Under the pieces are notes generated by a model. It was given only the letters and a program-made list of their open reading frames with translations. It searched no databases and was not told the DNA's origin. The position numbers and the translations under genes were made by a program. This document shows positions 1 through 64,000 of a stretch of 64,000 nt of DNA, piece after piece. Each line of letters begins with the position of its first letter. Positions within the stretch are counted from its first letter, which is position 1. The stretch is from Thermogemmata fonticola. GTDB taxonomy: Bacteria > Planctomycetota > Planctomycetia > Gemmatales > Gemmataceae. The stretch is taken from positions 1 to 64,000 of the forward strand of contig NZ_JACEFB010000012.1 in the NCBI RefSeq assembly GCF_013694095.1, written 5' to 3'.

Positions 1-25
1 TTGCCCTTCTACCCTCTACCGTCGT

Positions 26-53
26 TTGTTCCCCGGATTGGGTGTGATATGAT
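26..53 (+). promoter_or_regulatory. Candidate sigma70-type promoter upstream of the kinase-WD40 gene
   Basis: A TTGTTC box at 26-31 and a TATGAT box at 48-53 are separated by 16 nt. They lie about 60 nt upstream of the kinase start at 111. The match to the vegetative consensus is good at -10 and moderate at -35. This is a pattern prediction only. Confidence 0.3.
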
Positions 54-110
54 GGAAGGTTGAGCGAATAACGGGGATAGAAGTGGTTTGTTCGGCGGAG
101 TGCATCGCCC

Positions 111-1817
111 ATGTTCTTGACCATCCTGCGTTGCGTCGGCGAAGCGGTGGGACACAAAGGTCTGGCCGCCCTGGCCGCCTCGGCTATTCCCCTTGGCGGG
201 TTCCTCTACGAAATTGCCGAGGATGCGTTGGAACGCTACCGTCGCCGCCGCCAGATGGAACAATTCCGGGAAGATTTGCAGGCCCTGGTCCAGGCCGAGA
301 TGGCCGAGATCCGCCAGCAAGCCCAGCAGATCGCCGCTGAAGTTGTTCCTCCCGGCACCCCGTCCCAGCAGCAGAAGCAACTGGAGCTGTACCTGACGAT
401 GGTGCCGTTGGCCGCCCGGCAGACTTTTCGCCGTCCGGAAGACCCCCAGGGCCGCAGTGTGCCCGCTCATCTCGATCTGAGTCGGCCCGAAAACTTTGTT
501 CAGATTTTGCCGCCGCGATCGCCCCGGTTTGAGATCGGTCAGCGTGTGCCTCATGCGCCGCAGTGGGAGTTGGTTCAGCCGTTGGGGTTAGGCGGCTTCG
601 GTGAAGTTTGGCTGGCACGGCACACGTTTTTGGGGGAGCAGCGGGCGTTCAAGTTTTGTTTGGAGCCGCGGTATCAGGAACGTCTGCTGCGGTATGAGGG
701 GGAGGTGGTGCGGCGGGTGATGGGGATGAAGGATCGTTTTCCGGCGGATCGGCACGGGATAGTGTGGTTGTTGGATGCGTATTTGGAGGGGGAGACGCCG
801 TGGCTGGCATATGAGTATGTCGAGGGCGGGGATTTGGCGGCGGTAATTCGGAAAATGGCGGAATTGGAACCACGCCAGCGGGGACGGTGGGCGATGGAGT
901 ATCTTCAAGCTCTAGCACGGATTGTGGGTGAGTTTCATGCGTTGGAGCCGCCGATTGTACATCGGGACCTGAAGCCGGCGAACGTTCTTTTGCGTCGTAC
1001 TGCGAAGGGTGTGGTGTTGCGGGTGACGGATTTTGGGATCAGTCAGTTGGCGGCGGAGCATGCGGTGGGGCAGACGCGGGTGCAGAGTCGTTGGGTGACG
1101 CAGTGCAGTTTGGTGCGGGGGGCGTACACGCCGTTGTATGCGTCGCCGCAGCAGCGGCGGGGGGAGAGGGCGGACCCGCGGGATGATGTGTACAGTTTGG
1201 GGGTGATCGGTTGGCAGATGTTGTATGGGGATACCACGGCGGAGCGTCCGACGGCGCGGACGTTGCGTCGGGTGGCGGAGCAGTGTCGGTTGCCGTCTGG
1301 GGTTCTTGAGGTGTTGGAGCGGAGTTGGGAGGATGAGGCGGGGGAGCGTCCGGCGGGTGGTCGAGAGTTGTGGCGGCAGTTGCGCGAAGCGTTGGGGTCG
1401 GCTCGCGTTTCAGAAACCAGGGTTTTGCCTTCGCCTCCGGTTTTTCGGGGTCAACTTGTTCACAAGCTGGAGGGGCACAGGGATGTGGTGTGGCGTGTGG
1501 CGGTGAGTGGTGATGGTGGGGTGGTGGTGTCGGGGGATCTTTATCAGGTGTTGGTGTGGGATGGGGTGAGTGGTCAGTTGCGGCATCGGCTGGAGGGGCA
1601 CGAGGGTTGGGTGAAGTGTGTTTCCGTGAGTGGTGATGGTGGTGTGGTGGTGTCGGGGGGTAGGGATGGTCAGGTGTTGGTGTGGGATGGTGTGAGTGGT
1701 CAGTTGCGGCATCGGCTGGAGGGGCACAGGGATAGGGTGTGGTGTGTTTCCGTGAGTGGGGATGGTGGGGTGGTGGTGTCGGGGGGTTTTGATGGTCAGG
1801 TGCTGGTGTGGAAGTGA
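111..1817 (+). CDS. Serine/threonine protein kinase with C-terminal WD40 repeats
   Basis: Predicted Hanks-type kinase of 568 aa that should phosphorylate Ser/Thr on partner proteins. Residues 1-150 form a helical, charged N-terminal region (RYRRRR near 42) with no clear domain. The kinase domain begins near 152: glycine loop GLGGFGEV (159-166), ATP lysine K181, catalytic loop HRDLKPAN (284-291) and DFG (307-309), so all catalytic residues are present. From about residue 453 there are two full WD40 units and one shortened final unit, which end the protein; too few to close a seven-bladed propeller alone, so the blade set may be incomplete or may pair with another propeller. No transmembrane segment is evident. 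The WD40 DNA is nearly identical to that of the kinase-like gene ending at 6015 on the other strand. ATG at 111 is chosen as the first in-frame start giving the full N-terminal region; no strong Shine-Dalgarno sequence is seen. Confidence 0.9.
   Translation: MFLTILRCVGEAVGHKGLAALAASAIPLGGFLYEIAEDALERYRRRRQMEQFREDLQALVQAEMAEIRQQAQQIAAEVVPPGTPSQQQKQLELYLTMVPLAARQTFRRPEDPQGRSVPAHLDLSRPENFVQILPPRSPRFEIGQRVPHAPQWELVQPLGLGGFGEVWLARHTFLGEQRAFKFCLEPRYQERLLRYEGEVVRRVMGMKDRFPADRHGIVWLLDAYLEGETPWLAYEYVEGGDLAAVIRKMAELEPRQRGRWAMEYLQALARIVGEFHALEPPIVHRDLKPANVLLRRTAKGVVLRVTDFGISQLAAEHAVGQTRVQSRWVTQCSLVRGAYTPLYASPQQRRGERADPRDDVYSLGVIGWQMLYGDTTAERPTARTLRRVAEQCRLPSGVLEVLERSWEDEAGERPAGGRELWRQLREALGSARVSETRVLPSPPVFRGQLVHKLEGHRDVVWRVAVSGDGGVVVSGDLYQVLVWDGVSGQLRHRLEGHEGWVKCVSVSGDGGVVVSGGRDGQVLVWDGVSGQLRHRLEGHRDRVWCVSVSGDGGVVVSGGFDGQVLVWK
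1467..1814 (+). repeat. WD40-coding tandem repeat units (copy set 1)
   Basis: Three tandem units start at 1467, 1590 and 1716. The full unit is 126 nt (42 codons) and the last one is truncated by the stop codon. The units resemble each other closely at the DNA level, well beyond what protein conservation needs. They also match, inverted, the five units at 6015-6629. Aligning 1590-1715 with the reverse complement of 6126-6251 by eye gives about 7 differences in 126 nt. Confidence 0.85.
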
Positions 1818-1913
1818 GGATGAGGAAAAAGTGGCAGCCCGTTGCAGGGGAGGGTGGCGCTGTGTAGGAAGTCAAGAGACGCAGAACCAGAACCTGAAAC
1901 AGGGGGAGGAGCC

Positions 1914-2951
1914 ATGCAGGCGGGAAGTCTCTGGTGGGGGGGAGTGGCGGCGGGAATGGTGCTCCTGGCGGCGTGGGTGGGGCAGGAGAAAGGGACAGGG
2001 GCGGCCGGACGGATGGAAGCCGCAGCACGCGCTTGGCTGGAGTCGCTCAATGCCGAGCAGAAGTCGCGGGCCGTTTTCGGCTTTGACGATCCCCACCGCC
2101 TGCGTTGGTTCTTCACTCCGCAGCAGGACAAAGAGCGGCGCTACACCCGCAAGGGCCTGCCTCTGGAGGAAATGACCGCCGAGCAGAAGGCAGCCGCCCT
2201 GCGCTTGCTGCGAGCAGGACTCTCGGAGCGGGGGTATCAGCAGGCTCTGGAGATTTTGCAACGGGAAGGGTTGTTGGCGGAGCTAGAAGGCCCGAAGGGG
2301 GCGATGGTGCGCAATCCGGGGTGGTATTTTGTGAGTATATTCGGGTCGCCATCGGGGAGCAGCCGCTGGGGTTGGCGCTTCGAGGGGCATCATCTATCCG
2401 TGAATTACACTCTCGACCGGGGAGAGGTCATCTCGGCGACGCCGCTATTGTTCGGAGCCAATCCGGCGGAGATCAAAGCTGGCTCGCGGAAGGGGCACCG
2501 GGTGATGCCGGAGGTGGAGGATCACGTCCGGGCGTTGATCCGCTCGCTGAGTGCCGAGCAAGTCCAGCGGGCCAAACAGGAGAAGCATTTCCCGGAGATC
2601 GCCGAGGGTCGAGCGCAGGCAGGGGTGGGTCCGCCGGTCGGCTTGCGGGGCAGCGAATTGACCGCCGAGCAGCAGCGGATTCTGGCCGACCTGTTGCAAG
2701 CCTACGCCGGCCGCCTGCCGGAGGATGTCGCCCGTCAGGAAGAGAAGCGGTGGCGCAGCGCCGGCTGGGAACGCATCACCTTCGCCTACTCCGGTAGCGT
2801 GGAACCTGGCCAGCCTTACACCTATCGAGTTCAAGGTCCCGATTTTGTCGTGGAGTTTCTCAACGTGCAAGCAGATAGTGCCCGCAATCCTGCCAATCAC
2901 ATCCACAGCGCCTGGCGACACTTGCCGGCGGACTTTGGTCTGAGCCGCTGA
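1914..2951 (+). CDS. Secreted DUF3500 family protein
   Basis: 345-aa protein with an N-terminal signal peptide: a hydrophobic stretch after MQAGSLWWGG and a likely cleavage near residues 20-30. The mature part has features of the DUF3500 family: an early AWLESLNAEQ helix, a central RNPGWYFVSIFG / WGWRFEGHHLSVNYT block and a C-terminal HIHSAWRHLPADFG motif. The biochemical function of DUF3500 is unknown, and homologues are common in planctomycete and verrucomicrobial genomes. An in-frame ATG at 1842 exists, but the start at 1914 is preferred because it gives a clean signal peptide and has AGGGGGAGGA just upstream. It lies downstream of the kinase gene on the same strand, about 100 nt after its stop. 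Confidence 0.8.
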   Translation: MQAGSLWWGGVAAGMVLLAAWVGQEKGTGAAGRMEAAARAWLESLNAEQKSRAVFGFDDPHRLRWFFTPQQDKERRYTRKGLPLEEMTAEQKAAALRLLRAGLSERGYQQALEILQREGLLAELEGPKGAMVRNPGWYFVSIFGSPSGSSRWGWRFEGHHLSVNYTLDRGEVISATPLLFGANPAEIKAGSRKGHRVMPEVEDHVRALIRSLSAEQVQRAKQEKHFPEIAEGRAQAGVGPPVGLRGSELTAEQQRILADLLQAYAGRLPEDVARQEEKRWRSAGWERITFAYSGSVEPGQPYTYRVQGPDFVVEFLNVQADSARNPANHIHSAWRHLPADFGLSR

Positions 2952-2959
2952 GGGGAAAC

Positions 2960-3988
2960 TCAGGGACGGAGGCGTTGCGGCTGCCAGGGGACCAGATGGA
3001 CGCGGCTGTCGCCTCCCGCGGCGGCAAGCATTGGCTCTGCACCGACAGTGAAGCCGAGGGCGTAAAGGACATCCTTGCTCTCCGCGACGACGCCGAGGCA
3101 TTCCCGCTGTTTCAGATCATAGACGCGCACCTTGCGGTCTTCTCCCGCGGCGAGCAGATGCCGTCCGTCCGGGCTGAAAGCGACGGCGAAGAGCGGCCCC
3201 TTGGCCTCGGTGAAGGTGGCCACGCACTGGCCGGTCTCGACATTCCACAGCCGCAGTCGCTTGTCATGACAGGCGGTCGCCAGCAGTGACGATTGGGGAG
3301 CGAAGCGGCAGCGGTACACGTAGTTGTCATGCTGGAGGACATGGCGGAGTTGGCCGCTGGCCGGACTCCAGATACGGACGGTGTGATCCGCGGAGGCGGA
3401 GGCCAGCCAGCGCCCATCGGAGGAGAAGGCCAAGCCGTAGAGGGCGTCGCCGTGCCCTTCCAGGGTCCGTAGGCATTGGCCATTCGCCAGGGACCAGAGG
3501 CGGCAGACGGGGTCATGCTCCCCTCCCCCCGCAGCGAGAAGCTGCCCATCGCCGGACAGCCCTAGGGCATACACCGGATCGTTGTGGCTTTTCCATTGGC
3601 GGAGGACACGGCCCGTGGTCGGATCGAAGCGGTGGAGCCGCCCCCCGCCGTCACATGCCAGAATGTGCCCGCTCGCTGTGTCAACTACCGCATCGTAAAA
3701 GGCATCCTCGCCCCGCAGCCGGTGCCGCAGCTTCCCCTCTGGCCAGTCCCAGATGCGGATCGTTGCATCTTCGGAGACACTGGCCAGCCAGCGCCCTTGC
3801 GGTTCGCTCACCAGAGCATAGATGTTATCGCTGTGGCCTTCCAGCCGCCGCGGGACCGCTTCCGCCCCTCGAACGGCCTCCCACAACCCCGTTACCGCCA
3901 GACCTACACCGCTGGCTAACCCCAGAACATACTCCCGCCGGCTCGGCCAGCTCTCCCGACCGCGGCAGGGCCGTTCGGATCGACTCAC
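2960..3988 (-). CDS. WD40 repeat (beta-propeller) protein with Tat-like signal
   Basis: 342-aa protein made almost entirely of WD40 blades from about residue 50 (LEGHSDNIYAL onward), with recurring GH...W/D patterns such as LEGHGDALYGLAFSSDGRWL and IRIWDW/VRIWSP ends. About seven blades can be counted, enough for one closed propeller. The N-terminus carries SRREYVLGLASG followed by a hydrophobic stretch, resembling a twin-arginine signal or anchor, so the propeller is probably exported. The start is GTG at 3988 with AGGAG about 10 nt upstream. Its blades are diverged, unlike the near-identical repeats in the flanking kinase genes. It converges with the DUF3500 gene, 8 nt between stops. A scaffold role is inference. 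Confidence 0.85.
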   Translation of the reverse strand: MSRSERPCRGRESWPSRREYVLGLASGVGLAVTGLWEAVRGAEAVPRRLEGHSDNIYALVSEPQGRWLASVSEDATIRIWDWPEGKLRHRLRGEDAFYDAVVDTASGHILACDGGGRLHRFDPTTGRVLRQWKSHNDPVYALGLSGDGQLLAAGGGEHDPVCRLWSLANGQCLRTLEGHGDALYGLAFSSDGRWLASASADHTVRIWSPASGQLRHVLQHDNYVYRCRFAPQSSLLATACHDKRLRLWNVETGQCVATFTEAKGPLFAVAFSPDGRHLLAAGEDRKVRVYDLKQRECLGVVAESKDVLYALGFTVGAEPMLAAAGGDSRVHLVPWQPQRLRP

Positions 3989-4036
3989 GGATGACGACTC
4001 CTGACGAAGAAAAGGAAGCGATGCGATCAGAGAAGG

Positions 4037-4777
4037 TCATTCCCGGCTCAACAAAGGCCGCAGACGCACATAGACCTGTGTCCCCGCTGGAGGCGCACGG
4101 GACAAATCGAACTTGACCAGCGGTTTGGGGTCGTAGATCGGATAGCGATTGTCCGCAATGATGCCTCCCGCGCAATCACAGGGGCAGGCGATGCATCCCG
4201 TGCCGGACTTATGAATCGCCCCGCTGCCGTGGAACACGAAGTGCGGCGTCCAGGGCTTCTCCGTCGGCTTGCCGTCTACCACCACCCGTTCCACCACAAA
4301 GTCTTGGTAGGGCCGCTCCACCCACTTGCCGTTCTGCTGCCAGAAGATGGAAATATGCACCGGGTCCCCTTGCAGGTAATCCTCCGGCTTGGTATCGGGA
4401 CGCAACCCGCTGCGCCGCCGACCTTCCTGGATGCTGTAATGCACTCGCGGTTTGCATCCCAGCTCCAGGAGCGCCTTGTGCACCTCTTCCGTCGGCACAT
4501 CGACCAGAAAGACGAAATACGAGGCCATCTTGGCATCACCGCCTGCCGCCTTAGCACAGCCCACAAACGCCTGCACCCGCTCCCCGAACTCATCAATGCA
4601 CGGCAAGCCCTTCGGATGCTGCACCCTCGCGGATAGGATCACTTCGCCGCGCTCTTTGTCCACCACCACCGTCCCCGGCACCGGCAGCTTGGGACCTTGG
4701 CCCTCCGCCCCGCGCAGCCCGCTGCATACCGCCACCCCCAAACCTAGCAACAAACCGGTGACGAAGCGCTTCCTCAT
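4037..4777 (-). CDS. Secreted YdjY-domain protein
   Basis: 246-aa protein with a signal peptide (MRKRFVTGLLLGLGVAVCSG) and a long YdjY-like domain. Typical features are the opening VPGTVVVDKERGEVILSARV, the HPKGLPCIDEFGERVQAF region and the VFHGSGAIHKSGT segment. A CIACPCDCAGG cluster of four cysteines follows near residue 205; YdjY proteins are linked to iron-sulfur and redox contexts, but the function is not established. ATG at 4777 is preferred over 4801 because AGGGAG lies just upstream and the signal peptide starts there. It is upstream of the WD40 gene on the same strand with a 48-nt gap, so the two are probably cotranscribed. Confidence 0.8.
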   Translation of the reverse strand: MRKRFVTGLLLGLGVAVCSGLRGAEGQGPKLPVPGTVVVDKERGEVILSARVQHPKGLPCIDEFGERVQAFVGCAKAAGGDAKMASYFVFLVDVPTEEVHKALLELGCKPRVHYSIQEGRRRSGLRPDTKPEDYLQGDPVHISIFWQQNGKWVERPYQDFVVERVVVDGKPTEKPWTPHFVFHGSGAIHKSGTGCIACPCDCAGGIIADNRYPIYDPKPLVKFDLSRAPPAGTQVYVRLRPLLSRE

Positions 4778-4926
4778 CGCCACTCCCTCTCGACTTGCCA
4801 TAGGACTGCCTTACCACACGCGCTACTTCCCCGTGACGTTTGACTATTAGACGTTCATCCCCGCCGGATTATTCATCCGCGCCTCGGTTCGCCATCCCAG
4901 GATCATTTCCCGCCGCCCACCCCGCT

Positions 4927-5964
4927 TTACCCCGCCGGGGTCGTCTGGACTTTCAACCCGGAACATGCCTGGGCATAGTGCTCGAAAAGCGACTCGAAGA
5001 CCAGCGGCAGCGGTACCCGGCGATCCAGATGCTCGTAGGCTTGCAGCGTCCGTTCCTGCCAGTCCAGGATTTGCTCGACTCCAAAGCGTAGCCCCAACGT
5101 CTGCTGGCGCTGCTCTTCCGGGCTACTTCCGCTCCCGCCGATGACCCCCCAACGCAGCCCCTCCCGCAACCCTTCCAAAAGCACGTCCAGCACCAACTCC
5201 GCCCGTTCCCGTTGCGCCGCGGACTCCTTCCCAGCTCCTTCCGCATACTCCAGGCAGCGCTTGACCCAACCCTCCACCTCGACCTGTCCTTGGAATAAAC
5301 GGCTGAGCAGCTCTTCGCGCAGCTCCCACAGTCCCCCCCTGGCAATTGCCAGCGCCCGCGAGGCACTCCCCCGGCACCACCGCAAGGCCGCCTCCCGGAC
5401 CGCCTCGTCCTCCACCCCGTGCTCTGTCAGAATCGCCGCCACATCCTCTCGCCCCAAGGGCCGTAAACTCACCTGCTGACACCGCGACCGGATCGTCGGC
5501 AGCAGCCGCTCCCAACTCGACGCCACCAGCAAAATGACCACCCCCGCTGGCGGCTCCTCCAATGTCTTCAAAAAAGCGTTGGCTGACTCCGCGTTCATCT
5601 CCTCCGCATCCTCGACGATTCCGACGACCCATCCCCCCCGCAGCGGCTTGCGCCACAAAGCCGCGCAAAACTCCCGCATCTGCTCCACTGGCAGACTGTG
5701 CTTTCCTTCCGGCGTCCGCACGACATGCACGTCAGGATGCGTTTCCGCCAGGACCTGCAAGCAACTGGGGCACCGGTCGCACGCCGCCAGCTCTGCCGCC
5801 CGCCGTTCGCACATCAGCCCTTTGGCCAGCTCCCGCGCAAAAAGACGCTTGCCAATCCCCGCCGGACCGGTGAGCGCATAGGCATGGCCCCACCGGCCGC
5901 TCCGCCAATAGCGCAGCACCTGCTCCCGCGCCGCCTCCTGTCCTCGTATCGCCGCCCAACTCAT
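4927..5964 (-). CDS. holB: DNA polymerase III subunit delta' (clamp loader)
   Basis: 345-aa AAA+ protein, the stator subunit of the replicative clamp loader. Visible are a Walker A-like GPAGIGKR (about residue 33), the zinc-binding cluster CERRAAELAACDRCPSC typical of delta'/gamma subunits, the NAFLKTLEEPP motif that marks this family, and the IRSRCQQ sensor-1 region. The C-terminal half is variable, as usual. The start MSWAAIRGQE at 5964 is chosen over 5994 because homologues begin just before the first AAA+ strand and AGAGGTG lies directly upstream. It is upstream of the YdjY gene on the same strand with a gap of about 150 nt. Confidence is high for the family. Confidence 0.9.
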   Translation of the reverse strand: MSWAAIRGQEAAREQVLRYWRSGRWGHAYALTGPAGIGKRLFARELAKGLMCERRAAELAACDRCPSCLQVLAETHPDVHVVRTPEGKHSLPVEQMREFCAALWRKPLRGGWVVGIVEDAEEMNAESANAFLKTLEEPPAGVVILLVASSWERLLPTIRSRCQQVSLRPLGREDVAAILTEHGVEDEAVREAALRWCRGSASRALAIARGGLWELREELLSRLFQGQVEVEGWVKRCLEYAEGAGKESAAQRERAELVLDVLLEGLREGLRWGVIGGSGSSPEEQRQQTLGLRFGVEQILDWQERTLQAYEHLDRRVPLPLVFESLFEHYAQACSGLKVQTTPAG

Positions 5965-6014
5965 CACCTCTATGACTAGGAAAGACCCCTGCATCCCACC
6001 AGAGCTTTCCTAGA

Positions 6015-6629
6015 TTAGCGCGGCACTTTCCACACCCGCACCGCCTTGTCCTCACCCCCCGACACCACCACACCACCATCAGCACTCACGGAAACACCAG
6101 ACACCCCACCCTCGTGCCCCTCCAGCCGATGCCGCAACTGACCACTCACACCATCCCACACCAACACCTGACCATCACCACCCCCCGACACCACCACCCC
6201 ACCATCACCACTCACGGAAACACGCCGCACCCCACCCTCGTGCCCCTCCAGCCGATGCCGCAACTGACCACGTACTCCATCCCACACCAACACCTGACCA
6301 TCCCCACCCCCCGACACCACCACCTTACCATCACTACTCACGGAGACACCATGCACCACACCCTTGTGCTCCGCCAGCCGATGCCGTAACTCCCCACTCT
6401 TCCCATCCCACACCAACACCTGACCATCACGACCTACCGACACCACCACACCACCATCCCCACTCACAGATACACCCCACACCTCACCCTTGTGCCCCTC
6501 CAGCCGATGCCGCAACTTCCCACTCTTCCCATCCCACACCAACACCTGACCATCATCACCCCCTGACACCACCACTCCACCATCCCCACTCACGGAAACA
6601 CCTCGCACCCAGTCCTTGTGTCCCTCCAG
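6015..6629 (-). repeat. WD40-coding tandem repeat units (copy set 2)
   Basis: Five tandem units of 126 nt (starts at 6629, 6503, 6377, 6251 and 6125 on the minus strand), each coding one WD40 blade of 42 residues. The last two units are closest to those in the 111-1817 gene. Together with set 1 they form long inverted repeats separated by about 4.2 kb. Confidence 0.85.
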
Positions 6630-8972
6630 CGTGCATAATAACTCCGGTTCCTTCATATTCAAATCAGGCTCTCCCTCTTGCTTGTCATTTTGTGCTAAAT
6701 CCGAGTGTTTATTTGTTGCTGACTTTAAGTCATTCGTGTCTAAATTGTGATCTTCTTCCTTTTCAGTATTTTGATTAGTCACTTGTTCCATTTCTGACTT
6801 TATCAAGCTCTTAGTCCACCACCATCCACCTGCAACAAGACTAAGCCATGCTATTATCATGATTAGTAACGCTACTGATACTGCCTCAATAACATAGGGT
6901 CGTGCCCGTTCCCACATCCATAACTTATTACTTCCACTTGCTGACACTTCCCACACACCCTCACCCTCGTAGTTCCTCAAATGGAATGAAACCCACTGCA
7001 CTGTCGTTGTCTGACCTTGGACCAGTCTTGCCACCTGAAACGCCGAGTACCAATACTTGATATTTTTCCAAACAAGGAACAATAGACAAATAAGTGCAGG
7101 TAAACCCCATACCCCAAGACCAAAATAACCAAATCCATACCCCAAAAACCACCGCAATATATTAATCGCTAAAAATAAAATTGAGAATATAAGAATAAAA
7201 AAGATAGATATAAAACCAGATATCATTGCAAGAAATTTGATATTATACCATATTAGAATTGAACATAAAGGAATAGATTTCCAAATACCAACAGGTAAAT
7301 TAATTATTTTTTTGATGAAAGTATATGTTGGTGACCATAATAAAGGTAATATATACCATACTCTAATAAATATATAAACTATTTTTTCTACCAAATATCT
7401 GTAATCTCGATTCTTATGGCGTGCAGATGCTGGAACAATCGGTGCTATTGGGGAGCCGGAAGATGGATTAGCGGCCCCACCTAGCGCCCCCGCAGGAGTA
7501 GGAGTTGCTGGCAACTGAGCTGCAGTATGAGGAGATAATCCCGTCGCAATATTTGATGATGATAGAGATGCTGTTCCAGAGGATGCACCCGCTGTTGGCG
7601 CTGCCTGCTGAAGACTCGCTGTACCCATAGAGGTTCCGGTCGTGTCCCTTGCAGGAAAGGAAGTAGCCGCCGAGACTCCCCCGGACGCCAAATGCCCACC
7701 TCCCAAGCCACTACCCCCCTCTAAACCCAACACCTGCACTACCTCTCCCTCTTGCCACCCTTCCAGTCCTGCCACCTCCTTCACCTCAAAACCGTCATAC
7801 CGCACCAACTCCCCCAACGGCTTCACCTGATCAACCCCACCCCGCAACCCCAACACCAGATGACCCACCAACCGCCGCAACCCCTCCTCACCACTCCCCC
7901 ACAGCTCCCGCAATAAACCCGATCCTCCCGGATGGACAAAATCCCCCTCCGTAAACAAAATGTTGTCCCCCTGATCATACCGTTGCCACAAACCCCCACG
8001 ATCCCCACTCGCCGCCAACGCATACAAACCCGTGTACATCACCAACAGCGGAAAATGATCCATCGCTGGTCCATAATAACCCTCACGACCCGGATGCTGA
8101 TAATGCCGATGCCCATACTCCCCCGACGGAATCCCCGCCACCGCCGGGACCCACATCCCGTCATAATCCACCAACCGCATGTCATAACCCATCACTCCAC
8201 CACTGCCACCCCCCACCCCCTCCAAAATGATGAGGTTCCCATGCTGAATATCCCCATGGGCAATCTCCTGCTGCACCAACTGCTGCGACAGGTACCACAA
8301 CAGATACATCAAACTCCGTAACCCCGTCCCCTTCTCCAATCGCCCCGCCACAAACTCCCGACACGTCAGACCTTCCACCCACTCCATCTTCACCACCGGA
8401 TACCACTCATTCCGCACACGAATCCCCCGCTCCAAATACTCAAACGGCACCATGCAGGACAACGACCGACTCTGCAAATGCCTAGCGATCGCCGCATACC
8501 GCTGCTGCAAATTGGCCACCGGACGTGTGAAACACTTCACCGCCCACTCCTGCCCCTGCCGACTCCGCAGCCGAAAAACGACGGCAAAGTTACCGCTACA
8601 GGAGACAGGCAGCCCCATACGGTTAGTCACCGCTTCAGCCTGCTGCAACTCTGGGTCGGCAAAGCGCGTCGGCGGGGATTGCACCGCCTCGAAATAGTCC
8701 ACATCGGTTGGCCACATGGTGGGTCCCTCAGGCGTCGGCCACGCCCTTCCGGGGGCGTACCCCTTCGGTCCGTCCCGGGGGTGGGCGAGGTTGTCGCTAT
8801 TGTAACTCATGGTTTCCCCCGACGGTAGCAGGATGGAGCTTGCTTTTCGTGTTCGTCGGACTGCCCGCGGCTTTGGTCGGACGAAGAGCAAACCGTAGAA
8901 GTTATGGGAATGTTGGTAGGAGACGGCGCTGCTGTTGGGCGGGTTGTGGGGTGTGGGTCGTCGGCGTGTCAT
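6015..8972 (-). CDS. Atypical protein kinase-like membrane protein with WD40 repeats
   Basis: 985-aa protein in four blocks. Residues about 100-370 form a kinase-like fold whose catalytic loop reads HGDIQHGN (about 239) and whose metal motif reads DYDG (about 268); this HGDxQHGN family is known from planctomycetes and cyanobacteria and keeps both key aspartates. A Ser/Thr/Ala/Gly/Pro-rich linker follows. Residues about 515-725 contain five or six transmembrane helices, coded by unusually AT-rich DNA. After a charged linker, five WD40 units (from residue about 781) end the protein. Topology suggests kinase and propeller on the same or opposite faces depending on helix number. ATG at 8972 has AGGAGG 8 nt upstream; ATG at 8810 (MSYNSDNLAH) has GGGGGA and is the alternative. 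It faces the 111-1817 kinase convergently. Confidence 0.82.
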   Translation of the reverse strand: MTRRRPTPHNPPNSSAVSYQHSHNFYGLLFVRPKPRAVRRTRKASSILLPSGETMSYNSDNLAHPRDGPKGYAPGRAWPTPEGPTMWPTDVDYFEAVQSPPTRFADPELQQAEAVTNRMGLPVSCSGNFAVVFRLRSRQGQEWAVKCFTRPVANLQQRYAAIARHLQSRSLSCMVPFEYLERGIRVRNEWYPVVKMEWVEGLTCREFVAGRLEKGTGLRSLMYLLWYLSQQLVQQEIAHGDIQHGNLIILEGVGGGSGGVMGYDMRLVDYDGMWVPAVAGIPSGEYGHRHYQHPGREGYYGPAMDHFPLLVMYTGLYALAASGDRGGLWQRYDQGDNILFTEGDFVHPGGSGLLRELWGSGEEGLRRLVGHLVLGLRGGVDQVKPLGELVRYDGFEVKEVAGLEGWQEGEVVQVLGLEGGSGLGGGHLASGGVSAATSFPARDTTGTSMGTASLQQAAPTAGASSGTASLSSSNIATGLSPHTAAQLPATPTPAGALGGAANPSSGSPIAPIVPASARHKNRDYRYLVEKIVYIFIRVWYILPLLWSPTYTFIKKIINLPVGIWKSIPLCSILIWYNIKFLAMISGFISIFFILIFSILFLAINILRWFLGYGFGYFGLGVWGLPALICLLFLVWKNIKYWYSAFQVARLVQGQTTTVQWVSFHLRNYEGEGVWEVSASGSNKLWMWERARPYVIEAVSVALLIMIIAWLSLVAGGWWWTKSLIKSEMEQVTNQNTEKEEDHNLDTNDLKSATNKHSDLAQNDKQEGEPDLNMKEPELLCTLEGHKDWVRGVSVSGDGGVVVSGGDDGQVLVWDGKSGKLRHRLEGHKGEVWGVSVSGDGGVVVSVGRDGQVLVWDGKSGELRHRLAEHKGVVHGVSVSSDGKVVVSGGGDGQVLVWDGVRGQLRHRLEGHEGGVRRVSVSGDGGVVVSGGGDGQVLVWDGVSGQLRHRLEGHEGGVSGVSVSADGGVVVSGGEDKAVRVWKVPR

Positions 8973-9039
8973 GGTGTTGTCCTCCTGCCGAGGGTTGGAG
9001 TTTTTCCCGGCCTTGGTCGATTGGACCATTCCGGTTTAT

Positions 9040-9200
9040 CTGATCGGATGTACTACTGTAAACATGAACCATAAAACGGAAAAAGTCAAATCGCGTCGGC
9101 AATTTTTTTGGCCAACTCCCGACCCATCAACGCCGCAAAGCCTTGGTACACCTGGACTTACAAGCCGCCAAAACAGGGGAAAAAATGTTCCATTTTTTCC
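9040..9200 (+). repeat. Dispersed element, copy A
   Basis: 9040-9163 matches the reverse complement of 19862-19984. From CTGATC to the ATG at 9064 there are about 4 differences in 24 nt; the next 45 nt are identical; the following roughly 54 nt show about 9 substitutions and one extra T in a T-run (7 T here, 6 in copy B). The element is followed by a perfect hairpin, GGAAAAAATG at 9178-9187 and CATTTTTTCC at 9191-9200 with loop TTC. From ATG 9064 the frame reads MNHKTEKVKSRRQFF; after correcting the extra T it would continue GQLPTHQRRKALVHLDLQ. It lies between the kinase-like gene (-) and the phosphatase gene (+). Identity of the element is unknown. Confidence 0.8.
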
Positions 9201-9403
9201 AGTCAGGGACAGCCTACCGCAGGCAAAGGAAGGCGGGAAGGAAGCGACACAGATGTCCAAGAGACAGCCACGATAAGGTGAAGCGCAGGAGAGAGAAGCG
9301 TCAGGTTGGCATTGACACGGGAGGTGCAACGGGTATCAATCGGGGCATTGGAGGGTGCGCGTGGGGAGGTTGGCTGGGGGTGGCACGCAGGGCGGGGCAC
9401 AGG

Positions 9404-10066
9404 ATGCGAAACTGGTTTGGCTTATTCTGGCGGGCATGTTTGACCACAATTTTGGTGGTCATAGTGCTAGCGCCGGCGCCGCTGTGGTATCGCTATCGGT
9501 ATGTGGAGGGCAAGCGCTTTCGGGTGGTAGCGGATGGGGTGCTGTATCGTGCGGGGCAGATGACAGCGGCGGGCTTGCGGGAGGCCATCGAGCGCTATGG
9601 AATCCGCACGGTGATCAACCTGCAACATGAATCGCCGGACCCGTTGTTGCCGGAGCACTGGCTGGGGCGCGGCGTGATCCGCGAAAGCGAGTTGTGCCAG
9701 CAGATGGGTGCCCGTTATATCGTTTTGACTCCCGACATTTTGCCGCCGGACAACCGCTTGGACCAGATTCCTCCCGCGGTCGAGGAGTTTTTGGGGATCA
9801 TGGACGATGAGCGGAATTATCCGGTGCTGTTGCATTGTCGTGCGGGGTTGCATCGGACCGGGCGGCTGACCGCGATTTACCGGATGGAATACGAGAACTG
9901 GTCGGTCGGCGAAGCGTTGCGTGAGTTGCGGGCGAACGGTTACGGCTTTATGGCGGCCAGCGAAGCGGATGATTTCGTCGTGCAGTTCATTCAGAATTAC
10001 CGGCGGCGGGCAGAGCGGAACCCACCGGTGGCGCCGTACCCCCGCAAGGTGTCCGAATCATGGTGA
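9404..10066 (+). CDS. Membrane-anchored Cys-based (tyrosine/dual-specificity type) phosphatase
   Basis: 220-aa protein. Residues 6-27 are a hydrophobic anchor or uncleaved signal. The catalytic P-loop HCRAGLHRTG has nucleophile C145 and R151, the CX5R signature of protein tyrosine and dual-specificity phosphatases. Preceding strands (VLYRAGQM, IRTVINLQHE) match the small bacterial DSP/PTP group. The frame is open upstream to 9143, but the start at 9404 (MRNWFGLFWR) fits the anchor and excludes the repeat element. Its last 7 nt overlap the start of the LptF/LptG-like gene, indicating translational coupling. Substrate unknown; it could act on phosphoproteins made by the nearby kinases or on a lipid or inositol phosphate. 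Confidence 0.82.
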   Translation: MRNWFGLFWRACLTTILVVIVLAPAPLWYRYRYVEGKRFRVVADGVLYRAGQMTAAGLREAIERYGIRTVINLQHESPDPLLPEHWLGRGVIRESELCQQMGARYIVLTPDILPPDNRLDQIPPAVEEFLGIMDDERNYPVLLHCRAGLHRTGRLTAIYRMEYENWSVGEALRELRANGYGFMAASEADDFVVQFIQNYRRRAERNPPVAPYPRKVSESW

Positions 10067-11160
10067 CGACGCTGGATCGGATGTTTTTCTGGTCTTTTGT
10101 GCGTTCCTACATTTTTGTAGGGGTTAGCTTCATCAGTCTGTTCATAGTGATCGATCTATTTACACATTTGGATGCATATGTGAATCGTCCCGGCGGCTGG
10201 TGGGCCATCGCGCAGCACATCGCTCATTACTATCTGGTGCGCTTGCCGCAGATGTTCGACTTCATGGCCGAAGCGATCACCTTGATGGCGGCGACCTTCA
10301 CTGTGGCGTGGATGCTGCGGAACAACGAACTGCTCCCGCAACTCTCCGCCGGCATTCCGACGCGGCGCGTCATTCGGCCTGTGCTTGTTGGTGCCCTGCT
10401 GACTCTGCTGCTGCCGCCGCTCAATCAGGAATTCGTCATACCCGAACTGGCGGATCAGTTGATGACTTCACGCGACGATCCGGAAGGAGCCAAGGCCCAG
10501 GTTCTACTCGGTACGTTCGACAGCTCCGGCATCCATTTGGAAGGCCAGGCGGGTTACCGCAAGGACAAGCGGATCGAATGGCTTTATGTTACCTTTCCGG
10601 AGCATTCCCCCGGTGGGATGGTGCATTTGGTGGCGGCGGAGGCTTTTTATATTCCACCCGGTGATGGCCCCTTGACAGGCGGCTGGCTGCTGATCAATGC
10701 TACACCGGATACTTTCCCCGGTCCGCTCCCGATGCATCTGACCGTTTTAGGGCCGGGGCGGTATTTTCTGAAGGTGGAAACGGCCAATTTCGATGCGGTG
10801 AATCGCGGCAACACGTGGTATATCCACGCGGCCACCTCCCGGCTTTACGAGTTGCTGACCAACTCGGAGGGACGGCGGCAGGAAAAGATGGCGGTGCTCT
10901 TCCACACCCGTTTGACCCGCCCGCTTGTCGGTGCCCTGTTGGTCCTTTTGGGAGTGTCGGTCATCCTATGGAATCCCCAGCGGCATGTGGTGCTTAGCGC
11001 AGGGCTGTGCGTGGTCATTGGAGCGGGGTTTTATGTTTGTGTGGTCGGGTGCAAAGCCTTAGGCGATGCGGAGTATATCACGCCTCCCCTCGCCGCCTGG
11101 CTGCCTGTACTGCTCTACGGCCCGATCGCCATCGTGGCTTATGATGCCATGCATACCTGA
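10060..11160 (+). CDS. LptF/LptG family permease (YjgP/YjgQ)
   Basis: 366-aa inner-membrane protein of the LptF/LptG type, the transmembrane part of the ABC exporter that moves lipopolysaccharide to the outer membrane. Visible are N-terminal helices after MVTTLDRMFFW, the conserved cytoplasmic stretch MLRNNELLPQLSAGIPTRRV (the coupling region of the family), helix 3 with LLPPLNQEF, a periplasmic jellyroll-like middle (about 130-280) and three C-terminal helices. Length matches the family. The ATG overlaps the phosphatase stop (ATGGTGA). No lptB or second permease is in this window. Confidence 0.88.
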   Translation: MVTTLDRMFFWSFVRSYIFVGVSFISLFIVIDLFTHLDAYVNRPGGWWAIAQHIAHYYLVRLPQMFDFMAEAITLMAATFTVAWMLRNNELLPQLSAGIPTRRVIRPVLVGALLTLLLPPLNQEFVIPELADQLMTSRDDPEGAKAQVLLGTFDSSGIHLEGQAGYRKDKRIEWLYVTFPEHSPGGMVHLVAAEAFYIPPGDGPLTGGWLLINATPDTFPGPLPMHLTVLGPGRYFLKVETANFDAVNRGNTWYIHAATSRLYELLTNSEGRRQEKMAVLFHTRLTRPLVGALLVLLGVSVILWNPQRHVVLSAGLCVVIGAGFYVCVVGCKALGDAEYITPPLAAWLPVLLYGPIAIVAYDAMHT

Positions 11161-11381
11161 CCGACTTCTTCCCCCATTGGATTGGAATTGGCTGGGCCTT
11201 TCACCACAGCAGGGCATTTTCGCTTCCGTCTTGGCGTCTTTTCGTAACGTCAGAACTCATTCCAGTATCGCAAGATACTCACCCTTGCAACTCGTTGACC
11301 GAGTCGTTATAGCCGGGTGCGACGCCACAACTGCAACCGGGGTAGGCCGTCGAGGGGGCATCGGCACGGAAAGGGTATGCC

Positions 11382-12791
11382 GTGGGAAGGTGTGGGATCG
11401 GCGGATGCGTGGGCTGGCTGCTGGGTGGACTTTTCCTATTTATGGCGAATCTTGGGCTACTGCGAGGGCAGGAGCTTTTCTCGCCACTTTCCTGTCCTCC
11501 TTCCGTCGGAATGGTGCCGGCGGCGGACGCCAGCGACCAGCCTGGCATCGGGGGAGAAGAGAAGCGACCAGAAGAGCGGCTGGCGGAATTGGAGCGCCGT
11601 CTGGATCAGCTCCACGAGCAACTGCGGCAGCAGCGCGAGCGTTCCTCCTCCCGGCCCACCGCTCAGATCACGGGGATGATCCAACTGGATCGTTACTGGA
11701 CAGGGGAGGATAGCGAGTTCCGGCAGGTTTACGGCGTTTTGCCTGATGGCACGGCTTTCCGCCGCGTGCGCATTGGGGTTCAGGGCACTTACGGGCCGTG
11801 GGAATATCGGATCATTCCCGATTTTGCCGGGGCTGGCCGCCCTTCTCTTCTGGATGTGTACATAGGTCTGAACGATATTCCCTCTCTCGGCCATCTGCGG
11901 ATCGGGCATTTTGCAGAGCCGTTCGGCTTGGAACAAAGTAGCAGCACGCGGGGGGTCAACACTCTGGAACGTTCGCAGCTTACGGAGGTGTATGGCCGCC
12001 GACGGCGCGTGGGCCTCATGGTCTTCAATACTTGGGATCAGGACCAGGGAACGTGGGCAATCGGCGTTTTTCGCAGCCTCAACGACATTTTCGGAGACGA
12101 TATTGGACCGCGGGAATTCCGCTCCGCTTTGACTGGCCGGCTGACGCGCCTGCTTTGGTACGAGGAACGGGAGCAATCGCTGGACCTGTTTCACGTCGGC
12201 GTTTCGTATTCGGCTCGTGTGCCTCAGAATCGGGAGGTGCAATTCCAGTCGCGGCCGGAGGATCGCTTCGGTGCGGCGGCCAATAATCTACCCGTACTCA
12301 TCGACACTGGTCCAATTCCGGCCAGCTTCTATCAGCTTCTCGTCGGCGAAGCCTTGTGGATTCGCGGCCCCTTCTCTGTGCAGGGGGAGTATCTTCTGGT
12401 GCCGGTGAGTACCCGCACGCAAGGGGCGGTGTACTTCTCCGCCTGGTATGTGCAAGCCAGTGTCTTTCTGACGGGCGATCACCGCCAGTACCGGCGGGAC
12501 ACGGCAGTCTTGGATGCGGTCATTCCGCGGCGAGATTTTCTGCGTCGGGAAAATGGCCAATGGTTCGTGGGTCCGGGTGCTTGGGAACTGATGGTACGGC
12601 TTTCCCACGCCGACCTGAACGATGGCGGTATCACGGGGGGCCGATCCACCAACCTGACCTTCGGCTTGGCCTGGTATCTCAATCCCTACATGCGGATCAT
12701 CGCCAACTACATCCAGACTCATCCCACGTCGCCACAAGGGCCATCGGCCATCGGGCACATCATCGGCCTGCGCACCGCTCTGGAGTTCTGA
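11382..12791 (+). CDS. OprO/OprP-like phosphate-selective porin
   Basis: 469-aa outer-membrane porin. It has a signal-peptide-like hydrophobic region (WLLGGLFLFMANL), then a coiled coil RLAELERRLDQLHEQLRQQ typical of this porin group, then a beta-barrel with alternating amphipathic strands, including LRIGHFAEPFGLEQ and the RRRVGLMVFN strand seen in OprO/P relatives. It ends in IIGLRTALEF, whose terminal Phe is the usual BAM recognition signal. The start is GTG at 11382 with AAAGGG upstream; GTG at 11409 is an alternative. An in-frame copy of the last ten codons and the stop occurs 72 nt downstream. The solute carried cannot be told from sequence. Confidence 0.82.
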   Translation: MGRCGIGGCVGWLLGGLFLFMANLGLLRGQELFSPLSCPPSVGMVPAADASDQPGIGGEEKRPEERLAELERRLDQLHEQLRQQRERSSSRPTAQITGMIQLDRYWTGEDSEFRQVYGVLPDGTAFRRVRIGVQGTYGPWEYRIIPDFAGAGRPSLLDVYIGLNDIPSLGHLRIGHFAEPFGLEQSSSTRGVNTLERSQLTEVYGRRRRVGLMVFNTWDQDQGTWAIGVFRSLNDIFGDDIGPREFRSALTGRLTRLLWYEEREQSLDLFHVGVSYSARVPQNREVQFQSRPEDRFGAAANNLPVLIDTGPIPASFYQLLVGEALWIRGPFSVQGEYLLVPVSTRTQGAVYFSAWYVQASVFLTGDHRQYRRDTAVLDAVIPRRDFLRRENGQWFVGPGAWELMVRLSHADLNDGGITGGRSTNLTFGLAWYLNPYMRIIANYIQTHPTSPQGPSAIGHIIGLRTALEF

Positions 12792-12866
12792 GGTGTTTTC
12801 GCCATTCGCTATGCCAGGTTCGCAGCTAGCATCATCGGCTTGCGCACCGCTCTGGAGTTCTGAGGT
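12758..12866 (+). repeat. 37-nt direct repeat duplicating the porin 3' end and stop codon
   Basis: 12758-12794 and 12830-12866 are identical except for one C/T change at 12768/12840, which is synonymous (Leu). The offset is 72 nt, exactly 24 codons. Reading through the first TGA (12789-12791) would add 24 residues ending again in IIGLRTALEF and a TGA at 12861. The 35 nt between the copies does not resemble the porin sequence before the first copy. Confidence 0.9.
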
Positions 12867-12985
12867 CCTCCCCGTCGAGCTTCTTCCCGTGGCGAACAGG
12901 ATAGTCACGGCAGGGGAAAGGCTTCCTCCCAAATTGGAGTGCACGGCGTGTTTCGCTGGTGTTTTTCTCCAACCGGGACCAAGGA

Positions 12986-14485
12986 TCAAGGCCGCCGGGG
13001 AAAGTTCAGGTCGAGGAAGCGCAAGGCCGTGACACGCTGGCCGGTCACGGTGAAGGTTACCAGTTCATCGGTGAAGAAGCCCTCGGCGATGCGGAAGGTG
13101 TCCGCGGCGAACGGTTCCAGGGGGCAGTCGAAGGAGCTGAAGCGCAAAAGAAGCGAGGGGGACGCATCTTTCTGGGGGCGGAGGGTCACGGAAATGGGGC
13201 CGTAAGCGGGGTGATCGTACTCGCCGGCGTAGCATTCCAGGGAAAGGGACGGGGGGCGGTGGGGATCGCGTTGTTTGAGGCGCTCGGCCCGCCCGCGGGC
13301 TTGTTCGCGTTCGTCTTCTTCATCGAGGCGGCGATAGTAGCTGATCCAGTCCTTCGGAGGCAGCCCCAGATAGAGGTCGATCAAGGCATTGGAGAGAGCC
13401 AGAGGCAGGCGGCAGTCTTGCCGATTGCACAGGACGGCACAGGCCAGGTCGGCCTCGGGGAGCAAGGTCAATTGCAGGCGGAAGCCGTCGATCAGCCCGC
13501 CGTGGGCCAGGACGCGCCGACCGCGGTAGTCGTAGCTGAGCCAGCCGAGGGCGTAACAGAGCTGGACAGTCTCCGGATTTTGCCGCCGGGCGGCTTCGGT
13601 CATCGGCAGCAGATTGTGGGGCCGATGCGTTTCCCGCAGTTGGGCAGCCGAGACTAAGCGTCGGCCATTGGGAGCACGCCCTTCGTTGAGCTGGAATTGC
13701 AGCCACAGGGCCAGGTCCCGCGGCGTGGCGTGGAGCGAACCGGCGGGATTGGCTTCCGCCATCGGATAGGGAGCCACGGCTTGCAGCCGCTGGCTGGCGG
13801 TATCCCAGCGATACCCTGTCGCTGGCACCACACCTGGTGGAAGCGGGTCGCGCGCGTGCATGACCACGTTGGCCATCCCCATCGGTTCGCACAGCCGGTC
13901 CCGCAACAGGTCCTCCCAGCGCTGGCCGGTCCGCTTCTCCAGCACCTTACCCGCCGCAATAAAGGGGATACTGGAATAGGCGAAGCCACCGCGGAAGGGA
14001 TAATCCAGGGGCAGATGTTGGGTGCGTCGGAGGACTTCCTCCAGTTTCCAGGGAGCACGATACCAGAGCAGATCGTGCCCGCCGAGTCCGCAGCGGTGGC
14101 AGAGCAGGTCCCGTAGGGTCAGCAAGGCGTCAGCACGGCGGTCGGAGAGGTGGAAATCGGGAAGGTATTTGCTGGGAGGATCATCCCAGTGCAACTGCTG
14201 TTCATCGACCAACTGGGCGAGCAGGGTAACCGTGAACGCCTTGGTGCAAGAGGCGAGCGGAAAGAGGGTATCGACGGTGAGGGGCTGTTCCGGCTGGAGC
14301 TGACGCAGACCGCGGGCGCGCAGGTAGAGAACCTCCTCCCGCCGGACAACGACCACAGCCACTCCCGGCGCGGACCAGGCTCGGCGGGCGGCTTCGATCC
14401 GGCGGTCGACATGCCCAGGAGTGGGGAGCGGAGCCAGCACCACTGCGGCTGGCAGCAGCAGTCCAAGGGAGGACAGCATCAGCAC
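12986..14485 (-). CDS. Serine hydrolase, class C beta-lactamase fold, with DUF3471-like C-terminus
   Basis: 499-aa exported protein with an N-terminal hydrophobic signal (MLMLSSLGLLLPAAVVL). The beta-lactamase/transpeptidase-like domain carries the nucleophile motif S79-C-T-K82 (SCTK) and a later AHGG motif in place of KTG. The Y-x-N motif appears as Y170-S-S, so the usual Asn is Ser. The last 80 or so residues (LSLECYAGEYDHPAYG onward) resemble the DUF3471 lipocalin-like domain found in many esterase or D-aminopeptidase relatives. This is more likely an esterase or peptidase than a resistance beta-lactamase. Convergent with the porin gene. Confidence 0.85.
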   Translation of the reverse strand: MLMLSSLGLLLPAAVVLAPLPTPGHVDRRIEAARRAWSAPGVAVVVVRREEVLYLRARGLRQLQPEQPLTVDTLFPLASCTKAFTVTLLAQLVDEQQLHWDDPPSKYLPDFHLSDRRADALLTLRDLLCHRCGLGGHDLLWYRAPWKLEEVLRRTQHLPLDYPFRGGFAYSSIPFIAAGKVLEKRTGQRWEDLLRDRLCEPMGMANVVMHARDPLPPGVVPATGYRWDTASQRLQAVAPYPMAEANPAGSLHATPRDLALWLQFQLNEGRAPNGRRLVSAAQLRETHRPHNLLPMTEAARRQNPETVQLCYALGWLSYDYRGRRVLAHGGLIDGFRLQLTLLPEADLACAVLCNRQDCRLPLALSNALIDLYLGLPPKDWISYYRRLDEEDEREQARGRAERLKQRDPHRPPSLSLECYAGEYDHPAYGPISVTLRPQKDASPSLLLRFSSFDCPLEPFAADTFRIAEGFFTDELVTFTVTGQRVTALRFLDLNFPRRP

Positions 14486-14838
14486 ACCTCATCGCGAGAT
14501 GGGACGAAAGCCGCCACTGTCGCTTGGGGTGGCCCCGCGGAGTTTCCGGGGTTTTCCTAGAAGGGGGCGGCCTCCTAGTTATCCTAACTGTTGCGGCAAT
14601 CGCAGTTTGGTCAGTTTCCAGTTCATTCGCAAAAATCTTGAAAAAAAAGCCATTTTTGGGGCAAAAGTCTCTTGACCGCAGCGGGAGGATCGGTATTGTC
14701 CCCGCGACTTTCCACCCCATCGCGCCTGCGGTGTGGGTGTTGGGGGAAGACACCCTGAGGTAAGGTGTCGGGGCCGCGGCCGGGTTTGGGGAACTCGCCG
14801 CCGGCTGATAGTCCATGCAGTGAAGGGGGATGCGGGAT
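14486..14838. other. Divergent intergenic region, 353 nt
   Basis: This separates the serine hydrolase (-) from the BBP7 barrel (+). It is relatively A/T-rich between 14575 and 14670, with runs of A and T near 14630-14660. No open frame with a ribosome site is seen. It contains the candidate promoter at 14672-14699. Confidence 0.5.
14672..14699 (+). promoter_or_regulatory. Candidate promoter for the BBP7 gene
   Basis: TTGACC at 14672-14677 and TATTGT at 14694-14699 are spaced by 16 nt and preceded by an A/T-rich stretch. The start codon at 14839 would leave a 5' leader of about 130 nt. Prediction by pattern only. Confidence 0.4.
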
Positions 14839-16071
14839 ATGAGGTATCGCGACTTCGGGGGAGTACTGGTGGCGGCTGTGACGGTGCTGGCTGCACCCGC
14901 CCAAAGTCTGGCCCAGCATGTGGTCGGCACACCGGCCCTGACGGATGGCTCCGACGGCGGATTCCAAGTGCCGCTCAACACCGACCCCATCTATCGCTTG
15001 CCCACAGGACGAGCTGGCGATTCCGGCTTCTACACCGCCGCCGAGTTCGTCATGTTGACCCAAACCCGCGATTTCGGCTCGCAAACCATCGCCGTCCGTG
15101 GGTTCTTCGACTCGGCTGGCGTCCTGACCGGCATCCCCGGCACCTTCGTCGGCAGCGGCACGGAAGCCCTCAACACCCGGGACTTCAGCCGCCAGACCTA
15201 TCAACCCGGTTTCAACGTCGAAATCGGCTATCGCTTCGACAACGGCATGCGCCTGTTCTTCAACTACATGCAATTGGTCGAAGCCCATGCCTCGTTAGGA
15301 GCAACCCTGGTTCCGCCGCTTTTCCGTGGGCCGCCCGGACTAGCGGATACCTTCCTCTCCGCTCCGGTCTTCAACTTCCCGCCGAACTTCGCCGGCCCGG
15401 CCCAGAAGGTCCAGGGATTCGGGGACTACCAAATCTACGGTATCTGGAACGCCGCCTCGACAATGGACATTCGCATTGTCCAGCGCTATCAGGAAATGAA
15501 CGCGGGCTACCGCATCCCGATGCTGGAGACGGATTATAGCCGACTCTACGGCACCGCGGGCGGCCGCTTCGCTTGGATCTTCGAGCGCTTCCAATGGTGG
15601 ACCTTCAGCTATGACATCAACGGCAACGTCCGGCCCCAGGATACCGCCCGCTATACCAATACTCTCTCCCAACGGATGTACGGTCCGTTCATCGGCGTCG
15701 GCCATGAAATCTTCATCCTCAACCAGTTCTCCTTGAGCACCGATCTGACGGGGGCCATGCTCTTCGAGGTGGCCAAGATGCGGGCCAAGTACCAGCTTGG
15801 CGAGAACGTCCCCGCCGACATCGCCACCCAATCCAAATTTGGACGCGAGGAGTTCCGCATCGTCCCCAACGTCAATGCTGCCGTCAACTTCTGGTGGTAT
15901 CCGGTGGAAGGCGTCCAGATCCGTGTCGGCTATCAGGCCCTGATGTTCTTCAATACCTTGCACATGAACGAACCCGTCGGTTTCAACTACGGCAACATCG
16001 ATCCCAGCTACAAGGTCAAGGAGTTCCGCCTGATCCACGGCTTCAATGCTGGCATCGGCTTCTTCTTCTGA
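14839..16071 (+). CDS. BBP7 family outer-membrane beta-barrel protein
   Basis: 410-aa protein with a signal peptide ending near LAQ (residue about 26) and a barrel-like remainder rich in alternating aromatic strands (FNVEIGYRFDNGMRLFFNYM, FNAGIGFFF at the end). The pattern GFYTAAEFVMLTQTRDFGSQ matches the start of BBP7 (planctomycete-restricted beta-barrel porin 7) proteins. The terminal Phe fits BAM-dependent insertion. ATG at 14839 is preferred over 14830 because AGGGGG then lies at proper distance. Function in outer-membrane structure or transport is unproven. Confidence 0.82.
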   Translation: MRYRDFGGVLVAAVTVLAAPAQSLAQHVVGTPALTDGSDGGFQVPLNTDPIYRLPTGRAGDSGFYTAAEFVMLTQTRDFGSQTIAVRGFFDSAGVLTGIPGTFVGSGTEALNTRDFSRQTYQPGFNVEIGYRFDNGMRLFFNYMQLVEAHASLGATLVPPLFRGPPGLADTFLSAPVFNFPPNFAGPAQKVQGFGDYQIYGIWNAASTMDIRIVQRYQEMNAGYRIPMLETDYSRLYGTAGGRFAWIFERFQWWTFSYDINGNVRPQDTARYTNTLSQRMYGPFIGVGHEIFILNQFSLSTDLTGAMLFEVAKMRAKYQLGENVPADIATQSKFGREEFRIVPNVNAAVNFWWYPVEGVQIRVGYQALMFFNTLHMNEPVGFNYGNIDPSYKVKEFRLIHGFNAGIGFFF

Positions 16072-16415
16072 TCTGATCTCACGTGGGCCTCAGTTCCGCA
16101 TCGCCTCGAACCTCCCGGTGCGACCCCACGTGCCGGGAGTTCTCCCTTTGTCACGGCAATCCTCTGTCAAGGCGAAATCCCTTTTTCCTGTCTGGAAACA
16201 TCTCGGAATTCTCGGTCCATTGCAGGACGAAGCAGGAGGTGAAAGCGACCGTTCCAGAGCAATCGGACCCTACCCGGCACGAGCGCAGCGGGCCGTTGGC
16301 CAGTTGCCCCCTTGGTGATGGTCAGGGGAATTCATAAGCTAAGCGGGGTTTGTGCTGGGTGGTCTCCGCACGCCGTGGAGCGGACCTGGCCGGGTTGTGA
16401 CGATACTTACCAACG
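16072..16415. other. Intergenic region before carB, 344 nt
   Basis: No gene is recognised here. An imperfect palindrome pairs CACGTGGG (about 16080-16088) with CCCCACGTG (about 16124-16132); there is no T-tract after it, so a terminator role is doubtful. No upstream peptide or riboswitch-like structure for carB is apparent. Confidence 0.4.
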
Positions 16416-19400
16416 ATGCCGAAGCGTACCGATCTCCGCAAAATCCTGGTCATTGGTTCAGGACCCATTGTCATCGGTCAGGCCTGCGAGTTCGATTATT
16501 CTGGAACGCAAGCCTGCAAAGCTCTGCGAGAGGAAGGCTACACCGTCGTGCTGGTCAATTCCAATCCGGCGACCATCATGACGGACCCGGAAACCGCCGA
16601 CCGTACTTATATCGAACCGATCAAGTGGCCGATCGTCGAAAAGATCATCGCCGCGGAACGGCCTGACGCTCTGCTCCCCACCTTGGGCGGCCAGACGGCC
16701 CTGAATACCGCGATGGACCTGGTGCGCCACGGCGTCCTGGAACGCTATGGCGTGGAGATGATCGGGGCCAAAGCCGAAGTGATCGACAAAGCCGAGGACC
16801 GCCAGAAGTTCAAGGATGCCATGCTGAAATTGGGCCTGGAAGTGCCCCGCAGCGGCGTGGTCCGGTCCCTCGCGGAGGCGATCGACATCCTGGATACCAT
16901 TGGCTTGCCTTGTGTCTTGCGCCCCAGCTTCACCCTCGGCGGCACCGGCGGCGGAATCGCCTACAACCGCGAGGAGTTCGTCGAGTTAATCAACCGCGGC
17001 TTGCAACTGTCCCCCGTCGGCGAGGTCCTGGTTGAGGAGTCCGTCATCGGCTGGAAGGAATTCGAACTGGAAGTGATGCGGGATCGGGCGGACAACGTCG
17101 TCATCATCTGCTCCATCGAAAATCTCGACCCGATGGGAGTGCACACCGGCGACAGCATCACCGTCGCCCCGGCTCAAACCCTCACGGACAAAGAGTACCA
17201 GCGCATGCGGGACGCCGCCATCGCCATCATCCGGGAAATCGGCGTGGAAACCGGCGGCTCCAACATCCAGTTTGCCGTCAATCCCAAAGACGGGCGCATG
17301 GTGGCCATCGAAATGAATCCGCGGGTCAGCCGCTCCAGTGCTTTGGCCTCCAAAGCCACCGGCTTCCCCATCGCCAAAATCGCCGCCAAACTGGCCATCG
17401 GCTACACCCTCGACGAACTTCGCAACGACATTACCCGCGAAACCCCCGCCTCCTTCGAGCCGACCATCGACTACGTCGTCACCAAAGTGCCGCGCTTCGC
17501 CTTTGAAAAGTTCCCCGAAGCTGATCCGACCCTCACCACCCAAATGAAGTCGGTCGGGGAAACCATGGCCATTGGCCGATCCTTTCCCGAATCCTTGCAG
17601 AAGGCCCTGCGCGGCTTGGAAGTCGGGCGCTTCGGCCTCGGCTGCGATCGCAAAGACCGCTGGGGCACTGATTCCCAACCTGACCGCGAAGAAATCATCC
17701 GCAAACTGGCCCGCCCCAACGCCGAACGCATCTGGTACATCCGCTATGCCTTGCTCGATGGCCTATCTGTCGATGACATCCACCAGCTCACCCACATCGA
17801 TCCCTGGTTCCTTCGGCAGATTCAACAACTGGTCGAGGTAGAACGGCGCTTGCGGCAATGTTCCTCCCTGGAGGAGGTCACTCCGGAGTTGCTTTGGGAA
17901 GCCAAGCAACACGGCTTCGTGGACCGCCAACTGGCCCACCTCTGGGATTGCTCGGAAAACGACGTGCGCGCCTTGCGGCAACGTCACGGCATTCTCCCGG
18001 TCTTCAAGTCCGTGGACACCTGCGCCGCCGAATTTGAGGCCTACACCCCCTACTACTACTCCACTTACGAGTTGCCTGTGCGCCAAGCGGACCAGTCGAA
18101 GCACTGCGAGGATGAAGTCCGGCCTCCTACAGGCAAGCCGCGCATCATGATCCTTGGCGGCGGACCCAATCGCATCGGCCAAGGGATCGAGTTCGACTAC
18201 TGCTGCGTCCAGGCCGCCTTCGCCCTGCGCGAAGCTGGCTATGAAGTCATCATGGTCAATTCCAACCCCGAAACCGTTAGCACCGATTACGACACCTCCG
18301 ATCTGCTGTTCTTCGAGCCTCTCACGGTCGAAGATGTGCTCAACATTTATGAGCGGACGCGGCCTCAAGGCGTCATCGTGCAGTTCGGCGGACAAACCCC
18401 ACTCAACCTGGCCAAAACGCTGGAACTCCACGGCCTGCCCATCATCGGCACCAGTGTCGATAGCATTGACATCGCCGAAAACCGTGAACGCTTCGCCCGC
18501 CTTATCCACGATCTCGGATTGCAGCAACCGGCCAATGGGACCGCCATCGATGCCGCCCAGGCCCTGCGCGTCGCCCGGAAAATCGGTTTCCCTGTTCTGG
18601 TGCGCCCCAGCTTCGTCCTCGGCGGACGCGACATGCGCATCGTCTACGATGAACACGAGCTACTCCAGTACATGACCCGCATCGAACCGGACCTGACTCC
18701 GGAACGGCCGGTGCTCATCGATCAGTTCCTCCTCAATGCCGTGGAAGTCGATGTGGATTGCCTTGCCGATGGCCAGCGGACCTACATTGCCGGTGTCATG
18801 CAGCACATTGAGGAGGCGGGCATCCATTCCGGCGACTCTGCCTGTGTTCTTCCGCCTCACAGCTTGCCCCCGGAGATTGTCGCCGAAATCGAACGCCAAA
18901 CCCGCTTGCTGGCCCAAGCCCTCCAAGTCCGCGGCCTGATGAATATCCAATTCGCCGTCGCCGGACTGCGCAATGGATCAAGTCCTGGCGGTCCGCCCCA
19001 GGTCTACGTGCTGGAAGCCAACCCCCGTGCCAGCCGCACCGTCCCCTTTGTCTCCAAGGCCATCGGCCTTCCCCTTGCCCGGCTGGCCGCCCTCGTCATG
19101 GTCGGCAAAACCCTCGATGAACTCGGTCTCCACAAGGAAATCGTTCCCTCCCACTACTCCATCAAAGAAAGTGTCTTCCCCTTCAACAAGTTCCCCGGTG
19201 TCGATATCATCCTCGGACCGGAAATGAAGTCCACCGGCGAAGTCATGGGCATCGACGACCAGTTCCCTCTGGCCTTTGCCAAGTCCCAACTCGCCGCTAA
19301 CTCCCCCTTGCCCAAATCGGGCACCATCTTTATCTCCGTCGCGGATCGCCACAAAGCTGAGGTTGTTCCCATCGCCCAGCAGTTCGCCGAGATGGGCTAC

Positions 19401-19724
19401 AAACTCATCGCCACGCGCGGCACGGCCCGCCACTTGGCGGCGCACGGCATCACGGTTGAGGAAATCCCCAAAATCGCCGAAGGGCGGCCCAACTTGCTCG
19501 ACCTGATGAAAAACGGCCAGGTCGCCCTGATCATCAACACCCCCAGCGGACATGGCCGGGCGACCGATGAAGGCAAAATCCGCGCCACCGCGGTCACCCT
19601 TGGAGTCACCTGCATCACCACGCTGGCCGCCGCCCAGGCCGCCGCCGATGCTTGCCGGGCGCTCCAGCATTCCGAGCTGACCGTCACCGCCTTGCAGGAT
19701 CGCTTCCCCACCTCACGCCGTTGA
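16416..19724 (+). CDS. carB: Carbamoyl-phosphate synthase large subunit
   Basis: 1102-aa enzyme that makes carbamoyl phosphate from bicarbonate, ATP and ammonia delivered by CarA, feeding arginine and pyrimidine synthesis. Two homologous ATP-grasp halves are visible: the first opens [20 protein letters not shown] and the second [19 protein letters not shown] (about residue 575), each followed by the VLVRPSF(V/T)LGG ATP-grasp motif. The C-terminal MGS-like allosteric domain starts near [13 protein letters not shown] (about 965). The length fits the family (about 1075). carA is not in the window. The gene stands alone on the plus strand. Confidence 0.98.
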
Positions 19725-19827
19725 TCCTCCCCTTCGCATTCCACGGAAGCCATCACACCCGCCCTAGTCGGTTGCCCCGTGATGGGTCCCTTTTTTCCTC
19801 CCCGCGCTACCGCCTGACCCGTGGCCG

Positions 19828-19984
19828 AAAAAATGGACAATTTTTTTGCCCTCCGGACTAGTTGTAACTCCAGGTGTGCCAGAGCCTTGCGGCGTTGGTG
19901 GGTTGGGAGTTGGCTAAAAAATTGCCGACGCGATTTGACTTTTTCCGTTTTATGGTTCATGTTTACATTAGTACACAAGATCAG
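19828..19984 (-). repeat. Dispersed element, copy B
   Basis: Reverse-strand copy of the 9040 element: main match 19862-19984, ATG at 19958-19960 (minus strand), reading MNHKTEKVKSRRQFFSQLPTH and staying open. After the main match lies a hairpin, AAAAAAT at 19828-19834 and ATTTTTT at 19840-19846, analogous to the hairpin after copy A and also suited to terminate carB transcription. It begins about 26 nt after the plsC stop and lies on the same strand. Most substitutions versus copy A in codons 16-33 fall at third positions. Confidence 0.8.
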
Positions 19985-20010
19985 TCCAAGGGGGACAGTC
20001 CAGCGGAGGT

Positions 20011-20769
20011 TCACTTCCTGCGGAGGCGTTCGGCGAGGGCGACCTGCTGGATGATGGCCTGGCGGAGTTCTTCGAGCATTTCGGCGCGGGGCATGTCGAG
20101 GTAGCGGCAGGGGTCGAGGGGCGGACCGACGGAGACGGCAAGGGTGGCATCGGTCGGTGGTGCAAAGAGGGGAGCCAAGCGGGGCCAGCGGCGGAAGCGG
20201 TTCCAGGCAGCAAACGCTCCGGCAATACCCACCGGCACAATCGGGCAACGGACGCGACGGATCAAAAGCGAAACCCCCGGCTTGAGAGGCTGAACCTGGC
20301 CCGTGTGCGAACGTTCTCCTTCCGGGAACATCACGACGGCATGTCCCTCTTCCAGGGCGTGCAGGACGGTTTGGATACCTTCCTTGCCCAAGGAGCGGTC
20401 GATGGGAATGGCGTTGAGGGAACGGATGAGGGGTGCGAGAAGCGGTTGCTGGAAGAGGGTGTGACGAGCGAGGAAGGAGAGGTAGCGGCGGGCGGCCAGG
20501 CCAACGAGGATGGGATCAAGCATGGATTGGTGATTGGCGATGATGAGGACCGGTCCCGTGCGGGGGAGGTGGTGCCAGCCGCGGCGGCGGAAGCTGTAGG
20601 CGAGGGTGAAGGCGGTCCACATGGCCCAGTAGGCGGTGTTGTACCAGAGGCGGGGCAGCCAGCGGAGTTGGGCGGTGGGTGCCGGGCCGGAAAAGGTCGG
20701 CGGGGATCCAGGAGGGAGGTCCGTGGTATGGGCCGAGAGAACGGAGGCGCGAAACGGCGACGGATTCAT
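20011..20769 (-). CDS. plsC: 1-acyl-sn-glycerol-3-phosphate acyltransferase
   Basis: 252-aa membrane-associated acyltransferase that makes phosphatidic acid from lysophosphatidic acid. It has the catalytic NHQSMLD motif (HX4D, about residue 96) and the substrate-binding FPEGERSHTG motif (about 168), plus an N-terminal hydrophobic stretch. Length is typical. Its ATG overlaps the cmk stop by 4 nt, so the two are translationally coupled. An acyltransferase acting on another lysolipid cannot be excluded. Confidence 0.9.
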   Translation of the reverse strand: MNPSPFRASVLSAHTTDLPPGSPPTFSGPAPTAQLRWLPRLWYNTAYWAMWTAFTLAYSFRRRGWHHLPRTGPVLIIANHQSMLDPILVGLAARRYLSFLARHTLFQQPLLAPLIRSLNAIPIDRSLGKEGIQTVLHALEEGHAVVMFPEGERSHTGQVQPLKPGVSLLIRRVRCPIVPVGIAGAFAAWNRFRRWPRLAPLFAPPTDATLAVSVGPPLDPCRYLDMPRAEMLEELRQAIIQQVALAERLRRK

Positions 20770-21440
20770 AATGGCCGCTGGGATGGGGGAATCGGGAGTC
20801 GTTGCCGGGCGTGTAATTCCATGATATCCAGGACCTGCTGCGGGGTCAGGTGGGTGGAGTCGATGAGGATAGCATCGGGGGGCTGGCGCAAGGGGCTGTC
20901 GGAGCGGGTGGAGTCGCGGGTATCCCGCTGCTGGAGTTCGTGGAGAACGGTTTCGTAGTCGGTGGCGAGGCCGCGCTGCTGGAGTTCCAGCCAGCGGCGG
21001 CGCGCGCGTGTGGGCAATTCCGCTGTGAGGAAGAATTTGAGGTCTGCATCCGGGAAAACGACGGTCCCTTGATCCCGGCCTTCGGTGACGAGGTGGCGTC
21101 CCTGGGCATGGCGGCGCTGCAACTCGACCAGCCAGCGACGGACTTCGGGAATAACGGCTACGAGGCTGGCCCCTTCACCCACTTCCGGCGTGCGTAAGTG
21201 GGAGGTGATGTCCTGGCCGTCGAGAAGGATGCCCTGCGGGGTGAGTTCCAAATGGAGCTGCGGCAGGAGGGTGCGGAGAGCCTCGACATCTGAACAGGAA
21301 ATCCCGCGTTGCAGGGCTGCCCAGGCGACCGCGCGATACATGGCCCCCGTGTCGAGGTAGTCGAAACCCAGACGGGCGGCCAAGGCTTTAGCAGCGGTTC
21401 CTTTGCCGGATGCCGCGGGTCCATCAATGGTGATGACCAT
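20766..21440 (-). CDS. cmk: Cytidylate kinase
   Basis: 224-aa NMP kinase converting CMP/dCMP to the diphosphate. It opens MVITIDGPAASGKGTAAK with the P-loop GPAASGKGT, then YLDTGAMYRAVAW, a substrate-binding motif of bacterial Cmk, and VTEGRDQGTVVFPDADLKFF, where the Arg-Asp pair contacts CMP. The length matches the family. The frame is open to 21488 from a TTG; the ATG at 21440 is taken because homologues start there, though no strong ribosome site is seen. First gene of a cmk-plsC pair. Confidence 0.95.
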   Translation of the reverse strand: MVITIDGPAASGKGTAAKALAARLGFDYLDTGAMYRAVAWAALQRGISCSDVEALRTLLPQLHLELTPQGILLDGQDITSHLRTPEVGEGASLVAVIPEVRRWLVELQRRHAQGRHLVTEGRDQGTVVFPDADLKFFLTAELPTRARRRWLELQQRGLATDYETVLHELQQRDTRDSTRSDSPLRQPPDAILIDSTHLTPQQVLDIMELHARQRLPIPPSQRPL

Positions 21441-21510
21441 AGGTGGCTCTTGCACACTGAGGCTGAAAAACGGCGCGAGAGTGGCCAACCGATGGGGAAG
21501 ATTGTGGAGG

Positions 21511-22575
21511 TCAATGAATGCGCAGGATTACCAGTTCCTGTTCGCGGATCGGTTTGCGGACGAGGGTGCCCCCTGCCTCGAGAAGTTGATAGGAGAACTC
21601 TCCCGCGGGAATGCTGACATCGACGCTTTGCCGGGGCGGGATGCGGTAGGTGACGCCGTTGAGTACGAGGGTGACCTCGGAGGAAAAGTCGTTAACCAAA
21701 CGGACCAAGCCTTTGCCAGCCCAAGGCGAGGTCGAGGGTAAGGAAGGCGTGGCGGGGCGAGTGGGAGAAAGGGCCGAGTATTGGGAGCGGAGTTTGTTCA
21801 ATTCGGCTTCCACATCGGCCAATTTGTTGCGGAGTTGGCGGATTTCCTCGAGCAGTCCAGGGGTCGCTGGAGTTTCCGCGCTTCCACTGCGTCCGCGAAG
21901 CAGGTCGCTCAGTTGTTGTAACTGCTGCTGCATTTGGGTGAGGCGGGAGTTGGTCTCATCAAGCTGTTTTTTCAAGGCGGCAAGTTCGGGAGTGCTGCCA
22001 TTTTTGCTGGTGTCACTGCCGGGGGTTTGGGAGACGGCGATGGGCAGAGGCGGTAGCGGGGCGTCCGAGGCGGGGGCAGGATCTGGCAGAGCGAGGAGCC
22101 AAACGCCGAATGCCGCGGCACGTGCCAACGATGATGGGGTGGCATGGATCATGGCAGAATCTCCCGGCGACACAGGTGTGAGCGGAGAAGCCGGCGGAGG
22201 TACGAGGGGTGGTGGAGCCGGCAAGGGGCGGGTTGGCACCGGAGTGTTCGTACCCGCGCCCTCTGAATTGAGAGTAGATGACGGCGGGGGCGGAAGCAAG
22301 CGGGAATCAACGGCAGCGGCAGGCGGTGGCCATAGCGGTGCTGGAGGGGGCAAAGGTGGAGCACCATCCGGCGGTGGCGGAGGCAACGACGGCAATCCAG
22401 GAGGAATCCCGCTACCCGAAGGCGGCGGAGGCAAAACCGATGCTGGCGGGGACCCGGACGGGGAAACAGCCAACAGGGGCGGAGAGCTTTCCGGGAGGAC
22501 GGCTTGGCCCCACACGAGCGAGACCAAGCCGAGCAGACTGCCGATTCCTCCGATCGCTAAGAGACGAGGACGCAT
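21511..22575 (-). CDS. Proline-rich secreted protein with coiled coil
   Basis: 354-aa protein with a signal peptide (MRPRLLAIGGIGSLLGLVSL, cleavage likely after WGQA). Residues about 30-185 are Pro/Ser/Ala-rich and disordered. A coiled coil follows: LAALKKQLDETNSRLTQMQQ and, later, EEIRQLRNKLADVEAELNKL. The C-terminal 70 residues form a small beta domain (LVRLVNDFSSEVTLVLNGVT, then IPPRQSVDVSIPAGEFSYQL). A strong GGAGGGGAG site precedes the ATG. Not recognised as a named family; probably a periplasmic or envelope protein. Confidence 0.75.
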   Translation of the reverse strand: MRPRLLAIGGIGSLLGLVSLVWGQAVLPESSPPLLAVSPSGSPPASVLPPPPSGSGIPPGLPSLPPPPPDGAPPLPPPAPLWPPPAAAVDSRLLPPPPSSTLNSEGAGTNTPVPTRPLPAPPPLVPPPASPLTPVSPGDSAMIHATPSSLARAAAFGVWLLALPDPAPASDAPLPPLPIAVSQTPGSDTSKNGSTPELAALKKQLDETNSRLTQMQQQLQQLSDLLRGRSGSAETPATPGLLEEIRQLRNKLADVEAELNKLRSQYSALSPTRPATPSLPSTSPWAGKGLVRLVNDFSSEVTLVLNGVTYRIPPRQSVDVSIPAGEFSYQLLEAGGTLVRKPIREQELVILRIH

Positions 22576-22684
22576 GCCTCTCCCCTCCGAATTTGGTACT
22601 TCGGGACACTATCCCGTCTGGCCGCAGTGTTTGGGTAAGGACCTCGCCTGCTTCAGTCCCCTCCTTCTCCCTCTGAGACCGAAG

Positions 22685-23242
22685 TCAGTCCGACTCGTAA
22701 GAACTAATCCGGTTGCTCAGCGAAAGCTCTGGGGTGTCGTTAGCGGTGGAAAGAGCACGATATTCCATTTGGTAAGCATCCTCGCCAGTGTCGGGATAGT
22801 AATGGCGCAGGAGCCGGACAGCCTGGAAACCCATTTTGCGGAAAAAGAGTTGGGCGGTCAGATTGCGTTCACGGACGAGCAAGGTAATAGCGCGGCGGCG
22901 GTGAGCCTCCATTTTCTGGATCAAGCGCTGGATCATTTGGGTGCCGATGCCAGTGCGGCGTGCAGAGGGGTGGACGGCGAAATTGAGGAGGTGCAGGCAG
23001 CTCTTCTGCAATTCGTAGATCATGAAGCCAACGATGCTCTCGCCTTGTTCCGCCACCATGCCGATGCAGTGGCGCTGGCGTAGGCAGCGGAGGAAATCTT
23101 CCTCCGACCAGGCATATTCGAAGCTGGCCATTTCCGTGCGGAGCACGTCGCTCAGGTCCCGCCGGATCATCCAGCGGATATGCACAGGCGGTGCCGGGTT
23201 GGTTCCCTCCCGCTGGCGTGGACGCGTCGAACGACTGTTCAT
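22685..23242 (-). CDS. GNAT N-acetyltransferase, RimI-like
   Basis: 185-aa acetyltransferase. The GNAT fold is visible: VHIRWMIRRDLSDV start, GFMIYELQKSCLHLLNFAVH beta strands, the acetyl-CoA loop RRTGIGTQMIQ (Q/R-x-x-G-x-G/A) and NLTAQLFFRKMGFQ near the end. This arrangement is closest to ribosomal-protein alanine acetyltransferases (RimI) and is placed there tentatively. The last 25 residues are unrelated tail. Ribosome site AAGGAG lies upstream of the ATG. Substrate unproven. Confidence 0.82.
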   Translation of the reverse strand: MNSRSTRPRQREGTNPAPPVHIRWMIRRDLSDVLRTEMASFEYAWSEEDFLRCLRQRHCIGMVAEQGESIVGFMIYELQKSCLHLLNFAVHPSARRTGIGTQMIQRLIQKMEAHRRRAITLLVRERNLTAQLFFRKMGFQAVRLLRHYYPDTGEDAYQMEYRALSTANDTPELSLSNRISSYESD

Positions 23243-23735
23243 AAGCGGTCTCCTTCCCCCTGGGGAATCCCCGCTGCGGCAAGGTGCCGGCGAGGGTTCC
23301 GTTTGTCCGTCGGCTTTCCGTGCCTTTCCCCTCCGCCGTCATCACACGGACTTATTCTGACTTATCCGGCGGGCACTCCGGGCGACTGGGCCGGCACTAT
23401 CCCAGGCATTTCCCCCATCGGCAGATACCTCCCCCCGCCTGTGGCGAATCTGCAACAAATGTGACGCCTTTGTCGAGGGGGATTTCCGGGCTGCCAACAC
23501 CTCTAGCAATAATCCCTGCATTTCCGAGTCGGGCCAGTCGTGGCATAAGTGTTGGTATCGACGCGAAGCACCCTCGATCGGGATGGCCAGGATCGTACAC
23601 CCGCTTGCCGGTCGTCTGGGTCCGAGGCGAGAGCCTCGATTCGATGCTATCGGCGGACCGGATTGCGCCGGGAGGATGGCGGCTTCCAATCGCCCGCTAC
23701 TGTGGTTTGTGGGGTTCATGGTGCGGTCCGAAGCG
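23243..23735. other. Intergenic region, 493 nt
   Basis: No convincing gene: frames here have no ribosome site and no family-like composition. A perfect hairpin, CGAGGC at 23623-23628 and GCCTCG at 23633-23638 with loop GAGA, is present without a T-tract. It lies between the 3' end of the DUF11-like gene and the 5' end of the GNAT gene, so it should hold the GNAT promoter. Confidence 0.45.
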
Positions 23736-25799
23736 TCAGGGCTGGATAAACTGGGTACTTTCCTCCTTGATCACTGGTGCGCGTATGGAATCGTAACTCA
23801 ATTGGACCCGCAGACGGGCATCGCCGGCTACGGTGCCGCGAATCCGCAGGCGATAGATGGCTTCGCCGCGCACCGGCAGGTTGGCCAAAGGAGCGAAGAT
23901 CAAGCGGTTCTCTTCCTGGCGGATCGCCGTGGGGCCGCTGGAACCTTTGTATTCAGCACCTTCCGGCAGCAAGGCGGTCAGTTGAATCTGCTGGCAGGGG
24001 CTGGTTCCCTGGTTGAGCAAGCGGATTTCATACACAGCTTCCTGGCCCACGAGCACAGGGTCCTCCAGATCGAAGACTTCAAAGCGCAGGGCAGGTACTC
24101 CCTCGGCCCGCACAGGTAACTCGCTTTTGGCCTGAAGCGTCCGGCGGGAGGAAGGCAATGGAGCGGCGGCTCCCTGGACGGCGGGTGGTAGCGTTTGCGC
24201 CAGACAGCGCAGAGTCCCCTCACCAGGCGCCGTGGCCCGGAGCTTGATCCCGATGCTGCGCGAAGCTCCCGCCGCGAGTGACGGCAGTTGCCAGACGACG
24301 CAACGCTGCTCCGGCTGATAGGTTCCCCCTTCCCCCGCTTGGACGAAGTCGAGCCATGGCGGCAGTTGGACGTAAAGTGCCAACGGTTCGGTCTCCGCGG
24401 AACCAGGATTGGAAAGGGTGATCTCATAGACCGTTTCGGTTCGGACCAGGCACTTGGAGGGGCCGTGGACGCGAAGTTCCAAACGAGGCTCGACGATGCG
24501 GATCGCCGCTTGAGTCGTCACTTCTCCTTGGGCCGTCGCCACGGCGAGAATCCGGCACTGATGCATTCCTGGAGCAACGGCTGTCACCCGCAGGGGCAAC
24601 GTTTTGCTCTCCCCGGCAGCTAGCACCGGAATCTGGGCTTCGATAACGGCCCCTTGGGCGTGGCGCAGCCCTTCGGACAATTGAGCCTGCACCAGCAGGT
24701 TGTGGGCGGGTCCGCTGCCGCTGTTGTGGAGCTGAATAGTCCACGTGATCTCCTCGCCGACCCGGCACTGCTGCGGGCCGCTCAGTTGGAGCAGCACACG
24801 CGGCCGCGTCACCCGCAGAACCTTCTCCGCATTGGCCGCTAGCGACACTACGGGCCGCAAGCGCAACGACCCTTCCTGCAGCGGTACTAGCCGGATCATT
24901 ACATGCTTTTCGCTTCCCGCTTCCAGCGGGCCGATTTCCCAGCGGAGTTTGCGCCCTTGCACCTGCGCGGGCGGCTCACTCCCGACATAATTCGCCCCTT
25001 CGGGCACCTCATCTTCCAAAACCACCTGGTTCACACTGCTGGTCCCGACGTTGCGCAAACGGACCTCGCAGCGGCATTCCACGCCGGCCACGACCTGCGG
25101 CGGCGTCGTTACCTCCAGCCGCAAATGAGGGCTGACATCCGCAGGTCCGTCCGGTTCCCCGCGGGATGCTGGGAGTGAAGCAGAAGAAGGAGGCTTCGTC
25201 TCGGAGATTGGGGAGGGACCTGCCAGGGCCGGCGAGCTTCCTGTCTCGGGCGAGGGAACGCTTCCTGGACGTATCCCACTTCCGGGAAGCGGCGGGGGTG
25301 AAGCAGTTGCGCCCGAAACCGCGGGAGTGGGTGGGGCGGTGTGTGATGGGACTGAAGGATGTACGCCGAGCGGCGAAAGCGACAACGGAGCTGGCACGGG
25401 GGGTACCTCCGGTCCCGGAGAAGGCACGGCTGGTGTCGTTGCGGTCCCTTGGAACGGCTCTGGAGAGGCAGTCGGTGAAGAAACCGAGGAAGGAACGAGC
25501 GGGCGGGAAGGTGAAGATGCCTCAGGGAGCGGCGTAGGGCCATTCCAGACCTGAACGCCGTCGGCACCTGCTACCACCGGTCGCGTCAGCCGAGTTTTGA
25601 GTCCAGAAGGAGATTTGGGAAGGTCCGCAGGGCGCGGCTGGCCTGCCCCGGCAACGGGTGGGGGTGGCGGCAATCCTGGAGCCGATCCTGGGGCAGAGCC
25701 AAGGGTAGGTGGTAACGCCGGCGGTTGGCTCCGACTGACCGAAGCCAGCCCAGCGATGATCCCGCACAGCACGATCCATACTCCCCCGCGTCTGAGCAC
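23736..25799 (-). CDS. Proline-rich secreted protein with DUF11-like/CARDB-like repeats
   Basis: 687-aa exported protein. It has a signal peptide (VWIVLCGIIAGLASVSRSQ), then about 200 residues of Pro/Ser/Gly-rich disorder, then four or so Ig-like beta-sandwich repeats of the DUF11/CARDB kind. Each has a pattern such as CEVRLRNVGTSSVNQVVLED, VPEGANYVGSEP and YEIRLLNQGTSPCQQIQLTA, with NxG turns. Such repeats occur in planctomycete cell-envelope proteins, where they are probably adhesive or structural. The start is GTG at 25799 with GGGGGAA upstream. It is 12 nt downstream of the MazG-like gene on the same strand, suggesting cotranscription. Confidence 0.8.
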   Translation of the reverse strand: MLRRGGVWIVLCGIIAGLASVSRSQPPALPPTLGSAPGSAPGLPPPPPVAGAGQPRPADLPKSPSGLKTRLTRPVVAGADGVQVWNGPTPLPEASSPSRPLVPSSVSSPTASPEPFQGTATTPAVPSPGPEVPPVPAPLSLSPLGVHPSVPSHTAPPTPAVSGATASPPPLPGSGIRPGSVPSPETGSSPALAGPSPISETKPPSSASLPASRGEPDGPADVSPHLRLEVTTPPQVVAGVECRCEVRLRNVGTSSVNQVVLEDEVPEGANYVGSEPPAQVQGRKLRWEIGPLEAGSEKHVMIRLVPLQEGSLRLRPVVSLAANAEKVLRVTRPRVLLQLSGPQQCRVGEEITWTIQLHNSGSGPAHNLLVQAQLSEGLRHAQGAVIEAQIPVLAAGESKTLPLRVTAVAPGMHQCRILAVATAQGEVTTQAAIRIVEPRLELRVHGPSKCLVRTETVYEITLSNPGSAETEPLALYVQLPPWLDFVQAGEGGTYQPEQRCVVWQLPSLAAGASRSIGIKLRATAPGEGTLRCLAQTLPPAVQGAAAPLPSSRRTLQAKSELPVRAEGVPALRFEVFDLEDPVLVGQEAVYEIRLLNQGTSPCQQIQLTALLPEGAEYKGSSGPTAIRQEENRLIFAPLANLPVRGEAIYRLRIRGTVAGDARLRVQLSYDSIRAPVIKEESTQFIQP

Positions 25800-25811
25800 G
25801 GTTGGTTCCCC

Positions 25812-26195
25812 CTATGGATTGAGGTATTCCGCTCCCCGTTCTTCCCCCGTTGGAGGAGGGGGGTATTTCCGGGCGTTTTTTTCTAGCTTGGCCCGTACAG
25901 CGTCGCTCAGATCAATGCCGGTGTGGGCGCTCAACAGCAGGAGAATGTTGGCCACATCCGCCAACTCATCGGCGATAGCCTCCCGCTGCTGAGGATCGCG
26001 GGCAGCAGAGAGCGATTGTTCGGGACTCAGCCAGCGGAACAAGGCACATAATTCGCCGACCTCACTGGCCAGGGCTAGAGCAAGGTTTTTGGGCGTGTGG
26101 TATGGTTCCCAGCCCCGCACAGCCGCAAAGTGGCAGATTGCTTCTTTGAGCACTGCAATCGGCGTGCTCGCGTCTCCGCCCGGCAGGTCGGTCAT
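25812..26195 (-). CDS. MazG-like nucleotide pyrophosphohydrolase
   Basis: 127-aa all-alpha NTP pyrophosphatase resembling the dCTPase/RS21-C6 group, which removes non-canonical or excess nucleotides. It has the metal-binding pair of motifs SEVGELCALFRW (ExxE region) and DELADVANILLLL (ExxD), and a final helix ending KNARKYPPP as in family members. The frame is open upstream to 26564; the ATG at 26195 is taken because the domain begins just after it, but the ATG at 26336 is possible. Neither has a strong ribosome site, so the start is uncertain. Confidence 0.8.
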   Translation of the reverse strand: MTDLPGGDASTPIAVLKEAICHFAAVRGWEPYHTPKNLALALASEVGELCALFRWLSPEQSLSAARDPQQREAIADELADVANILLLLSAHTGIDLSDAVRAKLEKNARKYPPPPTGEERGAEYLNP

Positions 26196-26440
26196 GATCG
26201 TCGTCACAGCTTTCCGGATCGTCGCTGCCACCGCTTCCCCCGTGTGGCAGTCCCCCGACGTGGCGCCCCCTATAGCCTGGTGTGGATTCCTGTCAATCCC
26301 TTCCCCGCTGCCATCCGCCAGAGTCGCTTGTGTCATTTCCGCTTCGGTCTGGTCGTTTGTGCGCTGGGTGGACTTGAGGCCAAAGCGGAAAATCGCCCCA
26401 GAAAGGCCGCCTTGAGGGTCAGGAGGAGGGTTGACTCGAA

Positions 26441-26493
26441 GAGGGTCAAGGAGAGAGGTCGTCTCGAAGGGCTTGGAGAGGGTCAAGGAGAGA
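26441..26493 (+). repeat. Short direct repeat, 16 nt twice
   Basis: GAGGGTCAAGGAGAGA occurs at 26441-26456 and 26478-26493, offset 37 nt, in a purine-rich stretch between the sugar kinase and the MazG-like gene. It is probably the result of slippage. No function is apparent. Confidence 0.5.
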
Positions 26494-26560
26494 AGTAGTC
26501 GAAGGGAGAGTCGCGCGGAGCGGGGCAAAAACCATAGACAGATGGCGAGCCGGGATTCGG

Positions 26561-27574
26561 TCAAGAGGCGAGAGCTTCGTTCCAGTAGTGGCGCGTGCCG
26601 TGATGGAGGCGTGCGCCGATTTGGGTGATGACTTTCATCGCCAGATAGTTGGCCGCTCTGGCCGCCCGCAAAGGCGGCACGCCGTGGGTGATTCCGTAGA
26701 GGAAGGCCCCCGCGAACATATCCCCCGCGCCGGTGAGGTCCTTGGGTTCGCAGGGAAAGGCGGGAACATGGCCTTCCTCGCCGCCATAACGCACATAAGC
26801 GCCGTTGGCTCCATCCGTGACTACGCAGTTGGGAACCACCTCCCGCAGCGCGGCGAAGGCTTCCTCGGCATCGCGTGCATGACCGGCTACCGCCAGGGCC
26901 TCCGGAGCGTTGCAGAAGAGCAGATCGGCGTGATCCAGGGCCTGATGAAACGCCTCGCGGAACGCCAGCGGGATGAACTGCTCCGAGCAGGTAATGGCAA
27001 TACGCACTCCATTCTGGCGGGCGATCGACACAGCTTTGCGGATGGCGTGCTGGCCGCTATTCGGATTGGCGAACACATACCCTTCGATGAAGAGCCAGCG
27101 ACTGGCCGCGACTTTGGCCTCATCCACATGCCGATCGGACAGATGGCTGGACACGCCCAGCGCGGTGCGCATCGTCCGTTCCGCGTCCGGCGTGATGATG
27201 CTGACGCAGGTCCCGGTAGTCTCTCCGACCAGCGGCGGATGAGTAAAATCGATGTCTAGCTCCGCGAACTCTTCCACGTAATGCAGGCCGTAACGATCAT
27301 CCCCCACACACGCCGTGAACGCTGCACGTCCCCCTAATTGAGACAGAGCAATGATCGAATTGGCCACGCTGCCCCCCGACACCAGCCGCGGTTCCCGATG
27401 ATGGAACGCTTGCAACAGGCGCCGCTGCTCCTCCACCTCGACCAGACGCATCGTCCCCTTCTCGAAGTGTAAGGCCGCGAATTCTTCCTCGCTTAGCTCC
27501 AACAGAATGTCCACCAGCGCATTCCCCAAGCCGAGGACGTCGTAGACTTTCGTGGCCGTCATCGATGAAACCAT
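26561..27574 (-). CDS. PfkB-family sugar/nucleoside kinase, adenosine-kinase-like
   Basis: 337-aa ribokinase-fold kinase. The N-terminal motif SGGSVANSIIALSQLGG (PfkB signature 1) and the C-terminal DLTGAGDMFAGAFL (signature 2 with anion hole and catalytic Asp) are intact. The opening YDVLGLGNALVDI and the LVSGGSVANS context are characteristic of the adenosine-kinase-like branch, which salvages adenosine to AMP. Fructokinase-like activity is an alternative. ATG at 27574 or 27562 could be used; neither has a clear ribosome site. Confidence 0.85.
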   Translation of the reverse strand: MVSSMTATKVYDVLGLGNALVDILLELSEEEFAALHFEKGTMRLVEVEEQRRLLQAFHHREPRLVSGGSVANSIIALSQLGGRAAFTACVGDDRYGLHYVEEFAELDIDFTHPPLVGETTGTCVSIITPDAERTMRTALGVSSHLSDRHVDEAKVAASRWLFIEGYVFANPNSGQHAIRKAVSIARQNGVRIAITCSEQFIPLAFREAFHQALDHADLLFCNAPEALAVAGHARDAEEAFAALREVVPNCVVTDGANGAYVRYGGEEGHVPAFPCEPKDLTGAGDMFAGAFLYGITHGVPPLRAARAANYLAMKVITQIGARLHHGTRHYWNEALAS

Positions 27575-27672
27575 CCCGTATAGAATCCGAAGTGGGGGAC
27601 AATAGCCAGGGTCCTGGGCAGTGGCAGGGGGTGTTCCGTGGCTCCCCTTCGGAGGGGCGGCGTCAAGGTCGC

Positions 27673-29256
27673 TTAACTCCTGCCGGCCAATGCTGGATTG
27701 TCGCAGAGGGTCAAGGCCAGATCGATCCGCCGGAGAACTTCTTCCTTGCCAAGGATCGCTAAGGTTTCGTAGAGGCCGAAGCCGACCGTCACGCCGGTCA
27801 CCGCTACACGGGTAGCGGCCACCAAGGCTTTGTGGGCGGCTTTTTCGGGAGCAAAGGTACGCAAGGCGTTCTCCAGGGTGGGGGCATCGAACGGCTCGGC
27901 GGCGGCCAGAACCGACCGGAAGGATCGCAGGAGTTCCGTAGCGGGGCGTAAGGCTTTCTCGACGGCTGCGGGGTCATAGGCCGGATCGTGCCGGAGCAGC
28001 GGGGCGGCGAATTGCACCAAGTCGGAGAACAGCTTGATCCGCTCTCCGGCGGCTTCCACAATCTGGAGCAATCGCTGCCGTTGATGTTCCGGCAGGGGAT
28101 CGCTCACGAGTCCCGCTCGGCGCAGATAGGGGAGGCCCCGTTCGACCTTTTCCGCCGCCGGCACACGCTTCATGTACTCGCCTTGCAGCCAGTACAATTT
28201 CTTTTCGTCGAAGTTGGCTGGAGCCTTGGTCACGCGTTCCAAGCTGAAATGCTGCAAGGCCACTTCCAACGGGATGTATTCGCTACTGTCATCGAGCGAC
28301 CAACCGAGGCGCACCAGATAGTTGATGAGGGCAGCGGGAAGGTATCCCAGCTCCCGGTAGTAGGCGACCGTGGCGATATTCAGATCATCCCGTCTTCGCA
28401 GTTCCTCTTCGGTCCAGCCGCAGGCCTTGAGCCGGGCGATCTCATCGGCAGTCAAAGGCGGGAGTTTGCGCTTGCTCATCTTCTCCCCCTTGTAGTTGAC
28501 AAGAGGGATGTGGGCGAATTCCGGCGGCGTGGCTCCGAGGGCTTCGTAAATGAGAATCTGGACCGGCGTGTTGGTCAGGTGCTCCTCGGCCCGGATGACA
28601 TGAGTGATGCGAAAATCGATGTCATCCACCACTGTGGCGAAGGCGTACACCGCCCGGCAATGCCCCTGCTCATCGGGTGCCCGCAGCAGAACTGGATCGC
28701 GGATGGTGTCGGTGCTGACCTCCACCGTTCCCCGGACATGATCGTGAAAGCGGACGATGCGTCCCAGAGGGACTTTCAGCAGCAGAGGGGCGGGGCGCTC
28801 CCGGTAGAGCCGCACATTGTCTGCGGGATCGTGATCCCGATGGCTGCCGCGGTGGACATACGGCTGGCGCAAGCGTTGGGCCAGTTCCCGACGCTGCTCC
28901 TGCTCTTCCGGGGTCGTGTAATCAGGGTAGGCTTTGCCTTGCTCCAGCAAACGCATGGCGGCAGCTCGATATTTGTCCTGGCGCTGGCTTTGGAAATACG
29001 GGGCATGGGGGCCGAAGCTTGCACCGCTGCCGTCGGGAGTCGGTCCTTCATCCCATGTCAGTCCCAACCAGGCGAACCCATCCAGGATGGGTTTCACAGC
29101 TTCCGCGCGATTGCGGGCGGTATCGGTGTCATCGATCCGAAGGATGAACTGGCCGCCGTGGCGCCGGGCGAACAGCCAGTTAAACAGGGCGGTGCGGACA
29201 CCCCCGATATGCAAATATCCGGTCGGGCTAGGAGCAAAGCGAGTGCGCACAGTCAT
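27673..29256 (-). CDS. gltX: Glutamate--tRNA ligase
   Basis: 527-aa class I aminoacyl-tRNA synthetase that charges tRNA-Glu (and, if discriminating power is low, tRNA-Gln). The HIGH-type motif appears as HIGG in RFAPSPTGYLHIGGVRTALF and the KMSKS-type motif as KMSKRKLPPL. The ATP-binding Rossmann half, the stem-contact domain and the helical anticodon-binding domain follow the usual order. It is slightly longer than the typical 470-500 aa. The frame extends to 29310, but homologues begin at MTVRTRF, hence 29256. It lies about 100 nt upstream of the sugar kinase gene on the same strand. Confidence 0.96.
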   Translation of the reverse strand: MTVRTRFAPSPTGYLHIGGVRTALFNWLFARRHGGQFILRIDDTDTARNRAEAVKPILDGFAWLGLTWDEGPTPDGSGASFGPHAPYFQSQRQDKYRAAAMRLLEQGKAYPDYTTPEEQEQRRELAQRLRQPYVHRGSHRDHDPADNVRLYRERPAPLLLKVPLGRIVRFHDHVRGTVEVSTDTIRDPVLLRAPDEQGHCRAVYAFATVVDDIDFRITHVIRAEEHLTNTPVQILIYEALGATPPEFAHIPLVNYKGEKMSKRKLPPLTADEIARLKACGWTEEELRRRDDLNIATVAYYRELGYLPAALINYLVRLGWSLDDSSEYIPLEVALQHFSLERVTKAPANFDEKKLYWLQGEYMKRVPAAEKVERGLPYLRRAGLVSDPLPEHQRQRLLQIVEAAGERIKLFSDLVQFAAPLLRHDPAYDPAAVEKALRPATELLRSFRSVLAAAEPFDAPTLENALRTFAPEKAAHKALVAATRVAVTGVTVGFGLYETLAILGKEEVLRRIDLALTLCDNPALAGRS

Positions 29257-29327
29257 GGGAGTCGATTTGCAGCTTCTGCGGGTCTGCGGTCCAAGGATGC
29301 CGGCAGCCAACCGGCCTGATCCTGGCT

Positions 29328-29852
29328 TTATTCCATCGTGCCGTTGGGGCTGATCAAAGCGGCGTCGGGAACAGCCAAGCGCCGTTCATCCCCCTGAGCC
29401 GGCGGTCGGGCTTCCACCAAGAGCACGATCTGGCCTTCCTGCACGATCTTATTGTCTTGGTTAATCAAGCCCCGATACCAAACTACCTCTCCGCGCCGGC
29501 CGCGCCCGCGCAACGTCTTCTCCAGCACTCGGCTTTTGATGCGAATGGTATCGCCGGCGAAGACGGGTAAGAGGAAATTCCAATTGATCACGCGCAACAA
29601 GGCAATTGTCCGCAGGGGCGGGGTCATCACACCTAAGCCGCTGCCGATGGAAAACACTGCAAATCCATGAGCGATCGGCCGGCGGAAGGGTGTCGTCTTG
29701 GCAAATTCATGATCTACATGGATAGGATTGAAGTCGCCACTGAAGCCGGCAAAATTGACGATGTCCGCCTCCGTGATCGTCCGGCCGCTGGAAATCCACT
29801 CCTGGCCAATCTCCAGGTCATCGAAATACAGATGGATCGAGGAAAAGCCCAT
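29328..29852 (-). CDS. MaoC-like (R)-hydratase / dehydratase
   Basis: 174-aa hot-dog fold protein with the MaoC hydratase signature: TEADIVNFAGFSGDFNPIHV contains the catalytic Asp and His, followed by IAHGFAVFSIGSGL. Such enzymes hydrate 2-enoyl-CoA thioesters or similar. The strand VFAGDTIRIKSRVLEK is typical. The last 25 residues are an unrelated tail. The start at 29852 (MGFSSIHLYF) is chosen over the upstream in-frame codon at 29939 because homologues begin there. Located 71 nt upstream of gltX on the same strand. Substrate unknown. Confidence 0.85.
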   Translation of the reverse strand: MGFSSIHLYFDDLEIGQEWISSGRTITEADIVNFAGFSGDFNPIHVDHEFAKTTPFRRPIAHGFAVFSIGSGLGVMTPPLRTIALLRVINWNFLLPVFAGDTIRIKSRVLEKTLRGRGRRGEVVWYRGLINQDNKIVQEGQIVLLVEARPPAQGDERRLAVPDAALISPNGTME

Positions 29853-30017
29853 AGACGAAGTCCTAATCGAGGCGGGAAAAAACAGAGGGACCAACACCTG
29901 GTCCACTGGCACTCTATCGGACCATGAGTCGAGAAACAAGGTGGACGGCGCTGATTTAGCCGATTGGGGGAAGAATACCTGCCGCTAGATTCGTTACTCG
30001 GTATGGACAGCTTGCCG

Positions 30018-30611
30018 TCACTGTCGGCGGAAAGGGCGGCGGGGAAGAGGACGGCGCCGGAAACGTGAAACAGGACGTTGCTGAAAAGCCTGCAATAGAC
30101 CCTCAAGCTCGGCGGCGGACAGCGTGGCCTTTTCCTTGTCTTCCTCAGGCGGGGCGCTTGCACTGGGCTGGACAGGCGGTGAGCCGGCGGGCGGGGTTTC
30201 GCGGCTCCAGCGTTCCAGAAAATCGCTGCATTCCATCCAAGCAATGCCGCGTCGATTCGCCATGTGCTGCACCCCGTGATCGTCGGACACGACTGTCACG
30301 GCTTGACGGCCTTGCAGGGAACGCAGCCGTTCTTCGATCCAGTGATCCGCATGGGTCCTGTAGGAATAATGGACCTGCAAGCCGAAATACACCTCCGGGT
30401 GAGTCGGCTGGGGAGCGTTGTAGGCATCGAAAACAACTTCCACCTCATCCTTCGGATGGCAGCGTGCGCGATGCGTTCCCAACCAATCCAGAAACTTCTG
30501 CCGGTGCCGCTGAAATGCCTTTTGGGACCGACTCGCCGTCGGATGGGTTTGGGGATGCGGCAAGGGCGACCATGCATGCATCAGGTTGTATCCGTCGATG
30601 ATCCAGAGCAT
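30018..30611 (-). CDS. NYN-domain (YacP-like) RNase
   Basis: 197-aa protein starting MLWIIDGYNLMHAW, the first beta strand and metal-binding Asp of the NYN/PIN-like fold. Later VEVVFDAYNAP and VTVVSDDHGVQHMANRRG supply the remaining acidic residues, matching the YacP/Rae1 group of ribosome-linked mRNA endonucleases. The last 60 residues are Pro/Ala- and Arg-rich, ending RRRPLPRRPFRRQ, possibly for RNA contact. ATG at 30611 has GGGGAG upstream. The target RNA is unknown. Confidence 0.82.
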   Translation of the reverse strand: MLWIIDGYNLMHAWSPLPHPQTHPTASRSQKAFQRHRQKFLDWLGTHRARCHPKDEVEVVFDAYNAPQPTHPEVYFGLQVHYSYRTHADHWIEERLRSLQGRQAVTVVSDDHGVQHMANRRGIAWMECSDFLERWSRETPPAGSPPVQPSASAPPEEDKEKATLSAAELEGLLQAFQQRPVSRFRRRPLPRRPFRRQ

Positions 30612-31146
30612 GGCTGGTTTCTCCCCGGCGGCCTGGGGTCTGGAATGGTTGGTGCGGACAACACTTCTATCCTGTCCATCGCTGCTTCTAGCCTTCCGTT
30701 CTGGGAACCGTGTTCCCCTCCACCCAGTTATTCGCTGCACGCATAAGGGTCTTACGCAGATATTTTACTTTCCCGACACAATCCAATGACTTGCTCACTC
30801 CCATCCGAGCAATCTAAAGCGGCTGGGGGCAGTGTCCGGCTGGCTGCTTCTTTCGGAAAGGGGGCTTTCGGAAAGGGAGATTCTGTTTGCCTCTCCCCAC
30901 GAGAGAGGGCTTACTTTGGGTTTAGAACGGGAGCAGGTTTCGGGGATTTGTTCCGGCGGCGGGGAAAGTTGGGAGGGATCTGGTTTGTCCAGCCGTACTG
31001 TTCCGGGAGAAGCTGGGTTTGGCAGAGGAGATTTCGTCGGTGCTGCGGCGATAACAGCAAAGGCACGACCCATTCCCGGGGGTGGAATGGGTCGTGGAAT
31101 CTATACTGAACGGCCGGGGAGGGCGGCCGGCTGGGTGGAGGAGGCC
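30612..31146. other. Intergenic region, 535 nt
   Basis: No gene is recognised. It contains the strong hairpin at 31064-31096 just after yacG. The short repeated motif TTTCGGAAAGGG occurs twice near 30855-30880. The promoter of the NYN gene should lie here, but no good -35/-10 pair was found by eye. Confidence 0.4.
31064..31096 (-). terminator. Hairpin downstream of yacG, likely terminator
   Basis: CACGACCCATTCC at 31064-31076 pairs perfectly with GGAATGGGTCGTG at 31084-31096 around a 7-nt loop. It lies about 50 nt beyond the yacG stop in the direction of transcription. The following minus-strand bases (CCTTTGCTGTT) are only mildly T-rich, so intrinsic termination is plausible but not certain; an RNA-processing stem is the alternative. 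Confidence 0.5.
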
Positions 31147-31341
31147 CTACTCCTGCTCGTCGGGCGGGGGCAAGGGTGGGCGATCCTCCTCGGGGGCGGC
31201 CTCGACAATCCGGTACTCCTCGTTCAACCAGCGCCCCAGGTCAATTGTCCGGCAGCGTTTGGAACAGAACGGGTAATCCGGATAGTCTTGCCAGTTGCCG
31301 GGCATGGGTGTGTCACAGATCGGGCACCGCATAGGTTTCAT
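31147..31341 (-). CDS. yacG: DNA gyrase inhibitor YacG-like zinc protein
   Basis: 64-aa zinc-binding protein: CPICDTPMPG (CxxC) and FCSKRCRTIDLGRWL (CxxxC) match the treble-clef YacG family, followed by the conserved LNEEYRI segment and an acidic Pro tail. In E. coli, YacG binds and inhibits gyrase; whether this does the same is unknown. ATG at 31341 (MKPMRCPICD) is taken; the frame extends upstream without family similarity. Confidence 0.88.
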   Translation of the reverse strand: MKPMRCPICDTPMPGNWQDYPDYPFCSKRCRTIDLGRWLNEEYRIVEAAPEEDRPPLPPPDEQE

Positions 31342-31535
31342 CGGCCCAGGCCAGCTCCGACTTCGAGAATTTCCCCGATTTCCTGCCTCCTGGTGACTGT
31401 CCATCTTTTGCTCCTCTACGGTGCCGCCTGCTCTTCCCGATTTCAACAGATTACTGGTTTTCGTGACCCAATCCCGTCCCAATGATCCGGTTTATAGATT
31501 TCCATCTCCGAGGGGATGGAGTGGTGTCCGATGTA

Positions 31536-31859
31536 TTATGCCTGCCGCGAGGTGCCTGGCTCCGAGGAGGGGGAATCGGCATTGTTTCCTGGGGGCGAGG
31601 CCGAGCTGGAACTAGCCGAAGGGGCAGTCGAGTCCTGCTGTTTCCGATTTTTATCCGCTTGCCGTTGGGACTGAGGGCGGCGATAGTCGGTTTCGTAAAA
31701 ACCGCTTCCTTTGAAGATGATAGCTCCGCCGCTGCCGAAGAGGCGAACCAAACGAGGTTGGCCGCAGCGGGGGCAATCGGTCAAGGCCGCCGCCGAAAAC
31801 GACTGCCACTGCTCAAAGCGATGATCACACGCGCCACAGGCGTATTCGTAAGTGGGCAT
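31536..31859 (-). CDS. FmdB-like zinc ribbon protein
   Basis: 107-aa protein starting MPTYEYACGACDHRFEQWQS, with CxxC at about 8-11 and CPRCG near 29, the FmdB/CxxC_CXXC_SSSS regulatory-family zinc ribbon, and the typical GGAIIFKGSGFYETDYR segment. The last 45 residues are Ser/Gln/Pro-rich. Ribosome site AAGGAG precedes the ATG. FmdB proteins are suspected transcription regulators, but their role is mostly untested. It lies upstream of yacG and downstream of grpE on the same strand. Confidence 0.88.
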   Translation of the reverse strand: MPTYEYACGACDHRFEQWQSFSAAALTDCPRCGQPRLVRLFGSGGAIIFKGSGFYETDYRRPQSQRQADKNRKQQDSTAPSASSSSASPPGNNADSPSSEPGTSRQA

Positions 31860-32081
31860 GGTAACACTCGCTCCTTTCGGACTTGGAACATCGACTTCCG
31901 TCGGTCTGAGTTATTGGCTTCTCACTCTTCTTTCGCTTTTCACCCCCTGATACACGTATACTTGGAAGGCTGCTCGTAAGCTTGGATTTTCCCGATGCTG
32001 CTCGGAGGGTGTTGGTTCCCGTGCTACGCTCCGACGCGCAGTTATCGCCGGGCAACGTCAGAGCTTGGTCGTCGTGGCAAG

Positions 32082-32711
32082 TCAAGAAGCCGAGGGATTG
32101 CCCTGGTGGGAAGCCGGTTCAGCGGGTGGGGCCTCCGGTGCAGTAGCCACGACAACGGCGGTGGGTCGCAGGACCCGATCGTGGAGGCGGAAACCATGAT
32201 GGAGGATTTGCAACACATGTCCCGGCGCCACCGTTTGGCTCGGCTGTTGGGCCACGGCCTGGTGGATGTTCGGATCAAACGGCGTACCGGGGGCACAGTC
32301 GATCCGCGTGACACCGTGGCGGCGGAGAATGTCCAAAATCTGGGCGGCTGTCGCACCGACGCCGACTGCCAGAGGGCCGTTGTCCCCTGCAGTTTTTGCA
32401 GCCTCGATGGCTCGTTCCAGGTTGTCAAAGGCACCGAGCAAGTCCCGCACCAGCGGTTCAATCGCGTATTTTTTCTCTTCTTCTACATTCCGGAGTAGGC
32501 GCTTACGGTAATTTTCCACGTCGGCCAAGCGGAGCTTGAAGTTGTGCAATTCCGCTTCGACGCTGGCCAGCTTCTGTTCCGTTTCCGCAAGCAATTGCCG
32601 CAAGCGCTCCACCTCACCGGTGTCGGTCGGCGTGTCATTCGCAGCAGGGGTAGAATCGCTTCGATCCGTCACGGCACTTTCTGGGGTAGGGGTCATCCGG
32701 TCCTCCGCCAT
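32082..32711 (-). CDS. grpE: Nucleotide exchange factor GrpE
   Basis: 209-aa co-chaperone that releases ADP from DnaK. It has a disordered acidic N-terminus, the long dimerisation helix (LAETEQKLASVEAELHNFKL, then RLADVENYRKRLLRN), the DLLGAFDNLERAI core motif and the beta-wing ending in VLRPTAVVVA. Strong ribosome site GAGGAA upstream of the ATG. It lies about 130 nt downstream of dnaJ on the same strand. dnaK is not in the window. Confidence 0.95.
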   Translation of the reverse strand: MAEDRMTPTPESAVTDRSDSTPAANDTPTDTGEVERLRQLLAETEQKLASVEAELHNFKLRLADVENYRKRLLRNVEEEKKYAIEPLVRDLLGAFDNLERAIEAAKTAGDNGPLAVGVGATAAQILDILRRHGVTRIDCAPGTPFDPNIHQAVAQQPSQTVAPGHVLQILHHGFRLHDRVLRPTAVVVATAPEAPPAEPASHQGNPSAS

Positions 32712-32843
32712 GGTCGAGATTCCTCAGGGTTATTCCGGAAAATCATCTGTCTATTTGAGTTCCGCAATGGCAGTTGCTCAAGTATTGGAGCCGTGGCGAT
32801 GCATCATGAGAGAATCCTTGGGGATGTTTCGCCCCGGTGTTCA

Positions 32844-33980
32844 CTACGTTGGAGGGTGTTCGCCGGTGATCAGATCCTTCAATTTTCCGAGGATGCCTTT
32901 GCGGGGTGCTGCTGGTGGGGCATTTCCTTCCAGTTCTGCCAATCGGCGGAAGAGTTGCTCCTGTTCCGGGGTGAGTTGGGTGGGCGTCTCGACGACGAGG
33001 ACGACCAGCAGGTCGCCTCGACGGCGGGGATTGTCCAGATCGGGCATGCCGTGGCCGGGAATCCGCAGGACCGTATGGGTTTGCGTACCACGGGGGACCT
33101 GGAGGGTCACCTTTTCTCCTGTCAGGGTGGTCAATTCGACCGTTCCTCCCAAGGCGGCCCGCGCGAAGGAGATGGGACACTGGCAGATCAAGTTGTGGCC
33201 GTCCCGCTCGAAGACTTTGTGTTCCCGGACACGGAGGATCAGGTGTAGGTCGCCGCGGGGGGCACCGGGGGTTCCTTCGTGGCCGTGGCCGCGCAAGGTC
33301 AGGCGCGTGCGGGTGTCCACTCCCGGAGGAATGGTCACGGTGACCGTCTCGCGGGCTTCGACGCGCCCTCGACCCCGGCAGTCCGTGCAGGGATGGGCAA
33401 TGGTGTAACCTGCCCCGGCACAGGCCCGGCAGCGCTGCGGCAGAGCGAAGAAACCGCCGCTGATGTATTCCGTGCCGCTTCCCCGGCAGCGGCGGCAGAC
33501 CACGGGCTGGGTGCCCGGACGTGCCCCCGTCCCTCCACAAGTGCGGCAATTTGCCTCATAACGCACGGTCAGGGTGCGGGAGACTCCCGTGGCGGCTTCC
33601 AGCAACTCCAGGTCGAGCACTTCCTCGATGTCTGCCCCACGGCGCTGCCCGCCCCGTCCACCCCGCCGGCGCCCGCCGAATAGGCCGCCGATCAGATCAT
33701 CGAAAACCTCCGACAGGTCAATGTGGATACTCCCCTCCGGAGGCATCCCGCCGTTGGCCAAGCCTTCATGACCATACCGATCATAAATAGCCCGCTTTTC
33801 CGGGTCCTTGAGGACTTCGTAAGCCTCTGACACCTCGTGATACTTTTCCAGCACCGAGTCATCGCCCGGATTCTGATCCGGATGGTACTTTTTCGCCAAG
33901 GCACGATAGGCTTTGGTGATTTCGGCTTCCGTGGCGGTTCGGGGAACACCCAGAACCTCGTAGTAGCAACGCTTGGGCAT
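32844..33980 (-). CDS. dnaJ: Chaperone protein DnaJ
   Basis: 378-aa type I Hsp40, which activates the DnaK ATPase and delivers substrates. The J domain (YYEVLGVPRTATEAEITKAY) has the HPD motif in KKYHPDQNPGDD. A G/F-rich linker (GGLFGGRRRGGRGG) follows, then four zinc-finger repeats (CRTCGGTGA, CRRCRGSGT, CRACAGAGY, CTDCRGRGR) and the C-terminal substrate domains. ATG at 33980 is the family start; the frame continues upstream without similarity. A 13-bp perfect inverted repeat lies just upstream (34035-34087). Confidence 0.97.
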   Translation of the reverse strand: MPKRCYYEVLGVPRTATEAEITKAYRALAKKYHPDQNPGDDSVLEKYHEVSEAYEVLKDPEKRAIYDRYGHEGLANGGMPPEGSIHIDLSEVFDDLIGGLFGGRRRGGRGGQRRGADIEEVLDLELLEAATGVSRTLTVRYEANCRTCGGTGARPGTQPVVCRRCRGSGTEYISGGFFALPQRCRACAGAGYTIAHPCTDCRGRGRVEARETVTVTIPPGVDTRTRLTLRGHGHEGTPGAPRGDLHLILRVREHKVFERDGHNLICQCPISFARAALGGTVELTTLTGEKVTLQVPRGTQTHTVLRIPGHGMPDLDNPRRRGDLLVVLVVETPTQLTPEQEQLFRRLAELEGNAPPAAPRKGILGKLKDLITGEHPPT

Positions 33981-34034
33981 AGTCGATCCACCGCCAAAGG
34001 CGTTTCCAGTCTCGGTATGGGGGCGGAAAGAACA

Positions 34035-34087
34035 ACAGTCCAAAGAGGCAAGCCGACTTTATTGTACGGCCATTCTCTTTGGACTGT
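34035..34087. promoter_or_regulatory. 13-bp inverted repeat upstream of dnaJ, candidate operator
   Basis: ACAGTCCAAAGAG at 34035-34047 and CTCTTTGGACTGT at 34075-34087 are exact reverse complements, 27 nt apart. On the minus strand a TTGACA box overlaps the promoter-side arm (TTGACACAGTCC), and TACAAT lies 20 nt further, a long spacer for a sigma70 promoter. The arms do not resemble the CIRCE/HrcA site. A repressor operator or an RNA stem in the dnaJ leader are both possible. Confidence 0.55.
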
Positions 34088-34201
34088 GTCAAGGTCAAGG
34101 TAGACGGGCAAGAAGAAGAGGGTCGCAGTCGGAAGGCTGGACCGCTGAGTGGACCGACTCCGCGGGGAATAGGCATTTTGGCCTGCGGGAGTGGGTCTTG
34201 C

Positions 34202-35848
34202 TCAGGCGACAGCTCCAGCCACGGGAGCCTTCTTCTTGTCGTCTTCCTCTTCGATCTTGGTGATGGCCACTTCCGTGGTCAGCATCAGCCCCGCGATGGA
34301 GGCGGCGTTTTGCAGGGCATTGCGGGTCACGCGCAGAGGATCGACGATCCCCGCTTTGAACATGTCCACGAATTCATCGGTATTCGCGTCGTAGCCGATG
34401 TTGGGGTTTTTCTCGCCGCGGATGCGGACTTCATCGGCGATGACCGCGCCATCCTTGCCGCAGTTTTCGGCGATTTGGCGGAGCGGTTTGGCCAAGGCCC
34501 GTGCGACGATCTCAGCTCCGGTTTGTTCGTCACCCTTGAGTTTGGCGGCTAGCTCTTCCACCACAGGGATGCAGCGGAGCAGGGCCACACCACCTCCCGG
34601 CACGATCCCCTCAGCCACGGCGGCGCGTGTGGCATGCAGGGCATCTTCGACCCGCCCCTTGGTTTGCTTCATCTCCGCTTCGGTGGCCGCTCCAACCTTG
34701 ATGATAGCGACGCCCCCCACGAGTTTGGCCAGCCGCTCCGAGAACTTTTCCTTGTCGTATTCGCTTTCGGTTTGCTCCATTTGCTTGCGGATCATATCCA
34801 CCCGGGCCTTGATCGCCTCCTGGCGCTTCTTGTCCACCGACTTGTCGCAGATGATGGTGGTGCTTTCCTTGTCCACGACCACACGGTCGGCGGTGCCCAG
34901 CATGTCCAAGGTTGCATTCTCTAGCTTGATGCCGCGATCCTCACTGAGGAAGACGCCTCCGGTCAAGACCGCGATGTCTTCCATCATGGCCTTGCGGCGA
35001 TCGCCGAAGCCGGGGGCCTTGACGGCGCACACCTCCAAGAGGCCCTTGAGGCGGTTGACCACGAGCATCGCCAGGGCTTCGCTTTCCACATCTTCCGCCA
35101 CGATCAACAAGGGCCGACGGGCTTGGGCGACTTTCTCCAAGATGGGCAGCAATTCCCGCACACTGGAGAGCTTCTTCTCATGGAGCAGGACGAAGACATT
35201 TTCCTGTTCCCACTTCAGGTCCTGGGTGTTGACCGCGAAGTAGGGGGAGATGTATCCCTTGTCAAACTGCATGCCATCGACAAATTCCAGCGTCGTTTCC
35301 GATGTCTTTCCTTCTTCCACGGTGATGACGCCGTCCTTGCCCACCTTCTCGAAGGCGTCGGCCATCAGTTTGCCGATCCGGGGATCGTTGTTGGCGGAAA
35401 TGGTAGCCACTTGCTCCATTTCCTCCTTTTTGGTGAGCTTTTTCGTGAGGTTGTTTTCCATGTACTCGACGGCCTTGGCGACGGCTTTGTCGATACCGCG
35501 CTTGATGCTCATCGGGTTGGCCCCGGCGCTGACACTGCGCAGGCCTTCCTGGTAGATCGCCAAGGCCAGGACCGTGGCGGTGGTGGTTCCATCCCCGGCC
35601 ACATCGCTGGTCTTCTGAGCCACGGCATTGACCAGCTTGGCCCCCATGTTCTCGAACGGATCCGGCAGGTCAATTTCCTTGGAAACGGTGACGCCGTCCT
35701 TGGTGACTGCTGGACCGCCGAAGGATTTTTCGATGATCACGTTACGCCCGGTCGGTCCTAAGGTGGAACCGACAGCCTTGGCGAGTTTCTCAGCGCCCGC
35801 CAACAGTTTCTTACGGGCCTCGTCGGTATAAAGCAGTTGCTTCGCCAT
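34202..35848 (-). CDS. groL: Chaperonin GroEL (copy 1)
   Basis: 548-aa Hsp60 subunit with the ATP-binding [20 protein letters not shown] region, the [13 protein letters not shown] catalytic motif and [13 protein letters not shown]-like [12 protein letters not shown] near the C-terminus. The tail is [16 protein letters not shown] instead of the Gly-Gly-Met repeats of E. coli GroEL. Ribosome site AAGGGGAG lies before the ATG. It sits 122 nt downstream of groES on the same strand, so it is the chaperonin partner in the groES-groEL pair. Confidence 0.97.
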
Positions 35849-35902
35849 ACTTGATATCTCCCCTTTGCGGTGATGTTTCTATCGTATTCGATTCCAGACT
35901 TA

Positions 35903-35931
35903 TGCAGATGCAACGCCTCATGCAGATACAA
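35903..35931 (-). promoter_or_regulatory. Tandem TTGyATCTGCA motif upstream of groEL copy 1
   Basis: On the minus strand TTGTATCTGCA (35931-35921) and TTGCATCTGCA (35913-35903) are repeated 18 nt apart, 55-83 nt before the groEL start. The second form also occurs upstream of groEL copy 2 (38166-38176). The shared motif could be a regulatory site. It lies in the short groES-groEL gap. Confidence 0.35.
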
Positions 35932-35970
35932 GGCCAGGTAAGCAGGCAATCCTCCTAGATTCGCGGCCGT

Positions 35971-36285
35971 TCACTTTTCGAGCTTGGCCAGAATATCGCT
36001 TTCGCGGAGGATTTTCAGTTCCTTGCCGTTGACCTCGACATCGGAACCGCTGTATTTGCCGAACAGGACGATGTCGCCCACGGCTACATTCAGGGGCAGC
36101 CGCTTGCCGTCGTCGGTTTGCCGTCCCGGCCCGACGGCGATGACTTTGCCCTGCTGCGGCTTTTGCTTAGCGGTATCCGGCAGCAGGATACCGCCGGGGG
36201 TCTTCTCTTCGGCCTCAAGCGGCTCCACAACAATGCGATCATCCAGAGGACGCAGGGTGATGTTCGCAGTTTCTTTTTTCGCCAT
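35971..36285 (-). CDS. groS: Co-chaperonin GroES
   Basis: 104-aa Hsp10 subunit, slightly longer than E. coli GroES at the N-terminus. The core reads [20 protein letters not shown], then [20 protein letters not shown] (mobile loop and beta-barrel), and ends [17 protein letters not shown]. Caps GroEL. First gene of a groES-groEL unit; ribosome site GGGAGAA is close to the ATG. Confidence 0.97.
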
Positions 36286-36414
36286 GTGTGTTCTCCCGTA
36301 AGGATAAATGTAGTCAGTCTATGCTTGTCTCCTCGTAAACCTCATCATTATTTCTGGTGAACCTCTGGACGCTTTTTGGGGATAGTCCAGGAGGTGTCGA
36401 GGTTGGCATAGGGT

Positions 36415-38088
36415 TTAGAAGTCGTGGTGGTGATGGTCGTCTTGTCCGCCCGCCTTCTTGGGTTCCGGAATGTCCGCGATCATGCATTCGGTAGTCAGGA
36501 GCAGGCAGGCGACACTGGCACCGTTCTGCAGGGCGCTGCGGGTGACTTTGAGAGGGTCGATCACCCCGGCCTTGCGTAGGTCCTCGTACTGTTCCGTGTC
36601 GGCGTTGAAGCCGTAGTTCTTGTCCTTCTGCTTGAGGATGTTATTGACCACGACGGTGCCATCATACCCGGCATTTTCTGCGATGAGGCGGGTGGGCATC
36701 GCCAGGGCATCGTAGAGCACGCTCAGTCCTTGGGCTTCCTCTGGATTGTCGTGATTCTTCCGAGCTTTTTCGAGGACTTTGCGGGCATTGAGCAGGGCGA
36801 CACCGCCACCCGGGACGATCCCTTCCGCCAGAGCGGCTCGCGTGGCATGCAGGGCATCCTCGTAGAGGGCCTTGCGTTCTTTCATGGCCGTCTCGGTGGG
36901 AGCGCCGACTTTCACGACAGCGATACCACCCGCCAGTTTCGCCAGCCGTTCCTGAAGCTTTTCCCGATCGTATTCGCTTTCCGTCTTTTCGATCTCCTTG
37001 CGGATCTGCTCCGCTCGGCCCTCGATAGCGGCAGGATCGCCTTTCCCCTCGGTGATCGTGGTGTTCTCGGCATCGATCCGGACCTTCTTGGCCCGGCCCA
37101 GGTAGTCTACCACTGTCGGTACCGGTCCCTTGGGCGTTTGCTTGACGCTCTCCAGTTGGATGCCTAGGTCCTTGAAGATGGCCTTACCGCCGGTGAGGAT
37201 GGCGATATCTTCCAACATGGCCTTGCGGCGATCCCCATAGCCGGGAGCCTTGACGGCGCAGACCCGGAGTACGCCCTTGAGCTTGTTGTACACTAGAGTT
37301 GCAAGGGCTTCCCCTTCCACATCTTCTGCAATGATGAGCAAGGGGTCCTTTTGCTTGGCGGCCCACTCCAACAGGGGAATGAGCGACTTCACATTGGAAA
37401 TCTTGTCCTCGTAGATGAGGATGTAGGGGTTCTCGAATTCACAGACGACTTCTTCCTGATTGGTGACGAAGTGCGGCGAGAGATAGCCCCGGTCGAACTG
37501 CATACCTTGGACGACGTTGACGACGGTTTCCGCCGCCTTGCCCTCTTCGATGGTGACCACGCCGTCTTTAGCTCCCACCTTTTTGAGGGCTTCCGCTAGT
37601 TTCTGGCCGATTTCCTTATCGTTGTTGGCAGCGATGGTGGCGACCTCGGTGAGAGCCTTGGTATCCTTGGGATCAACAGGTTCGGCCAGCTTTTGCAATT
37701 CTTCGACGACCAGGCTGACTCCCTTCTGAATGCCGCGGACCAAGGCCATCGGGTCGTGCCCGGCAGCCACGGCTTTCAGTCCCTCGCGGAAGATGTACTC
37801 GGCCAGGACCGTGGCGGTGGTCGTACCATCCCCGGCGACATCGCTGGTCTTGCTAGCGGCTTCCTTGACCAGTTGCGCGCCCATGTTCTCGAAGGGGTCC
37901 AGCAGGTCGATGGCTTCGGCCACCGTCACACCGTCTTTGGTCACGTTCGGGGCCCCCCAGCCTTTATCGATGACCGCATTACGACCGCGAGGACCTAACG
38001 TGCAACGGACCGCCCGTGCCAGTTTGCTCGCCCCGCTGAGCAACTTCTGGCGCGCCTCGTCTGCGTAAGTCAGTTGTTTCGATGCCAT
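36415..38088 (-). CDS. groL: Chaperonin GroEL (copy 2) with His-rich tail
   Basis: 557-aa second Hsp60. Family motifs are intact: [37 protein letters not shown] and [15 protein letters not shown]. The C-terminus ends [16 protein letters not shown], a His-rich tail instead of GGM repeats, which recalls the HtpB/GroEL1-type His tails of actinobacterial extra chaperonins. It is 129 nt upstream of groES on the same strand, with its own upstream region of more than 600 nt, so it may be transcribed separately. The frame is open to 38211, but the family start is [10 protein letters not shown] at 38088 with AGGGAA upstream. Confidence 0.97.
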
Positions 38089-38126
38089 GGGTCGTGTTCC
38101 CTGATCGAGTCGTTGGATGCCTCGGA

Positions 38127-38203
38127 TGAACGATCGTCTGGGCAATATCCCATCGATGCACAACTTGCAGATGCAATTCCTGTGCCTCTTAACCGATCGT
38201 TCA
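38127..38203. promoter_or_regulatory. Inverted repeat upstream of groEL copy 2, candidate operator
   Basis: TGAACGATCG at 38127-38136 and CGATCGTTCA at 38194-38203 are reverse complements (extendable by one base on each side to ATGAACGATCG), with about 57 nt between. They begin about 40 nt upstream of the groEL2 start codon. No CIRCE element is present. Two sites for one dimer, or loop formation, could be imagined; chance cannot be excluded. Confidence 0.4.
38166..38176 (-). promoter_or_regulatory. TTGCATCTGCA motif shared with groEL copy 1 upstream region
   Basis: The 11-mer on the minus strand is identical to that at 35903-35913, about 80 nt upstream of the groEL2 start. Sharing an 11-mer in two short regions upstream of paralogous chaperonin genes is suggestive but not proof of common regulation. 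Confidence 0.35.
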
Positions 38204-38697
38204 TTAGTCACGATTCCGTAAAGACTTATGACTCATTCCCGCTCGTGTTTCCCCGCCCTTGGTGCCATTCTGGCAGTATCGTCCGGTCCGCTCCCCGCCG
38301 ATTCTGGCAGCCCTGTAGCGGATCATTGGTCCCCTTTTTCGATGGAGGATCATTGGTCAACTTTTGGGGATGGAGGTAAGGAATCCCTTCTCTGTCTCTC
38401 AAAACAGTTTTTCAGGTCGCAACTTGAATGGTGGATGGAGAGGAAGGAAGAATGCCGCTGGGTCGAGGAGAGGCTGAGGAAACCGGATCGAAATGTTGCC
38501 AGAATGTTACTCGGATTATTCGTTCTTTCCGCTGGGTCAACCGGAAACCGAACCTTATTCTCCGGGGTCCAGAAACTCTCCCCCCTTGAATCTGAGAGGG
38601 CCGCTTCCGATGCTATACCGCGAGTCTGGGTGCGGCGAGACATCGCAGTGCTCCAGACCATCGAAATCTGTTTGTGAACCTTTGAGGAATTGTCCCT

Positions 38698-39978
38698 ATG
38701 GCAGAGCGTGGTAAGTTGGGCATTGTCGTTGGAGGAGGACCGGCTCCCGGCATCAATGGCGTCATCAGTTCCGTGACCATCGAAGCTATCAATCAAGGAT
38801 TGGAGGTGATCGGCATTCGCGATGGATTCAAGCATTTGGTCAACGGCGATCTCACCCAGGTTCGCACTTTGACAATCCCGGATGTTGCCCCCTTTTACCA
38901 GAAGGGGGGAAGCCTTCTCGGCACCAGCCGGACCAACCCGACGAAAGACCCGCAGCACATGGCCAATGTCCTGGAGGGGTTGAGGCGCTTGGGGATCCAG
39001 TATCTGGTGACGATTGGCGGGGATGACACAGCTTTCAGCGGCAGTCAGGTGTATCAACATGCCCGCGGAGAAATCCGGGTAGCTCACGTACCCAAAACGA
39101 TTGACAACGACCTGCCTTTGCCTCCTGGTATTCCCACCTTTGGTTTTGAGACGGCCCGGCATTACGGCGCTCAACTCGCGCGTAACCTGCATGAGGACGC
39201 CAAAACCACCAACCGCTGGTACATTGTGGTCAGCATGGGGCGCGCTGCCGGTCATCTGGCCCTGGGCATCGGCAAAGCCTCGGCGGCGACGGTGACCATC
39301 ATCGCCGAGGAGTTCCAGAATCGCACGGTCACGCTGGAGCTGATCTGCGACATCATCATCGGTTCGATGATCAAGCGCAAGGCTCAGGGGAAGGGTTACG
39401 GCCTGGCGGTCCTGGCGGAGGGACTGATGGAAAGCATCGGCGAGGAACGCCTCAAGGAAATCCTGAGCCAAAATCCCGGCAAGTTCGGCAATATCGAGGT
39501 GGATGCCTTCGGGCACTTGCGGCTGGGCGAGATCGAATTTGGCCGACTGGTTCGCACCTTTTTGGCCGACCGCCTCAAGGCACTCGGTTTGAAATTTGAC
39601 ATGATCGACAAGGACCTGGGGTATGAGTTGCGTTGCGCCGATCCCATTCCCTTCGATGCAGAGTACACCCGCAATCTTGGCTACGGGGCCGTCAAGTTTC
39701 TTCTCTCGCCGCAGGCCGAACGCCACGGTGTGGTCATCACCTTCGTAGGCGGCAGCATGGTTCCCCGGCCCTTTGAGGAAATGATCGATCCGGCGACCCG
39801 GAAAATGCGCCCGCGACTCGTGGACATTCACAGCGAAACTTACGAGGTGGCCCGCCGCTATATGATCCGCTTGGAAAAGAGCGATTTCGACGATCCCGCA
39901 CGCCTGGAAAAGCTCGCCGCCGTGGTCAAAATGACCCCGTCTCAATTCACAGAGCGCTTCGGCTACCTGGTGCACTGA
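38698..39978 (+). CDS. pfp: 6-phosphofructokinase, predicted PPi-dependent
   Basis: 426-aa PfkA-superfamily enzyme that phosphorylates fructose 6-phosphate. The N-terminal loop is GGGPAPGINGV, and the family motifs appear as TIGGDDTAFSG and PKTIDNDLP, with MGRAAGHLAL later. In E. coli ATP-PFK the two discriminating positions are Gly104 and Gly124; here they are Asp (GGDD) and Lys (PKTID), the pattern of pyrophosphate-dependent enzymes. So PPi use, which makes the step reversible, is the prediction. Strong ribosome site GAGGAA. Monocistronic, divergent from groEL2. Confidence 0.88.
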   Translation: MAERGKLGIVVGGGPAPGINGVISSVTIEAINQGLEVIGIRDGFKHLVNGDLTQVRTLTIPDVAPFYQKGGSLLGTSRTNPTKDPQHMANVLEGLRRLGIQYLVTIGGDDTAFSGSQVYQHARGEIRVAHVPKTIDNDLPLPPGIPTFGFETARHYGAQLARNLHEDAKTTNRWYIVVSMGRAAGHLALGIGKASAATVTIIAEEFQNRTVTLELICDIIIGSMIKRKAQGKGYGLAVLAEGLMESIGEERLKEILSQNPGKFGNIEVDAFGHLRLGEIEFGRLVRTFLADRLKALGLKFDMIDKDLGYELRCADPIPFDAEYTRNLGYGAVKFLLSPQAERHGVVITFVGGSMVPRPFEEMIDPATRKMRPRLVDIHSETYEVARRYMIRLEKSDFDDPARLEKLAAVVKMTPSQFTERFGYLVH

Positions 39979-40428
39979 CGGCTGCTGCCTGCGGATGAGC
40001 CGCGCTAGCCCCGCGATGACTTGATCACGTCGGAGGCCAACCGGCCTTCCCCCGCCCTCTTTCCCCTTCGGTACAAACCCTCTGCCTCGGAAACAGGTCA
40101 TACCCGGAGATCCCGCGTCATGAGTTCGGGCATCTCACTGAGACGCTGTTCCACTTTCCTTGCGGGATAATTCTGGGCATGCTTGCCTCTACTGCCTGCA
40201 TGGATGGGCCGGCGGCTGTGATACTGGGTGTTTGAAATGAAACTTGAGATAGCCGGCTGATGCTGCTTTTTGGGGAATAGTTCCCGCTTTTCTCCATCCT
40301 ACCTATTGAGATACTTCCCATTGTGCACTCACCGTGATCCGGATCCCTGGCGGCGTGACAGAGATCGCTGGTCCGACTGTAAGACCTATTCCGGGAATCG
40401 ATCTACATATTGCTGGTGGAACTGTATC
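39979..40428. other. Intergenic region, 450 nt
   Basis: No convincing gene. A small minus-strand frame (40118-40321) has low-complexity composition and no ribosome site. A small hairpin GGGAA-TAG-TTCCC near 40275-40287 is followed by a short T-run; it could be a weak terminator but is about 300 nt after the pfp stop. Confidence 0.4.
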
Positions 40429-40893
40429 ATGAGTGAATCTGTATATTATGGTTTGTTGGCAGATGTGGTAGTGGCTCTACATCTGGCCTATGTTGCGTAT
40501 GTGGTTGTTGGGCAGGTTCTGATTGTGATCGCTGCCCCGTTCCGCTGGCAGTGGGCGCGCAATCCATGGTTCCGCCTGACCCATTTACTGGCCATTGCGA
40601 TTGTGGCTTACGAAGCGATCATGGGAATCCGCTGTCCGTTGACGGTGTGGGAGGAGCAACTGCGCGAGTTGGCCGGCCAGCCCTTTGACAGCGGTCAAAC
40701 TTTCCTAGGCCGCCTCTTCCACGACCTCCTGTTTTACGAAGGTTTGCCAGACATCTTTTTCACCACGCTCTATATCTCGATGCTTGTAGTAGTCCTTCAG
40801 GGAATCATTATGTATCCGCCGCGGATGTTTCGCATCAGACGAATGCCTCCGCCAGTCTCTCCAACTGCACACACATTGTCGCTACCAGCCTGA
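40429..40893 (+). CDS. DUF2784 membrane protein
   Basis: 154-aa integral membrane protein. It starts MSESVYYGLLADVVVALHLA and has three or four hydrophobic helices, with a conserved-looking ARNPWFRLTHLLA stretch and GIRCPLTVWEEQLRELAG, which match DUF2784. Function of the family is unknown. The start at 40429 follows the family; the open frame upstream reads as non-membrane sequence. Monocistronic. Confidence 0.82.
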   Translation: MSESVYYGLLADVVVALHLAYVAYVVVGQVLIVIAAPFRWQWARNPWFRLTHLLAIAIVAYEAIMGIRCPLTVWEEQLRELAGQPFDSGQTFLGRLFHDLLFYEGLPDIFFTTLYISMLVVVLQGIIMYPPRMFRIRRMPPPVSPTAHTLSLPA

Positions 40894-41317
40894 AGTGGTT
40901 AGGAAATTTTGTATCGCATCGTGTTGGCGACTGCTTGTGGAGTGCAGGGCTTGAATCCTCCACTCTTTAGGTAGAGTTCCGCGAAAGCCTCCCTCGACCG
41001 CTGGCCAATCCTCTGCCGGTAGCGCCCTTTCCATCCCAAGGTAACCGATCCTGTCAAGTGACTCCTCCGGTCGGGTCGATGAAGACAGCAGACTCGTCGA
41101 TGATGACAAGGGGCATGGGTATCATCGCAGCCGGGCTGTTCCTTGGATCGCGGGGGGAGTTCTGGCGCGACTGGAGGCGAAAACTGGGTGTTTGCGCATG
41201 GAAAAACTGCCCTTAGAGCTGCAAAACTTCCGCCCGTGGAACTGTCAAAGGCTGATGTGAAGATCGTCGACCGGGCTGTTCTAGAGGGCGAGGTTGGAGG
41301 GCCAAAGGAGGGTTAGT
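40894..41317. other. Intergenic region, 424 nt
   Basis: No gene is recognised. A minus-strand frame (40882-41109, 75 aa) contains the stretch LDRIGYLGMERALPAEDWPA but has no ribosome site or family signature; it may be a gene remnant. The AGGAGG at 41307-41312 sits 5 nt before the GTG start of the ExeA-like gene. Confidence 0.4.
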
Positions 41318-42313
41318 GTGAGGGAGTCAGGCATAGCGTTGTCGGGGGCCGGTTTTGCGTTGGAGGGAAAGCGCTATTGCCCTCTGCCTGCTCTGGAGGC
41401 GGCGCGTCAGATGTGCCGGCGGGCTTGGCAACGGCGGGAAAGCGTGGTCATCACGGGTCCCAGCGGTGTGGGCAAAACCATGCTGTTGCGGCTCCTCCTG
41501 GCAGACCTGCCTCCCGCAGCAACGCTTTGGCTCATTCCCCATGGCCGGGCCGAGACCGCCGCCGAATTGTACCAGGCGATCCTCTTCGATCTCGGCCTTC
41601 CTTATCAGGGACGTTCCCCGCAGGAATTGCGCCTGGCCGTCTGGGAGGTATTAGTTTCTGCCAAGATGCCGGTGTCGCTGATCGTGGATGAAGCCCAGCA
41701 TTTGGGGGAAGAAGCGATCGAAGAGATGCGGCTGTTGACCAGTTTCGGTAGCTTTCAAGGTGCGGTGGTGATCCCGGTATTGGCGGGGCAATGCGGACTT
41801 CTCGCCAAGCTGCGCCAACCAGCCTTGCAGTCCTTTGCCGCACGCGTGGGCCTCCATTGCCGTCTGGAAGCGTGGAGTGAAGAAGAGTCGCTGACCTTCC
41901 TGCGTTGGCATTGGCAACAGGCGTCGCTGCCGATCGAGGAGGAGGCGCTGGCATGGATCGCACGTGTTTGCCAGGGGAATGCCCACCGTTTGGTGCAATT
42001 GTCGCTGGAGGCCGAGCGCTTGGCCCAGGTGGATGAAGCTTCCTGTGTGGATGGTGAGGCGGTTTGGGAAGCCATCCAGCAACTGGGTTTATCGCCGAAG
42101 ATAGCCGAGGAATCTGGGGAAGCGAAGTTGACTCAGCAACGGGAGCAGGAGGAAGAGGTGGGGGAGGGAATAGCCGCCGTGCCGCCGGGCCTTCCATCGG
42201 GGGATGGTTCTCGATGCGAGCGGCGGGCAGCCAGCAAAGATCAAGTCTCGTCCCTGGTTCAGACGAAGGAAGTAACAGCACCTGGCGGCGTACCGGAGGT
42301 AGAAGCAGCATGA
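41318..42313 (+). CDS. ExeA/XrtA-associated-type AAA ATPase
   Basis: 331-aa P-loop ATPase. Walker A GPSGVGKT (47-54), Walker B LIVDEAQ (121-127), and a downstream region like RLEAWSEEESLTFLRWHW and GNAHRLVQLSLEAERLAQ, as in ExeA/GspA and the exosortase-system ATPase family. The C-terminal 60 residues are Glu/Ser/Pro-rich. GTG at 41318 has AGGAGG with a 5-nt spacer, which decides the start over a TTG at 41294. It is 37 nt upstream of a CpsD/BY-kinase-like gene, the usual partner in exosortase-linked exopolysaccharide clusters, but no other EPS gene is near. Confidence 0.8.
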   Translation: MRESGIALSGAGFALEGKRYCPLPALEAARQMCRRAWQRRESVVITGPSGVGKTMLLRLLLADLPPAATLWLIPHGRAETAAELYQAILFDLGLPYQGRSPQELRLAVWEVLVSAKMPVSLIVDEAQHLGEEAIEEMRLLTSFGSFQGAVVIPVLAGQCGLLAKLRQPALQSFAARVGLHCRLEAWSEEESLTFLRWHWQQASLPIEEEALAWIARVCQGNAHRLVQLSLEAERLAQVDEASCVDGEAVWEAIQQLGLSPKIAEESGEAKLTQQREQEEEVGEGIAAVPPGLPSGDGSRCERRAASKDQVSSLVQTKEVTAPGGVPEVEAA

Positions 42314-42350
42314 GGGCCGCGGGGTTCTACTATCACAGCGAGGGCCAGGG

Positions 42351-43319
42351 ATGAGCCGGCTTTACAACGCTATGACTGGAACGGATGCTGCCGCTCCTGT
42401 GCCTGCCGTTTCGATGGCGCCCGACGACGGGGTATGGGAGAACAGCCCGGAAGAGGTGCCGTACATCGAAATAGGCGGACCGGAAGGTCCGGTCGGCACC
42501 GTGGTCGCATCTTCAGCCGGTTCAGTCGCCTCGACTTCCCGCGGCAGCGGTGCGGCTGGGTTTTCCCGGACCGGTCCAACTCCTCAGACCCGGCCTTACC
42601 CCCGATTGGCCGATGCCTCACCACCGCTGTATCTCTCCGTGCGATTCCACGATTTTCCCGCGGCTCGCCAGAGCGACGCCCCTCAACCGTCCGAGCCGGA
42701 TGCTTCTTTGGTTGTCTTTCATCAGCCGCAACATCCTATCAGCACCGAGTACAAAGAAGTTTGGGAAGCGATTGTCCAGCAGTGTCGGGGCAATGCCAGC
42801 CATCTACTACATTTTGTCGCGCCTGCGTCGGAAGCGGGAACTACAACCGTCATCTTGAACCTGGCCATTCAGGCGGCCCGCCAACGGGGGCGGATTGTCG
42901 TGGTGGATGCTCATGGGGAGCGGCCCGCTGTCGCCGCTCGCTTGGGTATGCCGTCCGCTCCTGGTTTGTCGGATGTGCTTGTGGGTCAGTGTCCTTTGAC
43001 GCTGGCACTCCAGCCTACCGGGATCGAACGGTTGCACGTTCTCAGCGCAGGTGAGGCTTCACCAGTCCCACCCGAAGCAGTGGGCCGGTCTTTGCCGCTG
43101 GTACTGTCCCAATTGCGCCAGTGGTACGATTGGGTGCTCGTCGATGGAGGAGTGTGGGGCGAGAACCCTCAGCGCGACGCACTCTGTGCCGGAGCGGATT
43201 CTCTTTACGTCGTGGCGCGCGACGCCGATGTCTTTGGAGCTGCGGTTTCCGATCTGCGGGTCCAGGTGCGTCGACTGGGAGGGCAGGCCCGTGGGGCAAT
43301 TGCCACTCGTTTAGCTTGA
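42351..43319 (+). CDS. CpsD/BY-kinase-like ATPase with degenerate P-loop
   Basis: 322-aa protein with a long disordered N-terminus (to about residue 120) and a MinD/CpsD-type domain. STEYKEVWEAI corresponds to the EAYRTLRTNI entry helix of bacterial tyrosine kinases. The Walker A region reads APASEAGTTT at 158-167, where the lysine of GEGKST is replaced by Thr. Walker A' VVVDAHGERP (183-192), GLSDVL (205-210) and Walker B WVLVDGG follow. No C-terminal tyrosine cluster is present. It is therefore probably not a functional tyrosine kinase; a regulatory or scaffold role is inference. It is cotranscribed with the ExeA-like gene (37 nt). Confidence 0.78.
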   Translation: MSRLYNAMTGTDAAAPVPAVSMAPDDGVWENSPEEVPYIEIGGPEGPVGTVVASSAGSVASTSRGSGAAGFSRTGPTPQTRPYPRLADASPPLYLSVRFHDFPAARQSDAPQPSEPDASLVVFHQPQHPISTEYKEVWEAIVQQCRGNASHLLHFVAPASEAGTTTVILNLAIQAARQRGRIVVVDAHGERPAVAARLGMPSAPGLSDVLVGQCPLTLALQPTGIERLHVLSAGEASPVPPEAVGRSLPLVLSQLRQWYDWVLVDGGVWGENPQRDALCAGADSLYVVARDADVFGAAVSDLRVQVRRLGGQARGAIATRLA

Positions 43320-43369
43320 ACTGACGCCGTGGCTCGCCGATTGAGTCTCGGTCGCGCGGCGTTCCCCTC

Positions 43370-43633
43370 TCATCCTTGGAGGCGCTCTTTCACCAGCCGG
43401 GCTAAGATTTGCGGGTCTTTCTGCTGGAGAATGTGGGTAATGCGCGCTTCGGGCACCTCCAGAGCGCGGAGATGAGCGGCCACATCCTCCCAGAGCCGGT
43501 CCCGCCGTTTTCCTTCAGCTAGATACAGCTCGCTGACCAGTTCCGCCAGCCGTTGCCAAGCGATCTGACCCCGATGGCGGTAGTAACGCTTGATGATCCG
43601 TTGCTGGTAGGGGGTATAATCTTCCAGGCTCAT
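43370..43633 (-). CDS. Conserved-looking hypothetical protein, 87 aa
   Basis: 87-aa soluble, helical and basic protein starting MSLEDYTPYQQRIIKRYYRH. No metal or nucleotide motif is seen. Two likely helices (RLAELVSELYLAEGKRRDRL and a C-terminal DPQILARLVKERLQ). I do not recognise the family with confidence. The start at 43633 is chosen because AGCCTGGAAG... is absent upstream and the preceding in-frame region is Ser/Arg-rich; the start at 43705 is possible. Confidence 0.55.
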   Translation of the reverse strand: MSLEDYTPYQQRIIKRYYRHRGQIAWQRLAELVSELYLAEGKRRDRLWEDVAAHLRALEVPEARITHILQQKDPQILARLVKERLQG

Positions 43634-43930
43634 CGGTTCTTCTCCGGTGCGGCGACTCACTCGGAATCTTGAGGGATTAGAGCCAGACCCGCCGCGTTCA
43701 TTCATTGTAGCTTCACGGCGTGAGTCCGTATTCCCCTCTTGTCCCCGCTGCTACTGGTATGCAAAACCCTTTCAGCTATCACTGCTCTGGAGTCTCAGGC
43801 GAGAGATTGTTGGCTAACGGAGTAATCGAGACCGACCATGTCGGGATCATCGAGATCGGTTACTTTCATCTCCGCTGCCAAGGCTAGGCATAACTGGGGG
43901 GATGAATAACCGTGGGGAATGAAAGGCGGA

Positions 43931-46900
43931 TCAGGAGGCGGGGGAGTGCGGAAGCGGTGAGGGTTTGTCGGGGGCCGCTGAGGAGGAAGAGCCAAGATCC
44001 GTAGTGTCGTTGGAGGTGGACTGGGCGAGTCGTACCGCATCCCGTCCGCAGAAGCGCCAGAAGACACCGGGATGAATGAGAAACTGGCAGAAGGTCGCTG
44101 TGAGAATGCCGCCGAGGATGACCGTAGCGACGGGATAGAGGATTTCGCGGCCCGGTTGCTGCCCGCCGATGACCAGAGGCAGGAGGGCAAAACTGGCCGT
44201 CATCGCCGTCATGAGGACCGGCGTAAGGCGTTCCAACGTGCCACGCAGGATCATCTGTTCGCTGAAGCTCTCCCCCTCGTGCCGCATGAGATGGATGTAG
44301 TGGTTCATCAGCAGGATGCTATTGCGAATGGCGATACCTCCTAGCGATATGAAGCCGACAAGGCTAGCGACACTGACGGTCTGGCCGGTCACAACCAGGG
44401 CCAGGACGCCGCCGATAAAGGCGGTGGGGACAGCATTGAGGATTTGCAGGACGATCCGCAGGGAAGGCAACGGCATGAGCAGGAGCAGAAAGATGCCCAG
44501 TGCTGCCAGAGCGGCCAGGAGGCTCAAGGTTCGAGTGGCCCGTTGCTGACTGGCGAACTGACCGCCGTACTCGATGAAGTAACCCTCCGGCAGTTGAACG
44601 CGGTCCGCAACTACCTGTTCAATGTCGCGCACGACACTGACCAAGTCCCGCCCTTGCGCGTTGCAACGGACAATCAGCCGGCGGCGCAGATTGTCCCGCT
44701 TGACTTGGTTGGCGCCCGCATCGCCACCGGTGGGGGGGGTGACGTCCGCGATCTGCTCCAGATGCAGGTGGTCGCCGTTGGGCAACTCCAGGTGCAGATG
44801 GCGGAGATTGGCTACATCCGTGCGGTACGGTTCGTCAAAACGGAGGACCAAGTCGAAGCGCCGCTGCCCTTCGATGACTTGCGACACGACCGAACCCCGC
44901 AAGGCGGTTTGCAAGAAGTGCCCGACATATTCCCGGCTCAAGCCGTAATGGGCGAGGGCCTCGGGCTTGAGCTTGATGTGGACTTCCTCGACCAGTCCGA
45001 TCCGTTCGATGACCAGGGAGCTGACGCCGGGGACCGTCGCCGCGGCGGAGCGGACTTCCTGAGCCAGACGCTCCAGCACATTCAGATCATCGCCGTAAAT
45101 CTTGATCGCGATCTGAGCGGTGCTGCCGGAGATCAGGTGGCTGATGAGGTGGGCCAGGGGTTGCTCGACTTCGACATCGACCCCTGCGACTTCCTCCGTG
45201 ACCGCTGAGCGGAGCAGGTGCAGGATTTCGCTGCGGCTTTTCCCGCAATCAGGGTTAATGGTGACAAAGAATTCGCTCTCGTTGGGCGGGTCAGCATGCT
45301 CGTCCAGTTCGGAGCGTCCTGTCCGGCGGGCATAGGTCAGAATCTCGCCGTGGGGATTGTCCGGAGAAACCTGATAGCGGCGCAGGAGGCGATCCACGAC
45401 GGCAGCGATCTGATTCGAGGCTTGGAGCGAACTGCCGGAGGGGAGCAGGACGTTGATCTGGACGGTTCCTTCGTCGAAGGCCGGGAGGAAGTCACCGCCG
45501 AGCGTGGTCAGCCGCCAGGCGCAGTAGCCGACCAGGAGCCAGGTCGCCAAAAGCAGAAGGTAAGTGTAACGCATGCTCCAGCGGATGAGGATGCGGGCGA
45601 TGGCCTTGAGAACTCGCACGAGCAGGCTCTCCCTTTCCCGATGGAGGACCGGCGCGCGCGACAGCAGGTAATACGACAGCACCGGCGTCAGAGTCAGGGA
45701 CACCAGCAGGGAAGCGAGAATGGAAGTGATGTAGGCGATGGCCAAGGGAGTGAATAGCCGACCCTCGATCCCGGACAAGGCGAGCAGGGGGAGGAAAACC
45801 AGGATGACCACGAGGGTGCCGAAGACAATCGTGGAGCGGATTTCGACGCTGGCTTCGTAGATGACCCGCAGGGGAGAACGAGGCTGCGACGAGTGGGCGT
45901 TCTGCCGCAGCCGGCGAAAGATGTTTTCCACGTCCACTACGGAGTCGTCCACGAGTTCACCGATGGCCACTGCGATGCCACCCAACGTCATGATGTTGAT
46001 GGAGAGCGGCGTGCCCGTGAGCTGACCGACCAGCCGGAAGATGATTGCTGTAATCGCTAGGGACAAGGGAATAGCAGTCAGCGAAATGAACGTGGTGCGG
46101 ACGTTGAGCAGAAAGAGGAACAGAACCACCAGGACGAGCACGGCTCCGATGACAAGAGCTTCCCCGACGTTGTAGACGCCTCGATCGATGAAGTCCCGCT
46201 GCTGGTACAGATTGCGGTCGATGATAACATCTAGGGGGAGAGACGGTTCGATTTGGGCTAAGGTATCCTGGATGGCGGCGGTGACATGACGGGTGTCGGC
46301 CTGGGGTTGCTTGATGATATTGATGAGGATGCCCGGATGGCCGTTGATACTGGCATCGCCGCGAGGAAGCTGTGGGGCTTCGGTCACCCGTGCGACTTGT
46401 TCCAGGAGAACCGGACGATGTGGATGCGGGCGGAGGGGAATTTTCCGCAGGTCAGCCAGGACCTGCTCGCTGTGCGGTCCCAAGCGCCCCAATACGCGGA
46501 TGGAGCGTTCCACATCTCGCAAGGTGGATAGCCCGCCGCTGGTATTGACGTTGTTCTGCTGCAAGGCAGTTTCCACATCGTGCAGGGTCAGGTCGAATTC
46601 GTGGAGGGCGTAAGGGTCGATCAGGACGTGATACTGCTTACGCCCACCGCCGACGGTGAGCACTTGAGCCACTCCAGGAACCTTGAGCAGCCGGGGGCGC
46701 ACCACCCAGTCGGCCAGGGTGCGCAGCTCCATCTGCTGCCTCTGCTCGCTGGGGAAGAGGACCCAATGGGGCTTGCCGTCGAGTAGGAGCCAAAGATGGC
46801 GATTCCCTTCTGCATCCGGCGGTTGCCAGTGGGCAGCCTCGTAGGGGACGGTAGTCCAACGGCTGGGGTCCCGGCGCTCGGTTGGTTTCCAGACGGCAAT

Positions 46901-47473
46901 GCGGGGGGAGGTCACGCCCGTAGCCGTGGCAGCGGGTGAGGAAGCTGGTGGTGGAGTTGGCGGAGGCGGAAGCTGCTCAACAACGTAAGGAGTATTCGGG
47001 ATGGGGGCCAGGATGCCACCTTGAGGGCCGAGTTGCCGACGTAAACCCGCCAGCATGATCTGGCCGAGCAATGCCCCCGGCGGCGCCATGTAGGGGCGAA
47101 CATCCGCGGGCAAATCCGCCGTCACTGTGGCCAGACGCTCCTGGACCACTTGGCGGGCGTACCGCTGTTCCACACCCCAATCGAACTCCACCACCACGGA
47201 GGAAAATCCCGGTGCCGACTGGGAACGCACGTCGGTCACTCCACTCGCCCCAATAACGGCGGATTCGATCGGAAAGGTCACGAGCGTTTCCACCTCTTCC
47301 GCTGCCAGGCCAGGGCATTCGGTCAAGATGGTGACCCGCGGACGGTCCAGCTCCGGGAACACATCGATCGACATCGTGCTCGCCAAGTAGCCGCCATAGA
47401 ACAGAACAACCAGTGCAGCGATGACAATCAGCGGGCGGTGGCGCAGCGCAAAGAGAATAACGGCATTGAGCAT
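43931..47473 (-). CDS. Heavy-metal efflux RND pump (CzcA/CusA-like)
   Basis: 1180-aa inner-membrane proton-driven pump. N-terminal FALRHRPLIVIAALVVLFYG and SIDVFPELDRPRVTILTECP match the HME-RND group; the GGIAVAIGELVDDSVVDVEN helix carries the acidic proton-relay residues (equivalent to CusA TM4). A second large helix set and GGIAIRNSILLMNHY at the C-terminal half complete the fold. Residues about 148-245 form an insertion (Pro-rich, then WVLFPSEQRQQ) not usual in CzcA, making the protein about 120 aa longer. Last gene of a three-gene operon after the adaptor (136-nt gap). Metal specificity not determinable; no outer-membrane TolC-type gene is in this window. Confidence 0.93.
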   Translation of the reverse strand: MLNAVILFALRHRPLIVIAALVVLFYGGYLASTMSIDVFPELDRPRVTILTECPGLAAEEVETLVTFPIESAVIGASGVTDVRSQSAPGFSSVVVEFDWGVEQRYARQVVQERLATVTADLPADVRPYMAPPGALLGQIMLAGLRRQLGPQGGILAPIPNTPYVVEQLPPPPTPPPASSPAATATGVTSPRIAVWKPTERRDPSRWTTVPYEAAHWQPPDAEGNRHLWLLLDGKPHWVLFPSEQRQQMELRTLADWVVRPRLLKVPGVAQVLTVGGGRKQYHVLIDPYALHEFDLTLHDVETALQQNNVNTSGGLSTLRDVERSIRVLGRLGPHSEQVLADLRKIPLRPHPHRPVLLEQVARVTEAPQLPRGDASINGHPGILINIIKQPQADTRHVTAAIQDTLAQIEPSLPLDVIIDRNLYQQRDFIDRGVYNVGEALVIGAVLVLVVLFLFLLNVRTTFISLTAIPLSLAITAIIFRLVGQLTGTPLSINIMTLGGIAVAIGELVDDSVVDVENIFRRLRQNAHSSQPRSPLRVIYEASVEIRSTIVFGTLVVILVFLPLLALSGIEGRLFTPLAIAYITSILASLLVSLTLTPVLSYYLLSRAPVLHRERESLLVRVLKAIARILIRWSMRYTYLLLLATWLLVGYCAWRLTTLGGDFLPAFDEGTVQINVLLPSGSSLQASNQIAAVVDRLLRRYQVSPDNPHGEILTYARRTGRSELDEHADPPNESEFFVTINPDCGKSRSEILHLLRSAVTEEVAGVDVEVEQPLAHLISHLISGSTAQIAIKIYGDDLNVLERLAQEVRSAAATVPGVSSLVIERIGLVEEVHIKLKPEALAHYGLSREYVGHFLQTALRGSVVSQVIEGQRRFDLVLRFDEPYRTDVANLRHLHLELPNGDHLHLEQIADVTPPTGGDAGANQVKRDNLRRRLIVRCNAQGRDLVSVVRDIEQVVADRVQLPEGYFIEYGGQFASQQRATRTLSLLAALAALGIFLLLLMPLPSLRIVLQILNAVPTAFIGGVLALVVTGQTVSVASLVGFISLGGIAIRNSILLMNHYIHLMRHEGESFSEQMILRGTLERLTPVLMTAMTASFALLPLVIGGQQPGREILYPVATVILGGILTATFCQFLIHPGVFWRFCGRDAVRLAQSTSNDTTDLGSSSSAAPDKPSPLPHSPAS

Positions 47474-47609
47474 GGGACATCACTCCTGGCAGTCCGAAGC
47501 TGGCGAACAGCGGGAAGGACATCGCCAGTGGGTTGGGTCAGGAATGAGCGGCAGGCGGTAGCCCCCATGGGGCGGCCGGTAGCTTTCATGGCTTTCCGCG
47601 AGCATGGCC

Positions 47610-48971
47610 TCAGTGATCATGGTCATGGTCCGAGCCGCCGGTCTGAGCGGCTTTGAGGGCGCGATTCAGGGCCGCTGCCTGGTTCAGTACCACGAGTTCC
47701 GCTTGCGTGATGCTCCGGTCGTTGGCCAGGACCGCCTCGCGCCAATCCTCGTACAACACGCGCACAGGTTTGCGGATGAACAGATCGCCCGCCTGAACGA
47801 AGACGTAGGCTTCCGGTCCTTCCCGTACCACAGCTTCCACCGGTACCACGAAGGGGTCGAGGCTCGTGAGGCCATCAGGGCCATTGGTGGTAAGCTTTTC
47901 CACAGGCACGCGCAGCCGGACCCGCTGTCCGGGGCGGAAGCGCCAGGCCAGATAGGTTTTGCCATTGCGCTCAAAAGACCGGGCCTGGTTGGGCAATGAC
48001 AGATAGAACGGAAAGGTGCGGTTGCGAGGATCCAATTGGTTGCCTAAATGGTGGATAGTGAGCGGCTCAAGGGGTGGCCAATCTTCCGGTTCCTCATCCA
48101 CAAAGTCGGCGGTCACGGGCCAGTTTTTCTCCGCTGCTTCGGTGAGGGCTTTGGCTTCGCTGGGAAAGGCCCAGCCTTCGATAAAGAGCCAGCGGTGGTC
48201 GGATAGGGTGCACAGATGTGCGCCAGCGGCCACCTGATCGCCCAGGCGGACCTTGAGCTCCTTGACCTCATAGAGGGTCTGGGCTGTGGGGGCATCGGAA
48301 CGCAGCGGGACGGTCAGGAGCAGCGTGGTTTCCACCGCGCCTTTCTCAATCCGTTCAATCTGATCCGGTTGCAGGCCGTAAAGCTGCAACTGCCGGCGCA
48401 ACGACTGAACAAGGTGCGTCAGGCGTTCTACCTGACTTTGTTGCCGCACGAGTTCTGCCGCAGCGACGCTACCCCCTTCGACCAAGCGCGCAATCCGGTC
48501 CCGCTCCACTTGCGCCAAAGCGAGTTCCTTGACTGTTTTGGCCAGTTCAATTTGGGTGGCTTGGAGAAACTCGCTGACTAGCTCGATGCGGAAGAGAAGC
48601 TGGCCGGGACGGACCGTCTCGCCAGGCCGAATGGCAATGTCCGTGATCACTCCTCCCACGCGGGCATGGATGCCTATGTCTGATTCTCCTGGTCGATCGA
48701 CCACAACCCCAGGGATCAACAACGTTCGCCAATAGGGCCGCGGAGTCAAAGTCGCGGAACGCAGCCCCAGATTCTGCTGAGCCTGCGGCGAGAGTTTGAT
48801 CCGATCGGCCGGGGCAGGTTCGGTTTCCCCCGCGTTTGCTTCCTCAACGGGAGGAGGCGGTGCTGGAAACACGTACGGCCACCAGTAAGCCTGTGTCTGA
48901 TACGCAGCGACCAGGGCGCCGATGAGGCACAATCCCACCATGCCGCGAATAAGCCAATGCCCGATGCGCAT
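47610..48971 (-). CDS. RND efflux periplasmic adaptor with His-rich tail (CusB/CzcB-like)
   Basis: 453-aa HlyD-type membrane-fusion protein. It has an N-terminal anchor (WLIRGMVGLCLIGALVAAY), a lipoyl/barrel-sandwich region (GIHARVGGVITDIAIRPGET) and a long hairpin (LAKTVKELALAQVERDRIAR, SQVERLTHLVQSLRRQLQ). The end, GGSDHDHDH, is a likely metal-binding tail. Start MRIGHWLIRG at 48971 is chosen over the upstream in-frame ATG at 49064 because the anchor begins there. It lies between the small Cys/His protein gene (110-nt gap) and the pump gene. Confidence 0.9.
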   Translation of the reverse strand: MRIGHWLIRGMVGLCLIGALVAAYQTQAYWWPYVFPAPPPPVEEANAGETEPAPADRIKLSPQAQQNLGLRSATLTPRPYWRTLLIPGVVVDRPGESDIGIHARVGGVITDIAIRPGETVRPGQLLFRIELVSEFLQATQIELAKTVKELALAQVERDRIARLVEGGSVAAAELVRQQSQVERLTHLVQSLRRQLQLYGLQPDQIERIEKGAVETTLLLTVPLRSDAPTAQTLYEVKELKVRLGDQVAAGAHLCTLSDHRWLFIEGWAFPSEAKALTEAAEKNWPVTADFVDEEPEDWPPLEPLTIHHLGNQLDPRNRTFPFYLSLPNQARSFERNGKTYLAWRFRPGQRVRLRVPVEKLTTNGPDGLTSLDPFVVPVEAVVREGPEAYVFVQAGDLFIRKPVRVLYEDWREAVLANDRSITQAELVVLNQAAALNRALKAAQTGGSDHDHDH

Positions 48972-49082
48972 AAAGAGCACTCCGCCTGATCTGAATCCCA
49001 GAAGCCGCCCCCCGGCAGGCCAACACTGCGGAGTTAGCCTCATCCCCGGGAGCACAAGGACCACCGATGTGGCGTCTGGGCT

Positions 49083-49526
49083 TCAATTGCGGAGTTGGCA
49101 CAAAACCTGATGCAAGGGAGTTGGTGAGAAGCGTAAAGGCGGGGAGTAGGAGTCCAGCGAAAACGGGACAGAGTCGAGAATTGACAGCCCGTCCCAAGAA
49201 ATCATCTCTACCGGGGGCATTTCCGGACTCGCTTCGTCGGGCAGATCTGCCGGGGTAGGCAGAATCCCCGGTGCCATCAGCGGTCGGGGGCGAACCAGGT
49301 GGCAGTCCGGATCATGTTCCACCAGCGGTTGCAGATGGTCGGTCAGGATGGACTCATCAGGAGTAACCGGGGCCGGTAGGGGTGGGATGTTCTGCCGCCC
49401 ATCGAAAGGGGAAAGACCATGCAGATGCAGACTCGCCCCGCAGGTGCAGATGCGCACCGGTAGGGCGCCCGCTACGGTGATCGCGAGAGCCAACCAACGC
49501 AAAGCTATAAGCAGCGGTGCAGCCAT
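49083..49526 (-). CDS. Small exported Cys/His protein, head of RND operon
   Basis: 147-aa protein with a signal peptide (LLIALRWLALAITVAGALPV). It contains ICTCGASLHLHG near residue 30 and HDPDCH near 70, a combination of Cys and His that suggests metal binding. Pro-rich elsewhere. Its position directly upstream of the efflux adaptor and pump on the same strand suggests a role in metal sensing or periplasmic metal handling, but I do not recognise a family. Confidence 0.6.
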   Translation of the reverse strand: MAAPLLIALRWLALAITVAGALPVRICTCGASLHLHGLSPFDGRQNIPPLPAPVTPDESILTDHLQPLVEHDPDCHLVRPRPLMAPGILPTPADLPDEASPEMPPVEMISWDGLSILDSVPFSLDSYSPPLRFSPTPLHQVLCQLRN

Positions 49527-49767
49527 CGGTGCGCAAAGTCCGGAAAAAGGCGGACTAGGTCTCAGCTTGCGGGACCGTTTAGTGACTAACCCAATTATGG
49601 TAGGTTAGGCTGCCGACGTCAACTCAGGCCGCAGCTTTCGGGGAAAACCATTTCCAGGCCGAGGAAAGAGGAGCTATATTGACAGACAACAATATGCCCA
49701 GATGTTGTTCCTGCCTCTATCCCTCCCTCCGTGTTGCGTTCACCGGAACCTTATCAAGGAGTATCCT

Positions 49768-51081
49768 ATGGCTCGTCTCACTCGCCGTCGTTTCCTGCAA
49801 GTTGGTAGTACGGCACTGGTTGGGCCTTATGTGTGGCGCCGGCACGGTTACGCCGCTCCCAGCGAGACGGTTCTGCATGCTAGCTTTGGCGCCGGGGGTA
49901 TGGCTGCGTCGGACATCAGCGCCCTGACGGCTTCCAAACATCTGCAATTGGTGGCAGTTGCCGAAGTCGATGAAGCTCGTTTAGGCAATCTCAAACAGCG
50001 GTTCCCCCATTGCACCGTCTACAAGGATTACCGCGTCCTCTTGGACAAGGAGAAAAATCTCGATTCGGTCAATGTCTCCACTCCGGACCATATGCATGCC
50101 CCGATCGCCTTGCGGGCGATGATGCGCGGTTTGCACGTGTATTGCCAGAAACCGCTCACTCATACCATTCAGGAAGCCCGCTGGATGCGGCAATTGGCTG
50201 CTGAAAAGAAGCTCGTCACCCAGATGGGGATTCAGATTCACAGCCATCCTATTCACAAGCAAGTGGTCCAAATGATCCATGACGGCGTGATCGGGAAGGT
50301 GAAGCAGGTGTACTCCTGGAGCGGCAAGCAGTGGGGCGATCCGCAGCCGCGTCCCAAACGGGAGGACACCCCGCCGCCGGGGTTCGATTGGAACTTATGG
50401 CTGGGCGTGGCGGCGGAACGACCGTTCATTGGCAACGGCTACTATCACCCTGGCAATTGGCGCAAACGCCTCGACTTCGGCACGGGGACCTTCGGCGACA
50501 TGGGATGCCATATCCTCGATCCGGTCTTTGGTGCTCTGGGAGTGAGCCATCCCACCACGGTGTGCTCGGTTCTTCCCGGCCCCAATGACTACAACTGGCC
50601 GCTGGATGTGGAAGTGCATTACCGCTTTCCCGGCACCCAGTACACCACCGATCCGGTGACCCTGGTGTGGTATAACGGCAATGCTCGACCGCCGCAGGAA
50701 GTCCAAAAACTCCTCGGCAAACCGCTTCACGACCAAGGCTCGATTTATGTCGGAGAGAAGGGGATTCTCTACTCGCCCTACATTGCTCCTCCGCAATTGC
50801 TCCCCGCCGAGGCATTCCGCGATTACAAACTTCCTGAAGTCAAAGGGGACAATCACTATCTCCAGTACGTCGAAGCGATCCGTGGCCACGGCCAAACTTC
50901 CACCCCTTTTTCCTACTCCGGTCCGCTGACAGAGATGGTTTTGCTGGGCTGCCTCGCGACGCGATTCCCGAAAGTCGAGTTGCACTGGGATAGCGCCGCC
51001 CTTCGATTCACGAACCATGAGCCGGCCAATGCCTTCGTTCATAAAACCTACCGGCGGGGTTTCGAGGTGCCGGGATTGTGA
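49768..51081 (+). CDS. Gfo/Idh/MocA family oxidoreductase with Tat signal
   Basis: 437-aa NAD(P)-dependent oxidoreductase. The N-terminus MARLTRRRFLQVGSTALVGP has the RRxFLQ twin-arginine motif, so it is exported folded. The Rossmann domain (FGAGGMAASDISALT, then VAVAEVDEARL) and the EKP-like motif as QKPLTHTIQEARWM (the KP dyad is present) are followed by a C-terminal beta-sheet domain. Planctomycetes have many such exported paralogues that act on sugars or inositol-like compounds. Ribosome site AAGGAG with proper spacing decides the start. Substrate unknown. Confidence 0.9.
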   Translation: MARLTRRRFLQVGSTALVGPYVWRRHGYAAPSETVLHASFGAGGMAASDISALTASKHLQLVAVAEVDEARLGNLKQRFPHCTVYKDYRVLLDKEKNLDSVNVSTPDHMHAPIALRAMMRGLHVYCQKPLTHTIQEARWMRQLAAEKKLVTQMGIQIHSHPIHKQVVQMIHDGVIGKVKQVYSWSGKQWGDPQPRPKREDTPPPGFDWNLWLGVAAERPFIGNGYYHPGNWRKRLDFGTGTFGDMGCHILDPVFGALGVSHPTTVCSVLPGPNDYNWPLDVEVHYRFPGTQYTTDPVTLVWYNGNARPPQEVQKLLGKPLHDQGSIYVGEKGILYSPYIAPPQLLPAEAFRDYKLPEVKGDNHYLQYVEAIRGHGQTSTPFSYSGPLTEMVLLGCLATRFPKVELHWDSAALRFTNHEPANAFVHKTYRRGFEVPGL

Positions 51082-51404
51082 TTCGTTCCCCGTGGAGTCG
51101 GGAGCAGCATTGCGTGCCAGTACGTAGTCACGAGTATGTGGTGGGGGAGTTCCCCCCTCCTGGTGTTCCTTCCTCCGACATTTTTCATGATTTTTTCCTT
51201 GCATGAAGCATGGGGCAGTCAGGAAGATCAAAGAACCGGGAGCACTTTCCCTCTGTGAGGGATGGATTGTTCGGGGTCGTCGCGGGTGTCCCTTGGCTGC
51301 GCGGTTGGTTCCAGTGTGGCTGGCGCAGGAGCGGAAGCCCACCGGATGACCCATCGGACGTGAGCCTGGGAACCGTTCCTTCGCCCATGACAGGAGGATG
51401 ACGC
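51082..51404. other. Intergenic region, 323 nt
   Basis: No gene is recognised. A small hairpin GGGGG-AGTT-CCCCC near 51145-51160 without a clear T-tract is the only structure noted. GGAGG precedes the ATG of the next gene. Confidence 0.4.
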
Positions 51405-52460
51405 ATGCGAACGATTCTGTTGCTTGTCGGGACCTTGTGGGTGGCCCCCCTTTGGGCTGCCGAGGGGGTAGTCAGCAAAGGAACGCCGCCGTTGCAATCG
51501 ATTACGGCTCTAGCTTTCGGCCCGGATGGATTGCTGTTTTTGGGCGATCCGCAAAGTGGCATTGTGGTAGCCTTGTCTACCGGCGACACTAAGCCAGCGG
51601 GCAGTCAGGCTGTGAACATCGAACGGCTTGACGCGAAAATCGCCGGGCTGTTGGGAGTCGGCGAAAAGGAGGTGCGGATCCACGACCTGAAGGTGAATCC
51701 CGCCTCCGGGAACATTTACGTTGCGGTGACGCGCGGCACAGGAGCTGGCCAGCCTGCCCTCATTCGCGTCAAGCGCAACGGAGAAGTCGAGGCCGTTCCG
51801 CTCAAGGATGTGGAGTATTCCAGCGTCAAGCTGCCGAATCCCGGCAAGACGCAGCGGGAACCGTTGGGGGCTATTACCTGCATGGCCTTCGTGGGCGGCC
51901 GCCTCTTTGTGGCCGGCCTATCCAGCGAAGAGTTCGCTAGCACCCTGCGTGTCATTCCTTACCCCTTCAAGGAGGCGGATAAGGGCACCGTCATCGAAAT
52001 CTATCACGGTTCGCATGGCCGCCTGGAAACCAACGCTCCGATTCGTACCTTCACACCCTACCGCATCGGCGAGGAAGAGTACATCATCGCCTCGTACACC
52101 TGCACTCCGCTCGTGAAAATCCCTGTGAAGGAACTTAAACCGGGGGCCAAGGTGCGCGGCGTCACCATTGCGGAGTTGGGCAATCGCAATCAGCCTTTGG
52201 ACATGATTGCCTACACCAAGGATGGCCGGGAGTACATCATGACGGCCAATACGGCACGTGGCGTCCTCAAGATTCCCACCGAGGAATTCGCTACCGCTAA
52301 GCCCATCACCAGCCGCATTGCTGACACTGCGGGCGTCCGCTTCGAGAAAGTCGAGTCGCTCCAGAACGTCGTCCAGTTGGACAAGCTGGATGATAGCCGA
52401 GCGGTCATCCTCGTCCGCAGCGGGAATGGCTTTGATCTCAAGACGATTCCCTTGCCGTAA
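51405..52460 (+). CDS. Secreted propeller-like protein of unknown function
   Basis: 351-aa protein with a cleavable signal peptide (MRTILLLVGTLWVAPLWAAE). The remainder has repeated beta motifs such as ITALAFGPDGLLFLGDPQSG, IHDLKVNPASGNIYVAV and FVGGRLFVAGLSSEE, like a beta-propeller (SMP-30/NHL-type). No catalytic residues stand out. Ribosome site GGAGG upstream. Not assigned further. Confidence 0.75.
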   Translation: MRTILLLVGTLWVAPLWAAEGVVSKGTPPLQSITALAFGPDGLLFLGDPQSGIVVALSTGDTKPAGSQAVNIERLDAKIAGLLGVGEKEVRIHDLKVNPASGNIYVAVTRGTGAGQPALIRVKRNGEVEAVPLKDVEYSSVKLPNPGKTQREPLGAITCMAFVGGRLFVAGLSSEEFASTLRVIPYPFKEADKGTVIEIYHGSHGRLETNAPIRTFTPYRIGEEEYIIASYTCTPLVKIPVKELKPGAKVRGVTIAELGNRNQPLDMIAYTKDGREYIMTANTARGVLKIPTEEFATAKPITSRIADTAGVRFEKVESLQNVVQLDKLDDSRAVILVRSGNGFDLKTIPLP

Positions 52461-52668
52461 GGACGAATGGGTGAGCCAGGTCGTAGCAGAGAATGACCGC
52501 GAGGGCTAGCGGAGTACCGAGAGTCGCTCTCTGGCCCTCCTGGGTCTTTTGCTGGGATCCGAGGCCCCCTGCTTGCCTCCGCCTTCCCGTAACCTCCAAG
52601 CGGCGTGGCGTGCAGTCCTCCCCGGTGCCGGTAACGACATGTTTTGTGCTCTTCTCCAGGATAAAGCC

Positions 52669-53892
52669 ATGATCATGCGGTCGTTCCAGAGTGTGAGTAT
52701 TCTTGCTCTATGTGTTTCCTTTCCCGTTGTTTTCGTGGAGTTGGGAACGATCCTGTGTCCAGAAGGGGTTGAGGCTTCGCCGTCTGTACTCCGTGGAGAA
52801 GAAGCGGAACGGCCGGAGATCGTGCTGGTCTCCGTTCCTAGTTCTGGGACTGCTGGAGAGAAAATCTGGGTGATTGAGGCCCGGCATCTGCCTGCCGAGT
52901 GGCTCCAACGCTGGAAGCGTCAGCCGCCCGCTCCAGAGCAATGGCGGCTGCTGTTTCCCGTGCGAGTGGCGGAGGGGGCTGGGGATCGACCCGCCTTGGC
53001 CGGCACCTACAGTATGACCGCAAGCGGTGTGCGCTTCGAGCCGCTATATCCCCTGGCCGCGGGGCATGAGTATGTGGCCGAATTGCGGCTGTCTGCCAAT
53101 CATCCGGCGGCGGTTCAAGTCCGGTTGAAGATACCCGCACCGGATCCGGGACCTCGCGTCCGAGTGGTGGCTGTTTATCCTTCAGCCGCCGTTCTGCCAG
53201 AAAATACTCTACGCTTCTACATTCATTTCTCCGGCGAGATGTCCCGTGGTGATGTTTATCGCCATTTTCGCCTTCTGCGCGAAGATGGCCGGGAAGTGCC
53301 TCATCCGTTTCTCGAACTGGACGAGGAATTGTGGTCCCATGATGGCCGACGGCTGACACTCCTGTTTCATCCAGGACGCGTCAAGCGGGAACTGGTGCCG
53401 CGCGAAGAAGAGGGGCCGATCCTGGAAGCGGGGCAGCGCTATACCCTGCTGATTCGCGGTGACTGGACGGATATCTATGGTCGGCCATTGGCTGCGGAAT
53501 ACCGCAAAACCTTCTTAGCAGTTCCGGCTGAGGAATCGCCTGTGGACCCCCAGCAATGGAAGCTCCAGTTGCCGCGGGCGGAAAGCCGGCAGCCTCTGCT
53601 GGTGCGTTTACCGCGCCCTCTGGATCGGGCATTGCTTGAACGGCTCGTGTGGCTGGAAACCGAAACCGGCCAGCGCCTCGACTTGACTCCGGCTGTAGGA
53701 GGCGGAGAACACCTTCTTACCTTCACGCCGCTACAGCCATGGTGTGCTGGGAACTACCGCCTCGTTGTGGACACACGCCTGGAGGATATGTGCGGCAATC
53801 GTGTCGGCCGACCGTTTGAAGTCGATCTCTTTGGCCCTATCACACGAGAAATTCGCATCGAAACGGTGGCCCTGCCCTTCACAATACGGTGA
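52669..53892 (+). CDS. Secreted Ig-like (SbsA/Big_5-type) domain protein
   Basis: 407-aa protein. It has an N-terminal hydrophobic signal (SILALCVSFPVVFVELGTIL) and a second part with several Ig-like/SbsA-type domains: VAVYPSAAVLPENTLRFYIH and FSGEMSRGDVYRHFRLLRED are typical of the Big_5 group, which often caps surface-layer proteins. No catalytic signature. The ATG at 52669 (MIMRSFQSVS) has AGGA 7 nt upstream. It is about 200 nt downstream of the propeller gene on the same strand. Confidence 0.7.
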   Translation: MIMRSFQSVSILALCVSFPVVFVELGTILCPEGVEASPSVLRGEEAERPEIVLVSVPSSGTAGEKIWVIEARHLPAEWLQRWKRQPPAPEQWRLLFPVRVAEGAGDRPALAGTYSMTASGVRFEPLYPLAAGHEYVAELRLSANHPAAVQVRLKIPAPDPGPRVRVVAVYPSAAVLPENTLRFYIHFSGEMSRGDVYRHFRLLREDGREVPHPFLELDEELWSHDGRRLTLLFHPGRVKRELVPREEEGPILEAGQRYTLLIRGDWTDIYGRPLAAEYRKTFLAVPAEESPVDPQQWKLQLPRAESRQPLLVRLPRPLDRALLERLVWLETETGQRLDLTPAVGGGEHLLTFTPLQPWCAGNYRLVVDTRLEDMCGNRVGRPFEVDLFGPITREIRIETVALPFTIR

Positions 53893-54001
53893 TAGCATAC
53901 CGTGATGGGTGCCCGTTCCTCACTTTCCCTGTTTTTGATCACGAATAGTCACGAACTGCGTGGTATAGGCACAACTAGGGACAAGCCTGGAGAAAAACGG
54001 T

Positions 54002-54035
54002 AGCACGCCGGGGTGGACGAATGCCCCGACGTGCT
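54002..54035 (-). terminator. Rho-independent-type terminator of the His-rich propeller lipoprotein gene
   Basis: AGCACG-C-CGGGG at 54002-54013 pairs with CCCCG-A-CGTGCT at 54024-54035 with one mismatch and a 10-nt loop. On the minus strand it is followed by CCGTTTTTCTCC. It lies about 50 nt past the stop of the 54087-55547 gene; it could also act on the convergent plus-strand gene, but the T-run favours the minus strand. Confidence 0.6.
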
Positions 54036-54086
54036 CCGCTCCCTTTCCCTCCTCTTCCAGGAGGCTGCACACTGGTCTGGCGGCCG

Positions 54087-55547
54087 TTAGTCGTCTGTCT
54101 CTCGACTCCCCACGGCAACTAGTGACGTCGGCTTGCCATCAAATGTGAAGGCCGCCACGGGTTCCAGAGTCTTCAACGAGAGCACGACTACGGTCTTGTC
54201 CGCCGGGTTGGTCAGGAAGCCGAATTGCTTCTCAGCATCGAAGGTGAGGTCATGGTGGCCGAAATGCCCCTCGACCGCGCTGGCTCCGACAGTAAGAGTC
54301 TTGATCAATTTCGCATCCTGGAGCTTGCCATCACGGTCGGGGTCCAGGTCGATGACGTGAAGCACTTCCGTGGCATTTTCCACCGGTTTGACACGATCAC
54401 AGAACACGAAGGCATACAGCGGGCCGTAGGCGGTGTCCGCGAGGATTGGCGTGACCGGTTGTGTGCCTGGCGGTACGGGGAGGGGGACATACCACGGTTG
54501 GGGCTGCTCTGCGCGGGCATCCAGGATGGCGAGCGCAGCTTGCACGGTCTTGCCCGTGGTGAACAGCACATAGTTTTTGTGAGTGGTGAAGGCCCCGGTA
54601 CGGCGTGGTTTGTCGTCTTCGGTACCGAGATCGATGTGATGCACTTTCACTGTATCTGGCGTCTGCCGCAATTCGAGATCCGCAGCCACCCAACAAATGC
54701 CGGCGCTTGGAGCAAAAAAGACCTTGCCGGCAGCAGTAGTGGCGCCGTGGATTCCGCCGCTAGGTAGATGGAAGGAGTAGGCAGGCGAACCGGCTTTGTC
54801 TCCCTGTATCGGAGTGACATCGACTCGTCCTTTATTTGACCCGCCGCCATCAATCCAGCAAGAGTAACCCACCTTATCCTCCACCACGGCTAAGGTGATG
54901 TGGTTGCCGCCGCCAGAGATGAAGCGGGGCGTGTCTTTGTGAAGGACACCCTCTTTGGTTTTCTGATAGCGGCTTGGGTCGATCCGGGTGTAGCCGTTGC
55001 GGCGATCATTGGCGAGGAAGAATTTACCATTGTACACGTACAGGTGGGCTGGATTACCCTGTTGGTCATCAAGTTTTTGATCCCAGACTAGAGGTGTCCG
55101 GCGGAAGTTCCAATGTCCGTGATCACCGTGATCGATGTAACGCACCCCGGTATCCAAAAGGACCCAGCCGCTCTGAAATGTGCCATCGGCATCGTCACGG
55201 ACCCCGACAAGGAGGATATGATCCACGACATCCATCTGCACAAGTTTCTGCCGCTTAGGGTCGAGGTTGGGAAAGCCGTCCACCGTAGTCCAGGGATCAT
55301 GCAACCACTGGTTCCCTTCACCGAGGCGAACAGTTGTCCATTTGAGGGTGCAGTTGTCAAGGTCCTGGACAAAGAGGCGGGTCAAGGGGCGGGGTTGGAC
55401 GTTTTTCTTCCCTGGCTCGTCGTGATTCCCCGCAGAGGAGGAAGAAAGCGGCGATGATAGCCCCTCTTCCCGCCCATTGCAGCCGATGATTTGGCTAAGC
55501 AGGGCGATGAGAAGCACCAGAGACAGACCCCACAAGCGGCGTAGCAT
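54087..55547 (-). CDS. Beta-propeller lipoprotein with His clusters (AztD-like?)
   Basis: 486-aa protein with a lipobox (LLSQIIGC, Cys about residue 23), so probably lipid-anchored. The mature part has repeated propeller strands and two His clusters: YIDHGDHGHW and GHFGHHDLTF. His-rich propellers of similar type include AztD, a periplasmic zinc chaperone; that match is by resemblance and not certain. Two ATGs are in frame (55553 and 55547); GGAGGT is directly before 55553, so spacing favours 55547. The terminator at 54002-54035 lies downstream. Confidence 0.7.
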   Translation of the reverse strand: MLRRLWGLSLVLLIALLSQIIGCNGREEGLSSPLSSSSAGNHDEPGKKNVQPRPLTRLFVQDLDNCTLKWTTVRLGEGNQWLHDPWTTVDGFPNLDPKRQKLVQMDVVDHILLVGVRDDADGTFQSGWVLLDTGVRYIDHGDHGHWNFRRTPLVWDQKLDDQQGNPAHLYVYNGKFFLANDRRNGYTRIDPSRYQKTKEGVLHKDTPRFISGGGNHITLAVVEDKVGYSCWIDGGGSNKGRVDVTPIQGDKAGSPAYSFHLPSGGIHGATTAAGKVFFAPSAGICWVAADLELRQTPDTVKVHHIDLGTEDDKPRRTGAFTTHKNYVLFTTGKTVQAALAILDARAEQPQPWYVPLPVPPGTQPVTPILADTAYGPLYAFVFCDRVKPVENATEVLHVIDLDPDRDGKLQDAKLIKTLTVGASAVEGHFGHHDLTFDAEKQFGFLTNPADKTVVVLSLKTLEPVAAFTFDGKPTSLVAVGSRETDD

Positions 55548-55626
55548 GGTCATACCTCCGTACCGAGTTGGTGAGCGAGTCGGGGGGCAGCGAATCCTGA
55601 GTCAAGAGCCATAAGCCCATCGACTT

Positions 55627-57081
55627 TCATCGCGAAGAAGTCCCCGTCGGCTGGCGGATGACGATCAGTTCGGTGCCTGTGCGGACGATGAAGGCGCCAT
55701 CCACCGCGGCAACAGCGTAGACCACATCTCCAACCGTGGCGTAGCGGACGGCCTGCATCTCTTCCGGCGGAACAACCGGCCCTCCAGCCGGTCCCTTTCC
55801 CGGCGGCGGGGGTGGCAACTTCTTCTCCGCCTCTTTTCGGGCTTCAGCCAACCGGGCGGCGTATTCCTCGGGTGTCCAAAGACGGTTGACAGCCAGTTTC
55901 TCAAATTCTGCTCCACTCTTGAGGACGATCGTGATCCCCTTCTTGCCGAAGAAGTAGATGCGGTCTCCCGCGGCAATGGGTGTTGCCCAGACCTCATCTT
56001 CCAAGCGTTCAACGTAACGTGGCTCACCGGTGCGGGCATTCAGGCAGTGCACCATTCCCTCGCGAGTAAGGAAGTACACGTGCCCATCGTAGATTAGGGG
56101 GCTCGCAAAGGCACTCACCGCCTTCTTCCCCGGCCAGACCTGAGACAAGCTCCATTGTCCATTTTTGTGTTGCAAACGCAGCAGGCAGTTGGAACGAGCG
56201 GAGGCGGCGGCATCGGGCTTGAGGCGGTTGACCCCCGCTCCCAACACAATCCACTCCCCCTCGGCCACTGGGGAGGCGATGTTTAGCCCGACCAGATTGT
56301 CCAGAGTGGCCAAGACTTTACCCGTGGCGGCGTCATACACGGTGACGGTGTCTCCAGAAGCAACGACCACCACGGTAGTGTCATCGACTTGGGTCACCAC
56401 AGGTGAGGTCCACGAAGTCCGCGACGGGCGATCCGCTTTCCAGCGTGTCTTACCGGTGGCCTTGTCGATAGCCACCAGGTAGGAGGGGCCGGAGTGATCG
56501 ACCAGGATGAACAGTTGCTGGGCATCCTGGGCTAAGGAACTGGCCAGTTCATGATTGTTCTTGATGGCTCCATAGTCCTGGCTCAGGGAACGCTGCCAGC
56601 GGAGTTTGCCGTCGTGTTGCAGGGCGATCAGGTCCCCGCTTTCAAAGAAGCAGTAGACTCCTTGTTCATCTGCGATGGGGGTGGACGCAGCCCGGCTCAT
56701 CATCGGATTGTTCCGCCCTTTCTGACTGGCGGAAAATTCCTTGTGCCAGACCACCCGACCATCCCTCAGGCGTACAGCTACAATGTGCAGCTTTTCTTTC
56801 TGCTCTCCTTCGACGGCGGTGACATAGACCTGTCCCTTCCAGACGACCGGCGACGACTGGCCGTAACCTGGCAGACGGATGCGGAAGGCGATGTTCTTTT
56901 GGGGGGACCACTCCAGCGGCAGGTTCCGGGCCACAGTGACGCTGCGGCCATCACCGCGGAAACCGGGCCAGACATTTCCTGCCACCCCAGCCGGGGATGA
57001 ATCCTCACGCGCGTCAGACGGCGTGCCGACACCGCTGAGGACGATGCTCCAGCCGACGAGCCAGCTCCAGGTTGCTGTCAT
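55627..57081 (-). CDS. PQQ-binding-like (BamB/quinoprotein-type) propeller protein
   Basis: 484-aa exported protein with a signal peptide (WSWLVGWSIVLSGVGTPSDA). The repeated blades contain the tryptophan-docking pattern such as GKLRWQRSLSQDYG and KTRWKADRPS, as in PQQ-like propellers. Such proteins are abundant in planctomycetes and usually lack enzymatic motifs. A Pro-rich insert (KKLPPPPPGKGPAGGPVVPP) occurs near the end. Ribosome site AAGGAG precedes the ATG. It lies 80 nt upstream of the lipoprotein gene on the same strand, so cotranscription is plausible. Confidence 0.85.
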   Translation of the reverse strand: MTATWSWLVGWSIVLSGVGTPSDAREDSSPAGVAGNVWPGFRGDGRSVTVARNLPLEWSPQKNIAFRIRLPGYGQSSPVVWKGQVYVTAVEGEQKEKLHIVAVRLRDGRVVWHKEFSASQKGRNNPMMSRAASTPIADEQGVYCFFESGDLIALQHDGKLRWQRSLSQDYGAIKNNHELASSLAQDAQQLFILVDHSGPSYLVAIDKATGKTRWKADRPSRTSWTSPVVTQVDDTTVVVVASGDTVTVYDAATGKVLATLDNLVGLNIASPVAEGEWIVLGAGVNRLKPDAAASARSNCLLRLQHKNGQWSLSQVWPGKKAVSAFASPLIYDGHVYFLTREGMVHCLNARTGEPRYVERLEDEVWATPIAAGDRIYFFGKKGITIVLKSGAEFEKLAVNRLWTPEEYAARLAEARKEAEKKLPPPPPGKGPAGGPVVPPEEMQAVRYATVGDVVYAVAAVDGAFIVRTGTELIVIRQPTGTSSR

Positions 57082-57276
57082 TGGCGACTCCTTCGTTTAT
57101 GGGAAGAACCGATGTCCGAAGCCGGAGGGGGAAGGCGTTGCTATTTCCCTCTTTTTCCTTCGTTCCAACCGGCCTCGGTCATAGATAGCTATAGGACTCC
57201 TGCAAACACGGAGGGCAACCTCCGGCATTTCACGTTTGGAAGATGACTGGAGTCTTCGTTCGCATGCTGGGGGTCC

Positions 57277-58296
57277 TCAATCATTTCCCGGAAGAACCTC
57301 CCCTCCTGCGCGAGTCGCCATGGCTCGCCAGACGGCTACCGGGATGTCGTTCCGAATGAAGCGCACGCTGCCGTCGGCAAAACAGCAGTTGACACCTCCT
57401 GCGAAGAAGCTGCGGGCGGTGTACCAACCGGCGCCATGCCCTAGACAGTCCGGAATTGCACTGTTCGGCGGCAGGTAGGCGTTGAAACAGGTAGCTGCCA
57501 GGTCGGGTTGGATCCAACCTCCGCCGCGCGCCCCACGCCATTGGGTGGCACTCACACATTCACTTTCCGTAAGCGGAGGGTTCAAACCCAGGGTTGGGTC
57601 AGGTCTGCGTCCTGCGGAGCGGTTGGCCGAGTGGCGGGCCGGGCCGGTAGGCCGCGGTCCTGTGACATCGTAACCGGCGCCCAGGATGGTTTGCGACAAA
57701 AGCAGCGTGTTGGAAGTGCCATCGGTAATGTCAGTCAACTTGACACGAGAACCACGCCAGAAAACGCCATCGGTCGGCGCAGAATGCGAGACATACGGAC
57801 CCACGCCGCTCCCCACGTTGATCACGTAATTCGTGCCGGCCAGGGTCGCCGCGAAATAGTTGCGGAAAAGAGGGTCCTGGCCATCCGCCGGGCAGAGGAA
57901 CAGCTTGACCACCGTTTGAGCCGCGGCAGCATGGACGGGATTGAGTGTCCGCCACGGCCCGCTGCCGAGGTAGAGCGGCTGCCTCAAGTCGATCAAGCGC
58001 TGCAAGTTTTCCTGCTCCACATACGGCAGAATCTGGGCGTGGGCTGAGAAGCCGTAGTTGATAGAGCCGCTGACCGGGCCTTCCGCCGCCGGCAGTACTT
58101 GCAAGGCATCATGATGATTGTGCATCGCGAGTCCCAGTTGCTTGAGATTGTTTTGACTCGACAAGCGTGCCGCGGCTTCACGGACCTTTTGCACCGCGGG
58201 GAGCAGCAGGCCGATCAAGATGGCGATAATCGCAATCACTACGAGCAACTCGATGAGGGTGAACGCCGCCCGCGACATTGGCCGGATAATCTTCAT
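57277..58296 (-). CDS. DUF1559 prepilin-type protein
   Basis: 339-aa protein with a type IV prepilin-like N-terminus, AFTLIELLVVIAIIAILIGL, including the conserved FTLIE motif and the Glu needed for prepilin processing, followed by AVQKVREAAARLSSQNNLKQ. The rest is the DUF1559 domain with the planctomycete motif NHHDALQVLP and FFAGGVNCCFADGSVRFIRN at the C-terminus (the H-X9-DG motif of the family). These proteins form a major planctomycete family with pseudopilin-like signals. Start ATG 58296 has GGAGG 8 nt upstream and the strong promoter at 58350-58377. Confidence 0.92.
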   Translation of the reverse strand: MKIIRPMSRAAFTLIELLVVIAIIAILIGLLLPAVQKVREAAARLSSQNNLKQLGLAMHNHHDALQVLPAAEGPVSGSINYGFSAHAQILPYVEQENLQRLIDLRQPLYLGSGPWRTLNPVHAAAAQTVVKLFLCPADGQDPLFRNYFAATLAGTNYVINVGSGVGPYVSHSAPTDGVFWRGSRVKLTDITDGTSNTLLLSQTILGAGYDVTGPRPTGPARHSANRSAGRRPDPTLGLNPPLTESECVSATQWRGARGGGWIQPDLAATCFNAYLPPNSAIPDCLGHGAGWYTARSFFAGGVNCCFADGSVRFIRNDIPVAVWRAMATRAGGEVLPGND

Positions 58297-58336
58297 GGTG
58301 TATCCTCCACATGACTACGATAAACCAGGTTCCATG

Positions 58337-58378
58337 ATTGACAACATTGATATTACTAAGTAATACCATACAGTCAAT
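58337..58378. promoter_or_regulatory. Symmetric bidirectional promoter with nested palindromes
   Basis: On the minus strand TTGACT (58377-58372) and TAATAT (58355-58350) are spaced by 16 nt and drive the DUF1559 gene with a leader of about 45 nt. On the plus strand TTGACA (58338-58343) and TAATAC (58361-58366) are spaced by 17 nt and face the TPR gene. Both share a centre: ATTGAC at 58337-58342 mirrors GTCAAT at 58373-58378, and TATTAC at 58351-58356 mirrors GTAATA at 58360-58365. The dyad could also be a repressor site. The surrounding 130 nt is AT-rich. Confidence 0.6.
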
Positions 58379-58643
58379 CCTCCGAACAAAAATTTTTTCC
58401 GGACTTACGTAAAATATCTTTTTACAACATATTACGATTAGGAAATTTGAAGATTCCGAGCATCAGCTTTCCGCTAGCGGGATCGCGTCGTGGTGGGAGA
58501 TAATGATGGTCGAGGGGTGTGACGTGGTCGAGTGGCACGGGGATGATTCCTCGAAGCCAGAGGCATCAAGCCAACGGTCAAGGTGTCTGAGTGTTGTGAG
58601 TGCAGGAGTGGTCTCCAGGAAATGCGGCAGGGAGGATGGAATC
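58379..58643. other. AT-rich leader/intergenic region before the TPR gene
   Basis: This extends from the bidirectional promoter to the TPR start. It has runs such as AAAAATTTTTT near 58390 and is AT-rich to about 58450, then GC-rich. No gene is seen. A long leader of about 270 nt for the plus-strand gene would follow if the promoter is used. Confidence 0.4.
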
Positions 58644-60050
58644 ATGGGCCGCGGAGTGGCAAGTCTGGCGGTGGTAGTAGTGCTGATGCTGGCGGACGGT
58701 TCAGCAGCATGGGGCCAGTTCCGGGCCGGTTTCTTGCCTCCGTCGGGCCGAGGGGTGGTGCGTGGCGGTGGGGTTGGCGTGATCATTCCGGGCCGGCGCG
58801 TCATCATCTCCGGTTTTGTCGGAGGGTTTGGGTATCGCTATTGGGATTGGGGGGGCTGGGGACCCGCCGGCTGGTATGGCAGGGGTCCTTGTGGTGGAAT
58901 CTTGGGATGGGGCAGCACCCCCTGGTTTGGACCTTCGCGGTGGTGGATCGGCGGCTGGTGGTATCCACCGGTGACCACGTGGACGCCGGCTGGGTGGGTC
59001 CCTGGCTTTTTACCGCCGGGTTGGGGCGTAGGGCCGGGATGGAACGTTGGTCCTTGGGGCGTCTGGCCGGTGATGTGGGACGATCCCTGGCTGGGGCCGC
59101 TGGGCTGGCCGTTGGTTCAAGCGCCGCCGGACCCCGACCTGCCGGGAGCATTTCGAGCGGCAGACCAGATGGCAATGCGTCCGGCAAACCCGCTCCGTGA
59201 GGGGAGGATAAATCCTCCTCCAGTCCAGGCACGGGATGCAGAAGTCTGGGATGGCCATCGGCTAACACCTCCGCCTCCGGAAGCGCCGCGGGAGTTCCTC
59301 GTGATCAGCCCGCAACAACCAGGAGCAATCGCCGCCTCGTCGGTGCCGCGTCGTGTTGCCCAGGCAGAGCCTATCCCTCCCGCGACTTCCCAGAAGGGGG
59401 GAGCACAGCCTTTCGGGGATTATTTGGTGATCAGTCCCCAGAGAAGTGGCGTACCGAGGATTCAGGAGCCGAAGGTTACACCGTCAGTCCATCGCGGCGC
59501 AGAACCGGTCAGCACAGTCCCCGAAGCGGCCGTCGGGGCTATGCCTTTTCGGGTGGACCCCTTTGCAGTACCCCTCGCCTTGAAGGTGGAACAGCCCGAT
59601 CCCGATCCTCGCAAGGAAGCGCAGCGTCTGGTTCAGCAGGGCCGGGCGGCCTTTGCGGCGGGTGAATATGGTCGGGCAGCTCGGTTATTCGCAGGGGCGG
59701 CAGAGAAAGACCCGGATTTACCCTTTCCCCGTTACTGGCAAGCTCAAGCGGAGATCGCCGCCGGGCGCTATGCCGATGCCTTTGCCGCTTTACGCCTGGG
59801 ACTGCAACGCCATCCCCAAGCGGGGCCGCATTTCGATCCCAAGGAACCGTATGGTTCCCAGCCCCGAAAATATGCCGATCATCTAGCGGCACTGCGTCGG
59901 GCGGTGGCGGATCAACCCCAGGAGCCGGCCCTCGCCTATCTACTGGCCTGGCAACTCTGGTTGGCCGGAGAAAAAGCCGAGGCCCGCCGCTGGTGGGAGC
60001 GATCCCAAACCCTCGGCGGACCCACGGATTGGCCGGCCTTATTCCCGTGA
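58644..60050 (+). CDS. Secreted Gly/Trp-rich protein with C-terminal TPR repeats
   Basis: 468-aa protein. It has a signal peptide (MGRGVASLAVVVVLMLADGS), a low-complexity Gly/Trp/Pro segment at 66-155 with 19 tryptophans (W67 to W155), a Pro-rich disordered middle and a C-terminal helical region with TPR-like pairs (GRAAFAAGEYGRAARLFAGA, then WQAQAEIAAGRYADAFAALR). ATG at 58644 has GGAGG upstream, which sets it over the frame start at 58503. No enzyme motif. Its Trp-rich part may bind a glycan or stack in a matrix, which is speculation. Confidence 0.72.
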   Translation: MGRGVASLAVVVVLMLADGSAAWGQFRAGFLPPSGRGVVRGGGVGVIIPGRRVIISGFVGGFGYRYWDWGGWGPAGWYGRGPCGGILGWGSTPWFGPSRWWIGGWWYPPVTTWTPAGWVPGFLPPGWGVGPGWNVGPWGVWPVMWDDPWLGPLGWPLVQAPPDPDLPGAFRAADQMAMRPANPLREGRINPPPVQARDAEVWDGHRLTPPPPEAPREFLVISPQQPGAIAASSVPRRVAQAEPIPPATSQKGGAQPFGDYLVISPQRSGVPRIQEPKVTPSVHRGAEPVSTVPEAAVGAMPFRVDPFAVPLALKVEQPDPDPRKEAQRLVQQGRAAFAAGEYGRAARLFAGAAEKDPDLPFPRYWQAQAEIAAGRYADAFAALRLGLQRHPQAGPHFDPKEPYGSQPRKYADHLAALRRAVADQPQEPALAYLLAWQLWLAGEKAEARRWWERSQTLGGPTDWPALFP

Positions 60051-60166
60051 TTTTTCCTCCCTGTCAGTCCAGTGCCAGCACACTATTCAGTGTCATTGCA
60101 GTGGCAGCAACCAGCATCACCTCAGTTCGCAACGAACCGGGTTCACAACGAACCGTAAGAGGGGAG

Positions 60167-60634
60167 TTACTTCTTCCGAATCTGGACAGCATGGAGGAAG
60201 AAGTTGCGGTCGTATTCATTTTCCTTGTAAGCGTCGTTGAGGAAGGCGATTTCCAGCTTCTGCTTTCCGCCGGCTAGTTTGGCTGTGAAGGAGTACTTTT
60301 TTCGCTCTTCACCGGTGCAGGTGTGCTCTTTGACGACGACCGTCTCGCCGCAGGTGATCCGGAACTTCGCCAGTTCCTTTTGCGCTTCGGTGCAACTGGC
60401 TTCGATGGTGATGGCGTACTCGCCCGCTTCCGGAAGATGAATTTCTGCCACGGCTGACCCATTCGTGTAAAAGTAAAAACGCTCTTCGCCGGGGTCGTAA
60501 CCGCCCAATTCCTTGCCGCCTTCAAAAGCCGGCTTCCATTGGAATTCGCTGAGAGGGGGGATTTTCACGTCCTCGGCTGCGAGGATCGTACTGCAAAGAC
60601 CTCCTGCTAGTGCGAGACAGACGACCAGACGCAT
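60167..60634 (-). CDS. Small secreted beta-sandwich protein, CBM60-like
   Basis: 155-aa protein with a signal peptide (MRLVVCLALAGGLCSTILAA) and a beta-sandwich with GEYAITIEASCTEAQ, KFRITCGETVVVKEHTC and KLEIAFLNDAYKENEYDRNF. The NDAYKENEYDRN end resembles calcium-dependent xylan-binding modules (CBM60/36 type), where a DxYxxN... loop binds calcium. The match is by eye and moderate. ATG at 60634 has AGGAGG upstream. Confidence 0.6.
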   Translation of the reverse strand: MRLVVCLALAGGLCSTILAAEDVKIPPLSEFQWKPAFEGGKELGGYDPGEERFYFYTNGSAVAEIHLPEAGEYAITIEASCTEAQKELAKFRITCGETVVVKEHTCTGEERKKYSFTAKLAGGKQKLEIAFLNDAYKENEYDRNFFLHAVQIRKK

Positions 60635-60911
60635 GCGAACGGCCTCCTGGAAAAACATGGGTTTCCGGCAGCGTAGATGATGCAGGGAGCAGACTTGACT
60701 TGAAACAATAATAGGACAAAACCGATAACCCAGCCAGAGCGCAACCGAGGAAAGGGAACCGAGGAGGAGAGGAACGGCATTCCGCTAAAATGTTAGCCCA
60801 GAAGCCGATGGCCTTGCATTCGGAATGCATCCGTAAGAGGGAAGGAAGTACGTACGGGAAGGGAACGCTGATTGCCCAGAAGACACCAATTTCCAGAGGG
60901 ATGGATCGGGG

Positions 60912-62855
60912 ATGTTGCTATTGTCCTGTAGCGGATTGAGCCGAGGGTATTCGGCCACCCCTTTGTTTGAGGGCGTCGAATTCGAGCTGCACGCTGGGGA
61001 TCGCCTGGGGCTTGTGGGTCCCAACGGGGCGGGAAAAACCACGTTACTGCGGGTCCTAGCGGGACAGGATAGTCCGGACAGCGGGCGCGTGCAACATCAC
61101 GCCGGCGCACGTGTCGGCCTGTTGGAGCAACAGGCCCATTTCCCGCCAGATTGGAGCGTGTATCAAGTGGCCCAGAGCGGCCTTGACGAGCTGATAGCCG
61201 CCCAACAGCAATTTGAGCAAGTCGCCAGCGAACTGGCCCACTGCACCGATGAGGATCGCCGCCGGCAGCTCAGTGCTCAGTACGATCGCCTGCACGAGTG
61301 GCTGCGCCACCACAATGCGTATCAACTCGATCATCAGATCGAAGCGGTGCTGAGCGGCTTGGGGTTTGGGCCAGAGGATTATCACCGACCCGCAGCTACC
61401 CTCTCCGGCGGGCAACAGCGGCGCTTGCTGCTCGCCCGATTACTCCTGGCTGCCCCAGATGTCTTGCTGTTGGACGAACCGAGCAACCATCTGGATATTC
61501 ACATGACCCGCTGGCTGGAGGAATACCTGGTCCGCCAAGCGGAAGGGATGGTGATCGTCAGTCATGACCGCTATTTCCTCAACCGAGTGGCGACCCGCAT
61601 TTTGGAATTGCATCAGCGGCGGATCACGAGTTATCCCGGCAATTACGACCAGTACGTCCGGCTTCGCCAAGAACGCTACGAGCGGCAACTCAAGGAATAC
61701 GAGGCCCAACAGGAGTTTATCGCCCGGCAGGAAGAGTACATCCGGCGGGTGCACTACGGCCAGCTTGCGCGGCAGGCGCAATCGCGAGCCAAGGTCCTGG
61801 AGAAACTGGAGCGATTGGAAAAGCCAGTGCTGCCGGGTATGCCTCGCATCCGTTTCCGCGAGGTGCCTCGCTGCGGCGATGTGGTCGTCCGGGCGGAAAA
61901 CCTGGGCATGCGCTACGGACAGCGCGTGCTCTTCCGCAATCTGAACCTGGAGTTGCCGCGGGGCAAGCGCCTCGGCATCCTCGGACCCAACGGATGTGGC
62001 AAATCCACCCTCCTGCGCATCCTGATCGGAGAGGAGGCGCCTAGTGAAGGACGGGTCGAGATAGGACATCGTGTTGTCATTGGCTATCTGGATCAGCAAC
62101 TGGCTGTCTTGAATCCGGAACAGACCGTATTGCAGGCGGTACGCCCTGCCGATGATCCGGACATCACGGAACAGACCCTCCGCGATCTGCTCGGGAGTTT
62201 CGGTTTGTCGGGGGAGGTGGTGGAGCAGCCGGTGGGCAGTCTCTCCGGCGGGGAGCGCAGCCGGGCTGCCCTCGCCCGTTTGACCTTACAGCGGGCCAAT
62301 CTGCTCGTTCTTGACGAACCGACCAATCATCTGGACATCTGGGCTTGTGACGCTCTGGAAGAAGCCTTGCGAGCCTTCGATGGCTCCGTCATCGTGGTCA
62401 GTCATGACCGCTATTTCCTCAACCGGGTCGTTGATATGCTCATTGTTTTCGACCACGGCACCACGGAGGTGGTTTACGGGAATTATGACTTGTACGAATC
62501 CTTACGGCAAAGCCGCCTGTCGGCCGCTGCGGCCAATAAAGAAGCGGGGGGTTCGGCTCCATCCGCTTCCCGTTCCTCCCGACACGCGGGGGCAGAGGGA
62601 GGAGGTATGCCGCGATCCTCTAGCAGTAAGCCGCGGCGCAAACGCCGCTTCCCCTACCGCAAAGTTGCTGACATCGAAGCCGACATAGCCGCGGCGGAAA
62701 GCCGCTTGGCTAGCCTGGAAGCTGAATTGCAGAATCCCGACCTTTACCGCGATGCCGATCGTGTCCGCACCACTTTACAGCAGATCGAACAGCTCAAAGC
62801 CGCCTTGACCCAACTTTATGAGCACTGGGAAGAGGCCGTGGAACTCAACGGCTGA
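60912..62855 (+). CDS. ABC-F family ATPase (Uup/EttA-like)
   Basis: 647-aa protein with two ABC domains. The first has GPNGAGKTT (Walker A), LSGGQQRRLL (signature) and DVLLLDEPSNHLDIH; the second has GPNGCGKST, SLSGGERSRAALA and DEPTNHLDIW. A linker of about 70 residues (EYEAQQEFIARQEEYIRRVH) joins them, and a basic stretch (SKPRRKRRFPYRK) plus coiled coil ends the protein, as in Uup. ABC-F proteins act on ribosomes (translation regulation, resistance or assembly) and have no membrane domain. Start ATG at 60912. Confidence 0.93.
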   Translation: MLLLSCSGLSRGYSATPLFEGVEFELHAGDRLGLVGPNGAGKTTLLRVLAGQDSPDSGRVQHHAGARVGLLEQQAHFPPDWSVYQVAQSGLDELIAAQQQFEQVASELAHCTDEDRRRQLSAQYDRLHEWLRHHNAYQLDHQIEAVLSGLGFGPEDYHRPAATLSGGQQRRLLLARLLLAAPDVLLLDEPSNHLDIHMTRWLEEYLVRQAEGMVIVSHDRYFLNRVATRILELHQRRITSYPGNYDQYVRLRQERYERQLKEYEAQQEFIARQEEYIRRVHYGQLARQAQSRAKVLEKLERLEKPVLPGMPRIRFREVPRCGDVVVRAENLGMRYGQRVLFRNLNLELPRGKRLGILGPNGCGKSTLLRILIGEEAPSEGRVEIGHRVVIGYLDQQLAVLNPEQTVLQAVRPADDPDITEQTLRDLLGSFGLSGEVVEQPVGSLSGGERSRAALARLTLQRANLLVLDEPTNHLDIWACDALEEALRAFDGSVIVVSHDRYFLNRVVDMLIVFDHGTTEVVYGNYDLYESLRQSRLSAAAANKEAGGSAPSASRSSRHAGAEGGGMPRSSSSKPRRKRRFPYRKVADIEADIAAAESRLASLEAELQNPDLYRDADRVRTTLQQIEQLKAALTQLYEHWEEAVELNG

Positions 62856-63064
62856 TTCTGGGAGTCCGCCTTTTCCCGCGAGAACGTGCCATCTTTTTTC
62901 TAGGAACATGCAACTGTCATAGATTCTGGCTACTCCTGGTGTTACTGTGAAGCACGGAACTTTTGCACGTTACGGTGAAGGACGGGAGTCGGCATACAGA
63001 CCTCGGACCATCCCGAAACAGGGTTCCGTGGCAAATCACACGCCAAGGGCATGAGGGCAAGGGC

Positions 63065-64000
63065 ATGAAAATCCTGCACACCGCCGATTGGCATCTCGGC
63101 GACCGCTTGGGGCAGCGGATCGATCGAACCGAGGATTTGCGTCGTGCTGTCGAGCAGATCGCAGAGTATTGCCAGCAAGAAGAGGTGGATGTGTTGCTGG
63201 TGGCGGGCGATCTGTTTAGTGAGATGGTACGGCCCGACTCCTGGAGGGAACATATCGAACACCTGGAACAAACCTTTCGCCCCTTCTTACTCCGCGGGGG
63301 AACGATTGTAGCCTTGACGGGAAACCACGACAATGAGCATCTCTGTGGTACCATTGTCGAAGCGATGGGATTGGTTGAACCGGCGGAAGTGACTCCCTCG
63401 GCTGCCACTCCTAGCCGCAGCGGCCGCTTCTATTTGGCGACACGTCCCACCCTGCTTTGTCTAGCGGACCGCCGGAATACACGCGTGCAGTTTGTCCTCA
63501 TGCCTTATCCTCGGCCTACGCATTTCGCGCCGGATTTCTTCGTGCCCCGGTCCGGCACCACCCCCCAGGAACGGGCTAACATGCTGAGTAGCTGCTGGGT
63601 CCGAACCTTGGAAAAAATATGCAGTGCGCCGGGATTCGATCCGACCATACCGGCGGTTCTAGCGGGCCACATTCAGCTTTATGGGGCAGACATCAGTCAT
63701 GGCCTCTTTCGTATCCATCCGCCGGATGATGTGGTGATTCCAAGGGCGCAGTGGGTCGAATGGTTCGACTACATCGCCCTGGGACATATCCACAAGCCCC
63801 AGGTGTTGAACGGTCAGCCGCACATCCGCTACAGCGGTAGCATCGAATGCTTGGACTTGGGGGAAAAAGATGATCGGAAGGGTGTGGTCATTGTGGAAGT
63901 AGGAGGCCAGGGCTTATCCGCCGAGCCGCGGTTCTTGCCCCTTCCTGCCACTCCCATCGAAGAAATCCACATCCGGGACTCGGAGTCGGACCTGCCGCGA
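63065..64000 (+). CDS. sbcD: SbcD/Mre11-like exonuclease (partial, runs off the window)
   Basis: The reading frame is open from ATG 63065 to the window end (312 codons) and is cut by it. The metallophosphoesterase residues are D8 and H10 (HTADWHLG), GD48-49 (AGDLF), GNHD 86-89 and GHIH near 240, followed by IRYSGSIE. This is the SbcD/Mre11 nuclease subunit that acts with SbcC/Rad50 on DNA ends and hairpins; SbcC may lie just beyond the window. Ribosome site GGGCAAGGGC is close to the ATG. The 200 nt upstream hold no gene. Confidence 0.9.
   Translation, partial: MKILHTADWHLGDRLGQRIDRTEDLRRAVEQIAEYCQQEEVDVLLVAGDLFSEMVRPDSWREHIEHLEQTFRPFLLRGGTIVALTGNHDNEHLCGTIVEAMGLVEPAEVTPSAATPSRSGRFYLATRPTLLCLADRRNTRVQFVLMPYPRPTHFAPDFFVPRSGTTPQERANMLSSCWVRTLEKICSAPGFDPTIPAVLAGHIQLYGADISHGLFRIHPPDDVVIPRAQWVEWFDYIALGHIHKPQVLNGQPHIRYSGSIECLDLGEKDDRKGVVIVEVGGQGLSAEPRFLPLPATPIEEIHIRDSESDLPR

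Follow-up and report, generated by a model that had tools for sequence, protein, structure and literature searches.

A conserved palindromic box ahead of a DUF1559 pseudopilin gene cluster in Gemmataceae, probable operator of a metal-starvation operon

The closest described counterparts of the locus analysed here are the Zur regulons, such as aztABCD and znuABC of Paracoccus denitrificans. A passage of PMC6103462 gives the form of Zur boxes as a 7-1-7 or 9-1-9 palindrome. Passages of PMC6689063 place aztD under Zur control, report ZnuA-family, Fur-family and CobW genes as common in its vicinity, and describe the ligand residues of its product AztD, a periplasmic zinc metallochaperone with a beta-propeller fold (6CK1, 6CMK, 6N01). 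The DUF1559 family is a large planctomycete expansion without assigned function, counting 74 genes in Rhodopirellula baltica (a passage of PMC2754498), 68 paralogues without known function in Planctopirus limnophila (a passage of PMC10632474) and 49 PF07596 (DUF1559) matches in the genome considered here (4.8 Mb). In the literature searched, no main text pairs DUF1559 with zinc or Zur, AztD with planctomycetes, or 'Fur family' with Gemmata and zinc, and the excerpts returned for Zur with pseudopilins or for Gemmataceae with zinc held nothing on point; the excerpted part of PMC3087516 treats ribosomal protein S4 and names no planctomycete Zur box.

We analysed a stretch of 64 kb (hereafter the window) of this planctomycete genome of 4.81 Mb. 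Between two divergent genes lies a near-perfect inner palindrome, ATTACT-A-AGTAAT (58352-58364), which extends to TGATATTACTAAGTAATACCA (58348-58368, centre 58358, no strand). This 21-bp candidate Zur-like box has the 7-1-7 core TATTACT-A-AGTAATA and lies over the spacer and -10 of a promoter, and so matches the form of a Zur box. It probably serves as operator to an operon induced by metal starvation, most likely of zinc, under the control of a Zur-like Fur-family repressor for which the gene at G000:C6:76766-77107 is the candidate. As in the Zur regulons, a palindromic box stands on the promoters of a ZnuA-type gene and of a gene cluster that encodes an AztD-like protein, the genome has a Fur-family gene, and CobW/COG0523 genes occur nearby in relatives; unlike in those regulons, a DUF1559 pseudopilin leads the cluster, a PQQ-like propeller is included, and the regulator is a candidate only. 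We know of no Zur box that reads TATTACTwAGTAATA.

The presumed operon runs leftward on the minus strand, and its three genes would be carried in one transcript. The first (57277-58296) encodes a DUF1559 pseudopilin, 87% identical to its counterpart in the sister species G001 (the one other genome of the genus in the comparison); in the pseudopilin the prepilin N-terminal motif (N_methyl, 28.7 bits) and PF07596 (154.2 bits) both score above cut-off; it shares with the DUF1559 planctomycete pseudopilins the same N-terminal methylation motif and the H-X9-DG C-terminal motif, and the operator distinguishes its gene from 44 other DUF1559 genes of the genome whose upstreams were examined. The residues that set this pseudopilin apart from its paralogues form no clear metal site. 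The second gene (55627-57081) encodes a PQQ/BamB-like beta-propeller protein (PF13360), and the 195-bp gap between it and the first may hold another promoter. The third (54087-55553) encodes an AztD-like predicted zinc metallochaperone, a beta-propeller with an HGDHGH motif, recognised by Foldseek, VIA-align and a profile.

The promoter of the DUF1559 gene, on the minus strand, has a -35 hexamer TTGACT (58372-58377) and, inside the operator, a -10 hexamer TAATAT (58350-58355), spaced by 16 bp (58377-58372 to 58355-58350), with a Shine-Dalgarno sequence GGAGG at 58304-58308. Because the operator overlaps the -10 and the greater part of the spacer, RNA polymerase would be blocked by a dimer bound there. 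A -35 matching at 5 or more of 6 positions at the expected spacing is found in just 3 of 21 genes (the window's own, that of G001 and L028, the latter two with TTGACA at the matching place), and the exact promoter layout thus varies.

The earlier note on this DNA had seen in the same site two near-consensus promoters facing opposite ways on a shared dyad. Its geometry stands: the repeats are nested, and an outer inverted repeat, GATTGAC (58336-58342) and GTCAATC (58373-58379), spans 58336-58379 without strand and takes in both opposed TTGAC-type -35 hexamers. The promoter matches are less secure; 6 kb hold 3 promoter-like sites against 1.7 +/- 1.1 in shuffled sequence, and they are thus not clearly beyond chance. 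The outer repeat by itself is not special; GATTGAC-N20-50-GTCAATC occurs at five places in the genome, 58336-58379 included (reversed control, 0). The plus-strand promoter-like sequence TTGACA (58338-58343)-17-TAATAC (58361-58366), at 58338-58366, is doubtful, and its -10 agrees with TATAAT at 3 of 6 positions. In the alignment with G001, the inner palindrome is kept, and so is the minus-strand promoter (as TTGACA-17-TAATAT, with an identical -10); the forward -35 TTGACA and the outer left arm GATTGAC are lost, so that one of the two promoters, and not both, is kept where the gene pair is kept.

These results bear on the proposal that a true bidirectional promoter lets one repressor co-regulate the DUF1559 gene and the divergent, plus-strand Trp-rich TPR gene, which the sharing of one centre by the opposed hexamers and the retention of the gene pair in the sister species would favour. 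We regard it as improbable. Besides the missing forward -35 in G001 and the poor forward -10, the leader of the TPR gene would be about 270 nt long, as its start, by alignment with G001, is the ATG at 58644, 286 bp from the dyad centre (an upstream ATG at 58503 falls outside the part aligned with G001). Among the matches listed, the TPR and DUF1559 genes are neighbours only in this genome and G001, and of 28 loci with TPR homologues in other Gemmataceae (28 of 36 such matches, the other 8 coming without a locus), none has a site of at least 13 bits or a pseudopilin motif nearby; a scan of genome contigs with the TPR alignment returned only the sister-species MAG. The suggested coupling of the two genes thus lacks support, and the suggestion of one repressor for both survives in half, as the palindrome looks like a conserved repressor-type operator on the DUF1559 promoter and the TPR partner is unsupported. 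The palindrome is best explained as the operator of one leftward operon rather than as a bidirectional promoter. On the TPR side, 69 bp from the main site, there is a weak and doubtful second motif match (58417-58437, no strand, 13.7 bits); in G001 the sole other match listed scores 8.3 bits and lies at a different place. Beyond the TPR gene the window encodes a CBM60-domain protein (60167-60658), and a similar open reading frame, judged by eye, adjoins the TPR gene in G001 (L003 601-1164).

For the family-wide comparison, we sampled the upstreams of DUF1559 relatives in 95 genomes of the family, of paralogues in the genome itself and of 20 more. Expectation maximisation on 23 upstreams of DUF1559 relatives (200 bp each) yielded TGGTATTACTwAGTAATACCA, and the result was again palindromic when the palindrome constraint was removed; the log-likelihood was 182, against 32-38 for six mononucleotide-shuffled sets run with fewer restarts. 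Among the 25 closest DUF1559 genes in Gemmataceae, defined by a tblastn score of at least 300 bits, 21 are preceded by a site of at least 11.4 bits, the exceptions being L014, L025, L118 and L119. Motif discovery and the genus-held-out test both used 23 genes, of which L117, which meets the 300-bit cut, joined the set after its upstream had been seen; L118 and L119 also meet the cut, have no site and were counted among the controls, and the proportion is hence 21 of 25 and not 21 of 23. The 71 control DUF1559 upstreams (L118 and L119 included, and some with uncertain start codons) reach at most 10.3 bits, which rejects the idea of a box common to all DUF1559 genes.

When genera were held out in turn, the last group being a mixture, the motif was recovered every time. 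Learned without this genus, it gives the window's own site 27.1 bits and that of G001 23.4 bits; 18 of the 23 genes scored above the highest shuffle of their group and 21 above its 95% level (L020, L022 and L032 above that level only; L014 and L025 gave nothing). Three more distant DUF1559 genes, in G002, G004 and G031, also have a site, and the box is therefore not confined to one clade. A DNA search with 141-191 bp around the site found nothing outside this genome, so that conservation is visible only as the motif. Several DUF1559 relatives carry two or three copies of the box; in G099 (L254 888-939) and G032 (L265 6492-6542), two copies stand about 30 bp apart before a DUF1559 gene, perhaps for cooperative binding. 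In G002, a 21.9-bit site (L276 1501-1531) directly precedes a DUF1559 gene that is not among the 25 closest relatives.

An AT-rich palindrome arisen by chance would suit the composition of the intergenic stretch 58297-58440, which is 33% GC and in which simple promoter matches are not clearly beyond chance. With the motif built from the upstreams of relatives, 58348-58368 scores 28.6 bits, the next best site in the 64 kb scores 13.7, and 47.9 Mb of simulated sequence contain no site of 22 bits or more. Together with the held-out score and the sites before the relatives and before a second gene of this genome (znuA-B, below), this places the inner palindrome far beyond chance; conservation across genera refutes a chance origin, to which we would give next to no credence.

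The gene order behind the operator is conserved as well. By tblastn with the window genes, over 23 loci with the window included, a PQQ-like gene follows the DUF1559 gene in 18 and an AztD-like gene is present in 11, to which G025 adds a fragment located at the end of a contig. All 11 loci with the AztD-like gene have a site of at least 16.5 bits. Four loci have neither the PQQ-like nor the AztD-like gene; two of these have a site (the first copy in G064, 19.5 bits, and G034, 14.9 bits) and two have none. Homologues of the ZigA/COG0523 zinc GTPase lie near the operon in relatives: divergent from it in G028 (where the protein passes the ZigA cut-off, 611 against 600) and in G010 (there in pieces), close by in G008, and as a weaker match in G064; the window itself has no ZigA match at 1e-8. 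In other genomes, an operator flanked by divergent genes has a ZigA-type GTPase gene (G028, and in pieces G010) or a ZnuA-type gene (G004) as the partner. In G016 and G076 a Fur-family gene lies 3-4 kb from the operon.

At 0.001, neither Pfam nor NCBIfam yields a match for the product of the third gene (488 residues), and a single-sequence search of PDB sequences found none at E<=1. A profile of 11 sequences has as its best PDB hit AztD of P. denitrificans (6CK1), at E 0.092, far weaker than the E < 1e-20 by which the AztD paper defined sequence similarity. The predicted structure (pLDDT 74.7, pTM 0.79; an earlier model built on four sequences was poor, with pLDDT 53.9) has an AztD-like fold: the first nine Foldseek rows are all AztD, with TM-scores of 0.54-0.57 by query length, and VIA-align gives AztD a Z of 29.9, with an rmsd of 3.9 over 361 residues, the next protein being NirF at Z 25.5. 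A shared fold by itself is no proof of function; the ligand residues and the genomic context lend the assignment further weight. In the profile alignment, H99-G100-H102 and H124 of AztD fall on the invariant residues H142-G143-H145 and H170. At zinc site 2, the H, G and H are invariant in the 11 aligned sequences and a His takes the position of AztD D104. Of zinc site 1 (H124, H167 and H218 of AztD), H124 falls on H170, and the window protein has two further invariant residues, H218 and H269, with similar spacing, though the profile does not align them. From the described AztD the protein further differs in its low identity (13-19% in the structure-alignment rows) and in that no ABC transporter gene of the aztABC kind adjoins it in the window. 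We regard it as a predicted zinc metallochaperone of AztD-like type.

The box also recurs before transporter genes. ZnuA genes split by score into two groups, and those of group B were absent from motif training and are therefore out-of-sample. In group B, 12 of 13 upstreams exceed the 99% null level and 11 of 13 reach at least 10 bits; all 13 box centres lie at -121 to -170 from the matched domain, and in 11 of 13 the box, as read by eye, follows a TANNAT hexamer. The genome's own group-B gene, znuA-B, carries the same box at 25.0 bits, and its product has a His-rich loop and AztC as its best NCBIfam match, below cut-off. In group A, 3 of the 30 best-scoring genes and none of 5 further genes have the box, and group A was thus rejected as the main target.

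The position of the znuA-B palindrome after a -10-like hexamer means that it would be transcribed, and as RNA the palindrome of the window could form a stem of 9 bp closed by a 3-nt loop, as expected if it acted as a leader RNA hairpin (attenuator or riboregulator) instead of a DNA operator. At the DUF1559 promoter the palindrome covers the spacer and -10, and would therefore mostly not be transcribed; moreover, its halves do not covary (paired cells make up 68.6%, and in shuffles 69.1%), which disfavours a hairpin, and we hold this alternative to be very improbable.

A wider search of the 95 genomes with the core pattern, one mismatch being allowed, turned up 32 sites, spread over 22 genomes; the reversed control had 8, in 7 genomes. 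Of the 22 loci that the search yielded, 12 show one of three kinds of gene at the site: a DUF1559 gene in L137, L140, L141, L148 and L157, a ZnuA-type gene, in several cases with an adjoining ABC ATPase gene, in L144, L150-L155 and L157, and a ZigA gene in L137. The other 10 are without evident zinc link, and two of them (L138 and L149) have no site of at least 14 bits. A profile search of 13 genomes at E<=3, a loose first look in which at most 150 candidates were scored per genome, found two places each in this genome and G001, namely this operon and znuA-B, and nothing in G063, G032 and G010 despite their known boxes. Its profile was made from 29 chosen sites, among them sites from most of the genomes searched, and it is thus not an independent test, as the held-out and group-B tests are. 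It also returned a place before another DUF1559 gene in G002, and places without evident assignment in G089 and G076. Sites of 23.9-24.3 bits precede genes without evident zinc link in G095 (L146 1499-1519), G084 (L142 1499-1519) and G069 (L245 4687-4707), one of them adjoined by a pterin dehydratase-like open reading frame.

With regard to the regulator, one Fur-family match was found in the genome, the candidate named above, and it is as the sole such gene that this homologue is proposed to be the repressor. It scores below the cut-off of every NCBIfam model that it matches (Fur, 63.6 against 146; Zur, 57.3 against 167). There is no box of at least 10 bits before the fur genes of this genome and G001, and none of at least 12 bits before 30 fur genes examined, so that no sign of fur autoregulation through the box was seen. 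In G031, whose assembly is 92% complete, a 24.6-bit site is present, yet no Fur-family match was found. An alternative is that the same operator serves a sensor of iron or manganese instead of zinc, or a repressor that does not belong to the Fur family. The Fur homologue is indeed unclassified, with Fur and PerR model scores slightly above that of Zur, all below cut-off; some members of the ZnuA family bind manganese, and the genome's znuA-B has manganese models among its matches, again below cut-off. Genes for PepSY-type membrane proteins are often iron-regulated, and in G092 a 27.5-bit site (L145 1499-1519) precedes a gene that resembles one by eye and is possibly an iron-related target. Against this, zinc is indicated by ZigA, by the AztD-like chaperone and by a ZnuA that has a His-rich loop and whose best NCBIfam match, below cut-off, is AztC, and we judge another metal or another repressor family to be unlikely, if less so than the bidirectional promoter.

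We infer from this gene content that the signal of the metal-starvation operon is zinc. When zinc is sufficient, a dimeric zinc-sensing repressor of the Fur family would occupy the box, over the -10 and spacer; when zinc falls, the repressor would leave the box, and the operon would be transcribed together with the znuA-B transporter gene. The operator would thus tie one conserved branch of DUF1559 to metal, probably zinc, homeostasis, on separate grounds: a zinc-type transporter gene has the same box, the cluster encodes an AztD-like chaperone, and ZigA homologues lie nearby. One would accordingly expect a small metal regulon in Gemmataceae, and the pseudopilin would have a signal open to test. 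One might speculate further, as a possible but rather doubtful extension, that this DUF1559 branch is a zinc-acquisition device, in which the pilin-like protein would build or load a short surface or periplasmic fibre that, under zinc starvation, collects zinc or displays the two propellers, PQQ-like and AztD-like, the zinc being passed to ZnuA-B. If this is true, a single branch of a very large family would acquire a defined role, and a zinc regulon would be defined in Planctomycetes.

Within 17 kb of G004 lie a ZnuA-type gene, several ZigA homologues, a distant DUF1559 gene and, by eye, ATPase-like and permease-like open reading frames; the same region (L242, G004:C12:20000-37000) has three sites, two of them 23 bp apart. 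Elsewhere in the window, at 6001-8000, the GC content drops to 0.505, with a strong negative GC skew of -0.43.
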